Source: Jaapia argillacea MUCL 33604 (taxonomy: Eukaryota; Basidiomycota; Agaricomycetes; Jaapiales; Jaapiaceae). Taken from it: a stretch of DNA of 64,000 nt. Made by a program: the position numbers and the translations under genes. Under the pieces are notes generated by a model. That model saw only the letters and a list, made by a program, of their open reading frames with translations, searched no databases and was not told the DNA's origin. How positions within the stretch are numbered: position 1 is the first letter of the stretch; every line of letters starts with the position of its first letter. Below are positions 1 to 64,000 of this stretch, one piece after another. Location of the stretch: the NCBI GenBank assembly GCA_000697665.1, contig KL197723.1, positions 242,448-306,447 on the forward strand. The letters are read 5' to 3'.

Positions 1-733
1 TTGTTTTGACCTTGTCTTTACATGGAATGGTTGGTGTGAACTTTTTGCTGACTCATACTTCTTGGCTAGGTTTATTCGTGGTGAGGCTGGTTTTGTAGCC
101 CTATCAGTGGTGTCTTCCGTACTTTACGGGAGATTTTGCGAACTGGTGTCCTCCAACGTTCAATGTTCAGCGTCACGCCTTTGCCTCGGTGCGCCCACGG
201 GGGAGTCGAGCTATGTTTGCCCATAAATGTGGCGAACAGCCTCGCGGTGTTCGTCCTTTGAACTTGCATTTGAGGGCCAAGCCTGTGGTGGATGATTCCT
301 GATTTGCTCTTCGGTGGGTGGGTGTGGGTAGATCCAAGCATGCGTACGCCTGTATTTGACGCAAAATGACAACACGTCTTGCCATCTTGCATGATCCTTT
401 CATCCTCGCCCTCTAAACTCTGTTTCTTGTCTGCATCAACGTTGAATCTCCTGCAAATCGCCGCGACACGCGATAAAGAAGGGAAAATACGTCGATCATG
501 ATCATCCGGGCATGTCACATGTGTTTCTCCATCCATCTCCCAGCTTCAGATTTGACTGGAGCGCTCATCCTAAGCGGCCAACTATAAACCTTCCGCCGCT
601 CAGCTGCAACTTTTCAACTTCTTGGGCGCAGACACGACCTCTCTGCTTTACGTTCTTTTTCAATCATCTGATCTTTCTGTGACGACTGCCTCCCGTCATT
701 CTGTGAAAACAAACAGGGGAAGTATAAACGGAG
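1..733. other. 5' edge, no supported gene
   Basis: I see no gene here that I can support. Short open frames exist on the minus strand, but none has a recognisable motif or convincing splice sites. The last 150 bases are pyrimidine-rich and lead into the ATG at 734, so they probably hold the promoter and 5' UTR of the next gene. Confidence 0.5.
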
Positions 734-2899
734 ATGGGCATTAGGGGCGTCATCGTATCAGCCGTATCCGCCGTCCAACCTACAGACTTCCTAAAGTTTT
801 CCCGAAGTCCCTTCCATTCTGCCTCGCCTTCTTCTCTGAACTCGTCCTCGTCTTCGCCAACCGACCAACATCATCAACACCACGAACGAGAACCCATGTC
901 TGTTTCTGAGACTCGACAGGCGGAAGGACAGTACGCTTCGCAGACTCCTCTCCTACAGCCTGCGGAGTCTGGGTCTGGGTTGCATGGGTATGGAGCTACG
1001 GATGCTGGGAATGGAGGTGGAGGGTCTAGTTCGAGTTCACGGTCGTCGAGAGTGAGGAGGGAGAGTCCTAGTGCGCTGAGAAGGGTTCCTGAAGAGGATC
1101 CCCCTGTTGGGAGCGCCTTGGGAGAGGAAGAGAATTTCGAAGAGGCTGACGAGGATTTGAACTCTGATGGTGGGGAGGGATATGGAGGGGATGCGGATGC
1201 GGAGTTGGATTTGGAAGGGCAGGGGTTTTATCGTGGTTAGTCTTATCTCCCCCCCAACCTCATCCCCTGTCTCTTTCATATCATATTTTCATCACGACTA
1301 AAATGCTAATACCCGCTTGTTGATCAATGATAGGCTCATATAAACGCCTGATGGCGTTGTACTCCCTCGTACCGCTGGCTTCGGTCCTGGCGTATACTCT
1401 CCTTGCCATCTTACCGACGTTGTTCTGGCATTCACCTTTACACCACCGCCCACACCCAAAATACTTCCCTTCGCCTCTGCCAGAACTAATAACGTCAATA
1501 GCCCTCTGGTCCCTCTCCCACCTCCTCCGTATCCCAATTTTCACCTTCTCCTCATTCCTCTTCTCGTTCCTCCCTTCCCCTCCTTCCTCTTCACCTTCGA
1601 CATCCCCGTCCTTACAAATAATCCTAACAACCCTCCTCTCCACTCTCCTCCACGTAACCTTCTCAAGCCTCCTCCGCCTCTCCTCCTTCCCGATTCTGAG
1701 AATCAAACATTATATGGATTATCCTACGCCTACGTTCGAGGACCCGGCTTTCACTCAGGTTTGGTGGGTTGCGATGGGGTGGGCTGGGGCGGAGGTTTGT
1801 GTGGGGGTTTGGCAGGGGTGGGAGATGATGGGGTTGTATAGGGATGTTTTGGTTAGCGAGGAAGAGATTGCTAAGGTTCAAAGGGAGGGCGAGGGGGATG
1901 TGCTTGGTAGTGTTGGAGGTGAGGGGATGGGGAGGAGGGTGAGGGAGGAAGGGGAGGGGGTGAAAGGGAGGTTGTTTATGGGTGAGGGGTATGAGGTTAC
2001 GGAGAGTCCGGTGGCGCTTACCATGCCCTCTCCTCATACACATTCATTACACTCCGCATCACCGCTCACTCCTCATTCTCATCCCGATGCCGAGGACGCT
2101 GCTGCCTCAGACGACCTGAATAACTCTCAGGCCATTACTGCTACCCTCCACGAAGATTCGTATTCTCCAACTGCGAAGAAGACGTTGGTTGTTGCAGGAG
2201 TTGGGGAGGGGGCGGGGGGAGAAGGGAGTCCGATGTTTGGAGGGAGTAGGGTTAGTGCGGATACGATTCAGGATGAGGTTGATAGGGATATCGAGATGTT
2301 GATTGCTATGAAAGCTAGGGAGGAATTGGAGGGCGTTTATGGGATGCCTTATATCGTACGTGTTCTTTTACCTCTTTATTATCACCCTGGATGCGTGACT
2401 GATTTTGGGTTGGCAGAAAATTCCGGTGTTTGTTTCTTGTTTGCAGAGGGTGGATTCGATGATACTTTCGTTGGGGTTGACGTTGGTGTTATCGGCGAGC
2501 TACCTACGTTCGCCCATCTCGAACACTTTGCCGAATACGCCAAATCGATTACCGCCCTCGCCTTTCTCTATCTCGTCTTACGCGTTCACACTCATTACCG
2601 ACATTCTCTACACATTCTCCTCTTTCTTCTCATCTCCGACCCCTCCCTTATCTCAAAACTCAATTGCGCCTTCACCTTTGAAACCATCTATCCTACCCCT
2701 CCCTTCAACGCCAAACCGAACGAATACCCCGTTTTTCGTGGCATTGGGTTTGGTGGTGGTGATTCATTGGTCGTTGACGTTGTTGTATACGTCTCCGGTT
2801 TTGCCGAGGATTGGAGTGCATAGTGCGGCGTATGTTGGGTTGGTTGTTAGTCTTGGATGTTGGTTTGCGGGGTTGGGGATGTGGGGGGCGTTGTCGTAA
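734..2899 (+). CDS. Multi-pass membrane protein, uncharacterised
   Basis: I do not recognise the family. Three exons (734-1235, 1334-2355, 2417-2899) with GT-AG introns join in frame to 668 residues. The first 165 or so residues are disordered, rich in serine, glycine and acidic residues, with no signal peptide. After residue 168 come hydrophobic segments typical of membrane helices: one beginning LYSLVPLASVLAYTLLAI, then a pair separated by a Pro/Ser-rich turn, then one near WWVAMGWAGAEV. A charged, probably cytosolic loop of about 180 residues follows, then a last cluster of helices to the C-terminus (VDSMILSLGLTLVL and HWSLTLLYTS). The layout suggests an endomembrane or plasma-membrane protein of 6-8 helices. 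The start was chosen because it is the first ATG of the long frame and follows a pyrimidine-rich leader. The function is unknown. The gene model is fairly safe because both splice junctions keep a hydrophobic frame open. Confidence 0.75.
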
Positions 2900-3994
2900 A
2901 CCCTCCTTCTTATTAATTGGTTGGAGCGTTCCCAGTCTTGGGGAAGGGGGTTAGGTCGATGTACATTGTGTAGGTTCTTTGTAGCTGGGAGTATTTACTA
3001 CCGTGGTGTATCATTGTTCGTTTCCAGTCATGGGCCTTTCACACTAATTTATCGGTTTCTGTTGGTCGTGGAGGGTGTTTTGTCGTTGTTTTCCTGAGGA
3101 TTGAATGTGTTGTTCCTCATGATGCATACAATGGTCTTATCATTGTTCCTCGTGATGAGTATCATTTGCCAGCATCTGATAGTGAAGAAATATAAGGTTT
3201 GGAGGCAGTTGAGCTGAATTCTCGCGGCTATTACCCAGCATTACCGTGGCTCTCCCTCGGTTAACTTGAATTCTTGCTCTTCTCCCACTGCCCACCATCG
3301 CCTCGTTGCCCTTGAATCTTGTTCAACCTCTCTCGGACCCGCAATAACAAAGGATAATCTGACGATTTACTCACAGACAACTCTATGGATGAGAATACAT
3401 CGGACCGAATCATCTGTTGGAACGACCTCGAGCCACACTCTCCTCTGCCTCACCTCATCCCATCGACGCCACTCCCCATGGTCTTGCCGTAACCTCTGCT
3501 GTAAGTTGCAAATATACTGCGGGGTAAAGCAACGCACCTGAGGTCATTACTCTGTTGGATGGCCCTGTTGAAAGGTTCAGCCATCCTCCGCGCCGCGTCG
3601 TTCCTCCAATGGATGGTGGCTTTTTGTCGTTGGATGCTAAATCTGCTCCTCGAAACCAACTCCGAGTACGGTGTACCGCGACCATCGGCGCCTCTTGTCT
3701 TCTATGGCTATAGAATTGCCACGTGGTCGAGGATGTGCATGGAGTTTCGGAGTGCTCGTTGGGACTCCCAAACGCTTCTGGTGTGGTCCGACCCCCGACA
3801 TTTCCCCATGGACCTCACAGAAACGCGGTCACGAGCATCTGTAGCCTTCTCACCTTCTATGAGGGCGGCCCGTTCTTCGAAGAAATGCGCACTACTTATG
3901 AAGGTGGAGCATTTTTTTGTTTCTACAACGACGTAGGTTGGATACCCCCCGCCCCTCCTCCACTGCGTCTGAACGACGCCTTCACGCTCCTATT
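2900..3994 (+). other. Intergenic region upstream of GH115 gene
   Basis: About 1.1 kb without a supported gene. Several plus-strand frames of 60-125 codons overlap between 3266 and 3950, and one can be spliced in part (ATG near 3386). They share no motif I recognise and contain stops that cannot all be removed by plausible introns. The stretch probably holds the 3' end of the preceding gene and the promoter of the GH115 gene. Confidence 0.4.
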
Positions 3995-6900
3995 ATGCCT
4001 CGACTCCCTTGGGTTGCGGTCCTTGCCATTTTGGCAGTGTTCACGAATAGTGTTCATGCCATCGGACAAAAGACATGCGCCACCTTTGCGTCTTCTTCAT
4101 CTACTTTCTCTGTGGTTAGCGGTGGAACCGCCGCACCCATCCTCATCTCACCTGATGACTGGCCAGGCGTCCAACGCGCCGCGATGGATTTCGCCATGGA
4201 TATTCACCGAGTTACTGGAATCATGCCGATGTTGACGAACGATACGACATCAGCTTCTGTCACCTCTCCCCCGATTATTGTGGGGACGTTGGGTATGTCG
4301 ACGTTGATTGACACGGTGGTGAAAAACACGAATTTGGACGTGTCTTCTATTAGTGGGCAGTGGGAGTCTTTCTTGGCTCAGGAGGTGATGAACCCCCTTC
4401 CCGGCATCCCTAGTGCCTATGTTATCATTGGTTCAGACAAGAGGGGGTCGGTTTACGCCATGTATGACCACTCGGAGCAGTTTGGCGTTTCCCCCTGGTA
4501 TTGGTGAGTAGATTGTCGTCTTAAGAGTTCTCGTAACGTGAGCTGATGTTAATGACGGTGGATAGGTGGGCGGATGTTCCAGTAACTCAGCACGCTGAGG
4601 TCTATGTCGAATCCACCGGCTGTGCTCACGGGGCACCCACTGTCAAATATCGCGGTATATTCTTCAACGACGAGCAGCCTGCTCTTCAGAACTGGGCGAT
4701 GCAAAAGTTCAGTAATGCTACTGGTGCTTACTACACGGGATCACCTTTCAACCACAACTTCTATAACGCTGTGTATGTCCATTTTGTTGTGATTCTATAT
4801 GTAGTTCTCATCCTAAGTTGTCTAGGTTTGAGTTGATCCTGCGTTTGAGAGGAAACTACCTTTGGCCCGCCATGTGGAGCAGGTTCGTTCAGCGGTTACC
4901 TCTGGTACAAAGTAGTTCTGACGCATATACACAGCGCATTCGGCCTTGACGACCCTCTGAACTTGTTCTATGCCGATATGTACGGTGTTGTGATGGGAAC
5001 CAGGTTAGTTTCTTCTGTCTTGAACTTTGAACACCCTCGCTAATAGAATCTCAGTCACGAAGAACCTATGACTCGTTCCACTCCAGTTGAATGGAATATC
5101 TTTGGAAACGGCTTAACTTGGGACTACAGCGTCAACAATGCCAGTATCTACCAATTCTGGGTTCAGGGTGCCGAGCGCTCCAAGCCATATGAAACCATAT
5201 TCACGGTTGGCATGAGAGGTGCTGGAGATCGTATGTGGTATCTTTCTCATGAGATGGTCCTAGAACTTATATTCCTCGTCCTTGATGTAGTTCCTATGTC
5301 GGAAGGCAACAATATTCAATTGCTCGAGAAGATTGTTTCTGACCAGAGGCAAATCTTGACGGATACTTTCCCTGGAGTCAACGTCTCCACTATCCCACAG
5401 ATGTGGTGTCTATGTGATTATTTTCCATCGTTTGGCTCGGACTTGTCCTGAAACCTCCTTTCAAAGACAAGGAAGTCGAAGGTTACTACGATGACGGTAT
5501 GACGGTTCCGGAGGACATTACCCTCATGTGGACTGATGACAAGTGAGCATATTGGGCTTTGATAAACGGCGCCGTTCCTGACTTTGATTGACCTCCACGA
5601 AGCTGGGGCAACATTCGTCGATTCCCCGTTCCCAGTGAAATGAACAGGACAGGCGGTGCTGGCGTGTATTACCACGTGAGTTTGCATTTGTGGTATCTTT
5701 ACCATTGATTTTTACTGATATGGATTTCTCAGTACGACTATGTAGGCTATCACCTTTCATTCATTTCGGTTTGGGTCTGATGATAGCTATTCAGGTCGGA
5801 ACTCCTAGAGATTTCAAGTGGATTATGAGCAGCCAGCTCACAAAGGTAAGCTTGCCTTTCCCCGCAATCATCCGCATTTCTGACCATCCTCCACTCTCAG
5901 ACTTTCGAGCAAATGTCGCTCGCAGTTGAGCGTGAAGCCACACGCATCTGGATCGTCAACGTTGGAGATCTCAAGCCCTACGAAATGGAAACCGAGTTCT
6001 TCCTTTCTTATGGCTACGATTCCTCCGTTTGGAACTACGACAACGTCGATTCTTTCGTCAACCTTTGGGCACAAAGAGAGTTCGATGCAAGCGTTGATCA
6101 GGCTGCTCAGATCTCGGGCATCCTCGCCAATCTGACCAGGTTCAACATGAACAGGAAGCCGGAGTTGTTAAACACAACTGCTTACAGTCTTATCAACTAC
6201 CGAGAGTGAGTTATCTCTGCCGTGCTGCGATCTTTCATACCATGTAGTCTGATGAATCCACTTTACAGGGCCAGCAACGTACTGTACGAGTTGAAGTGCA
6301 TCAGCGAGGCTGCGAACGAGATTTACAACAGCCTCTCGGCCGACAAGCAACCCGCGTTCTTCCAACTTGTTTGGCACCCCGTGACGGCTACTTACAACCT
6401 CGCACAAATGTGGATCTATGCTGGAATTAACAACTTGTATGCCTCGCAAGCCCGCTACAGCGCGAATTACTACGCCGATCAAGTGCAATCATTGTTCGAA
6501 TATGACTATGAGCTTGAGAATCAGTATCACACCCTTCTTGACGGCAAGTTTCAATTTCATATTGTCGTCTTCGTGTAGGCTGATGACGTCCCCTTTCAGG
6601 CAAATGGGACCAGTGAGTTTGCATGTCGAAGCCATGGTTTCGTCTTTCTAATTTTTCAATAGTATGATGGACCAGACCCACATCGGGTACGCCTATTGGC
6701 AGCAGCCCATGACCAACACGTAAGTGATCATTGTGATGCATATGACGTTCATCTCTGAAGTGTCTTTCAGTATGCCCGCCGTCTCCCGGTTACAAACTTA
6801 CAAAAAGAACATTGCCGGTGTTATGAGGGTTGTCCCTGAAAATACGATGGGTGCATGGTACGTCCCAATAATCACACCCTTCTATAGCCTTCAATACAAC

Positions 6901-8116
6901 AAGCCCTTTAATGCACGCTCGCCAGGCCCGGAGACGACCAATATAACTGCGCAAATGGTTACGGCTGCCCTAATCCCACAATTACCCTCGACCCCTACGT
7001 CCCCTACGGCAATCGCTACATCGACGTTGCCGCAGGTGGTTATGAAGGGTTCACCTGGACAGCAAACGCCAACTCCTCTTGGGTCACCTTCAGCGAAACT
7101 GGCGGTAGTATTGATCCTTCTTCCAACCCAGAGGCTCGCGTGTATGTGAGCGTGGATTGGGCACAAGTCCCCGCTGGCGTTAGCACTGCTATCATCAACT
7201 TCAATGCCACTGCCCTGGATGCAACTGCTACGACTTGGAACAATGTGACCAATCTGCTCAATGTACCAGTGACGCTTGTGGCGAATAAGACTGTTGTGCC
7301 GAGTAGCTTCCACGGTAGGCGCCTTTCCCTGATAAAGCTAAGATTTAAGACTAACCTGGATATGCGTATAGGATTCGTTGAGGGCGATGGAGGTATTTCC
7401 ATCCAGGCTATCCACGCTTCCCGCAACACGTCTGTTGAGGGCATTACCTGGACCCAACTCGTCGGTTTTGGAAGGACCGCCTCCGCTGTCACGCCTTGGC
7501 CTCGTATGGGAGCAGGAGGCGCCAACTTCTCTGTGGGTACCGGTCCCAGCATGTAAGCCCTCGTTCCTCTCCCCCCCCCATCTTTTCTCAACCACCCCGC
7601 AGTGAATACGATTTCTACAACTTTAACACAATTGGCCAAGCTGGCAACGTGACCATCACGACCTACGTCGCCCCATCCATGAATTCTTACGGTTTAGACC
7701 GACCGATTGGCTTTGCCATCGGTGTGGATAACGAGACGCCCGTTGCAAAATATTTCTTCCCTTACGCTGTTCCAGGAGCAATGCCGCCACAGTGGGATAC
7801 GACTGACGGGTTTGTGGCAGATAACATCATTCAAGTTATTCAAAATTTCACTGCTCCCCCTGGGGCACATACTGTGAAGGTGAGTCGGGGCTGTCCTTCG
7901 GTGTGGCGCTACTCTTGGGTGTTATGGGATCTGACTTGGCGTTTTCTGTAGATTTGGATGATCGAACCTGCCGTCGTTGTTCAGAATATAGTTATCAGTG
8001 AGTCCCTTTTACCCTAGGTGGTGTGCATGAAGCGCAGAAACTGATATGTTTATCCATCAGATACTGGAGGTGTTATGTTGAGCTATCTCGGTCCCCCAGA
8101 GTCTATTATAGTATAA
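3995..8116 (+). CDS. Secreted GH115 xylan alpha-1,2-glucuronidase
   Basis: GH115 enzymes release (4-O-methyl-)glucuronic acid from xylan. The model has 20 exons (19 introns of 50-72 nt) summing to 1011 residues, a normal length for the family. An N-terminal signal peptide (MPRLPWVAVLAILAVF...VHA) indicates secretion. Family motifs in order: IIGSDKRGSVYAMYDHSEQF, then SPWYWWADVP spanning intron 1, FFNDEQPALQNW, LWPAMW, MWTDDNWGNIRRFPV, and DHMMDQTHIGYAYWQQP near residue 650, followed by the beta-rich C-terminal region. Unusual structure: the intron at 6544-6599 must use a GC-AG donor (GCAAGT) to keep the frame. Two micro-exons, 5733-5741 (9 nt, encoding YDY) and 6600-6612 (13 nt), are required to rebuild conserved motifs. 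The start at 3995 is the ATG directly before the signal peptide; the longer frame upstream lacks one. Identification is strong; specificity (xylan versus arabinogalactan) cannot be read from sequence. Confidence 0.93.
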
Positions 8117-8287
8117 GGTCCGCATAGAAGAGATGGTCATCTCGGATGGAATGAAAAGCGAATCCTGAACCGTTGTTACGATGTTGGCAAGATAGCATGA
8201 ATGTAAAAATGAAATAACGTGATCTGATGAAAGTGCACACAAATGAGATATTGGTACGAACGAGACATGACGAACATACTGGTCCTA

Positions 8288-8786
8288 TCACTTGGGTGGT
8301 ACCATAGGCGGCGATTCCTGATACTGCGGATGATTCACGTTAACCCCTAAATCCTTCCCCAGTCGTAATCGTTCCGCCCTATCAGCGAGAGGTTCGTCGT
8401 CGTTCAAGCCCTCGTCATCTTCATCATAATCATCCTCCAAGAACTCCGTCGCAGGCGGTCCGTCGTCCTCTGACAAACGAATTCTACCTTCTGGTCTTGA
8501 CCACTCTTTCAATCTGAGGCGCAACACCTCAACATTCCTGCCAGGACAAAGATAGGAGGAACAACATACTGATGTGATACGACAGTCTTGAGTTCCGACG
8601 CCCTTCGCCACAGGACGAACACGAAGCAGAGTATGCATATTGTAATCAAGGCAATGAACGGGAAGTTGCCTATTGGTTGTGGCTTTGGCGCTGGGCGCGG
8701 TTCTGAGCATGTATATGCATCAGGTACAGTATAGTAGGATGTAACCCATAAGGTGACGGACCTCCTGGAGCCATTGGAGGGGCCAT
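8288..8786 (-). CDS. Small single-pass membrane protein, uncharacterised
   Basis: Three exons on the minus strand (8786-8762, 8702-8570, 8513-8288) join in frame to 127 residues. The protein starts MAPPMAPGEPRPAPKPQP, has one membrane helix at about residues 22-40 (FIALITICILCFVFVLW), then a charged segment ending in a run of Asp/Glu near residues 78-90 and a Pro-rich tail. The proline-rich N-terminus with basic residues after the helix suggests a type III or tail-facing-cytosol anchor. I do not recognise the family. The first intron uses a GTCCGT donor, which is weaker than usual, so the 25-nt first exon is the least certain part. The gene converges on the GH115 gene, with only 171 bp between the two stop codons. 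Confidence 0.6.
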
Positions 8787-8943
8787 GTCGAAGGTAGTGT
8801 GGTGGTAGTTCTGGTCAATCGTCAAGCCCGAGTGAGAACAAGCCACGCGACGCGGTCTCGACTGTAATGTTCACATGTCAAACTGTCAGGATCAATATAT
8901 TTTTGGGCTGTGGTGTCGGGACAAGTTCAATGTCACTACAGAA

Positions 8944-10495
8944 CTAATCTAATCGATCTTTCGAGACTCGGATAACCACCTTACCAACGTGTTTCTGAGA
9001 CTCAAGATACTCGTATGCCTCTTTTACTTCCTCAAATCCAAACACTCGATCAACAAGGGGCTTGACGCTCTGACCTGAAATGAGTCTGTTCATATCTTCG
9101 AATCTGAGGAGCGCAAAGTAAGTACAATGAGAATAATCGAGACGCGGGAGGGGAGAGTGCTTACTGGCTACGTGAGCCAACGATGATACCACGGATTATT
9201 GCAGCCTTGAAAAGTGTTCTCATGGGAATATCTCTGGTATCTCCAGTCTGTCCGCCACAGCATAATTAGTTGAAGTTGAGCGGGGGAAGGGAAGTTCACA
9301 TACTCCTGCAACGAAGCCGATAACGTGGATCCAACCTGCATATCGTACCGAATTCAACGATTTGTCGAATGTCCCGGGCCCTCCAACCTGGTACAAAGAA
9401 ATCAATCGGCGACAACAAATCAGAACTGGAGAATGCTCACCTCTATGACGTGATCGACTCCACGTCCATTGGTCTGTGGTAAAAGTGTGAGTGAGGCACA
9501 CACGCAATTTGGGGCGCAACTCACAATTTTCAACACTTCCTTATCCCAATCAGTGATTTTGTTATAATTGATAACATGTTTCGCCCCGAGTTTCTTCGCA
9601 ATCTCGAGTTTAGCGTCGGAGGAAGAAGTCACAATGACTGTTGCGCCAGAAGCTACGGCGAATTGAAGAGCAAAGATCGATACACCTCCGGTGCCCAAGA
9701 CGAGGACAGTATCGCCAGCCTTGACAGGTCTAGGTCCCATAAGTGCATTGTAGGCAGTGACAGCGGCACAAGGCAAAGTCGACGCTTCTTCATAGGATAG
9801 GTGCTCCGGTATGCGAACAAGGCACTGAAAACGAGGGTGAGATGAGTGATTTCCCCCGGAGTCATCATAGACAAATATGGGGACGTACATGAGCCGGTAA
9901 TATCTTATATTCTGCCAAGACACCGTCAATCAATGCACCGGATGCGGTCTGATAGATTTCTTTCGTGATGTCTCCATGAACGTGATCCACCGCAAAATTA
10001 GCGGATACACGGTCGCCTTTCTTCCATTTTCTTACACTGTCACCGATGGCAACAATCTCTCCGGCCAAATCGGAGCCTGGGATTATATTCTGTTTTGCCC
10101 TACGGGAAGATGTTAATACAACTTGGCTTGAGAAGTTGATGACGAAGGGTCAAACATACCCAGGATACTTTCCGGTGGCGACCAGCAGGTCCTGGTACTG
10201 TCATACGGCGGAATCAGTTCAAGTACGATAAGGACAAAATGAAACAAATGATACTGACCTGTAATGATACCGCGTGGACCTTAACCATAACTTCACTTGA
10301 AGTCAGTGGCCGAATACTTGTTTCCTGGATCTCGAGGTTATGAATGCCATCGTTCTGGAGTTTCGAAACGGGATCAGTGAACGCCCATTGACGACTTCCG
10401 AGGGGTGAGGTGTTACCTTTGGTAAACGATACTCGCGGGTTGACGTAGGGATAGACATTAGAGCTAATGTGGAATGGCTTTGTTCGACCAGCCAT
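8944..10495 (-). CDS. Medium-chain dehydrogenase/reductase (NAD(P)-dependent, quinone-reductase-like)
   Basis: A member of the MDR superfamily, zinc-independent alcohol dehydrogenase/quinone oxidoreductase type, probably reducing quinones, enones or aldehydes with NAD(P)H. Nine exons sum to 355 residues. Visible landmarks are a GroES-like N-terminal half ([33 protein letters not shown]), the hinge [18 protein letters not shown], and a Rossmann nucleotide-binding motif [17 protein letters not shown], then GVDHVIEV and the C-terminal [12 protein letters not shown]. The canonical catalytic-zinc Cys/His set is not evident, which argues for the quinone-reductase branch. The first exon (10495-10433) and its donor GTATCG are my best guess; the N-terminus may differ by some 20 residues. 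A close paralogue lies at 23952-25472 in the same orientation with similar exon positions, so the two derive from a duplication. The substrate is unknown. Confidence 0.85.
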
Positions 10496-10725
10496 GAAGG
10501 GAGGCGCTTTAATACAACACACTTGGAGGTATGTCAGCAACAGAATGCAATGCTAATGACGCCACCCTCATCCATATCCTTCCTTGCTAATCCGGAGGAG
10601 AGTGGGTCAGTGGTGACCTGAGGAGTAAGCGGGCTGTAAGTTTCAAGTTCCCCGTTGGGCACATGTCTCTGCGCATTTCAAAGCAGTCGGGGAGTGGAAA
10701 CAACGTCGCCGTAGTGAGGATTGCT

Positions 10726-11331
10726 CAAAGGCTTGTAACGTCAGGAAGATCCGCAGGTTTGGTTTCTTTCGGAGTTGGTTGATCGACAGGCGGTTCGGTA
10801 ACTGCAATGATCACCGGTGAAGCTTAAGTGCTGCCACGTGCGACGAGGGCTCCCGTAGCACATATGTATGGCTCAGGCGACATTCGCTGCTTTACAATGT
10901 AACCAACCTTGCAGATAGTTTGAGCAAACAAAGATCCAGATGCGCACCAGAGGGAAGACGACCGCGTAGATCAGGGTGATGCGCTGGGTATCTGATCGCC
11001 CCGTACGATTCCAATATCATACACGCCCCTCGTCACAATAAAGATGATACCACAACAGGACCAAGACGGGGGGCATGTTCTACATCACACCAAGGGTCGG
11101 TCTACGACGGCAGACAACACGGCACCATAGCTCTGAACAACCTCAATGACCCGGCGAGGGGCAATACCCGGGAGCGATACTTTTGGAAGAAGTTCCGCCT
11201 GGGGTGGATTACTGGGAGCTGGAACTAGCCCTCCCATGTTGGTTATGCCTCAGCAAGTCGACGAAGATCTTGCCTATCCATGCGAGGACGAGCCGGAAGT
11301 GAAGTTCTTCGAATTAGAAGATCATGGTTGA
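10726..11331. other. Ambiguous coding traces on both strands
   Basis: On the minus strand, ATG at 11077 followed by a 39-nt intron gives a short protein with a membrane-like segment (RITLIYAVVFPLVRIW), then a spliced polar tail ending VTSL and a stop at 10726-10728. On the plus strand, a frame near 11086-11236 reads plausibly (TIALNNLNDPARG and RERYFWKKFRLGW) and another ends in an acidic tail at 11331. The two readings exclude each other over part of their length, and neither gives a complete model with good splice sites. One may be a small membrane protein gene and the other a gene remnant. Confidence 0.25.
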
Positions 11332-11529
11332 TATCGCTGGACATGTTCATACCAGACGACCGATCATGATCGTAATAATATCATGATGAACAAGGAACCT
11401 ATTCCTGGGAGGTCCAAACCCTACGAATCAGTCAATCAGTCAGCTCGTCACCCTTGAAAACCAAAGAGAGAGAAAGGGGGATAATTCAAAAGAAAATATC
11501 CAACGTGAATGGGGGAAAAATGAAGAAGG

Positions 11530-12780
11530 ATAGGCAGGTTACAAGTCAGAAAATAACGCGTTCATCGCATATGCCGTAGCATCAATGTGAGCTGAGTTAA
11601 CGTGTATTTCTCATCATATCGGGGAAGAAAAGGGGGGGGGGAGAGGTTGCAAGGAAATAGTACACTACAGGAAAAGGGATGAGGAATGGAAGAGGGACAT
11701 ACCATCTTCGAATGAAGTCTCCGACCTGTGAAGGACGAAGAGATTCCGAGCTGTTCACGGGATGCCTGCCCGAGTGTTTTGCTTGTACGAAATTCAGTCA
11801 GTGTATGGTTTGCAAGGGAGGAAAGAGTGGAGATGAGGGAGGGGTAGTGAGTCAGATATAAAAGGATGATCAATCGCACATGCCGGGGCATCGAAGGATG
11901 CGTACTTGAGGTCATCATAATATAAAGGTAAGAGCATGAGACGAACTGGGTATCGCAATCACCAATCCAAGAGGAATGAGTGTTGTATGCAACCGCAGCA
12001 AATAACTTGACGGGTGCTCGATCCCAATACAGTTTAAATCTAAGAGGTTAAATCAATGAATCAACATGGCGATGCAAAGACAACGAAATGAAGACAAGAT
12101 AGAGTCAGAAATAAAACGCGTTCATCGCATATGTTGGAACATCAACGAGGTAATAGGTATTTCTCATGATATTGGCCAAAAGAAATTTAGGGAGAGGTCA
12201 GGAGAAAGTAACGATACAAGAGGGGCTAAGGGGATGTGGAACGGGAGGAGACGTACTGCCTTCTTCCGAATGAAATCTCTGTCCATGAGGGGCGAGGACG
12301 GTTTTGAGTCGCTGATGAGGTGTGTTTATGTGCCCGTCCGACTGTTTCCCCGACTAAGTCTCGGTTTAGTATGTGGTTTGAAAGGGAGGAAAGAGGGGAG
12401 ATGAGAGGGAGTGAGTCAGGTAGAATTTCTCAATTGCATATGCCGGGACATCAAACGGAGTCTCTTCGAATTATGTTCATCATAGTACGAAGGTAAGAGG
12501 TGCAAAAAGGCAAACGAACAAAAAGAGAAGAGAAAAAGGGGGGAGGTGAATTTGTGTCACACTCACTAGTCTAAGCATCGTACACAACCGCATTATGTCC
12601 ATGGATACTCGCTCGTAATGCGGGGTAAACCTAAGAGACTGAATCATAAATCAACATGGCAATGCGAAGACAACGGGATGAAGACATGATAGAGTCAGAA
12701 ATAAAAACGCGTTCATCGCATATGCCGAAGCATCAATGTGAGCTGAGTTAACGTATAATTCTCATCATAGTTTTTTGTGG
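11530..12780. repeat. Three diverged copies of a ~560-590 bp tandem repeat
   Basis: The anchor AACGCGTTCATCGCATATG occurs at 11555, 12115 and 12706, spacings of 560 and 591. A second anchor, TCAACATGGCRATGC with the following GAAGACA and AGAGTCAGAAATAAAA, occurs at 12061 and 12651. The string GCATCAATGTGAGCTGAG continues after the first and third anchors. Between anchors the copies stay alignable but diverged, including an inner sub-motif (GCATATGCCGGGACATC type) at about 11875 and 12435. On the minus strand each copy has a short exon-like frame ending in a possible donor (DFIRKK-like before GTACGT or GTATGT) and a second frame reading DVPAYA or DASAYAMNA. The repeat may therefore be duplicated exons of a decayed minus-strand gene. 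No terminal inverted repeats or transposase signature were seen. Confidence 0.7.
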
Positions 12781-13447
12781 AACCAAAAGGAAAGGTGGAG
12801 AGGGAAATGAGAACCACGTACGTCGGCTGACTCTGCTTTCCGGATCCAACTCAAAGCCTTGACCTCTATGAAGCTAAGTAGGTCCAGACAACCATCATGA
12901 CCTTGACCTCGCGTAAAAGCGTTCTCCTCGACGAGACAGTGTTCGATTCCGATCACAGAGATCCAGCTTGAAATGAAGCCATCTCGTGCAGAGGTCACCA
13001 GTCTTGTCGCTTCGCGGTTGGGTTAGACCAGGTACCACCGAGAAATACCGACGAAGTAGCCAGAGCTCTAGCACTCAATACAAAACCCAGACTCTAGATG
13101 AAAACGCGTTAGAGCATCGGAGCGCATGAGGCGGCTGTCGAGGTCGTCGACAAGTTGAAGTCGGATGCAAATTACTTGACCGTGACGTGATCGTTGTGAC
13201 AGCGCACCGCCACCGCCACCGGGAGACCGGGTGGAAGTGGTCGTTATCGATTCCGCTCAAGTCCTTGAGTGGATTGCAGTCAGTCATTCTGGCGTCGGTC
13301 CCGTCATCTCAACGCCAACAACAACAACGCAATCCCCGCATCCCCTCGTCCTCATCTTACTCTCCCCTCCGTTTCTTGCTCGTCGTACTCGTTGCTACTC
13401 TACTCTCTACTTTGTGGTATCGAGTCTGTGCTATCGGGGGTTTTGTC
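12781..13447 (-). other. Possible decayed exon next to the repeat array
   Basis: A minus-strand frame at about 12820-13000 reads ISSWISVIGIEHCLVEEN, then a hydrophilic stretch and SWIRKAESAD just before a GTACGT donor. It lies where a further copy of the repeat's first exon-like element would be expected. It has no homologue I recognise and no clear start. From 13187 onward the sequence becomes CA/CT-rich and is probably the promoter and leader of the DCN1-like gene. Confidence 0.3.
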
Positions 13448-15562
13448 ATGGTGCGTTTTCGTCTTTCTTTTGGTTTAGTTGGGGTGGGAGGTCGGATGGT
13501 ACTTTGGGTTTTGGGTTTGGTTTTGGGTGAAGCTGATGAGCGCTTATGGTGCTGATGAGATGATTGATTGCTATCTCTTCCTTCTGGCGTTGGTATCCGA
13601 TTGGATTGGATTGAATTGAATAACTTGGATGATCACGTACCCAACCATCGCACATCTCCCACCCCCAAATCTCTTTTCGTCCAAACTCTATACACCCCGC
13701 AGCCCTGATTAACATCTTGTCTCCCTTGCAACAGTCCAAATCGTCCAAAGGAAAAGTTGACAAGGCGATGGAAGCTAGTATTGCGCAGTTTTGTGGTGTT
13801 ACTGGTGCTTCGTACGTCCTCCATTCCCCCTCTCCCCCTCTCTCCTTCTCTCTTGCTGTCCCACCTACCAGAACCTAACCCGTGGTTGGCAGCACGAAAG
13901 ATGCTAAACGTTACCTCGATAAACACAAACGCGTAGACATCGCAATCGACGCATACTACAACGACCCCCAACCCCCCGCCGCTCGTTCCTCAAGTGCACC
14001 GAGTACGAGTAAACTGAACGCTTTGTTCGATGGATACAAAGGTTCGGTCTCTCCTTCCCCGCTCTCTTCCCTGCATCCTCCCCTGCATCCCCTCTTCCTT
14101 CCCTGCATCCTTCTCCTCCCTTCACTTCCACTCCCTTCCCCACTCCATCCATCCCCACTCCCTCCTCCCCACTCCCTCCTCACGTATATTAAACCCCAAC
14201 TAACAAAACAAACAGACCCATCCTCAGACCTAATAACAATAGACGGCACAATCAAATTCTGCTCCGACCTAGCCGTCGACCCCGAAGATGTAGTTTTGTT
14301 AGCTGTGGCTTATGAGTTGAAGAGTCCGAGAGTGGGGGAGTGGGGGAGGAGTGGGTGGGTTGAGGGGTGGAAAGGGATTGGGTGAGTTTTCGTTTGTCCT
14401 CTTTCCTTCCTTTCGTCCTCCTTCCTTCGTCCTCCTTCCTCCCTCCTTCCTCCCTTCATCTTCCTCCCTCCCTCCTCCCTTCGTCGTCCTTCATCCTAAG
14501 TTCAGCTAACCAATGAACCCCCCTAGAGCGGACACGATACCAGCAATGAAGACATCCCTAATCCGACTCCGAGACAAGCTAGGTTCAGACCCAACTTATT
14601 TCGGTCAAGTTTACGCGCATACTTTTGATTTTGGGAGGGGGGAGGGGGCTAGGAGTTTGAGTGAGTTTTTGCTTCTCTCCTTTCTTTCCTTGTTTCATTT
14701 TTCCTCTTCGAAAATCCTTCTGTCGTTTTCGAAATCCCCTAATCGTTTCGGCGTTCCCCACTTCAACGTGATCGTAACTCAACTCACGTACCACAGGTCT
14801 TGATTCTGCTATTGCATTTTGGTCTTTGCTCCTCCCGCATGGGTTACAAGGAGGGGCGTTGGCGCATAGTGTCTTGTCTGGTATGTGGTTCCCCCTCAGT
14901 CTTCAAGTCGATGTGTGTTAAAGTTGATCGCATTCCTCACCAACATCGCTTCCCTTACCTATCATCTCCCACCCTCACCCTCACCTTCACCAACCCCGTC
15001 ACCACCATCAACCCCCCCACGCACCCACAAAAGACGGAGACGACACGGCAATGTCCTCACCCGACGAAGAAGGTTGGAAAGAAGAATACACGAATTGGTG
15101 GTTTGAGTTTTTGAGTGAGAAGGGGGGGAAAGGGGTTAGTAAGGATACTTGGGCTATGGTGGGTACCTTTTTTTTTGGGTGGTGAGGTTACGAGCCATGG
15201 GCTACGGGCTACGAGCCACGAGGTGGCGGGTGCGAGTTTGGGGAAGGGACCGGGTTGGTCTCGTATCGTGATCGTCCGACGCTGATTTTACTTTGGTAGT
15301 TTTTGGATTTTGTTAGGAGTATTGATTCGAAATTTGAAAAGTATGATTTGGAAGGTGAGTTATTTTTCCCGCCCTCGTTCTTTCTATCTCCCCTTGTCTC
15401 GTTCATTCACTAACTCGCCCCTTGATTCGTTCATCCCCCTTCTCTCGCTCACTCGTCCGCCTCCGCTAACGACATTCTGACACCATAGCTGCGTGGCCAT
15501 CTACGATTGATGATTTCGTGGTGTATGCGAAGGAGAGGTTGGTTAGTGAGGGAAGGGGATGA
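13448..15562 (+). CDS. DCN1-like cullin neddylation factor (UBA + PONY domain)
   Basis: DCN1 proteins act as scaffold-type E3 ligases that help Ubc12 transfer NEDD8 to cullins, activating SCF-type ubiquitin ligases. Nine exons sum to 288 residues, the usual length. An N-terminal UBA-like domain (about residues 5-45) shows FCGVTGASTKDAKRYLDKHK and AIDAYYNDPQ. The PONY/DCUN1 domain follows with ITIDGTIKFCSDLAVDPEDV, VLLAVAYELKSPRVGEW, SLDSAIAFWSLLLPHG, then EEYTNWWFEFLSEKG, DTWAMFLDFV, and the C-terminal YDLEAAWPSTIDDFVVYAKE. The start is uncertain: the most consistent model has a first exon that is only the ATG (13448-13450), joined by a 284-nt intron to codon 2 at 13735. Introns here are longer (up to 153 nt) and extremely pyrimidine-rich. 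The gene converges on the Pop8-like gene. Confidence 0.9.
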
Positions 15563-15778
15563 ATTTGGGATGGGGGAGGAAGGGGTGAGGCGCAGGATGG
15601 AAATGGATAGATGTGTAGGATGTTTGGAAGTTGTATTTTGAATGTGTTGTTAGTTACGAGGCTTGGAGCTATGATGTTTTTCATAAATGTTTTGTTTGGT
15701 AGTATACATTTGTATGGAGTCATGGACGGACACTTTCTTCAACGTCATGGTGGACGTCGAATTTGTGATGGAGGGACA

Positions 15779-16216
15779 TCATGCGCCGAGAACCCAGGGA
15801 TCGCGAGAGCCGAATGTCGATAGAAGGGAGGGCAAGAAGGGAGATTCTTTGATTAGGGAGAGACGGGGAGTTGAGGATGATGTTACGATTGATGCTAGGA
15901 TGTTGGGTGCTTCACTATTCCCCCTGAAGTTAGGTTCCGAGCGAGTGGGGGAGAGGGGGAGGGCGTACGTTGGGTTTACTCTGATCACTACTTCGGTCCC
16001 TTCCCCACTTTCACTCTCCCTTTCATCTTCACTGCCAAATTGACCTTGCGAAGAGGAAGGATCGCCAACCCATAAAATATCGATATAAGTATTAGCTCTT
16101 GTCTGACCGAAAGACTGGGAGAGGGAGTCTTGGATTGATTTTCTGATTTGGAGGGGTTGGGAGGGGGTGCTTAGGGAGAGGTGGATGTAGTGGTACGTTA
16201 CGGGGAGGGCTGTCAT
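15779..16216 (-). CDS. RNase P/MRP subunit, Pop8/Rpp14-like
   Basis: A single-exon gene of 145 residues with a strong start context (CACCATGAC). Features shared with the Pop8/Rpp14 family: an N-terminal strand YHYIHLSLS, a helix PLQIRKSIQDSLSQSFG, a following TYIDILWV strand, EVVIRVNP, and a C-terminal helix-strand SIVTSSSTPRLSLIKESPFL that resembles the human Rpp14 ending. Such proteins bind the RNA of nuclear RNase P (tRNA 5' processing) and RNase MRP (rRNA processing). An acidic, serine-rich loop of about 25 residues lies between the last two strands. The identification rests on pattern similarity in a poorly conserved family, so another small alpha/beta RNA-binding protein remains possible. 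Confidence 0.65.
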   Translation of the reverse strand: MTALPVTYHYIHLSLSTPSQPLQIRKSIQDSLSQSFGQTRANTYIDILWVGDPSSSQGQFGSEDERESESGEGTEVVIRVNPTYALPLSPTRSEPNFRGNSEAPNILASIVTSSSTPRLSLIKESPFLPSLLSTFGSRDPWVLGA

Positions 16217-16449
16217 GGTGCGAGGAGGTGGTACTTGGTCGCGTGGAGGTAAGAGGTAGGTAAGTAGTCACGTGGAACGTAGGGCGCTAGGTAGCCACGT
16301 GGGATTCATCGATCCAATCTGGGAAGAGCAGTGACCTCATCCTTCCCTCCTCCTTCTCCCTCTTCCCCCTTCCTCTTCACGTCGATCTACAACCACGGCG
16401 CCCAACCCCAACGCCCCAACGATCTACCACAAACCCCAACCCCAGGGCA

Positions 16450-19400
16450 ATGCCACCAACACCTCCCCAAGCGCCACCAGACGAAAACGCCTGCTGTGCC
16501 CTGATCTCGGAAGCTCAAGCCCGCTCCGACGCCCGCAGAGCAGCTCGAACGCACCAACCATGGATAGCCTTAAAGTTCGCTGTGGGGTTGACAGTTGGGT
16601 TGTTGGGATATACGACTTATGTTTATATTGCGAGGTTTTGTGTGGGCATTATTAGGGGGAGGACTCAGGTGGTGGGCAAGGCTGCGGGAGGTGAGTGGCG
16701 GTCTGTGTGTTTTTTTGGGAGGGGTGGGTGCTGATGTGTTTGTTTGGGGCAAGTGGGGTTTTTGGTGGTGTTTTGTGTGTTTGGGTTCATGACTTGGTGG
16801 TCTTATATCAAGGTCTGTCTTCCCCCCACCCCCTCGATGTGGTCGTTTATTGATATTGTGGGGATAACTAGGTCGTCTTGACCCCGCCTGGGTTTGCACG
16901 AGATGTGAGTTGCCAATCGTTATTCAATTCACTCTTCAACCTATCAATTAACCGACGACGACGACGACCTAGCATGTAGCGAAATCAGCGGCCCCTCCAC
17001 GTCCACCATCCACATCAACGATATCATTCGAAGATTCGATTGGAGGGTGGAGGTATGAAGGCATGTCTCAGGTCCCTCCCCCTCCTCCACCACCCACAGC
17101 CGCTTCGGGATCTATTTCCTACCAACCTCCCGCGCACCAACAACCACATGCATCTTCACACCAAACACACCAACCAAATCAACGAGATATCGAAAGCCAA
17201 ACAGAATCAACTCTCCTCCCAACCCCCACCGCACTCAAACCAAAACAGAGCACGACGAGTTCGTTGGGTGGGTTGAAGAGTGAACAGAGGTATATGGATA
17301 GTTTCGTTGGTGGGAGACCGCCTAGGAGTGCGAGCTTTGGGAGTGCGAGTGGGGAGGTTCGGCCTGGGGCTGCGGGTGCGGGTGTTGGTGCGGGTGCGGG
17401 TGCGGGTGGGGTTGGGGGAGGAACTCAGGGTGTTGCGACGAAAGTGCCAGGGGGGCCTCAGAGTCCGAGAGGACAGAGGAAAGCTAGTATCACTTCTCAA
17501 AAGAAGGAGGAAGGGGCGGGGTTGAAAGTTCCTGAGACGGCTCATTTTGGGGCGGGGGCGGGGGCGGGGGTGGGGGTGCAGACATCATCACATTCACTGG
17601 GAGCTTCTCATTCGCATTCACCGGGAGCTTCTCATTCCCACTCGCAAGGACCGTCTCATTCCCACTCGCAAGCGCCCTCCCATTCACACTCACAACCACC
17701 GTCCCATTCACCAGGACACTCGCACGGAGCCTCGCACTCCCAACCCCCATCACACATCCAAGATTATTCCGACTCTCTAAACCCTACACATCCAGCGGGG
17801 CTGCAGAGTCGGTTTTCGTCTGCTAGTAGGGTTCGTGGACAAGGTTCGTTTTCTTCGCCTTTTCGTTTTTTCGTTTTCTCGTTTTCTCAATGTGGGGGTA
17901 TGAGGATTTGGGGGTGAACTTTTGAGTCAAGTTTGGTTTGGTTTGAGGTTGAGGTTGAGTTGGGGTTCGTTTGGTGTTTCGACTTTCGTTTGGTGGTGTT
18001 CAAGTCGAGTTTCGTCTTCCGTTTGTTCGAGTCCATCGTGGGCTGTTTTTCTTTACCCGTTGTTAACACGAACACTCCCCCACAGATCCCCAACCAAAAG
18101 GTATCCCCCTCCCCCTCCCCTTCCTCTCAAAACCACAACCTCAACCTCAAACCCAAACCCAAACCAAACCCCGAATCCCAGGAGAGAGGAAACCACCCTC
18201 AATACCAGTTTTGTTACCTGAGTATAGGTATTGTTATAGAGACGAGTTGGTTAAACCGATGAGGTGTCATCATTGTAGGAGTTGTGGTACTGTGAGTCCA
18301 CCTTCTTTTTGTTTTTGGATTTGGGGAGGGCGCTGATTTTGGGGGGCAGTGTGTGTTGAGATATGATCATCATTGTCCTTGTGAGTGGTTTTGTTTTACG
18401 GTTGTGGTTGTGGTTGGAGGCGTGCTGAGTTTTGGGCCGGGGGTTTTTTTTAGGGATTGGACAGTGTGTGGGGGCTTTTAATCATAAGGTTCGTTTCTTC
18501 CTTTCTACTCACTGAGTTGGGTTTTCTTACGAGTTTGATTGCTCGTCAACCTCGCCATCACCACTCCACTCCACTCCACACCTCACCAACACCAACACCG
18601 ACACCACAACCTCGAAACAAACCAGTTCTTCTACATATTCCTCGAATGGTCTTCTTTGTTCTGTCTATGGACTTTTTCGACTGTTTTGGCGGTTACGGTT
18701 AGGAGTGCGGGGAGGGGTGATGATGTTGACGTTCAAGAGATTGTTATTATTGCTTTGTGAGTTTCTCTCTCCCTTTCTCTTCCTCTCCCTTCCCCTCTCC
18801 CCTCCCCTCCTCCCCCTTCCTCGCCCCTATCCCCCTCCCCCAACCCGATCTAACTCTAACCCCTGTAGAGCGGGCCTCTTTTCCCTATTCACATTAACGA
18901 TGTTAATCTCGCACACACATTTGATCGTGTTGAATATGACGACTGTGGAACATTTGGGGGTGCAGAGGATGAAGGAGAGGGAGAGGGAGGTTTTGGGGGG
19001 GATGTTTGGGTTGGTTGGGTTTAGGTGGGTTTTTACTTTGTTGCGGTTTTGTTCTTGTCTTGTTCTGTTTCGGTTTGTTTTCGGTTTTCGGTTTGATTTG
19101 GTTGGCGCGCTGGGGGGTTGGGAGGTGTTGGGAGGTGTTGATCGTTGATCGCTGATCTTGTTTGGTTACATAGCGCGAAAAGACGGACGAAGAGAGAGTG
19201 GGATGAAGAGTGGGGGAGGATTGGGAAGGAGGGGAATTTGTGGTGGTTGGGTGGTTGGAAGGAGAATTGGGTTAGTGTTATGGGGGGTGAACCTTTGGGT
19301 TGGTTCCGTGAGTTCTTTCTTCCCTTCATGTTCTTTAACCATTCTCGTATCCCTTGTCCTTCATTTGCCCTGCACTTCATTCCCCATGCCCTTCATACAC

Positions 19401-19593
19401 CCATGCCCGTCATTCACCATGCCCTTCGTTTACCTTCGCGATCCGCTAACGTTGACCTACAGTGCCAATTGGGAAAAGACATGAGAATGGGATGGAGTAC
19501 CCTATGAACCCTAGGTTTGATGAGCAGGGGAGGTGGAGGAGGAGGGTTGAGTGGCCGAAAGAGGTGCGAGGGGCGGGGGGGAGGGCGAGTTGA
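16450..19593 (+). CDS. DHHC-type protein S-palmitoyltransferase
   Basis: This integral membrane enzyme would attach palmitate to cysteines of target proteins at the Golgi, vacuole or plasma membrane. Eleven exons sum to 675 residues. Helix 1 is near residues 42-60 (ALKFAVGLTVGLLGYTTYVY), helix 2 reads VGFLVVFCVFGFMTWW, and VVLTPPGF precedes the loop as in the family. The Cys-rich domain runs [39 protein letters not shown], then VGAFNHKFF, with the catalytic DHHC split from its W by an intron. Two more helices follow, then the TTxE-type motif (MTTVEHLGVQRMKERE). The C-terminal LPIGKRHENGMEYPMNPRFD is also characteristic. Anomaly: the loop between helix 2 and the Cys-rich domain is expanded to nearly 340 residues, Pro-rich, Gly/Ala-rich and then His/Ser-rich. 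It could be a Pfa3- or Swf1-type enzyme; I cannot decide between them. Confidence 0.9.
17580..17760 (+). repeat. In-gene His/Ser-rich minisatellite
   Basis: An imperfect tandem repeat of about 24 and 30 nt encodes units such as PGASHSHS, QGPSHSHS and QAPSHSHS inside the DHHC palmitoyltransferase. All unit lengths are multiples of three, so copy-number changes would keep the frame. The preceding 17380-17420 and 17550-17575 are (Gly/Ala)n runs of the same low-complexity kind. Confidence 0.8.
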
Positions 19594-20302
19594 CGTCCAG
19601 GAGGGGAGTTGATTTTGGGGAAGGTTGATTAGGAGGAAGACGGGGAAGGGAAGATTGGGTGGATTGGATTGGACTTTTTTGATATGGATTTTTGTATGAG
19701 ACATAGGATGCCGGCTCGAGAATATCACAGTGGTTTCAAACAATCAGGTTTTAGCTTCTTGTTTGTTCGTTGTTCTTTGGTGCTTTGGCTTCAGTATGAA
19801 TGTTCTTGGACGGCGGCCTGTCGTGAGGATATCGGTGTAGGCTACTCGATATCTTGCTCAGTGAACATCTTGCTCTACCAATCTCGCGGAACCAACTTGG
19901 TCGAAGCGAAACCTTAGCCCCTAGAAGCAAACCGACACTGTCGCCCTAGGCTTGTGTCGGACTTGTGTCACTTATGGGTATGTGTGCGTGCCAACAGGCT
20001 GACGCTAAGATCATGCCACGTTTTCATTTGTGTTCCCTCGATGCCAATGTCGAACTTGGGTCTGCCCTCCTTGATTGGGTTGAGGTTCTACTGCTCCGAT
20101 CAGAATAACCCCTTGAGGTGATATTCTCTTCAACACGCCTTGCCAAGAACGTTGAGATTTGGAACGCTTAGGATGGAGGACTGTAATTATCTTCCCCGCT
20201 CATTGTTCACTCACGTACTGATCACAATTCTACTACGATTCAGAATGCCTCTCTCAGAATACCGTCCAATTCACCCCTCCGAGCCCACTCAATGTTCTGG
20301 GC
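19594..20302. other. Intergenic, no supported gene
   Basis: I see no recognisable gene. The sequence changes from G-rich 3' flank of the palmitoyltransferase to mixed composition. If the monooxygenase remnant downstream once had an N-terminal half with the FAD-binding GxGxxG motif, I cannot find it here. Confidence 0.4.
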
Positions 20303-21105
20303 AGGGGTTCGGTTAAATGACGAAAGTGCGGGTCGAACAAACGGGTTCTTTGAACTAGTCAGTGAAGGCAAGATTGAACTTATCGCGCCTGTGAGAGCCG
20401 AAAGGTTTGCTGGTGGTGGATTGGTGTGTTGAGCGATGGGAGGAAGGTGCCGATGTTGTTATTTTATGTATGGTTTATTGATCTTCGTGGAGAAAGATCT
20501 TCGATGGTAAGTTTCCTCCCTTCTCTGGATCTGCTGGTTTTGACCCGATTGATAGAGGATACGGTTGCTGAAGTTGGCCTGAACCGACTACCTCCATCAG
20601 AAGCCAGTCTGCTGGCTGAAGAAACGGAATGGAAGCACACCTCGATGTCAAACCCTCCCTCGAGTCACTCGCGGTCAACCCAACAATGAGCCTCCTCGAT
20701 TTGTCGCGGCCTCGTTCCTTCCAAGAACATTCCCAATCGAGATTTTGCCATCAACGGTGCCGTGGTGAGTACGGGTTCCACTCCTTCTCAGTACCTGTTG
20801 GCTTGACTCAATTGGTGGAAGTATAGTTCAGTGTGAACAATGACTGCGTATTCGAAGTCTGTGCCCATTGGATATCGTCATACTTGCTCGGAGATAGCTT
20901 CCTACGGCTTGCCACTCCTGAGGAGGCTTTCGCCCACACGGAACGGAATGCTGCTTGGCTGAGGAAACGCTATCCCTGGTGTGGTTGTGCAGACAGAATG
21001 GGAATTGGTTAGCGTGGGCTTTCAGTCCGATAGACTTGAAAGAGATTGAATTGCTTGGGGAGGAGAGGAAGGCGAAGAAGCTTAGACTGACCGTTAGCTA
21101 GTCTC
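20303..21105 (+). pseudogene. Flavin-containing monooxygenase remnant (C-terminal half)
   Basis: Fragments of an FMO-like FAD/NADPH monooxygenase appear in order but in shifting frames. They are NGFFELVSEGKIELIAPV with RAERFAGGGLV; then LSDGRKV in another frame (shift near 20426); DVVILC one base off (near 20455); AEVGLNRLPPSE through TEWKHTSMSNPPSS. After an in-frame TGA at 20687-20689, where a Trp codon would fit, come ASSICRGLVPSKNIPNRDF and AINGAV. Beyond a normal intron come VFEVCAHWISSYLLGDSFLR and LRKRYPWCGCADRMG, then a further shift near 21005 before WAFSPIDLKEIELLGEE. With several shifts, a stop and no N-terminal half, this is not a working gene. The surviving intron shows it derives from a genomic gene copy rather than a retrocopy. 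Confidence 0.75.
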
Positions 21106-21436
21106 TCCACACCTGTCCTTTTGACTGTTCTTCGTTTGCATGCCCTCTCCTGTCACCTCTATATCCTTGTTTCTTCGATCCTCAACATCGTTCCGGCTGA
21201 TATCCCAGCCTATCTTTGAGCTTCCTACTTGCGCTCACACAACGTACGAATATCGTCGCGAAACAGCATTTGCGACAATCTAAGCGCCCGCAGCAAGCAT
21301 GCCCTCGGCTAAGAATTAGCACTTGAGCTACTGCATGTTGGGAAATCCGTCGGCTAGATTGAATTGTCGAATATCCTTGCTGGGAGCCCCAGCAGCCCCA
21401 CATCGGACGGATCATGCATGAAGCGAGACCCTTCTG

Positions 21437-21444
21437 TATATATA
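21437..21444 (+). promoter_or_regulatory. Candidate TATA box of the ornithine aminotransferase gene
   Basis: TATATATC lies about 90 bp upstream of the ATG at 21531 in an otherwise mixed sequence; the leader that follows is CA/CT-rich as in many fungal promoters. Its function is inferred from sequence and spacing only. Confidence 0.4.
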
Positions 21445-21530
21445 TCTCACAGTCGCCGGAAATTTACCCTTGATAGCGCTCATCATCTCCACCATCGTCG
21501 AAATCAACCAACTCACCAACTTCCTTCACA

Positions 21531-23719
<2,189 letters not shown>

Positions 23720-23951
23720 GGTCGGTATGATGTTGCTCTCGCGGATGTCAAGGGAGGGTTGGACCGTGTATATTTCACTCTGTATTTGTCAGCCCTTGTC
23801 TTCAGAAGACATAGGGCAGAGATGTCGCCCACTGTATTGTACACCCCTCTTTCCCATTAATGTGGTTCCCTGGATGGCCTATGCCGTGAATGGGTACGAA
23901 CATGAAGTATGCAAAGGCTGCAACGGGAGCATAGCCCTGGAACCTCCACTG

Positions 23952-25472
23952 TCAGTCATCAGTCACCTTGATGACAACCTTCCCAATGTGTTTCTGCGAC
24001 TTCAAGTATTCAAAGGCTTGACGGGCTTCATCAAACGCGAATACCCTATTCACCACCGGTTTCAAATTCTGTGCTGAAATCAGGCGATTCATGGATTCAA
24101 ATCTGCCGTTGACATGTTAGCCCTCAGCGCGCGACAAATTCCAATCTTAGACTGACTGTGTACGGGGACCGACCCCAATGCCCCGCATATACGAGGCCTT
24201 CCCGATCATGCTGTTGACGATATCGTCAACTTGCTTGGGCTAGACAGGAATCGCCCAGAGGGAAAGATGTGAGGAGCAGTTGCATTGCTAAGAGACGTGG
24301 ATGTACCCCAGTTAACACACCAATGACATGGATCCATCCACCCGAGCGAACAGATTTCATTGACTTGGGCAACGTGCCAGCTCCGCCTACCTGGAAAAAG
24401 TTAGGGTTGATTGTCGCTGGGGTAGATGGTCCGAAGACAGCACACCTCTAAGACGTGATCCACACCCCAACCACCGGTCTATCCAACGGGGACGCGTTAG
24501 GCTAGTTAATACAAACCCGTCAACACGACTAACTGACTCACAAGTTTCAAAACTTCTTCATCCCATTCGGGAGTCCTCACATAATTGATGCAAAATTTCG
24601 CACCCATCTTCTCTGCGACTTTCAATTTCTCGTCTGAACTCGAAGTGACGAGAACAGTTGCACCCGAAGCGATGGCAAATTGGAGGCCGAACATCGAGAC
24701 TCCCCCGGTGCCAAGTATGAGGACGGTCTCTCCTGCCTTCAGAGGAGAGACAGGACCGACGAGAGCGTTGTATGCTGTCACACCTGCACATGGGAGGGTG
24801 GAGGCTTCTTGGTAGGATAGGTGATCGGGAACGCGGACAAGAGACTGTGAGGATATGTGTTCAACTAGTAAATTCACGGCTCCAGTGCCTGTCATAGCGC
24901 TTACTCACATGAGCAGGAAAGTTCCGATATCGGGCAAGCACACCGTCAACTGCTCCTCCTAACACACTCTTTCGATGTTCAGGCGTGATGTCCCCAAAAA
25001 CATGATCCATACAGAAGTTAGCACAAACACGGTCGCCTTGTTTCCAACACTTCACGTCTTCCCCGATAGCGACGACTTCACCTGCCATGTCTGAGCATGG
25101 TACGAGGTTGGGTTTGAGTCTGTTGAGTGACGGCCTACTTAGAATGGGGGGGGGGAGAAGAAGATATGTGAAGCCTACTGGAAGGGGTAGTGGCCTGAGG
25201 TGATTGCAATGTCACGGTACTGAGGGAAGGAATGTCAAGGGGGACGTGAAAAGTGAGGAGGAGCGACGTACATTTAGGGAAACGGCATGGATCCTTACAA
25301 GGACTTCGTTGGCTTTCAAAGGGGCGAGAGGAGCCTCTTGGACGTTTAGGTTATAAATGCCATCTGTCTATAGGCTCACGTTGTAGAATGACGCAAACAC
25401 AGGTATTGACAACTGAGCACGTACATTGGAGAGGAAGTATTGCAGCGTAGACAAAGGATTTTGACTTGTCAT
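23952..25472 (-). CDS. Medium-chain dehydrogenase/reductase, paralogue of 8944-10495
   Basis: An NAD(P)-dependent MDR superfamily enzyme of the quinone-reductase type, about 345 residues. Exons begin MTSQNPLSTLQYFLSN (25472-25425) and continue DGIYNLNVQEAPLAPLKANE, VSLNYRDIAITSGHYPFQ, LVPCSDMAGEVVAIGEDV. Next come the hinge [20 protein letters not shown], the Rossmann motif VLILGTGGVSMFGLQFA, VDHVLEVGGAGTLPKSM, GWIHVIGVLTG, and the last exon FESMNRLISAQNLKP to HIGKVVIKVTDD. All splice joins were followed and keep the frame, so the gene looks functional. It differs from its paralogue in the region after GWIHVIG (PKQVDDIVNSMIGKASYMRG). It is tail to tail with the ornithine aminotransferase gene; the neighbours give no clue to the substrate. 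Confidence 0.87.
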
Positions 25473-28400
25473 TGCGCAGAGGAGCTGGATATGGCCTTCA
25501 TCGGAAATGAAGTTTATATAGTATCGACGAAGATAAATGTCTAAGCCAGCAATTGCTTACACCCGGTCCTCGCGCGAAAAGCAGAGCGCTTCTCCGGGGA
25601 AATGGGCTTCACACAAACACTCAAAGCAGCTGTAAGGTGGTCCAGTTGGTCGAGTATTGATTGTCTCTTCCAGTCGCCGGCAAGCTACCCAGCGGCAAGA
25701 TTATTGTCGCAACTCCGAGCGGACCGTCGTAGCCTGCCCTAAACCACTCCGTATTTTTTCACATCGATCTGCAGAGCTCATATCCCTCTGTCAACACCGA
25801 CATTACAATGCCAAGAATAACGCAAGTACTCACTAGCATACTCCCTCCATCACCTGCTCCTCCTCACACTTCCTCCCCCGAATAGAACGAGATAAGACGT
25901 TTCTGAACCCAATATTTGAAGATCTCGTGGACAGCTGGGCCATGCGCAGCTTACTGTACCCTCGATATTCACTCCGCTTTCGACGTTCCATGCGATGGCG
26001 GAGTTGCTAATGCGAGGGAAGATCAATGCATACATGCGCGATGGCATCAGTTCTGTGGCTCTCTGGATGAGGGGAGAGTTCACCTTGCTCGATGACTCAC
26101 AATTATTTTAGTACAGATTGATCATAAATTGTTCGCTTATATCGCTCTACCTTGGAAGTTCATGGCTAGAATAGAATGTTCATCTCCCAGAGGTTCGTGA
26201 GGGGACAAAGTAGTCAAGTTTCAAGAAAAGTGCACAGCAAAGCTTGTGGGAAGTTCGAAGGAAGCAGGCAATCAGCCCATCACGATCCTCGACATATCCA
26301 TCACCCAACAACTAATTCTATCCAGTTGTCCTTCGTCGCCTCAGTATATCAATGACCTCGACGATTTTCGCGCATGTGGACCCCGCGTCTCCGACGAATC
26401 TCGGTCCCCAGACTCAGAGGCTTTATCTTTTGTGTTCCCTGTGTCCAGGGCTAGTGTAACCTCGACCTGCTGTTCAACCCAGAACTCTGCGACGCGACGG
26501 CTCTCCATGTCTGTGATCGAAGATTATTGTTCAAGATGAATTCGTTGATGATCATCCCTCGCCGAGAGCTGCTCTGCACGATCACGATCGTACGCATGGT
26601 GGAGGATTGTCTGGACCTCAGCGCATCCACACGACGCACGTGATCGTAGATTCAATGCATCGGCGATGCCATTGTGGAGAGGCGCCCCTGGGAGGAGAGG
26701 TCGCGTAGACCCGGGCGACAGTCACCTCAGGTACGCCATTTACCTTTAGGCTTTGCATCCAGTCCTGAATATTTTGATGAGAAGCATCCGGGTGAGAAGT
26801 ATCCTTATGTCAACTCAGTACACATCAATGCATCGTCACTTGTGAGGACGTCCATTCATCCACATTCCGTATTCGCCTGGGTACAAAATGATGGCTCAAG
26901 CTCCCGCCAGGATTTTCGATTTGCTCCTACATTCTGGAAGAAAACGAAAGAGCATACACTGACTCCGAATGGCCCCGTCACGTTCGCTATTTGTTTCCAG
27001 CGTACATAGGACCGGAACTAACCCTGCAGACAAGTAGCCTGACAAGACCTCTACCCTTAATGGAACTCCCACTGGACAATCTACCACCAAGTATATGCTG
27101 CGGCACCCACGAAGCCCGACTTCGCTCCACGAAACTCGCGAGGATCTACCGCAAGGACCTACTTCTGGAAACGATCACTAGTTCTTACCTCTGGAGGACT
27201 CCTGGTACTCGTGGTTAGTCATCCTGGCGTATGTCAGCTCCTCCGAGCCTCTCATCACTCTTTCCCAATCGTTCTGATGTCCCGACTTTGTAGGTTGTGA
27301 ACGTTCTCCTTTTCTCCGGACGCCATTATGAGGTTTAGCGTTGATGATTGTCAGCTGGGTAGGTACGCGTAAAATTTTCGCCCCTCACGCGTCCCATTGA
27401 ATCTCGGTCATCTGAAATTCTAATTCGTTGTTCATATCCTCCAGACTGCACGCGCACACCGGACCCGATACCTTCAGCAACCTCTTCCAGCCATTTCTCC
27501 TGCCGTTCAACCAGGCGCTATTGGTGACCGGTGAGCCTAGATTCACAGCTCATTCAACTCAAGCGCTGATTCCACGGGGATCGGACCGCATGGTTCAGTG
27601 TCACCTCCCAGGTTGCAATTGGGGTTATGGATATCGTCCGCCATGCATAACGACTTTCAAATTTGAAAGCTACGCGATGCCTTTTCGAACGCTTGTCTAC
27701 TCCACTTGCCCGTTTTGTGGAATGGCTCACATGCGGGGAGAGTTCATGGATATGAGTACATTAAAGTTAGTCTTGGTTCGAGGCAGTTGCGTCTCCTGCT
27801 CCACCCACTACCCAGGGCTATCCTTGTTGCAGCAGGATCTGATGCGTTGGCCACTCTACAAGCGACACTATGCCTCTTTGAACTGGGGGACATCGATGTC
27901 CACCCCACATCTTCTGATTGCTACGCTATTCTACACTCCGCGACGCCCGTATCTTGTATCGTTTGTGTCCTCATTTTCTTCGAATTCGTTCTGATTGTCA
28001 ATCATGTCCAGATCAGATGGCTTCCCCACTTTTAACCGCGGAACTCGGGACCGACATTAGCCTCCTTTCTTTGATCGTTCTTTGGGTCAAGCTTGACACT
28101 CCGCGTCCTGAAAGCTGTTAACGGCCAACGCCATCAAATTTGAAATTGATTGTTCCTGTCTTGAGGCCTTCAGGATGCAGTTGAGGTAGTTGACCCCGAA
28201 GGATATCCCGAGTTTGTTACGATGATACTACTGGCTCGGTCAGCAACTTTTCAGGCAAGTACGTATGACTGTCTAGGTTCTCTCGAAATGGATTGACGCC
28301 GTTGGAATCTCAGTTCTAAATGTAGAGTGCTCGAGCGTTCTATCCGAGTGTTATACTCAAAAGTGAAGTTTACGCCCGTGTACGAAAGAATTCCGACCCC

Positions 28401-31400
28401 TCGTGACCACCTAGCCCGCTGTCTTCACCACTTTGCTGCTCATTACTTATATTCAAGGTGCGAAATTCAATCCCCGCGAACTTGCCCAGCTGAGGCGGCT
28501 AGATAACCCCTTTCTCACTGATCTGAACGCCAACAGGCATCGCTCAGCAGTCATTTCCCCGCAGGACAAATCCATCCTCTGGTTCCCAATACAATATTTC
28601 AAACCCGAGTCCCCCGATCGGGTGTTACCCACATCATGGCCCCAAAGTGTAGATCTCTGGGTTATACTTTTCGCTGCGTAGTATGTTTGCGGACCCTTTC
28701 TTCTCTCCACAAACCGTTGGAATAGGGTCTCAAAGGGTCTGAAACGCAGGATGGAGGTCGATTCCGCCGATCTAGGTTCCGCGGTAATGCCCGCTTGTTC
28801 AAGTCATGGTTACGGTTCACATACCAAACCTGGCGTTTGCCCCGATTGCAAGTCGGGGCTTTCTTGACCGTTTCTTGTTCATCTTGCAGCGATGAATGAC
28901 GTGAGCTCTCGCGACGATTTTCCGAGGTTTGTAGTCGGCTGAGGACTTTTTCGTTGCAGAATATGGCTCGGAGGAAACAACGCGGCAGTTAGCATCGCTT
29001 ATTTGGCCCACATCGTCATGTTGCGCCACAGAACAATCAAACCGGTTGCAACCAGAGTAGTTTGGGTAGGATAATATCCCTGTCCTCATTCAAATTCACA
29101 CTCTGGAGTTCCCTATCAGATCAGCGGACCATTCAACCTCAAGCGATTGCTCCCATCGCTTTGCTCGCTGAGGTAATGGCGGATAACCGGTCCTAAACTC
29201 ACAAGCAGTTTTCACAAAATTCCAACCAGACATAGTGGCCGTCAGCGAAGTTAGTCCTCAAGTTATGACGCCTCCTCCACCTTCCTGTCGATCTTCTTTT
29301 TTGCACGTTAATCTTTGATCGCCTAACGATAGTGCGTACGATCCCGGATTTCGGACCCGAGCCCCATCTAGATTCAGCCATATCTAACCCTTGTCAACTT
29401 GTCCCGCCGGCGCGTCCATTCAGCGTGCATTTGATTCCCCGTCGTGATTAAACGTCGCAAGTGCAGGTCCAAGAAGCACCCGAAGCGTAGCATCAAGCTG
29501 GGAACGTTGGTTTCTAGGCCTCCATATCTTCCATGTGTGGTTCCTCTACATATCCGCTGGGTGCAGATTGATGATGGCATAGTGTCCGAAAGCAGAAATG
29601 GTTTTCCCAAATTTGCTCTTGCCTGATTATCATGGCTAACCTGGTGCCTCGAAGGTGGAATCATTCGGGGTTTCGCTGTCTCCAGTACAACTTGCCTTGC
29701 CGTTATGTCAACTCTGGGTTGCTTGGTGCCGGACCTCCTACCTCCGACTCTCGTGTCACGGCCAATTCGACTTGATAGCCATCTATCCTCTGAATCTGTC
29801 ACTGCATGTTATTGCGTTGCCTCAAGTGCGTCCACAAGTCGCGGTCGTTCCATATGGTTCCGATCTCTTGAATCTCGACTGATTACAGGTTCAAGAGCAC
29901 ACTGAGCTCCAATCAACCTTCGCATGTGATCTAGAATCCGGGACATGTTCCTTGCAACCACAACGCTCCGGCTTCCTTCGATATATGCTCTCGCAACAGT
30001 TGTTGCGACATTCGCCGTTGTTTCCAGGGTCCTCCCTCGGCGTTGAAGCCCCAAGGTTGACCCAAGTTGACCCACCGGCATTCCTCCAAGCTTCATTCCT
30101 GCTGCGAGCGGCGAGCCCGTCTGGTATGATCTTTGCTTATTGTCTTCGACTATACCTGGATCTTTGTGAAACCGGTGTTGCCCGTGATGGACTTGCATAC
30201 TGTCTCTCCGCGACGTATTACTCGGGACTCCTTTAGTAGTTAGCCTGCACCGCTGGCCATGAATCTGAAAGCTGGTGCTCGGCGTTGAACAGGGGTTTTT
30301 GTGCTTGCTTTTCTTGGTCGACCATTCAATTCTCAAGTGCGACAGTAAAATCCACTCTCATTGCCTAGCGTAGCAGACACGGCTTCCCCACAACACGATG
30401 GCGGGGAACGGATTCCCCTGCAGCGAATTTACACATCCCTGAAACTCGATCGGCCAAACCCCCACCCATCTGGACTGCATTGGACTTTGCAAATATTCTG
30501 TGTCTACCTGTGATTCACGCAAGTAGCCGTTGGGTGCTCCTTCTTCCCGTCGTACAAGCCTTCCTTCCGCTTGGCGAATACTTTGGTCCCCTGGTCTTTT
30601 CAGATGACAATCCTCTTCGTCGTTCCGTTGCGCCTCATCCCTCGGCTGTCCTTGGCGCTCTCCTATCTCTTCTTCCGATATTTTCACATTTATCTGGCCC
30701 AGCCGCCAGTTGATTTCGATTCCCCATCCCAGGTCCCAACATTGTTATCCCCTCACAACATTCTCGGGCCCAAATCTCCCTGGCTTCCCAACCATTCACC
30801 TGCTAGTCACCTTGATCAGACCTGGCGAAACGTTCCATTACGTTAAGTCTGGCAACACATTGTTCCAGTTCTTGTCCCCGCACCCTACATACTGGTATCA
30901 GGTGAAGCTTGAGTCGCCAGCATACTGGTTACCCCCAGCCATCAGCCTTGCCGCCAGCTGTGATCGCGAGGAGCCGGACCAATCGCGGATCATTCCACCA
31001 CATAATACTGCATCTGTCCTGTGATTCAGGCCGCCATGAAAACTCGTGTTCAGCGCCCCCAGCTGGAAGACTCGATAGCTTATCGGTATATTTGCCTCCT
31101 CCCGAACTCATTTGCCAGGAAGCTCAAACCCTATCGTCCATCTATTGAGTTCCGGCATCGATCCACATGTTTCCTGGTCCTATCCTGCTCATCCGCAATG
31201 AGCATGCGGCTTTGGGCATGATTGATCCATTGGTGATTGTGTGGACCGCCTGGCGCCGTCATGGGCTCTACTCGCTGTCGATCAATCCAGCATTTCCTTT
31301 TCGAATTTCACACTCACGTTCTTGGATGTGATCGACATCTCTTGACTGCTTCTGGGATATCTGATAATGGAAAACCCGGGACCCTGGTGGCTGCTTCTTT

Positions 31401-33078
31401 CACCCCCGACTGACCCAGCATAGACAAACTCGCGGGGTATCTTCATGCCTTTTGGTTAGTATCCCGGGGGCGGGCGTCTTGAAACTAGACGTGCTCGACA
31501 AATTCCGATATGAAGAGACACAAGGTCGGCTTGTCGAGTCTGGTCCGAGCATTGTCCCAACCTCCTTACCCCATTGCGACTGGTCGCTCATTTACTTCTA
31601 GACGTCTACGCGTGATGCTCGACAGCTCCTTGCTCTGCGCGTCTCGGAACCAATTCGCCGCACCGCTCTCTAAATTAGTGACCGGAGGGTGCGCATACCC
31701 ACGTTCTCCTGAATTTACAGTATCCTCCAGCCGCCTCTTCCCAGCGTCCGGGCATCTTCCCCACCCCGAACGTCTTCCCCATGACCCCATCCCGAACCAT
31801 CCCCATCAGTTGGAAGCTAACCCGCGGCATTGTGCCTTCACCGTTTGACGGATCCCCAGCATTCTGGCTTATCTGGATTGTTGCATGGCGCGTGACTCTT
31901 AATTCGACCTCTCGCTTTCCGAACACTACTGTCCACATCTATTCTGCCTCATTCAAGTCGTCATTTGTAGATCCAGGTGTAATCAATATTATCGAACCGC
32001 CCTTATATTTCGATCCTCGATCCTCGGACCATTCGGACCCAATACCCTGACCTTCTTATTCCCTCATTCTACACGTACCTCACGTAGATCTCGCAACTTG
32101 ACTGAGTTTGGTAGCCTTTAGCGGAGGATTTGTTAAGCACCGGTGCTCGTCCACTTCTAAACCTTTCTTGGGCAGCCTGGGCATTATTTCTGGTGTACAG
32201 ATGACGGACACTGCGGCCGCATTCCGTATAATCGTGTGGCCAGTTGCAGGGTCAGTACAGCCAGGTCCGAGGGCATGCGTGCCTTTCACTGGTCGAGGAT
32301 ATCGGACCGCCCATGCGCAGCTTAGACGTATAGCTACGTCAAGTAATATCAGGGCATGGCAGTGACCATACGAGTGCTGAAGTACTCGATATACGAGATA
32401 CAGGTGTGTTCTGCACGATGTATGTGGCTATTCCATCGGGCCTACAGCTCCCGTGCGCTCACAGTGCGAGTTTCGGATCCCTTCTTTGTTGCCGAAGGTC
32501 ATTGTCGAGCATCGTGGCTTGGTGTAAGTGACGGCATTATCTCTGGACTCTGAGCTTCGTCGACTTTCATTTTGCACCTGCTCAGCGAGTGCGGAATAGT
32601 TATGTCACGCCGTTCCCACCCGCAACTTTTCGTGAGTGTTGCCTTAGTGTGCCTTCGGGTCCGTAGCAGATCAATCCTTGCGGAATCAGTGTGATCCGGA
32701 GTACTTGGCCCGAAAAGGTACTAGCGGAAGCAAATCTGGCTCAGATCTGACTTTTGGGAAGCTGCCGGGGTTCGATCATAGATCTCGATCACATCTTCTT
32801 GCCAACTTCGACTTCGGATTGTGTCAGCGCAAGGGAAACCGCGTCGAGTGAATAATGTTCTAAAAGCACCCAAGGGGGCAATAGCAATCATATCGCGTCG
32901 TAAACGAACCGAAATCTGGCATGGGAATCATGTATGTACCACTAAAAAACTAAATATGATAGGGATCCCGACCAAACGAGCAAAAAGTAAAAGATCATGA
33001 AACCTGGGAACAGTCAGATTCAGGTACGCGAACAGTCACCATGGCATGCTTACCTTTGTGTTCTCCCACAACGTCAGA
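25473..33078. other. Gene-poor 7.6-kb region
   Basis: I found no gene I can support. Short open frames occur on both strands (for example about 27428-27994, 30571-31024 on the plus strand and 29809-30336 on the minus strand), but none has a conserved motif, and the splice-site pattern that marks real genes elsewhere in the window is missing. I saw no reverse transcriptase, integrase or transposase motif, no long terminal repeats and no terminal inverted repeats, although a comparison of the region with itself could not be run. Base composition resembles the surroundings. It is either a very old, eroded transposon cluster or plain intergenic DNA. Confidence 0.4.
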
Positions 33079-33918
33079 TCATGTCTTGACGATGACGCGC
33101 TTCGTATGCTTCCCAGCTCGCCTCCTCTCGGCATGGGGTATCGGACGTCGCCACGATTCGTCTGGATCATCTGACTGAGATTCCGACTTGGGCGGCGAAT
33201 CATTAGATGAGCGGGATGAATTCGAGTGAGAGGATGGCGGTGGGAGAGCGTGAGGGGGCTGGGACATGTGAGAATAGGGTGAAGTGGGCTGTATAGGGAT
33301 CGGTGCTCCTCGGGGAGCAACTCGAGGGATCGATGCGGCGGAGGGTTGCTGGTGTGCGTAGGGACCAGGGGCGATTGAGGACTGCGGATGAGGACTTTGA
33401 CCTGCAGGCCACCCACGAGGAGGCTGGTGCGATACTGTCGGATACTTTCCCCTTCCCTGCACATCAACCATCTCGGAGTCCTGGACGTCGAGCTCTACCT
33501 GAACTCGAACAATCTCCTTCCCTTTCTGCGCAAAATAGGCGCGTTCCTGTCGTTGAAAGTATCCACTCGTAGATTCCATGAAGTTAGGCGGAGGTGGGGG
33601 GGGGAACATCGCCATGAGATCGTGGCCTGTGGGGGGAGGAGGGTATATTCTAGGACCTAGATTGGCATTACTCGAGAGATCGACATCTGTAGTGTATCGG
33701 TGAGGAATAGACTTGCGACGAAGCGACGAGCAAAATTCACCTCGCAAGGAACTAGGGGATAAAGGTCTTCGAGGTCGAGAAGACATAGAGGAGGGAGGAG
33801 AGGGCATTGTGGAGGAACTCTTGCCCGTAGATGGTGGGGACCTCATGGGCGGGGATGGTGAGATGCTGGATGAGCTACCTGTGGTAACCGATGCCGGGCG
33901 AAGCTGATAGCTAGACAT
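33079..33918 (-). CDS. Proline/serine-rich protein, uncharacterised
   Basis: A single-exon frame of 279 residues. Reading upstream of 33918 the frame stays open to a TTG at 33969, but the first ATG is at 33918 (MSSYQLRPASVTTG), with a TATATAAG box about 75 bp upstream, so I chose that start. Residues 1-75 are Ser/Pro-rich. A more conserved-looking core follows at about residues 80-140: RYTTDVDLSSNANLGPRIYP, PPPPTGHDLMAMFPPPPPPN, then SGYFQRQERAYFAQKGKEIV and RVQVELDV. The C-terminal half is again Pro/Ser/Gln-rich and ends in a basic patch (HAERRRAGKHTKRVIVKT). I do not know the family. The basic tail suggests a nuclear or nucleic-acid role, but this is a guess. The isolated position between gene-poor stretches is notable. 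Confidence 0.65.
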   Translation of the reverse strand: MSSYQLRPASVTTGSSSSISPSPPMRSPPSTGKSSSTMPSPPSSMSSRPRRPLSPSSLRGEFCSSLRRKSIPHRYTTDVDLSSNANLGPRIYPPPPTGHDLMAMFPPPPPPNFMESTSGYFQRQERAYFAQKGKEIVRVQVELDVQDSEMVDVQGRGKYPTVSHQPPRGWPAGQSPHPQSSIAPGPYAHQQPSAASIPRVAPRGAPIPIQPTSPYSHMSQPPHALPPPSSHSNSSRSSNDSPPKSESQSDDPDESWRRPIPHAERRRAGKHTKRVIVKT

Positions 33919-33991
33919 GTTGGCAGAAGGTGGGAGCCTGGGTAAGACGGGAGAGTGATAACGTCGCAACGATCCAAGAATGCCGTCGTCG

Positions 33992-33999
33992 CTTATATA
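33992..33999 (-). promoter_or_regulatory. Candidate TATA box of the Pro/Ser-rich gene
   Basis: The minus strand reads TATATAAG about 75 bp upstream of the ATG at 33918, a normal distance for a fungal core promoter. Confidence 0.45.
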
Positions 34000-36077
34000 C
34001 CAGTGGATTAGGCGCGGGGACAGTAAATCGTCACGAGATGTTCTGAGAACCCCGGGGAAGCTGGATTGTTAGAATTAATAAATAAGTACCATCCTGCATC
34101 CACGCTGACGCTGATTTGGCAGAGACAAGGCTATTCCCGACATAGGACCGTGAAAATGGCAAGGCATTACGTGCCCCGATATGAGACGTGGATGAAGGTA
34201 ACCGAGGTGAAAGAGCTGTCTGGTCGTTGAGCCTCATGGCAACAGCATCTGGAGCTCGTTTGACAAGCTTTGTTCGGTGCTTGACAGAATGTGCTCAAAT
34301 GGGTAGCCATCCTGCTGGAATTTGGCGTTGGCTTCCCCTGAGATTTATCTGACTACCTGAGCATGCCGGCCATTACGGCGATTCTTTCTACCTCGAAACG
34401 CCCCTACACTTCCTGATCCATGACATCGCCGGTGCCTAGTTGCCCAAACTGTCTTTCACATCACCGACAACGATCGACGGAGCGAAGATTTCATATCTCA
34501 GCCTATCTGGGCGCCGAATGCTTCTCTTCCCAGTGAAAGAACGCTGCCTTTGTGTTCTTCCCTTCCCCTTATAGCACCGACCCATGTTCTCTTTTTGCGA
34601 GTCCAATCTACATACATTCTGCACAAATGCTATCATGGAGTGCGGCGAGCATCCGCACACGTTGTTTTCCAGTTCAAGTCCAGCCCAGTGATTTCCATCA
34701 CATGTGAAGCCCAGTACCTGCTTCTCGCCATGCTATCTCGTCAGTTGTTGGTATTTACAACATGATCGATTCCCGATCTGACACTAACAAACTCACCGTC
34801 AATCACCGTTCGTGGGTCCGAGGGGGGGCTGTGGTGATCATGATCCCGTCGCACATGAGCGTCTGACGTCCTCCTAGCGGAGCAGACCTTGCGCAGTTAG
34901 TAGTGTCCCTTCACCTCCATCTGAACCCTCATCTCCGTCATATATTCCATTTAATTGGATCCCTGTCTTCAAGTGTATATACCATAAAGCAATAGAACCG
35001 TGCCAAAGTGACTGCCGTCGGATGTCACCGCGCCACGTTTTCTGTATATCTTGATCCATCCCGCTCGGAACAAGCGAAACTGATCTTAGAGTACTTTTTA
35101 CCGCAGATCCGTATGATCTACAGCGATGGAAACGGACGAATCCATTGCTAACTCGAACTTCGCCGTTAACTCGTCTCCCTGCTCTCCAGCAACACGCGTT
35201 TATCAGACTCATCGTGCGGAGATGACATGATGATGGACTGATCTTGTCATCGAAACTATAACGCCCGCAGCAACGCGTTTTTCATCATTCAAATCAACCC
35301 CATCGACAACAAAACTTGTAGCTGGGCCGTCCATCGACGCATCCCTGGGTCGGCCAAACTTACAGGCGCGTTTCACTCTGTTTCAGTCTTGTTTCCCAAC
35401 GTTTCCTAGCCGACCGACGAATTCTTGCGTCGGCACTGCCGAACATCTTGCGTGCCACAACCTTTGATGCGTTCAAACGGATATCTTGAGCACTGTTGGC
35501 CGATGCGACCCGAAATTCGCCCGAGGTATGGGGAAAACAAGAGTCGACGAGCTCTGGATCCTGACCACGATGCGCATTGAAGAGGGCCAACCATCAAGAT
35601 CACCATTGTCCAAACTTCTCGCATAGACCGTGGCCTCCCATCTGGAGGTGGATGGGGATTGGCCAGAGAAACTTGAAAACGCTCTACACGAGATACTTTC
35701 CGAGGTGATCCACTCCTTTCCACGACAGAATCACAGCTCTTGGGCGGGCCGGTGGGTAGATCATGCCGGCAGCCTCCTGGCTCGAGATACAGCGCGTCCA
35801 TACATACATTGTACCCGTCTCTATAATCCTTACGGAACTCTGAACCGTCTCCTCCCTGTTGGCTTCCCGACCCTGACAATCGTGGTCCGGTCCTATTGTG
35901 CTCCATGCCAACAATGAGCTTACTAGTAGAGGGAATATCCGCTTCATAGCGCAACTGGCTCATTTGATTGGATACGGCTAATGAAGACTGAAAACGGCGA
36001 GTCAGTTGTATGATATGATCAATCCACACTTAAAATGACATGAGAGCGGCGAGCTTCACGCACGTTTGGAGATATCA
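34000..36077. other. Intergenic, no supported gene
   Basis: About 2 kb with no recognisable gene. The longest open frame is on the minus strand at 35406-36029. It has no motif, no upstream ATG at its left limit and unusual composition, and I do not call it. A short minus-strand frame at 35684-35947 starts with a signal-peptide-like MKRIFPLLVSSLLAWS but continues into undistinguished sequence. Confidence 0.4.
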
Positions 36078-37120
36078 TCACCCCATCGTGGTCGTCGCCT
36101 TCTTCTTCTTCTTCCGTTTTTTGGTCTGATCACCGCTCGTTAACACATCGCCTGCTGCAACTACGGCACCGCCCAACTCGTCTTCCCGTTCTCTCTTGGA
36201 AGACTTCGGAATCATTTCGCTCCCTTCACCTTCTTCCCGAATTGAATTTGTGGGTTTGAGGCGGTGTTGCATTAAGGGATTCGCGGGGGCATCCACACCA
36301 GAAGGTTTGAGGAATGTAGGAGGGCCGGAGTCGCCTCGTGCCCCGGAAGGGTACACTGCATGACGTAGAGATGAAGGACCGGGACGGCGCATGTCTGTAC
36401 CAACGTTAACCTCTTCGTGAATAAGGATCTTTGATGATTTGGATTGCTCGATTGACGTGGTGGTCATCTTCTTGATATCCTTTCTATCCTTGAAAGTCGT
36501 ACCCATTGAACCCGAGATGGTGACCGGTCGCTTGGATGTTTTGGACCAGTCAGAACCACGGCCTCCCTTCTCGTCACCAGAATCTGGTGGAGGTTCGGTA
36601 GGAACATAGATCTGATAGGAATATTGCCGGGCCGGGGGGTATGTAAATGGGATGCAGGCACTGGTGGAATGAAACTTTGCGTACCTCTTCTACGACTTCT
36701 TGACCGCGGGCATTGAAGCTTCGCCTACCCTTTGGCTTCGCGGGGGCTTGACCAGAGACGGGAGCCGACTGGATTGGAGATGAGGCAGTGCCATCGGATG
36801 GTGAAGGGAACAAGAAAGGGATATATGATGGCTCATGCGTTACGTCTGGTCTAAAACACCGTCGATCACACGACAAGAAATGTAATTCAAATTTACCAAG
36901 TGCCCAGCCAGACGAGAAACTGAGAGACTTCTCTCACTCACCCTAGCTGAGAACTCGAACCAATTTCCCAAGCCTCTTTCACCTCTCTCGAAACTTCCCA
37001 CTCTGATTCATCCTTCACTTGTGCCTGTTCGATCTCGACTTGGGCTAGATGTTTCGCCCTTTGGGCGTTTTGCATGAAACGGAGGCTGAGAGTGCCATTG
37101 CTGAGGGCTTTGGTCGACAT
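36078..37120 (-). CDS. MPP6-like exosome-associated protein (M-phase phosphoprotein 6 family)
   Basis: MPP6 proteins bind Rrp6 and the nuclear RNA exosome and help recruit the Mtr4 helicase during RNA processing and decay. Three exons (37120-36943, 36845-36685, 36611-36078) join in frame to 290 residues. Family-like blocks: the N-terminal LSLRFMQNAQRAK (compare the family's LSKNLLRMKFMQ), EPSYIPFLFP in the middle, and KGRRSFNARGQEVVEE matching the family's R-x-SFxGFNPE block. The rest is charged and disordered: RPVTISGSMG, MRRPGPSSLRH, LKPTNS, and a C-terminal Lys run (KKRKKKKK) that could be a nuclear localisation signal. It is longer than animal or yeast MPP6 because of these spacers. The blocks are short, so the name is probable rather than certain. 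Confidence 0.65.
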
Positions 37121-37249
37121 GGAGGGAGGTTACTCGAGGCTAGGTACTTGAGCAGCCGAAGCTAGCGAAAGAAGGAGAGGCGACGGAAGATGCCGAGTCT
37201 CGATTTAGAAGCTGTGGCTGAAGTCCGACTACATGACTCTGTGTATAAC

Positions 37250-37351
37250 GCCGGCGTGGCCCAATGGTCAAGGCGCACGCTTCCTAAGCTGATGGATTGA
37301 ACCTGTATGCTGAAGAGCGTGAGATTGCGGGTTCGAGTCCCGCCGTTGGTA
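37250..37351 (+). tRNA. tRNA-Arg (anticodon CCT) with 29-nt intron
   Basis: All cloverleaf arms can be drawn. The acceptor stem GCCGGCG pairs with CGTTGGT (with three G-U pairs), the D-arm reads GGCCCAATGGTCAAGGC, the anticodon stem CACGC pairs with GCGTG, and the T-arm is GCGGG-TTCGAGT-CCCGC. The anticodon loop TTCCTAA gives CCT at 37283-37285. The intron (37287-37315) sits one base 3' of the anticodon, the canonical position for nuclear tRNA introns, and removing it leaves 73 nt. A T-run follows at about 37371-37376 as an RNA polymerase III terminator. It decodes AGG. Confidence 0.92.
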
Positions 37352-37733
37352 AAGGTTAAAACGTCCCATGGTTTTTCCTCGGCGATGGGTATGATGTATG
37401 GGACTTCGGGTACGAGGAGACCACGAGGATTTGTTCCCGACACCAAGCCTGCTTATTGGGAAAATACCTGAAAAGTGTATGATCTCCCCACTCCAATGTA
37501 CTAATATGCAGCCAAGTGGTGACCCAGGGATATACTCTATTTATTGGGAGGGTTTTGGTGCCATACCCCCCCCCAACCACCACCACCACCACCTGCAAGA
37601 ATGTATTCAAATATTTGGGTATGTGAGTCTCCCGTTACTCGTTACTGGCAAACAGGCAAGTTGTTTATCATACAGGCCTTTTGCTTAGAGGTAAATGGAT
37701 ATCATCACAGTTGGACCGGAAATACATCAAGGT

Positions 37734-38513
37734 CTAGCAATAGTAGCTAGCATATGCATGCCACATCTCGTCAAAGTCCATCAAATCATCGAAATCATCC
37801 CATGGCAGTTGAATTGGGGATCCGTAGTCCATGAAGTCGTTGTTTGAGTCTACAAACTCACACAACTCCTGCGCTTGCCGGAATGTCTCGCGTTGATAGA
37901 CGCGAGAGGATCTGGGTCGACAAAGTTTTGCTGGTACGTATCATGCCTGGTAACCTCGGCGATAAGGATAGTCAACTCTTTCTCCGAGATACGGTTGGGG
38001 TGTTCATCGACCAAGTGCTTAATGAGAAGGGATTTTTTCTTTTCCAAACGTAACGCCACCCCAGCGATCATCGCCAGCATTGAGGTCTTCCGGCCCACAA
38101 AAGCGACACTTGTTTAAGTCTGAAGAGAGGAATCGGTACCAGTTTACGGGTAAGAGTAACCCCGGCTACTCACTCGCAGATTGACGACAGTCCCAATTCA
38201 TCACCAAACGCATGGACTGGGTTCCTGGTTCGTGGAATATGCTTGCAAGATGATGATTTAGATTATGAACACATTTCCAGTCCTTCAAAGTGTCGCCGAC
38301 AGTGCAAGACACGTCATCGGAACATTTGGAGCAGAGGAACGCCTCGGGTGGACGGGAGGGCGGAGCAATGATAACATCAGGGCGGGACCACTTCTGAAGG
38401 ACGAGGAGGGATGTTGTTGTTGGTATCCATAGATGTGAGGCGACGGAAACTAGGTGATCGGAGTCGAGTTGGGATGTGGCTACTTGAAAGGAGCAGTGAT
38501 GTGACAATGTCAT
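37734..38513 (-). pseudogene. Broken zinc-finger-like gene
   Basis: The minus strand starts MTLSHHCSFQVATSQ and contains a Cys/His cluster EAFLCSKCSDDVSC...WKCVHNLNHH. After an intron it reads NKCRFCGPEDLNAGDDRWGG. The frame then ends at a TAA just past an A-rich run (GGAAAAGAAAAAATCCC), while the neighbouring frame continues with the histidines expected of a C2H2 finger (LLIKHLVDEHPNRISEKEL). A second shift, near LASINA, would be needed to enter the acidic C-terminus (PWDDFDDLMDFDEMW). Two shifts suggest a decayed gene; an indel error in the A-run could explain the first. I do not recognise a named family. It is divergent from the AT-hook gene, with start codons only 111 bp apart. Confidence 0.4.
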
Positions 38514-38624
38514 GTCGCGTCATGTCGCGTCCTGTCACGAGTGTTTCTAACTTGTTCCTCTTCTCTTTGCCCTTCCCCCGAGCAACTACCTGGGATCCCA
38601 CCTTCAACACGAATATTACGGGTC

Positions 38625-40192
38625 ATGCCACGTCAACCCAGGAAACGTGAAGTCGAGTGGGCGGAAAAATGTAAAGACAAGGCATACCAGGCGGTGATCG
38701 AGAGTATCGCGGAAGACATGGACAACTTGGAAGAGGAGCGTGTCGCTTTTATCGTGTAAGGATGTTTGTTAAAACCCTACCTCCTAAGGCTTTAATCACC
38801 ATTTTTACCCAGAAACCTTGCAGCTGCGGAGCCCACTCTGACTGCAAAGCAAGCAGGGCATCGGTTTGAGCTCCACATCGCTACCAGGCCGCCCGAGGAG
38901 CATTTCGACGTGATGTATGTTCTATCTGTACAGGTCATGTCCCTAATGCTGACCGCTTAATTTCTAGGCTTGCCCGCGTGCGCCAAGAGATGCGAGAACA
39001 AGAGTAGTTTCAATACTCCCTTCTGTTAGCGTACTGCTTGCTGACGGGAACGCAGATTGGTCGAGGCACGCTCCGCTTTGAGAGGTGGAACAGCCTCAAA
39101 TATTGCTACTCAGGATGTAGGACACGGGTTAGCTGCAACTTGATAGCATATAGTCTGCCCTCGCTGACGACTACGATCAATCTAGCACTGAAGCGGCATC
39201 CGGATCGAAGCGCCCACAGGTAGACAACTCCATCATTCAGGACCAGCCCAAGCCTCCCAAACGACTCAAAGCAGCGAAACCCTCTGCCGAAACCAACGAC
39301 GTCGAGGTGCCAGTCCCTCTGGATGAACCCGTGAGTTAACTTTCTATTGCACTTGTTTTGAGGCATATATGTGCCCCAGATTGTTGTTTCCAACAACGAA
39401 GAAGATAATGAAGTGATGGAAGAAATGGAGAACCCAAAGATTAAACCGAAGAGAAGAGGTAGGCCAACGACGGCCCAAAGAATCCTTGAGGCCAGTAAGA
39501 AAATCGCCATGAGCATGCCCACCACGGCAAGTGACGCCTGACTATTTGTATTTTGCCTGCTCATAATCGTGTCGGATAACACTCAAACTGCCACCAAGGT
39601 ACTCTTTTCTCGTGTCGTCTACCCTTTTACCTTTTACCTTCATATAGTGCTTCTAGGGCCCGCGACGCGGCAAAAAGGCCACGACGAAAGATAAGGCTGG
39701 AGCGGTCAATAAATCTGCCAATGAGGAGAACGAGATCGTCGATGTGCGTATCTTTTTCTGTTGAATTCGTGACTGACTCTCGTCTCGGTTCAGTTCGATG
39801 AAGCATACATGAAGCAAATGAATGACGCGATGAGGATGAAGGGTCCCTTTCCCGATGTCAAGATGACCACACAGCTACATGTCCTCGGTTTTGCTGCCGT
39901 GACTCAACATCAAGGAATCAAGGTTCGAATGCAAGAGCTCGAGGCTCGCTCACAAGAAATTGAATTCCAGAAGCAAGAACTCGAGGTGAGGAAGGAAGAA
40001 ATCGAAGTCAGAAAACAAGAGTTGGATGTGGAGCAAGAAGTCCGCAGGTTGAAGCAACTCGTCCAAACCCAGCACAACGACGCCGAACTCGCTGGACGCC
40101 AACTCAACTTCTTTGCCAATGACCTTGTGGTTCATCAAGATCGCTTCATCCTCGAGTCTCAAGCTACCGGAGCCATTGGTCCTGCTACTTAG
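38625..40192 (+). CDS. AT-hook and coiled-coil protein, probably nuclear, uncharacterised
   Basis: Eight exons (38625-38754, 38812-38914, 38968-39003, 39056-39116, 39154-39330, 39380-39526, 39657-39743, 39794-40192) join in frame to 379 residues. The N-terminus (MPRQPRKREVEWAEKCKDKA) leads into a helical region. The middle is acidic and basic by turns, with an AT-hook-like core KPKRRGRPTTAQ near residue 210 and Lys-rich segments (GPRRGKKATTKDKAG). The last 130 residues contain a long heptad-rich coiled coil with repeated QE[L/I]E and VRKEEIEVRKQELDVEQEVR, then LNFFANDLVVHQD. This layout suits a DNA-binding, self-associating chromatin protein. The intron 39527-39656 appears to use a GC-AG donor (GCAAGT). 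I cannot name the family. Confidence 0.7.
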
Positions 40193-40863
40193 TTCGCTAG
40201 TGTAGACTGCGTTCTTGGACGCTACTGCTTTTCACTCGGGAAATTCGACGTTTTCTTGGGATCCCGCGCCACTGTATGTCATACTTTCGGACTATATTCA
40301 CTTGTACCAATCAACGCTACCTGCCAATCGACAAGCTGATATGTAGTACGATGATTTCCAACCCTCGGTGAAGCTCAGCGAGCGATGACGCACCCCAAGT
40401 CGAGAGATTGGCGGCCGACAAATACGACAAATATTAATAGAGTAGATCGACAACAATTTCACCTTGGTTTGCGCTGTGATTTCTGCACTGTCCGTCTGGT
40501 CATCCTGGCGCCGCTGAGTACCTAGGACGTCAGCGACAACTGTGCTCTCCGATTGGATGTCTTTTCTCTGCTGGGGTACCCGTGATGGAACCCCTGAAAG
40601 TGGCCCCCCTATGATGTCGGGGCAACCGCTTTCGGACTTCTCTATCAACACCCATAGGGTTGACTTCATAAGCGCCCGAACTTTCAACAAAACATTTCTG
40701 TTCTTGATCAGACCCTTCACGACGTTACGGCACCCTATTTTTCTTGGACATCTGTTGCGCTGTACAACCTGCGCCAAGGTTTAACGACTTAAACTTCGTC
40801 CACGTCTTGCGTATCGCGTCTACCTCCCTGCTGCTGGTTCATTTTATCTATGGGTCGTATTTA
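40193..40863. other. Intergenic, no supported gene
   Basis: A minus-strand frame of 159 codons overlaps this interval but has no motif and no splice support. The last 100 bases probably hold the leader of the membrane protein gene at 40864. Confidence 0.4.
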
Positions 40864-43356
40864 ATGGCAGCATTGTACCTCCACAATGCTCTCTTCTCTC
40901 CGGAGGCCTCGTCAAGCACTCTGGGTCCACAGCGGTCACAGAGCAGTGGTCGGACTCCATCACACCAACGACAACCATCCGCTCACTCAATCGCTACTCT
41001 GACAACTGTGACAACACATCATTCACACCCTACAGAACCCCTCCTTCACTCCAATAATTCCGTGTCCTCGGCATATCACGACTTGCTCTCTCGTCAACCT
41101 TCTCATCCTAGTGGACCACAGCCTGGCTGGGACTCTGCTCTGAAGCTAGAAAGAGAACCGGTGTCTGCTACCGAGGCTAGGGGCTATAGGCAGCGCCACT
41201 TGAGGGAGAAGCTGAAGCGATGGAAAATCGTGAAAGTGGGTCTAGAAGTTCTCATAGGTGAGAATCTTCGTTATTTAGTCTGTCGTTCTGGTTGCGAGAC
41301 GCGTACTCGGGGTTGGCACACCATATTCTTTCTCTCGCGTGGAGCTGGCGATTAGTCCAATATTTCCCACAGAAGCTGTGAGCTTGGCTCGTTCTCATCA
41401 GGAGGGTATGCTATGCTCGGAGCAAGTAACCATCACCGATGGGTCAGCCGCCAACTTTACCCGTCTGGGTTTTTGCTATTCGGTAGCAGGATTTACCTTC
41501 CTTCTCTCGGCAAGTTGGGCTTCTTGAACCTTCCGAGGTCTGTTCCTGGAGTGGTTGCGCTGATGGCGTCAGAAATAATAATCCCCTGCATCGGACTTGT
41601 CATTTGGATAGCATATATGCTCAGATAATATTATTTCAGGCGGTTGGGCAATCTACAATACTGTCCGATACTTCATCACCTTCGCCACAACTCCCTCTTC
41701 CACTCTTCAGATCTATTGCCTCGTCCTCGGAACCTGCACAGCCTTCTCCCTAGCCCTTCTCCTAGCGTCAACTTTCCTCTACCGATTCGCCCCACACTTT
41801 TGGACCCGCCGTCCATCCACAACAGTCTTTTCGCTCTTTACACAATTTATCCTACCTTATTGTTCATCTGTATTTCTATTCGGCCCGGCGCTGGTGAACC
41901 TGGTTTTGGTCTGTATGTGGAAGGGGAGGCGAGAGGATGCCGGTGTGGGTTTGGAAGGAAGGTGTCGTTGGGATATTGATGTTGTTTGGGAGGAAAGTGG
42001 AGGTCAATGTAGTGGAAAAGCCTCGCCAGCGTGGGGGATTTGGTTAGGGGCATCGATTGCTCGTTTATGTATCACTTTGGTGATCCTCGTGAGTCCCCTT
42101 TCCAATCCTATTTCTGCATTCACAACTCATAACTCTCACAGTGTATTTATCATTTCGTTTCTTACAAATTCTTCTCCATTCGACATCCTCCCCGTCGTCG
42201 TACATCGCAGTCATCCCGCAGGCACTCTTCCAATATACATAGAAGGCCATCCGCCTCATCCCCGATCACCTCCCCACTCTCACCCAGCATGCAACCAATG
42301 ATGCAAAACACTTCCACGCCCACGTCACCTTCTTCGTTTCGCGCCGGCCTCCCAGCGGTCCCCCAAGACGCCCGCAGTCCTCGTCAATCAAGCATCACTA
42401 TCGTCGAAGAACCCCATTTCGAACGGATCCCAAGTTCTCGATCCCTCCGCAGTGCGCGCTCCAGAATTGCTTCTACAAAAGATGGTTTGGGGTTAAACAC
42501 ACCATCCCCATCTCATCATAGATCATCCTGGTCATCCTCTGGCCATGGACACGTGGCTAGTTCGGGTCGGACTGTAGTCCCCTCTGTTCACGGCTCCCAT
42601 GAAGATTTGGGAGATTTGGAAGAAATTCATTTGGAGAGACCGTCCAGGCCTGTTTCGGAACGGCTTGATGATAGTCAAGACGGTGATTTTGGAGCGGCTT
42701 CACAAACACCTGATGAAGATCTGATCAGTTTTGTGGATCGGTTCCGGGCGATGGTTACACAAGTTACGAGGGAGACGGAAGAGGGATTAGAATTTGCCCG
42801 TGGAGATGACTTTGACTCTGCGGATGCACATACGACTGGCGTACCACCCGACTACGAAGCCAATCCCGAGGAGGACGAAGCCTACGAAGATGATGACGAG
42901 GAAGTCCAATATGAAGAATTCCCTCGTCGCTCTTTCACCCCTGAAGATCACGTCAGGATGCTGGGTGGATTCGTCCGTCGCATGCCCACCATCGAATCCC
43001 TCTCATCTCGAGAAGTCATGAGCAGCGTTAGAGGAGCCGGTAGCGCCTCGGTACGTTCATTGTACAGCGGCTCCCGTCCTCCGACCAGGGCAAACACGAT
43101 CAATATGAGTGATGGGTGGAGCCTCAGCCAACCTCCTAGTCGGAGTAATAGCTTGAATTGGAGGCAGCTGGAGGCTCTTTCGGTTAATGAGATGGGAGAA
43201 GTTGTGCGGGACCGAGAGCCTCCTAGTCCGAGCGTTGGGACGCATAGCGATAGCCCTCCTTCTTTGGGCCGGACGGGAACCTCCTACTATACGGCTGGGA
43301 GTGACCCTGGCGAGAGCCCTATTTCATTGGAATTCGGTCACCATCAGTCGCACTGA
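40864..43356 (+). CDS. Multi-pass membrane protein with long acidic/serine-rich tail, uncharacterised
   Basis: Three exons (40864-41257, 41640-42088, 42142-43356) join in frame to 685 residues. After a Ser/His-rich N-terminal stretch, a basic segment (RQRHLREKLKRWKIVK) precedes the first helices (VGLEVLIGGWAIYNTVRYFI, YCLVLGTCTAFSLALLLAST). Next come a helix with FILPYCSSVFLFGPALVNLV, the Cys-containing loop RCRWDIDVVWEES, and a last helix (LGASIARLCITLVILCIYHF). The remaining 380 or so residues are disordered and rich in Ser, Pro and acidic residues (EDDDEEVQYEEF), with RSLRSARSR patches that could be phosphorylation sites. The first intron is 382 nt, far longer than others in the window, and contains its own membrane-like open frame. 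The start could lie further upstream, since the frame stays open there. Confidence 0.75.
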
Positions 43357-43791
43357 AGGTCTCGCCGTTCTCTTAGATTTTCTCTTTCCGGGATGGAATG
43401 TAAAAAGCCATACTTTCGATATCTATTCTTTTCGCACAGGAAACACACGGACCCTCTTCTTGGTAACATCCCTTTGGATTTGTAGCAACCACGACACCAC
43501 TCTCTTGTTCCCCTCCTCCTATTATTTGTAACATACGGACCTTCCCTAGTCCTCGTTTTCGTTCCTTTATGTCTGGTACGCACGTGCAGTTGTTTGTAAC
43601 GACTGGATGACTGTATCCTTGTCGCTTGACGGACTGCAAATCAAATACCATAGAATGCAGATATATCATTGAGTGGTGTGCCATCCAAGTGTCGAACCGA
43701 GTAGATCTCTAGCTATTCTCCCGCGAGTGTGAATATCGTCCCATATGTTACGGGAAGCATACGCAATGGTTCCCTCCCTCATGTAGTGTAA
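43357..43791. other. Convergent 3' flanks
   Basis: The gap between the stop of the membrane protein gene (plus strand) and the stop of the first P450 (minus strand). I see nothing in it beyond probable 3' UTRs. Confidence 0.4.
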
Positions 43792-45986
43792 TCAAACACG
43801 GCATCGCAGGGAAACATGAAGGGGTCCGCGGGCAGTTACAAACTGATCGATCAAACGGTCTTCCCAAGTGATGAGATCGTCGTGGTGCCCCGAAGCTCGT
43901 AGGATGTCGAAGGTCTGCATAACGTAGCAGACCACAGCTCGGAGTTCTTGCAGGGCTAAATTCTTACCAACGCAATTGGCAGGTCCGTAAGAGAAGGGTG
44001 TAAATGCCGTATGATCCAGGGCGAAAGCCCCGGGATCATGGGTGGCGTGGGTGGGGTGAGGCAGCCGTTCATGTTCAGGAAGCCAGCGATCGGGCCACCA
44101 GCAATCAGGAAGCGGCGAAAAACATCGGGGATCGCGATGCAGGGAGTACGTGGGGATGATGACTTGAGTTCCGGAAGGAACTAGACTGGAGACAAGTAAG
44201 AAACTATGAACGGAGGGAACCATGTGATCTACTCACAAAGGCCCCACCATCTTCTCCGAGCCAGCGGGCACTGTACGCTGCACTCCACTAAGGATCGGTG
44301 GGAGTAGGCGAAGGGCTTCATTTCTTCAAGTGTATAGCCCCCCTATAAGCGCTTCTTGGACAACAATCGATAAAGATCATCACTCACATACACGCGTTCA
44401 GATACGGCATCGAACTTTGTTTCGTGAAATCCACGGGCTCCTCGCCGTGAGGGAATGTGAAGTCGACTTCTGTCCGAAGGCGTTCGTAAGAGTCTTGATT
44501 TCGCAGTAAGAAGTACCAGAGGTTGCTCAATGCGGTCGCGGTAGTATCGGAACCGGCCACTACGGCCAACACGCCATCTGAGGCAACTTCTGCTGTTGAA
44601 GGTTCGCCACCGTTGTTCCCGTCCTCATCCAGCTACAGGGCGTACTTGTCAACGAAAAAAAGGACATCGAAGACCCATACGCGAAGGGAACCACAAACTA
44701 ACCAGATAGTGAAACAAATCACGCTTGACAGATACAAAGCTCTTCCTCCGGAGGACCATTTCCCTGCCAAATTGTCGCATACGATGAGATGCATTGGCAG
44801 GACCAGGTAACCAGCGAAGGAAGGGTATGGCCCACGGAATGTTGGCGGCCACAGTGCTAAATCTTGAAAAAAAGAGGGGCTAAACGTAAGTCGTGTATGA
44901 GGTTGGTTGAAACTTACTTGACTCCTGTCTCAACCATGCGGCAATAACCATGGACGTCGTGGCCATCCTTGATTATCCCAAAATCGCTCCCAAATCTGTC
45001 ATCCATGAGATCGCGAACGGTGACCAAGGGAAAAACTCACGCCATCTCGCCCATAAAGTTGAACCTAGTGATTGAAGTTATCAGGTCCGTCAGGAAAGGA
45101 AAACAAAGGGAGTTCTCCACCCACGCAAAGTAACTCATCCATTGGGAGATATCCACAACCTCAGACTCTCTTTTTCGGAGTGCTTTAACCAGGTCACGAG
45201 CGTTCTTAATGATGACTTCTTCGTAATCTTTTAGAGCGGCGGTGCTGAATCCATGCATCCAAGCTTTTCGCCGATTCGCGTGCTCCGTGGGATCTCGAAT
45301 AAACACCAGAGGAGATACGCCCCCTTGTTCACGGTGATCGTTGACTTGGGGAAACGGTGAGTGTGTGCAAAATGTGAACAATGGACGGTACTGACATGGA
45401 CCTTTGGGAAGACCATAGGGACCGAGGACGGGCAGTACAGCTTGAGGGTGCCGGATCGACAGTTCATTGGGACCTGAATTGATGTTGAATAACTTGAAGT
45501 TTGGCTCAAGGGAAACCAAATGCCTACCAATGCGGACCACGTCACCATAGGTGTCGTGAAGTGCCTTAATGTAAGCGTGCCGTCTCCCTCCCCAGGTGAT
45601 CCACGCGGTCCACAACTTCGTCAGCTTACAGAGAAGCGGCCCAGGGTATTGTGCGAGCGGATGAAGCGGAGACAAACGATGGACAGTAACCCATACCAGG
45701 AGAAGGGAGGAGTAAGCCAACCAGGACGCTAGCAACAACACATGCGGACCAGCAGATTCAGAGATGGAGGGCCGAAGCGGGATACTAAGGATGGCTGGAA
45801 TGACGCCGAGGAGGAGGACCAAGTTGGTTAAGCCAATTGGCTCATATTGATTGAAGACGGTATAGGAGAGCTGTTGTGTGATTACCCTCCATAACCCAAG
45901 GGAAAGAAATTGAGATCACGCACAAAGCTTGTCGTCAAGAAAGGCAGGGCGGAAGTGGGTACCCCCATAGTAAACCACGTCAGCAT
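43792..45986 (-). CDS. Cytochrome P450 monooxygenase (copy 1, intact)
   Basis: A membrane-anchored haem monooxygenase of about 540 residues with roughly nine exons. The N-terminus (MLTWFTMGVPTSALPFLTTS, then two hydrophobic stretches VLLLGVIPAILSIPL and VLLLASWLAYSSLLLVWV) anchors it in the ER. Landmarks in order: LAQYPGPLLCKLTKLW (proline-rich hinge), HREQGGVSPLVFIRDPTEHA, RRKAWMHGFSTAALKDYEE (C-helix W..R region), the I-helix AVVAGSDTTATAL with the oxygen-activation threonines, the K-helix ExxR in NEALRLLPP, HRDPRCFSPLPDCWWPDRW, and the haem loop FSYGPANCVGKNLA with the cysteine ligand. The usual Arg two residues before that Cys is Ala-Asn, a tolerated variant. Every junction I followed kept the frame. 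It resembles the CYP67-like enzymes common in Agaricomycetes. The substrate is unknown. Confidence 0.92.
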
Positions 45987-46700
45987 CGTTGTGGCAGGTT
46001 ATGAAGTACAATGTCAGCCAAAAGATTAGTTCGCTGGATCCATGAGAGTCAGAAGGATCTTAATACAAAGCCGTGGACATCCGAGTCGCAGGGGATGCTG
46101 ATGTCGTCCGGAAGACGGCAGCAAAGGCGCGACACGCCCACGAGAAATACCTGGCGACATCAAAGAACATATGGTAATCTCCATGATATCGAGGTGACCA
46201 AGACTCAAGAGACTCCCGAGTCGGAGGGAACGAGGGAAAACCAACACTGAGGCCGCTAGCGATAAGGAACTCGGTTGAGAAATTGGGCTAAATAGTCATG
46301 GGGCATGGATGGAGTATGGCAGACCTAACAATAAGGGCACCCGCAAGTTGAAAGCAAGTCGAGCCTAGAGGTGACAGAGAGGAAGTCAGCCATTTTACCG
46401 TCAACAACGGCAAGTGCCAAGTGTGCCTTAGTTATAGTTTCGATCGTTTGATCATCACGAGGATAAGTGCCCCTTATCCTTGCCTTAAGTATCCAACCTA
46501 ATCTGCGAGATTGATCGGCTACGGGATCAGAGCCCGGAGGCTCCGGGAAAGAAACAACTAAGTACTCAAACCCACCACAAGCTTAAGTCGCAAGAGAACC
46601 TACGGATGAGGAAAATGGGTTATAAGGTCACCACTACTAATCGATTGACTCTATGTTGCACATCTAAACTCTCCCCCAACACAGTGTTCCAGCCATACAA
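45987..46700. other. Spacer between P450 copies
   Basis: About 0.7 kb between the start of copy 1 and the end of copy 2, presumably the promoter of copy 1. Short open frames here have no motif. Confidence 0.4.
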
Positions 46701-48875
46701 TCACCGACGAGATCGCAACGAGACGCGCAAGGGTCCCCGAATGGTCACAAACCCATCCTGCAAACACTGCTCCCAACTTTGAAGGTCCTCATGATATCCG
46801 TGAGCGCCATCCATATCAAACGCCTGCATCATAGAACAAACCACGGCTCGGATTTCCTGGATGGCAAGGGTTTTCCCGACGCATTTAGCGGGTCCGTAGG
46901 AGAATGGTATGAATGTTGTATGGTCGAGCGCGAAGGGTAGTTGATCCTGGGGAGGCTTCTCATAGATCTGGCGACATTCATCGCTGAGCCAACGCTCGGG
47001 CCACCATGTATCGGGAAATGGTGCGAAGCATCGAGGATCACGATGCAATGAGTAAGTGTGGATGATGATATGAGTGCCGGAAGGAATCAAACTGGATCTT
47101 GGTGAGTAACTTGGATGGGATATCCTGATACCCAGCCGACTCACAAAGGTCCGATCATTTTCTCAGTGCCAGCGGGGACAGTTCTTTGAGGACCACTGAG
47201 AATAGGCGGAAGCAGACGGAGAGCTTCGTTACTGAAAAAAAGGAGAGAAGAAGCTCTCAGCAATACCGAAGGGACCAAAGTGGTCACATTGCTTACATGC
47301 AAGCATTGAGATACGGCATTGTACTCTGTTTGGCGAAATCGATGGGGTCCTCACCCTGCGGGAACGTGGAGTCGATCTCAGTTCGAAGACGAGCATATGA
47401 ACCACGGTCGCGCAACAGATATTACCAGAGATTGCTGAGGGCCGTCGCGGTCGTATCTGAGCCGGCCACGACAGCTAGCACACCATCAGCGGCGACTTCT
47501 CCTATCGAAGGTCTATCGTCTTCGTTATCGCCTTCATTGAGCTGACGACGAAGCAAAAGTCCATGAGGCAAGCACGACTTGGGGATTGGATAACTTACCA
47601 GGCAGTGAAAAAGATCCCGTTGGGGAGACGTCGACTGCATCCTTCGAATTACATTCTCTCTTCCAAATTGTCGCATCTTGTCAGTCACGCTCGCGGGCCC
47701 AGGTAGGCGGCGAAGAAAAGGGATAGCCCACGGAATATTTGCAAGGACAGTGGCAAGTCTGACCCGTGATAAACCAGCAATGAAGTATTTTCCACGAGAG
47801 CGGATCGACAAAACTCACCGCATACCAGTCTCAACCAAGTGATAATATCCGTGGGCGTCACGACCGTCGTTCATCAAGCCAAACTTATGCCCAAACCTAT
47901 CAAAAGATAAGTCGTGAAACAGAAAGGAGCACAAGGTGTACTCACGCCATATCTCCCATAGAATCAAAGCTAGAACGGGTTTCAGTCTCTTTGAATAGAA
48001 CGAAATTCTGAAGAGACTGACGCGAAATAATTCATCCACTGAGAAATATCCACGACCTCGGATTCTCGCCTCCTAAATGTTTCCATCAATGTCTGTGTAT
48101 TCTCGATGATCAATTCTTGGTATCCCTTGAGAGCGGCGGTGCTAAAACCATGCATCCAAGCTTTTCTGCGTTTTGCATGTTCCGCTAGGTCTTTAACGAA
48201 TAGCAAAGGTGAAACTCCCCCTTGGTCGCGATTATCGTACGCTGTGAAGGATAATCAGAGTATGAAGGCAAGGTGGTGGGGCAGACACTGACATGGGCCC
48301 TTGGGGAGGGCGGGAGAGCCGAGAACAGATTGAACAACGTGGGGATGCCTGATGGACAGCTCATTGGGACCTGGGTTGATGTCAGGGCTCAATCCAAAAC
48401 ACAGAAGGGAGCAGGCTGACCGATGCGAACCACATCTCCATAAAAGTCATGAAGATCTTTAATGTAGATATGTCGTCTACCTTTCCAGGTAATCCAGGCC
48501 GACCACACTTTGGTTAACTTCCCAAGAACTGGTCCCGGGAAGCGCGACAGAGGGTGGAATGGGGACAAACGGTAGGATGCAGTCCAGAACAGCAGAAGAG
48601 CAACATAGGACACCCAAGACACCAGCGGAACGAGAAACAGTCCAATTGTCCCAGAGAATGCTTGGTGTAAGGGTATGCTGAAGACACCTGGAACTAATCC
48701 AAGGAGGAAGATCACGCTTGGCAAACTGCTCGGCTCGAAGTGTTTGAATGTAAGGTAAGATAGCTGTTAATTTCAAGTAAGCTTCGGACGGGTACAGGAA
48801 CAGGGGGAGGCCACGTACTAAGCTCGTCGCAACCAACAGAGGAAATGGCCAGCTTGAAGTGAGCATGTTGTCCAT
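46701..48875 (-). pseudogene. Cytochrome P450 (copy 2) with in-frame stop
   Basis: A tandem paralogue of copy 1 with the same intron plan: MDNMLTSSWPFPLLVATS, SRFPGPVLGKLTKVWSAW, RRKAWMHGFSTAALKGYQE, the I-helix AVVAGSDTTATALSNLW, NEALRLLPPILSG with ExxR, HRDPRCFAPFPDTWWPERW, and the haem loop FSYGPAKCVGKTLA. Right after SNLW the codon that is Tyr in copy 1 is TAA (47422-47424, minus strand); the frame then continues YLLRDRGSYARLRTEIDSTF. No intron that would skip the stop keeps the conserved J-helix region. Everything else, including all splice sites, looks intact, so inactivation is recent, or the stop is a polymorphism, a sequencing error or read through. A truncated product would lack the haem ligand. 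Confidence 0.75.
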
Positions 48876-48975
48876 CAAATAGACCAACTTCGTCAACGAG
48901 GACACAAGATGTACAAAAACTAGGCTGAAAGGCGTACGACCGCTCACGACTCCGAGTCGGACGCAGAACTTGGAC

Positions 48976-48983
48976 CTTTTATA
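48976..48983 (-). promoter_or_regulatory. Candidate TATA box of P450 copy 2
   Basis: The minus strand reads TATAAAAG about 100 bp upstream of the ATG at 48875. The surviving promoter fits a recently disabled gene. Confidence 0.45.
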
Positions 48984-49354
48984 GCAGAGAGACGTGCCAG
49001 CCGCAACAGATTCAGGGGATGGCTGACACGCATGGTCAAGTTACGAGATCAGCCCGGAATGAGGGTAAGAGTAACATGATAGGCCGAGGAATCTGCAGAT
49101 ATCAATGTCGCCTCTAAGAGATCGAGGGATTACTTGTCAGCGGCTCGTAGACTCAAATTGCTTGCGTTGGACTTGGATTACTGTAATATCGACATGGACG
49201 GAGAGCAATGAATTGATGACGTGCCACGTGGCTCCGTACAAGTAGACGAGGCTGTTCGCCGACAGGCGTGTTTTGTACATCTACATATAGATACATCCGT
49301 TGAGAATGTTAGGGAACTAAAAGTACTGACTATCTCTCGTAACAAGTACAGCTG

Positions 49355-50754
49355 TCATACGTAGAAACCCTTCCAAGCAGTATCATCAACCACTCCTTTG
49401 TGAAGTGCATCGATGAATGCGAGACAAACGCCCGAAGACACCGTCGACCCTGCATTCTCAAATGCCTGGACATATCTCGTCTTTGCGATGCTCGCACCAC
49501 AATAGATCAGTACCGGTGCGCGATACTGCCGGCCACGTAGATATCTGAGGATATTCTCTCCCGCAGAAAGGTTCATGAAGTCCCTCTCCCTAGATCCCGG
49601 CCCATGTTCGAAACGAGCATTGTCAGAAATGAAACGAAGGCGATTGGCGCGATCGGCATTTCGTAGCAGGCCTTAGAGTAGAACAGGCTAAGTGACCTGG
49701 CAGTGATTGGGGAAGAAGGTCACATACCCTCATTAGCTTCTATCCAAGCTTTGGCGGACGCCGTGGACAGCAGGGTAATGGTAACGATCCCCAATTCCCT
49801 GGCGTACTCGGATTCGTATTGGTTATTAGCGGGTCGGTCGTCAATCCACACGATCATTGGCTTCACTGTCATATCGATATTCTTTTCTTCGAATTTATCT
49901 GTACGGGATCGAATGAGTTGAGCATAATTTAAATGGCAGCTGGCTTCAATCAGAGGCTCACCTGGTTCAGACATTGGATGCAATGCTGCGATGGTGTCTC
50001 GCATCGGCTTACTCCCGACGAACCGGCCGAAGCTCGACGGTGTTACCCCTCCAACAGCATACTCGTCGACGTGGAGAAGCATTGTATCCCGAGTGGTCTG
50101 ATCAAGTTCCACTTTGAGCCACTGGCTGATGGCGACGCAAAATTCCTCCCCAGGCACACAGTGAACCTGCAACGGCCGCACCAGGTGAGTGTCATGACAA
50201 CTTACACAAGGTGACATACACACATCGTCCCCAATCGCTTCTTTCCAGAATCTTTTGGCCTCCGGACTACTGATGCAATCCAAAGGTGACGTCGATTGGG
50301 AGTCCTGGGCGGTATAAGGTGGCGGGGCTGCTTGCAATTCTGGCAGAGTTGCAAGCTGCAGCGAGAAAGATAGTATGGTGAGGCGTTGGAACAAACGGCG
50401 CTCATCCTCGCGCAGCTGATCCGTGATCTGAGAAGGGCTCAAGAAATTGAGCAGGACCGTCTTTGCCTTCCGTTTCTCTTGCCAAATGGCAAGGTGGTCA
50501 CGGGTCAACATGAAGGTTTCGCCCAAATCCTGAAGACACGCCACGACGCTCGGGGTAAGGAGAGATCGCGTGGGAGGTGAGGACTCCTCAGTGCTGGCGA
50601 TTCGATCTTGTAAGGGTACCAAGAGGTCGCAGACACGCGATACGGTCTTCTTCAACTCTCTTAGGGTGACCTCTTTGCATTCCTGTTCGGCCATCCATTG
50701 CTGGACCGCGAGGCAAGCCGAAACGACAGCTGTGAGGACGGTAAGCGCTTCCAT
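49355..50754 (-). CDS. Helical-bundle + receiver/TIR-like protein, candidate fungal immune/cell-death gene
   Basis: Four exons (50754-50224, 50166-49962, 49898-49728, 49671-49355) join in frame to 407 residues. The N-terminal 150 residues are all-helical and resemble the four-helix N-terminal domains of fungal NLR/HeLo and MLKL-type proteins: MEALTVLTAVVSACLAVQQW, ELKKTVSRVCDLLVPLQDRI, FMLTRDHLAIWQEKRKA, RRLFQRLTILSFSLQLATL. A middle block (SSPEAKRFWKEAIGDDVHCV, LLHVDEYAVGGVTPSSFGRF) looks EF-hand-like. The C-terminal 150 residues have receiver-fold order: PMIVWIDDRPANNQYESEYA with paired acids after strand 1, LRFISDNAR with an Asp after strand 3, then NLSAGENILRYLRGRQYRAP and VLIYCGAS after strand 4. 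Two introns are 57 and 63 nt with no stop, so retention would stay in frame. The frame extends upstream to 50850, but a TATA box at 50797-50804 supports the later ATG. The domain reading is inference from pattern. Confidence 0.7.
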
Positions 50755-50796
50755 GAGGGTAAGAGTCAAGGGATGATTTCGAAACTCGTATAGTGG

Positions 50797-50804
50797 ATTT
50801 ATAC
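50797..50804 (-). promoter_or_regulatory. Candidate TATA box of the helical-bundle/receiver gene
   Basis: The minus strand reads GTATAAAT about 45 bp upstream of the chosen ATG (50754) and downstream of the alternative ATG (50850). Its position favours the shorter protein. Confidence 0.4.
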
Positions 50805-50850
50805 AGCTGTGCAGGAGTACACAGCCTTGCTGATCGTGATCTTGGGTCAT

Positions 50851-51524
50851 TCGAGGCGGTGCGAATATTCCAAGCAGTGAATCGATCTGGGGATGCGAGA
50901 ACCGAGGAAGAGTGGTTGGTGATATTTCAAATGGGCAGACATTTGAGGTTACAGAGGTAGTACGTAGTTACACCATGGAAGCGGTACAATATCCTCAGTG
51001 TCAGACCTATTGGAAAAGAAAACCAATCATTAGATGTGAATGTGGGCAATTGCAAGAGGTTGGATGGATGAAGATCAGAATGTTACAGATGTCTCGACAT
51101 GAAGATTAAGACAGGGATAACTGAAAGAAATAATTCTCATCTTGAAAGCCTCGTGGAAGCTCGCGAAATTTGAAAGATAACAGAACATGGGACTCACCAG
51201 GAGAACTCCTTTGATTAACAAATTGACGTTCAATAGTGCCTGTGGTCCTCTTGTCCTCCAAGTTGCCCTGGTCGTTCAGTGTTGCGAGAGTTGAAATTTG
51301 CACGTGAGAGGAATATAAAGAAACGCAGTTGTTTAGGGCAGGCATCCTCACGCTCATAATTGAGAGGAAAAGTATCAGAACAATTGTCGACGAATCAACA
51401 TGGATTGCGAAGGGATGTACGGGTATCATCGAATAAGTAAGTGAATTGACAGTGGTTGGTATAGTATGAGGATCCAAAAGCAACCCCGTCCCTCAATTTC
51501 AAAAGACAAAACCCTCGCCGCGTC
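50851..51524. other. Intergenic, no supported gene
   Basis: An upstream flank of the helical-bundle gene and the 3' flank of the oxalate decarboxylase. A minus-strand open frame at 51106-51483 has no motif and overlaps the probable 3' UTR. Confidence 0.4.
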
Positions 51525-53503
51525 TCACGCGATGATATGTTGTTTCTGTTTCTTGAATGACTCGACGACCTCAGTCGATACATTCAGTAGATCGACAACT
51601 ACTTGCACCGGTGTCAAGGCGAGCCTGTGACGAACTTGGGTGAGTTCGACGATGATCACGTCGTAAAAGCGCTTACCATTGCGTCGCGCTGAAGTCAGCG
51701 AACCTAGGAGCTTTGAAGACTTCCAAGAAGATCAGAGGCTCCGTCGGGGACAGATTTTTCATCTAGGAGGAGAATCAGAAATCCAACCCGATAGGTGAAG
51801 AGGAGTAAAGGCGTACATAGTGGCCATAGCCGACTGGGAAAACGCCAGTGTCGCCCGTCTGTGATCGGACTCAGCAACTGATTCGTCGACATCGAACTGG
51901 GGAACCTCGTACCTGAAAGTCGAAGGTCCTGGCTGTACTTCCGCCGGCGAAGGCAGTGGCACGTCCGTGTCCGCTCAGGATGTAGAGCCACTCTGGGGCG
52001 AGGACGACATCAGCACGGGGTAAGAGTAGGTTTGAACAAACGACGAACCGTCAGATGCATGCCAATGCATTTCTCGTAAGCCATTAGGCTCCACATACAC
52101 CAAAGCACTAGCGATAAGTGTGGAGAGCTGGTATTCTACCAATCAGCTTTCAAGTTGTGGTGGAGGTCCAGTACGACGCATCCCGGAAAGTTCGTGATCG
52201 AATCCTGGACTTTTACCCATCCACCAGAAGCTTTGACGGGTTCTTGCTTGTCCAGCGAGAAGACGTAAGGAAGGGGGGTTTGACCATCGGGAGACTGGAT
52301 GGCTTGTTCCGAAGCCTGTCCCAAGCCTGGAGGCGGCTTTGTTGAAGGCAACATATACGGATCTTTGGTCGGAATGTTGGCGAACGTAGAGACGTTAACG
52401 TCAAAATTCTGAGCAAGAATCTCAAGCGGTGTGTGGGTGAGCCAATCAGAGAGCATGAAGGTTGTGCCGGCCGCATCGAAGTTGCCGTCCGAGAAGATCA
52501 GGAGAATTTCCAGACCTTCGTCCAGAGCCTGGATGGAGTGAGGAGCACCGGGAGGGAAGCTAAGGAGTATGAAAACAAATTCGTGAGAGGGACGTGGAAC
52601 GGAGATCGGATACCTACTAGTAAATATCGGGGTCGTGGCCCTCAGTGGGGCCCTTGATGTCCGAAATATAATTTCTCCCTTCGTCATCGATAATTGAAAG
52701 CCGTCCAGTGCCACCAAGAATGTAGCCCCATTCGGCAATGCGATGCCAGTGACTGTTATTATTCCGTCAATCGATTGTAATCCCCGTCCGTGAAGGTAAG
52801 CTTACAGTTCGCGGTACGCGTTTGGGGCCATCCTGATCTCCGCAGCGGCCACGTCTTTGGCTAGACACAAATGGGTTCAGTTCAGGACATTCAGTTGATC
52901 GAAGAGAAAGTTATGTACTGACAGGGTGGAAGATCTGTGATAGTCTGCTCGCGCACCCATCCGCCCTGTGAGTAACGATATGTCAGCCTCGCCTTGAGTT
53001 AAGTGATAGGGTGAATAACGAACTTTCAACAACCGAGTGTGAGACAAAGACATGCTCCACTTGAGATTAGGCACAACACCTAAAAGCGAATTAGCTCAGC
53101 AAAAATTTACTTGGGGAACGGAATAACCAGCATCAGTATTCGGAGGAGCAACATTGTCAACATTTTGCTTGTCGATCGCGTGGTTGCTGCCTGCCAAGAA
53201 GGGGGCACCAAGAGGGCCTCGAACAGGTTGGGGGTCCGATCCATTAAAGTCGGCGATCTGACCGATATCCGGGGGAGTGATGGAGTCGCGCTTCACCCGC
53301 TGTTTAGCTTCGTCTTCCGCCATAGGGCGTAGATGCCTGGTTCTTATACCAGCCGCCTCACGTCTCGCAAGGTGCATCAGCGGCTTGACAGAGGAGTCCT
53401 CTCGCTCGAGGAACTCCCTCAGCTGAACATCCTCGAGAGGGTGAGCGAGCGAAGAGAAAATGGGAAGAATAAGAGGGAGAGCGGCCAAAAAATAGAGCCT
53501 CAT
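51525..53503 (-). CDS. Secreted bicupin oxalate decarboxylase
   Basis: This manganese enzyme splits oxalate to formate and CO2, controlling the oxalate that decay fungi secrete. The model has about eleven exons and near 477 residues. A signal peptide (MRLYFLAALPLILPIFSSLA) precedes a 100-residue N-terminal extension; then VVPNLKWSMSLSHTRLL and GGWVREQTITDLP open the first cupin. Metal ligands of cupin 1: HWHRIAEWGY (two His, one Glu) and the His of FPPGAPHSIQAL. Cupin 2 repeats the pattern with REMHWHASDEWLYILSGHG and the His of FPVGYGHY. The C-terminal SATQWLALTPVQVVVDLLNV is also typical. Intron 1 uses a GTTATT donor just after DAG; other nearby GT sites break the frame. All metal ligands are present. 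A TATAAAG box lies 56 bp upstream. Confidence 0.94.
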
Positions 53504-53558
53504 CGTGAAGTGAAACAGGGACTTCTGGGATGGGTGAGGAGAGTGGTGCTTTCAGAGA

Positions 53559-53565
53559 CTTTATA
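53559..53565 (-). promoter_or_regulatory. Candidate TATA box of the oxalate decarboxylase
   Basis: The minus strand reads TATAAAG about 56 bp upstream of the ATG at 53503. Confidence 0.5.
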
Positions 53566-54395
53566 CTTGAGTGAGCGGAGCGGTAGCGGAAGGGGCAATT
53601 CCGAACACATGGAGCCAGGCCAGCGCAGATTGACAGTAAGTCGGAGTGCATACGCGGGTACTGAGTCTTGAGCAATTAGAACCTCAGCATTTGGGGAAGC
53701 CAAAGGAAAGACCAAAATATGGAAAATCAGTGACATCAATGTGATAATGAGCTGACACCCTTCCAGATAGAGGTCAACGGTAAAAGCTTCGTTTCGTTTC
53801 GATAGGGCTGCCCTGAGTACGGATCTGATGACCGTTGGTAGTACGCGTGGTAAACAGTGGGGAAGGCTGGCTCGTGGAGTCGACCAAATGCATATGTAGG
53901 CAGGGGTGAAGTCGACCCATGAACAGAGACGATCAGAGATGACTATCATCCAAAGCTACCGTCCAATAACAGGCCATGTTTACCTCACTGGACAGGTGCA
54001 TTTGTGAAGACCTGCCCATGATCATTCGGAATTCGCGTCGTGGACCACTCGGTACAGAAGATGAGAATCGATGAAGCATGACGGTACGGATGGTTGAATG
54101 CGGTCCCGATAAACGTTTCCATCAGCGAAGGTGGCTTCCTCTCGTGAAGACCATTACTGCGAATTGTTATCAGACAAGATAAGCAGTCAACGCGGAAGCA
54201 GAACGCTGGGAAAGTGTAAGGTGGCATGCCTATGTGTACCGCTGCAGCCACGTGGCTCGGCTTCGCTTCATCCACGAAACCTTGACACCTCCATCATTGC
54301 TGTCCTTACCACTGGACGGGGCTCAATCCTTCCGCCGCCAGGAACTCGAATAGTGAATACAGGCTGGAGCCCGACCCGGTACCTTGCAATTCGGA
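53566..54395. other. Divergent promoter region
   Basis: Separates the oxalate decarboxylase (minus) from the GPHR-like gene (plus). Open frames on both strands are short and carry no motif. I identified no operator-like repeats beyond the TATA box noted above. Confidence 0.4.
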
Positions 54396-56626
54396 ATGTC
54401 TCCCTTTCGTGCCTCGATTGTCCCACAAACTGCCGTACTGGTTGTCCTAAGGTTCCGAGTACGAGTGCTTACTTGGTCGCATCTCATCTAACTAACTTGG
54501 GTCTTCACTAGATCCCTTCTTTTCCTAGCCTGTCGCAAGTACCTCCTGCAGGCCCTCTATCATGACCTTCAAGGCTTGTCCGTAGTACAAGACCCCGCAG
54601 ACGGGAGTTATGCCCGTCTGGATGGCGATGATCACGAGCTTGAGACCCTTCCAACAACAAGCTCGAGTATAACAAAGCAGCACCCTCCTCACCAAAAGAA
54701 GCATCCCCTACACTCTACCGTCTCCCGCGCCGTCTTCTCGATCTCATTCTCCGAGAGCTGCCTGCTCTTTATTCTCCTCATGTGCCAGGGACTTGACATA
54801 TTTACTCCAAGGTGCGTTGTTACTCTTCTCATTCTGGTATTCGGGTGGAACCATACCCTTCAGAGCCTCTGGAAGAGGTTTCCAACTTGATCTGTTTTCC
54901 CATTTCTCTCTTCCTTTTGCATGTTGCGTGTGTTGGCTCCCTACTTGCGATGAACCGCGTGCATATCTATATTCCTTTTCTCCGAGGTATCACGAAATAG
55001 CATGAGCCGACTTTTACCCCTCACAGGACACGTAGTCTGAACTGGAACATCTCCTTGGCCCTACTACTCTTGACAATCCTCGTATTCGTACCGCTTTGTC
55101 TGAGCCTCATCAGCACCTCGAGTGGAACGGGTCAGCACTCCATCTGCCATCACCGATTTCTTTCCGAGTACTTATATTTCAGAGGATTGCAGATGCTAAT
55201 TCCCGCCAGCGACCCACTATATTGCGAGTGCTCCTGGCTGTTGCTCCTGTCTTTGTATTCCTTTTCCTTTTATCCTATATTCCTGTTCCCTCCAGCCTGT
55301 CGTCTTGGAACCCAATCATCGCTTCTTTGTCTCGTCTTATCGTCCTTGGCACAATCATCCTTGGCCTCTTATCGGGCTTTGGTGCCATCAGTACCGCTTG
55401 GGCATTCTTTCCTCTGTTATCACGCAAGAGCAGGTATGCTGAGATCAAATGACATTCATGCTTCGGCTGACGTCCTTGTCCAGAAATCACCCATCCTCTA
55501 GGGATGTCGCGAATTCTGCACAAGCACTGGATAGAGTTCGTAGTGATCTAAATCAACGAAAAGAGGAAATGACAAGGTTAAGATCTACTCAGGTTTGTGG
55601 AGTTCTATCCATGTTCGCGATTGGTCCTCATGTGCTCGCCGTAGCCCGAAGTTCAGGTTTCGTGGTATTCGCGCGTCGCCTCGGGTTTTCGAGGAGACAA
55701 TCGTGAGTAACTGCCAATTACTCTGCATCAATGTTAACTTATGGCTCCTCTCCCAGAGATCACGTCTCTTTCCCAGGAGATAACAGGCCTTGAAGCATTG
55801 GAATACCAGATGGCACGGAACCTCGATGATATGAAGTCGCGGCACGCCAACGCAGAGTTTTCTGGAACCCTCCTCGGCAAGATATTCAACTTGGGAGGTG
55901 GATTGTTTGCTGTCTACTGCGTTTTCCGAATCATCAGCGTTCGTTTTGACCCCATCTTGTATATCTGATGACCTTTCTTATGAGCTCAGATAGTCGGTCA
56001 TAAATTTAATGAGGCCCGTGCGGTCTCAAGATCCTGGTACTTCTTCACCGGACGTAATCACACACCTCCTGGCGTACTCCTTGTCTCTGCTCCCTTCGCT
56101 GGATTTGGCGGAGGAGGATATTGCCGTTATCTCTCGACAGATTAGCTTGGCTCTTGTCGGGGTAATCATTCTGAGCAGTATCAGATTAGTACTCCGTGGT
56201 GCAACGCGGGTGCGTACCTTATCTCTCCCCCCCTCTTTGGTTCGGAATACTGAATGAATCGCGTGCAATAGGCTCTGCGTGTAACAAGTCGAAACCTTGG
56301 TGCTTCTCTAATGCTCATCATTCTCGCGCAACTCATGGTTAGTCTCCCTCTCACTCACCATACCGTTTCGATCAAGTCTCTGAGCATCGGTTGTCAAGGG
56401 GTTATACCTTCTCGCTACGCTGATCCAATTGAGAACCTCATTCCCACCTCCTGCCACCAACCCTGACATGGATGATACAACTGCCGTTACTACGAACCTA
56501 TTCGCCACACTACCGGAGTATCAGGTGTTTGGGTCGTTATTTGACGGATCGTTTTTGTTATCTGCTGGGTGTACCACGTTGGTGTTGTGGTTCGATGAAC
56601 GTATCAACCGGGTAGAGCATGCATGA
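54396..56626 (+). CDS. GPHR/GPR89 family multi-pass membrane protein (Golgi pH regulator, ABA-GPCR domain)
   Basis: Family members are nine-helix proteins of the Golgi and ER, described as anion channels regulating Golgi pH in animals and as GTG proteins in plants. Exon 1 is short (ATG at 54396, MSPFRASIVPQTAVLVVLR) and splices to SLLFLACRKYLLQALYHDLQ, the family's N-terminal block. Later blocks: SISFSESCLLFILLMCQGLD, a helix LALLLLTILVFVPLCLSLI, LRVLLAVAPVFVFLFLLSYI, and the conserved LIVLGTIILGLLSGFGAIS with TAWAFFPLL. Then a coiled-coil loop (ALDRVRSDLNQRKEEMTRLR, EITGLEALEYQMARNLDDM), FSGTLLGKIFNLGGGLFAVY, and the C-terminal helices EEDIAVISRQISLALVGVII and FDGSFLLSAGCTTLVLWFDE. Many introns of 50-60 nt; joins between 55590 and 55760 are the least certain. 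Confidence 0.87.
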
Positions 56627-57016
56627 TACTTGGATGGTACAGCTCCCAGTTTTGTCGTAGAGGTAGTCCTATCAGAATCTTTGTCAGTTTCGCTACGGTT
56701 CACTTACGACTAGGACAACACTTCAGTGTGAAGTCTCTCGTAGCTGCTGGCCAAGGACAAGCGTGCCGGGCCGCAGCAACGCGTGGCGACGTGGCTCAAT
56801 TCGGCAGCACATCATCACTGGTCTGTACAGCCTGTCGTTTGACGTTCCTCCCGACCACGACCTCCCTCAAAATTCAACAAAAGTGAGGATCTTCGTGTTA
56901 CGAGTCTTAGTAGGATGAAGTAAACTGAAATTTTTACCTCCAGGAAAGAGGCGGACTTGAAAGATACCCTACTCGCATTGGTCAATTAGGGACACCTCGT
57001 TTTATCTCCAACCGTC

Positions 57017-59689
57017 ATGGACGATCCGAGAACCTCAACGCAACTGAAAGGCGATGTGTCTGCATCGTCTGTTACCCCTGCTTCAGCGACCGCGACGAAC
57101 ATGACGTTCCAACAGGCCCTCCAGGCAACGTCGGACGGAAGTGATGTATGTTTTTCCGTATCTCTTAGTCGATTACCCTTGCTAATTCGCCATTCAGATG
57201 TCAATTTTTGTTGCTGCACAGAGAGGCGACGTTGAGATGCTACGACAACTTATCGACTCGGGAAAGGCAAGCGCAGCGGACAGGGACGAACAAAACATCA
57301 CACCACTCCATTGGGCGGCTATCAATGCACAAGTGGCCGCCTGCAGATACCTCTTGGAACAAGGAGCTGAGGTCGACGCTCTCGGCGGTGACCTCGTCGC
57401 CACACCTATGCAATGGGCCGCACGAAATGGTTATCTCTACGTAATTCAACTCCTGATCGCTCATGGTGCAGATCCCAATATTTCGGACTCTCAAGGATAC
57501 AACACGTTACATCTTGTTACCCATTCCTCGTCTATCATGCCTCTACTTTACATCTTGCACCAACCCGTCAACGTTGATGTCCGTGATTCTCAGGGACATA
57601 CGTCACTTATGTGGGCCGCTTACCAAGGAGATGCACTATCTGTCGAACTACTACTCAAGCATGGAGCCAGCCCAAATACCAAGGACGATGCGGGCCTGAG
57701 CCCCCTTCACTGGGCGGTTGTCAGGGGAAACAGAGTTTGTATCAGACGACTGGTTGAGAAAGGTGCAGATCTCAGTGCGAAGGATGGTGAAGGGAGGACG
57801 CCGAGGGATATGGCAGTTGAGCTGAAGAGTTTGGGGGCTTGGAAACGCGCTTTGGAGGAAGGAGGAATGAATGAGGATGGTACGAAGATGAAGAAGGCGT
57901 TGAGTGAGGTACGCCAGGATATACGCCCACCCAATTCAACGCTGACTCTTGTACAGCGGAACTCCAAACTAGCCATCTTCTTCGCTCCCACCATCTTCCT
58001 CTACCTGATGTTTATGACTTTGACGATTTTGCCCTGGTATACCGGTTGTATCCTTGCTATGGCTGTGTTCTTCGCAATGCATCACGTACGTGCAACTGCC
58101 TATCGTTCATTTGTTGTCACCCTGATCTCCCATTCCCAGGTGGTCACTCGAGTACTCCTCAACAATCGCAGTTACACCGACAATGTGACCGGAAGTCCAT
58201 ATTTCGCGGGTATCATATTTGGGTCCATGGTTTGGGTTGCATACTGCTGGATAACACGACTTGTTCAACGTCAGTGTATTAGTCTCGTCTCGTCTCCCAT
58301 TTTTACTGAAATGAGCGTTATAGAAACAACATATCACGCTTTCGCACATCTTTTGTTTGCCTTAATGTTCGGTCTATGCGCCTACAACTTCTTCCGGTCG
58401 GTCACCCTGGACCCTGGAGTATGTCCCAAACCTACCAGCGATGAGGAGTTGAAATCCGTGAGTCATCTTCCATTCATTAATGGAAACCACTGATGATTCT
58501 CTTGTTGCAGATAATCGAGAACTTGGCTTCTGAAGGCCGCCTTAATGGCCAAACATTCTGCATCAACTGCATGGTATGTCGCCAAATCATGACTCTTCTC
58601 GGCGCGGGTTTTCATTTTGCCTTAGGCACGGAGACCCCTCCGTTCAAAGCATTGCCGAATCTGCGATAGTTGCATCGGCCGCCATGATCAGTACGTCGCA
58701 TTCTTTCCATTCCATCGTCACCTACTTACCTTTCCCTGCAGTCACTGTCCTTGGGTATGGAATTGTGGTATGTTCCCAACCTGTAGGACAAAATCTTGAT
58801 ATTGATGTTTGATTTAGTTGGAAGTGGCAATCACAGGCAGTTCGTCCTTTTCGTGACTACGCTATTGGGTGGCATCGCTATATTTGACTACCTTTCTTTC
58901 GCTCGTGAGTTTTTGTACCCACTTCCTCTACGACCGCTCCTGCTCACCGCCCGTGCCCCAGTGTTTGCGTCGGTACCTATCTCAATCGACCCGGCCAATA
59001 TCTCTCCATCTTGCATTTTGCCAGCCGAGCTCTGTGTGCTCACCGCGCACGATACCTTCCTCTTCTCCGTCACCATGTGGGCAACACTCCAACTCACCTG
59101 GACATTTGTCCTGCTCGCTAGCCAATACTGGCAAATCGCTCGCCAAATGACGACTCTCGAAGTTTCCAACCTTGGTCGATACGGATTCATGGGCGGACGT
59201 GGCGGCGCGAGTCTCAGCGGGCAAATGGGACATCGTCATCAACGCGCTGCTGAGGAGGCTGAAGATACGGGTGGCCTAGCTGAAGGCACTGTTCATGCAC
59301 ACCATCGTCATGCATCTGGTATGTGTTCTGGTTGCGGGAGCGGATTCCTCATGAACGTGCTTGGTCTTGACCGATTCACCAAAGGCAAGGCCGTTGACGG
59401 ATTAGCACGTGCTGGGAAGGCAGCAAATCCGTTTGATCTCGGTCTTGTCGGAAACTGCAAGGACTTTTGGACAGGCGGACAAGAGCTCGGCGTTGAGTAC
59501 GAGCGTTTATACGACGTCCCCATTGAAGGATTCCAGGAAGCGAAGAGAAGAAGAGAAATGGAGGATTTGGATGATGGCCGTTCGATCGGTGGCTCCAGAA
59601 AAAGCGTACGAAAAGGCCTTTTGATGGGCCTTGGACTAGGAAGGGGGGGAAGCAGTCGCGCTGGGTACGAACCTGTAAGCCAAGTATGA
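57017..59689 (+). CDS. AKR1: Akr1-type palmitoyltransferase (ankyrin repeats + DHHC)
   Basis: A Golgi/endosomal protein S-acyltransferase; in yeast Akr1 palmitoylates Yck kinases and acts in endocytosis and pheromone signalling. An acidic, Thr/Ser-rich N-terminus joins across an intron at [20 protein letters not shown]. Six ankyrin repeats follow, with typical [60 protein letters not shown] and [20 protein letters not shown] units. Helices surround the catalytic part, which runs [45 protein letters not shown]. Here the DHHC motif is split by an intron after the third base of CA(T). The C-terminal tail has [18 protein letters not shown] (TTxE motif) and the [30 protein letters not shown] and NPFDLG segments typical of fungal Akr1. 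It looks intact. Confidence 0.93.
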
Positions 59690-59924
59690 AGTGGCGATGA
59701 CACTATTACGAATTTCGACGATACTGTATAGTTGTAATGGACGCTGAGCCCATGGTGTTGAGGTCGTTGATAACGAACATCATTCTTAGCTCACACAGCA
59801 GTCGACCGCACGCAAATCTTATCCATCCAAATGTTTGATTATTAAAAATTCCGGAGGAACAAAAATCAACAGTTGAAATCAAACACCACCCCGTACAACC
59901 CAGGTCCATATTCAATCATTCACA

Positions 59925-62851
59925 TCATGCAAGTAGTCCCTTCCCAACAGTCCAAGCTCCCGCAACCATCGCGACGAGAGCAACAAGGCCAGAAATTTGC
60001 TTCCCAACGCCGGCACCTCCTGTACTTCCCTTACTCGTACTTCCCAATTGCCTCGAGCTCCCAGAATGACCATTACTCGTTGCCAAAACGGTCGCAGCAA
60101 CAGTCGCAGTGTGCTGTGTCTTGGTGTAGGCCGTGGTGGCAAAGGTTTGCGTAGTGCTTGGGGCCGAATCGCTGTAGGCTGTATTGGAGAGGAAAACAAG
60201 GGCGAGGCCTGGAGCAGTGACTTTGATAGGGCAAGCGCCGTTATTGCAAGGCACGGTTTGTACGTCCTCAGTGCCCTGCAGGCGACCATCAGAGGACAAC
60301 TTGTCGCCAAAAGTCTGGGATTTATAGGTGAGCAGGGCGCTAAACGACTGTCGGAGGAGAACTCACTTGACCAGCCCATGTAATATTGGCCTTGGTGGAG
60401 ACTGAGGGTGCCGACAAGTACCTTGAAACAAAGTCAGTGAACGACTCATTGGGCTACCAAGAAAACGTGACTCACTTGACCTGAACACTTGAGACGCCTT
60501 GAACTTGGATAGTGGCCGTATAGTCGTTGGCTCCGCTTGGGTCCGTCATGTAATTGAGGAGCACAACCTTGGCAGCAGCACCATTCTCGTAAATTGCGTA
60601 CGCAGGAGTATACTGGTTGTTGGCGTTGGGTTGGAGGTCGACAATTTGAGCTTTACCTGTGGAGCCGATAGCTTCTGCCACGACGAGTGCGGAGTAGTAG
60701 AGAGGACCGATGGACCACTGGCGGAAGGTCGACTGATTGGTAGGGGGAGCTAGGTTCAGACGGGCGACAGTGAGATCCGGGAAACAGGACGGATAACGAG
60801 GTAGACGTACGAGTGAAAGGGTTGTAGTACACGTTCTGACCACCGATGTGGAAAAGAGCCCCAGAGAAGTTGCTGTAAGCCATTTGCAAGGCATAATCAA
60901 CACCCCAAAGAGCCGCGCCATAACTATCACTGATTCCAGGGAATCCACCGCAACTAGCCGTGTTCGTTTCGAACATCAGGAAGGGCTTGTTAGCGGCGAG
61001 AGCGACTTGGGAGGAGTTCATGTAGATGGAGATGGTGTTGATACCCATTGAATGGCTCATAAAGGCAGCAAATTCGGTGGGGAGGTCGATGGGCGAGCCC
61101 ACACCATACATAGCGAAACAATTGTCTGTGGGATAGCTGATAGTACGTCAGCATGAGTAGTCGCCCAACGTCGGTCACAAGAGATGGAAAACGTACTGCT
61201 CGACGGCTAAGGCAGACAGACTATTGGTGTAGGCAGGGATGAATCCCGTATCCCAAACTTGCTCAGGGATCCAGTCACCCGTGGCCAAGTTGGGGCCAAT
61301 GAGATTATTCTTGACAGGGATGGAGTTGTCATTGTTGATAGCTTGTACCACAACCCCGAATTCACCGAAGTAGTCGCTAGGGGCGTATGTTGTGGGGCGA
61401 TGACCGTGACTGGTGAGAAGGTGATGTGAGTGTCTTGAGGGTTCATGGTAAGAGGATGATATCAACAGACCGAGCGTAGAGATCGGGCTCGTTTCCGACC
61501 TGCAAACCCAACAAATTACCCCCAAGAATCTGCTCGCCAGATTCGGCGATTTCGAGTCGCAGGTTAGTGGTGTCGTTGAAGGGGACGCCTAAGATTCAAA
61601 GAATTTTAGTTCGAGTTGTGCGCGGGACCTAGGAAAGGTCAGTGGATAAGCAAGTACTCACCAAGATACCACTTTACGCCGACCAGCGACGACACATTGG
61701 CCAGCAAGTATAAGATCTCGCTGGTGAATAGAAGAGTTGGTGTTTGAGTCTGCCAAGGAGGGGTATTTATTCCGGGAGAAGGAGTAGGAGAAGCAGAAGC
61801 AGCAGGAACAGAGTTCGTAGAGGTATAAGAGGAAGGGTCCGTATTGGTATAGTAGGTATCAATTGGAGAAGATGAAGTCCATGGAGGATCAGTCATGGTA
61901 TCAGATGGAAGCGGCGTAGAAAGAGAAGAATCAGTAAGTAGCTGTCTCTTATCTCCTCTATTCCCAACATTGAGATGAGGAGGAGAAGACGTTTCCGTCC
62001 CGGTACGTCCTCTAACAAAATTGCGACGTACCGGGTTAGTGGTACTACTTTTGTCCTTCTCTATAGCCTTTCCATCCGCCAGACTGCCAACCATGACGGC
62101 GTAATCTTGTGTATTACCGCCAACACGAACGTGGACTGCGCCCACTCGGTCACGAAGATTAGCCATAAGATTGAGGAAAGGCGGTTGAATGAATGAGCTT
62201 CAGGGTTTGAGGGAGAGGAGGTGATATCGGTTAGTGAGAAAGCGAGAGTATGTGACAAGAAAGTTACCCATTGAGTCCAACTGAGAAACAAGGAGAGTCA
62301 GTGTCGTGGATCGGATTCACAGAGAAGTTAAATATTGAATGCGGGATGAAGGCACTCGGCGTGCTTGAGCTGTAGCTAACATGTACGACCATCCGGACCC
62401 TCGCAGATGACGTACTGAAGCCAACACCCCAAAAGCATCCATGAACGCAAACTCCGCGCGGGACTCTCTCCGGCGAAGATATGAAGTTTGAAAGGTACTC
62501 ACTAACTTGTGTCACGACGGACATTTCGATTGAGAAGCCGAAGAAGGTTCCAGCTTGGGGGATAGACAAGCCATTGACACCGGCGGAGCTGCTCTGCAGC
62601 GGGATCGTGAATGCGGTCGGAGGAAGCGGATTAGGCAGAGGAGGAGGGGCCAAGACGGTAGGATCATAGGCAGCTGCTCCGGTGTAATTGGCAGCTGCCC
62701 CGGTCGCCGTGGCTGTAGTAGCAGCAGCCTGAGTCTGTTTAGCAAGAGGTTCCTGGTTATAAACTGTGACGGAAGCTAGAACGGCGGAGATGTAACATAG
62801 TGAGTGTAAAAGAATGGGCAGGAAATAGGACATCCTGGGCATGCCAGGCAT
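59925..62851 (-). CDS. Secreted GH79 beta-glucuronidase, probably GPI-anchored
   Basis: A GH79 retaining glycosidase acting on terminal glucuronic acid of arabinogalactan or similar glycans. ATG at 62851 opens a signal peptide (MPGMPRMSYFLPILLHSLCY...VLAS); the frame reads upstream only to a TTG. Blocks in order: PQAGTFFGFSIEMSVVTQV, LRDRVGAVHVRVGGNTQDYA, a Ser/Thr/Pro-rich insert of about 100 residues, LANVSSLVGVKWYLGVPFND, then LGLQVGNEPDLYARHG with the acid/base Glu. Further on comes KPFLMFETNTASCGGFPGIS with the probable nucleophile Glu, GVDYALQMAYSNFSGALFHI, and the C-terminal beta domain (QWSIGPLYYSALVVAEAIGS). The last 70 residues are Ser/Thr/Gly-rich and end in a hydrophobic tail (ISGLVALVAMVAGAWTVGKG), as in GPI-anchored proteins. 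About ten introns. Strong family match; the long insert is lineage-specific. Confidence 0.92.
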
Positions 62852-63492
62852 ATTATTCAAGGTATTTGAAGATTTTGGAGACGATGGCAGAAAAGTGAGA
62901 AATGATGCAGGAGATAAGGCGCGTGCGCAGTCCGTTGCCAGAACTTCCCCTTTCGGAGTGGGATCGCCGTCAGGAATGGACAGGAATAGACCTCAGTGAG
63001 CAACCTCCATGTGCCGTCCTGATGGCTGAACAGTCGAGACATGGCTCGTCTCCTGTTTGCCTTGTCTCGCTGCTAGTTCCTGCTGCTATCGAGTTCAAAT
63101 TACCCAGATTGAGGTATCGTATTTGCCAACCTCCATGATCCCGAATGATGGGACATCTCTTTGTTGCCAATTATTGGTTATCGCGGGCACCGTGCGTTTC
63201 ATTTTCGACGACCGTTGGTCTCTCAATTGCTGCGCCATGCTGCCCAGAAAGCACCTTGGGGCGGCTATTTGCCATGAATCTCCCAGTCCAAATCTCGGAT
63301 CCCGACAATTGTCCCAACGCGCAAACGAGTAGGTGAGAAGACCGCTGCAGTCTTTCCCTCGTCTGAAACCACCGAACTTCAATGTTCAACCCCCGGTGAC
63401 CCTGTTTCGATTCATCAGCGCTGTCATCAGCCTTCTTGATTGTCACTTGTACCCTTGACGACTCCTTGTTTTCGAGGGTTGATTATACGGTT
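62852..63492. other. Promoter region of the GH79 gene, no supported gene
   Basis: About 640 bp with no recognisable gene. It would carry the promoter of the GH79 gene on the minus strand. Confidence 0.4.
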
Positions 63493-63806
63493 ATGCCTGC
63501 CCCAGCCTTTATCAGGTCAATGACAGGTCCGTCTGATAATCCACAAGACCTCTCCGTCCGTGCTGCGCAAGTTATTTTAGGCACATTCGACCTCGCGTTT
63601 CACGAGCGGCCTTCACTGGCCTTCAGGATTCTCGTGGGCCGAGCATTATCAACGACTCAGCAATGCTTTGTCTCGAAAATCGCGTCGCATGGCCTTCTAA
63701 ATGATATCATTCATCTAATTTACAAGCGACTCTACGACGTGAGCGTATAATGAAGTTGTCACGTTCTTTTTACTTTTGATCACCTGACCTGTAGAACATT
63801 CGTTAG
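63493..63806 (+). CDS. Possible small gene, 85 residues, uncharacterised
   Basis: ATG at 63493 opens MPAPAFIRSMTGPSDNPQDL, followed by a helical-looking stretch (RAAQVILGTFDLAFHERPSL, LLNDIIHLIYKRLYD). A typical donor (GTGAGC at 63739) and acceptor (TAG at 63792-63794) define a 56-nt intron, after which the frame stops at once (NIR). Without splicing the frame ends at 63750. The intron length fits the window, but the protein has no motif I recognise; it could also be a non-coding or decayed transcript. Confidence 0.3.
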
Positions 63807-64000
63807 TATTCTAACCAGTAGCATTAAGATCTCAGTATGACGCCTTATTGCACCATCGGACTATTCTTAGCTAGCCATGTAGTATATAAGCTTGTACCAT
63901 CTTAATGCAAACCCCAGTCTTGAGCTGGTCTATTCCAAACCAGCCACTCTTGTGTGTCATCGGTCGACCTCATTACTCCTTGTTGCTACTCGCACTCCTC

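Follow-up and report, generated by a model that had tools for sequence, protein, structure and literature searches.

A gene family of three members was found in Jaapia argillacea, and one member, P1, lies in the window, i.e., the whole 64,000-nucleotide stretch of DNA that was analysed. The P1 protein is composed of an N-terminal helical region, a degenerate EF-hand-like middle domain, and a C-terminal pseudo-receiver. By sequence comparison, the identity of the C-terminus as a member of the receiver superfamily (CheY-like) is well supported, and its bacterial relatives carry partner domains of effector type. P1 is tentatively considered to be a small self-contained conflict or cell-death protein, in which a pseudo-receiver sensor would be combined with a membrane-attacking N-terminal bundle. 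We favor this reading but regard it as somewhat short of probable.

Gene structure and gene family

The whole coding region of P1 was assigned to 49355..50754 on the minus strand. It was spliced from 50754 to 49355 and translated to 407 residues, with the stop codon ending exactly at 49355. Four exons were recognized, all on the minus strand, i.e., exon 1 (50224..50754), exon 2 (49962..50166), exon 3 (49728..49898), and exon 4 (49355..49671, through the stop codon). The three introns, 50223-50167 (57 bp), 49961-49899 (63 bp), and 49727-49672 (56 bp), all showed GT..AG borders. Exon 1 encodes residues 1-177, i.e., the N-terminal helical domain and the start of the middle domain. The motifs quoted in the first-pass annotation of this 407-residue gene were all recovered in the spliced product, VWIDDRP at residues 262-268, FISDNAR at 316-322, and YCGAS at 359-363.

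The genome (43.7 Mb, 95 contigs) was searched for copies, and two were found at C15:367220 (minus strand, to at least 365881) and C53:133699 (plus strand, to at least 135036). P2 (404 aa) is placed on the same contig as P1, 74 kb away, and is 84% identical, whereas P3 (404 aa) is on another contig and is 41% identical. The architecture observed in P1 is confirmed as real and beyond chance, with two more copies of the same domain order and matching intron positions in our own gene models. The gene had been described as free of NTPase and repeats. This holds for Pfam, where no NTPase or repeat match was found. The C-terminal exon is present at three places in the genome.

P1 and P2 share flanking DNA, i.e., a main block of about 88 bp upstream and about 79 bp downstream and two more upstream blocks, and thus look like a segmental duplication. 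Between P1 and P2, dN/dS was 0.44 over the whole length and fell from 0.70 in the N-domain to 0.31 in the middle domain and 0.24 in the C-terminal domain. These values argue for working genes with a strongly constrained C-terminus; the C-terminal domain is under purifying selection.

At least 50 NACHT matches (E up to 0.001) were listed for the genome, of which C7 carries five and C20 and C22 six each. An NLR-type repertoire is thus present alongside the P1-P3 family. The first-pass annotation had raised a fusion of the C-terminal domain to NACHT proteins. Among the 50 NACHT matches listed, none was on C15 or C53, the contigs of the copies.

Nine ORFs of the window were scanned and no defence-family match was found. 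At 57186-59686 (plus strand), an ankyrin-repeat ORF precedes an ORF whose DHHC match is sub-threshold, and together they resemble an ankyrin-type palmitoyltransferase. A cytochrome P450-like exon, barely above the Pfam cut-off, was predicted at 45040-45915 (minus strand). At gathering thresholds, Rfam matched nothing in the window except the tRNA gene at 37250-37351 (plus strand).

C-terminal pseudo-receiver domain

The C-terminal domain (approximately residues 258-392) was assigned to 49403..49863 on the minus strand, with intron 3 inside, through its bacterial relatives. In conserved domain search, this domain of P1 showed zero matches to Pfam, NCBIfam, and PADLOC at E up to 10. A TIR-like C-terminus, proposed in the first-pass annotation, was rejected because a Pfam search up to E 10 listed no family, TIR included, for the fungal domain, although TIR is one partner of the bacterial relatives. 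Searched up to E 10, the genome gave 24 Response_reg matches at the exon level, i.e., it encodes ordinary receivers, and the P1-P3 loci were absent from this search. Sub-threshold Pfam matches of DUF2859 (E 0.026) to the P3 C-terminus and of EAD10 (E 0.52) to P3 were not used.

By motif and alignment, the acidic pair D265-D266 (49837..49842, minus strand) corresponds to CheY D12 and D13, and D319 (49622..49624, minus strand) to CheY D57, the phospho-acceptor position. These three residues of a canonical phospho-receiver are invariant in all three copies. The positions of the switch Thr/Ser (T87) and Lys (K109) are occupied by C and S in all three copies, the K109 column sitting in a less certain part of the alignment. 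Most of the bacterial relatives also lack the switch Thr/Ser and Lys. An ordinary response regulator was rejected as first choice, because the phosphotransfer switch residues are replaced.

Relation to bacterial receivers

Three weak matches to plasmids were obtained by tblastn. The top one (E 0.09) was an E. coli protein of 256 residues, annotated as "response regulator", that has a receiver and, by eye, two hydrophobic segments. This receiver matched Response_reg at 1.8e-8, exceeding the curated cut-off, and the fungal profile recovered the protein at E 9.9e-6 in that record. Genome contigs were scanned with a mixed alignment, giving 105 candidate stretches, of which 65 were confirmed with the E. 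coli sequence and all used. Response_reg is matched by every one of the 65 (E up to 0.01). The profile of these relatives, which were picked by two motif patterns from an alignment that included the fungal domains, matched P1 at 4.7e-10, P3 at 5.1e-10, and P2 at 2.7e-8 among 10,402 sequences. The best of 9,000 shuffles reached E 1.5, and the other rows above the shuffles were only exons of the same gene. When the two motifs were masked in the fungal proteins, the three ranked 1-3 of 9,003 (E 0.041, 0.35, and 0.5; best shuffle 1.1). Therefore, most of the measurable signal lies in the two motifs, and this control weakens the case from sequence for a receiver.

The reverse search, i.e., the fungal profile against genomes holding a relative, is independent of the choice of motif patterns. 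Nine of the ten genomes were matched, at one place each and always at the relative (E 8.7e-6 to 0.0073), with alignments covering only about positions 3-49 of the 139 in the profile; the tenth genome, which holds the divergent L086, gave no match. Ordinary receivers are plentiful in Pseudomonadota genomes. At E 1e-4 the fungal profile found 2 of 398 Pseudomonadota genomes, the seed genome and one more, which is a low estimate of the spread because this threshold would catch only three of the ten relatives. The second match was a gene outside the 65, with TIR and receiver (by eye). Considering both searches, the relation therefore looks specific rather than a generic likeness to receivers. The earlier receiver reading of the C-terminus is thus well supported via the bacterial relatives, with a sequence link that is largely the two motifs.

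In the tree, the three fungal domains formed one long-branched clade (100/100), placed among the bacteria without resolution. Searches by tblastn against phages and of viral contigs with A2 and A3 gave no useful result, and the whole P1 protein had no useful match in PDB by sequence.

Partner domains of the bacterial relatives

A strongly hydrophobic stretch was found N-terminal of the receiver in 39 of the 65 relatives. At least one of the 39, L060, is doubtful, as its stretch opens an ORF that is too long and its receiver clusters with those of the DUF4062 type. The partners at E up to 0.01 were DUF4062 (9), TIR_2 (8), KAP NTPase (2), SIR2 (1), and Mrr nuclease (1), in tallies that are not exhaustive and come from relatives confirmed with one bacterial query. 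The ORFs begin at the first possible start codon; some N-termini are over-long and the classes may overlap. At most 25 residues follow the receiver in 61 of the 65. In PMC13174449, DUF4062 is described as a family of TIR-like NADases with a role in antiphage defence. With PADLOC, six relatives were viewed singly; four matched in the partner half only and two not at all.

A Rhizobium phaseoli plasmid protein of 1,509 aa (L020:4276-8805), annotated as SAV_2336-related, carries the same pseudo-receiver, a SLOG cluster-4 domain, and a caspase-like C-terminus (by eye), and MoxR ATPase and trypsin-like genes adjoin. This setting resembles the conflict systems of PMC7159879 and PMC8195603. Receivers are presented in PMC7159879 as sporadic among effectors, the vWA-associated ones being without histidine kinases, and those outside histidine-kinase systems are predicted in PMC8195603 to be nucleotide-responsive switches. 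Of 5,426 E. coli genomes, 26 contain the 2TM-pseudo-receiver gene (L019:6027-8771). In one of them, yfgI and guaA flank this gene together with an integrase fragment and an AAA ATPase gene, and the locus looks like a small insertion. In a Clostridia protein (L062:2234-4246), the same C-terminal pseudo-receiver is combined with a SIR2 domain that is Thoeris ThsA/DSR2-like.

N-terminal and middle domains

The N-terminal four-helix region (residues 1-140) was assigned to 50335..50754 on the minus strand by a low-confidence model, hydropathy, and a weak MLKL resemblance. Single-sequence AlphaFold2 predicted helices 2-23, 29-55, 68-103, and 110-134 from exon 1 at low confidence (pLDDT 53), in agreement with the all-helical N-terminus noticed earlier. 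Helix 1 is hydrophobic in all three copies, i.e., Kyte-Doolittle 19-mer maxima of 1.56, 1.64, and 1.59 starting at residues 3-4. Pfam MLKL_N, HeLo, and SesA did not match the N-domains of P1, P2, and P3 at E up to 10, and MLKL_N searched over the whole genome up to E 1 had 0 matches. Elsewhere in the genome, SesA gave two matches below its threshold, which were rejected as an unrelated protein (by eye), and a sub-threshold PH_FT_C match to the first-helix region of P1 and P2 was not used.

The hhalign score of the three-sequence profile against human and mouse MLKL was 20.5, above 300 of 300 shuffles (maximum 16.9), at a probability of 4%, and N-domain residues 34-109 were paired with MLKL 28-93. 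In Foldseek, MLKL was at rank 6 (E 0.3) of the matches to the N-domain model, ranks 1-5 were designed bundles, and no match reached E 0.001. VIA-align gave assorted helical bundles, with MLKL absent among the 50 matches listed. The N-domain profile against PDB gave 6 rows, with a best E of 0.89. Of the HeLo/MLKL-type N-terminus suggested in the first-pass annotation, the weak resemblance in model and profile is left, but not a Pfam match; an MLKL-like identity of the bundle is suggestive only. A plain dimerisation domain would resemble these data similarly.

The middle domain (approximately residues 161-245) was assigned to 49962..50274 on the minus strand, with intron 1 inside. The earlier EF-hand-like reading is retained as a weak similarity to Cbl_N2 (E 0.015, below the Pfam cut-off), but the ligands are degenerate. 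EF-hand loops have their ligands at positions 1, 3, 5, and 12. In the loop DEYAVGGVTPSS, and equally in P2 and P3, just one of the usual acidic ligands remains, the first. Across the copies, the four positions read D, Y, V or I, and S, of which only position 1 fits. Calcium binding is therefore unlikely, and a calcium-binding EF-hand was rejected, three of the four checked ligand positions being lost in all copies.

Proposed function and alternatives

An effector or membrane part first and a pseudo-receiver last is the order common to P1 and most of the prokaryotic relatives. A cis-regulated effector is the most economical account of this order, and the step with the least support in it is the effector as a membrane-attacking bundle. 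From the bacterial partner domains, an immune or cell-death role of P1 is plausible by analogy. The pseudo-receiver would be the sensor. Its acidic (metal-binding) pocket is kept and the switch Thr/Ser and Lys are lost, and therefore it probably answers a bound ligand or a partner protein and not a histidine-kinase relay. The candidate ligand is a nucleotide or an NAD-derived compound, which would fit the bacterial partners. The degenerate EF-hand region may be a structural linker. Upon engagement of the sensor, the protein would oligomerise and the MLKL/HeLo-like bundle would be freed. The first hydrophobic helix would then disturb the plasma membrane, and the cell would be killed.

The main alternative is a non-lytic adaptor in stress or developmental signalling. 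In this case, the N-terminal helices would serve only for dimerisation or partner binding, and the pseudo-receiver would be a docking site for proteins or ligands. We regard this alternative as doubtful but a serious possibility. It is consistent with an N-domain that matches none of HeLo, SesA, and MLKL_N and whose low-confidence model resembles assorted helical bundles, and the fast evolution of this domain (dN/dS 0.70) is as compatible with a bundle under loose constraint as with an effector that evolves fast. However, the bacterial relatives place effector-type domains (TIR, SIR2, DUF4062, Mrr) or hydrophobic segments N-terminally, helix 1 is hydrophobic in the three copies, and the helix order and profile score lean to MLKL.

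Two other explanations were considered. A bacterial-type domain may have been domesticated for metabolic or housekeeping regulation, in which case the helices would have no connection with cell death. Housekeeping genes do not typically form a small family that has a duplicate 74 kb off and a fast-evolving N-domain, and this explanation is judged unlikely, although the matches among the nine neighbouring ORFs are P450-, ankyrin-, and DHHC-like and the receiver is under purifying selection. It is very improbable that P1 is the output protein of the ordinary phosphorelay of fungi, in which a histidine kinase and a Ypd1-type carrier would lead to a receiver phosphorylated at D319. C and S at the switch positions, a Response_reg model silent even at E 10, and relatives that mostly lack the same switch residues argue against it, whereas the conserved acidic pair and D319 and the ordinary receivers of the genome would suit it.

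Comparison with known systems

The prokaryotic 2TM-, TIR-, DUF4062-, SIR2-, and KAP-REC proteins have the same receiver family (WxDDxPxNN, LSTxxA, ISDxxR, P). In the fungal copies, however, a helical bundle and a degenerate EF-hand region replace TIR, SIR2, or membrane segments, and the receiver has two insertions around strand 3. According to PMC7824862, the cREC domain (PF20274) is a receiver that does not belong to histidine-kinase systems and is linked to the processing of NAD and cyclic nucleotides. Response_reg is a better fit to the E. coli relative than cREC is (1.8e-8 versus 6.5e-4, the latter below the cREC cut-off), whereas the fungal domain matches neither.

MLKL is the necroptosis executioner, with an N-terminal killer bundle and a pseudokinase control domain. 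Its likeness to P1 is the proposed layout, i.e., an N-terminal killer bundle under a C-terminal domain that lost catalysis. The control domain is a pseudokinase in animal MLKL but a pseudo-receiver in P1, and the sequence link is suggestive only. The basidiomycete MLKL-like (BaMLKL)/HeLo proteins of PMC9815663 are also alike in an N-terminal helical region opening with a hydrophobic helix and in being stand-alone without NTPase, and the membership of P1 among them is putative. The word "receiver" is nowhere in the main text of that paper. As reported there, solitary MLKL-like domains number in the hundreds in Basidiomycota and are expected to be controlled by other proteins, and amyloid-type motifs occur in only a few of 500. 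Among the titles listed from the open-licence literature, none named a fungal receiver fused to an MLKL-like bundle.

A more specific reading, possible but rather doubtful, is that P1 is a fungal necroptosis-like executioner switched in cis by a pseudo-receiver of prokaryotic-defence type. It would be the eukaryotic counterpart of TIR-REC, SIR2-REC, and TM-REC proteins, with the bacterial-type sensor kept and an MLKL-like membrane bundle as the suicide effector. If true, it would be one answer to how solitary basidiomycete MLKL-like proteins are controlled without NLR. The built-in pseudo-receiver would be a new mode of control and would link prokaryotic defence proteins with fungal cell death. 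The nucleotide-responsive switch predicted in PMC8195603 would become testable in a eukaryote with one small protein.
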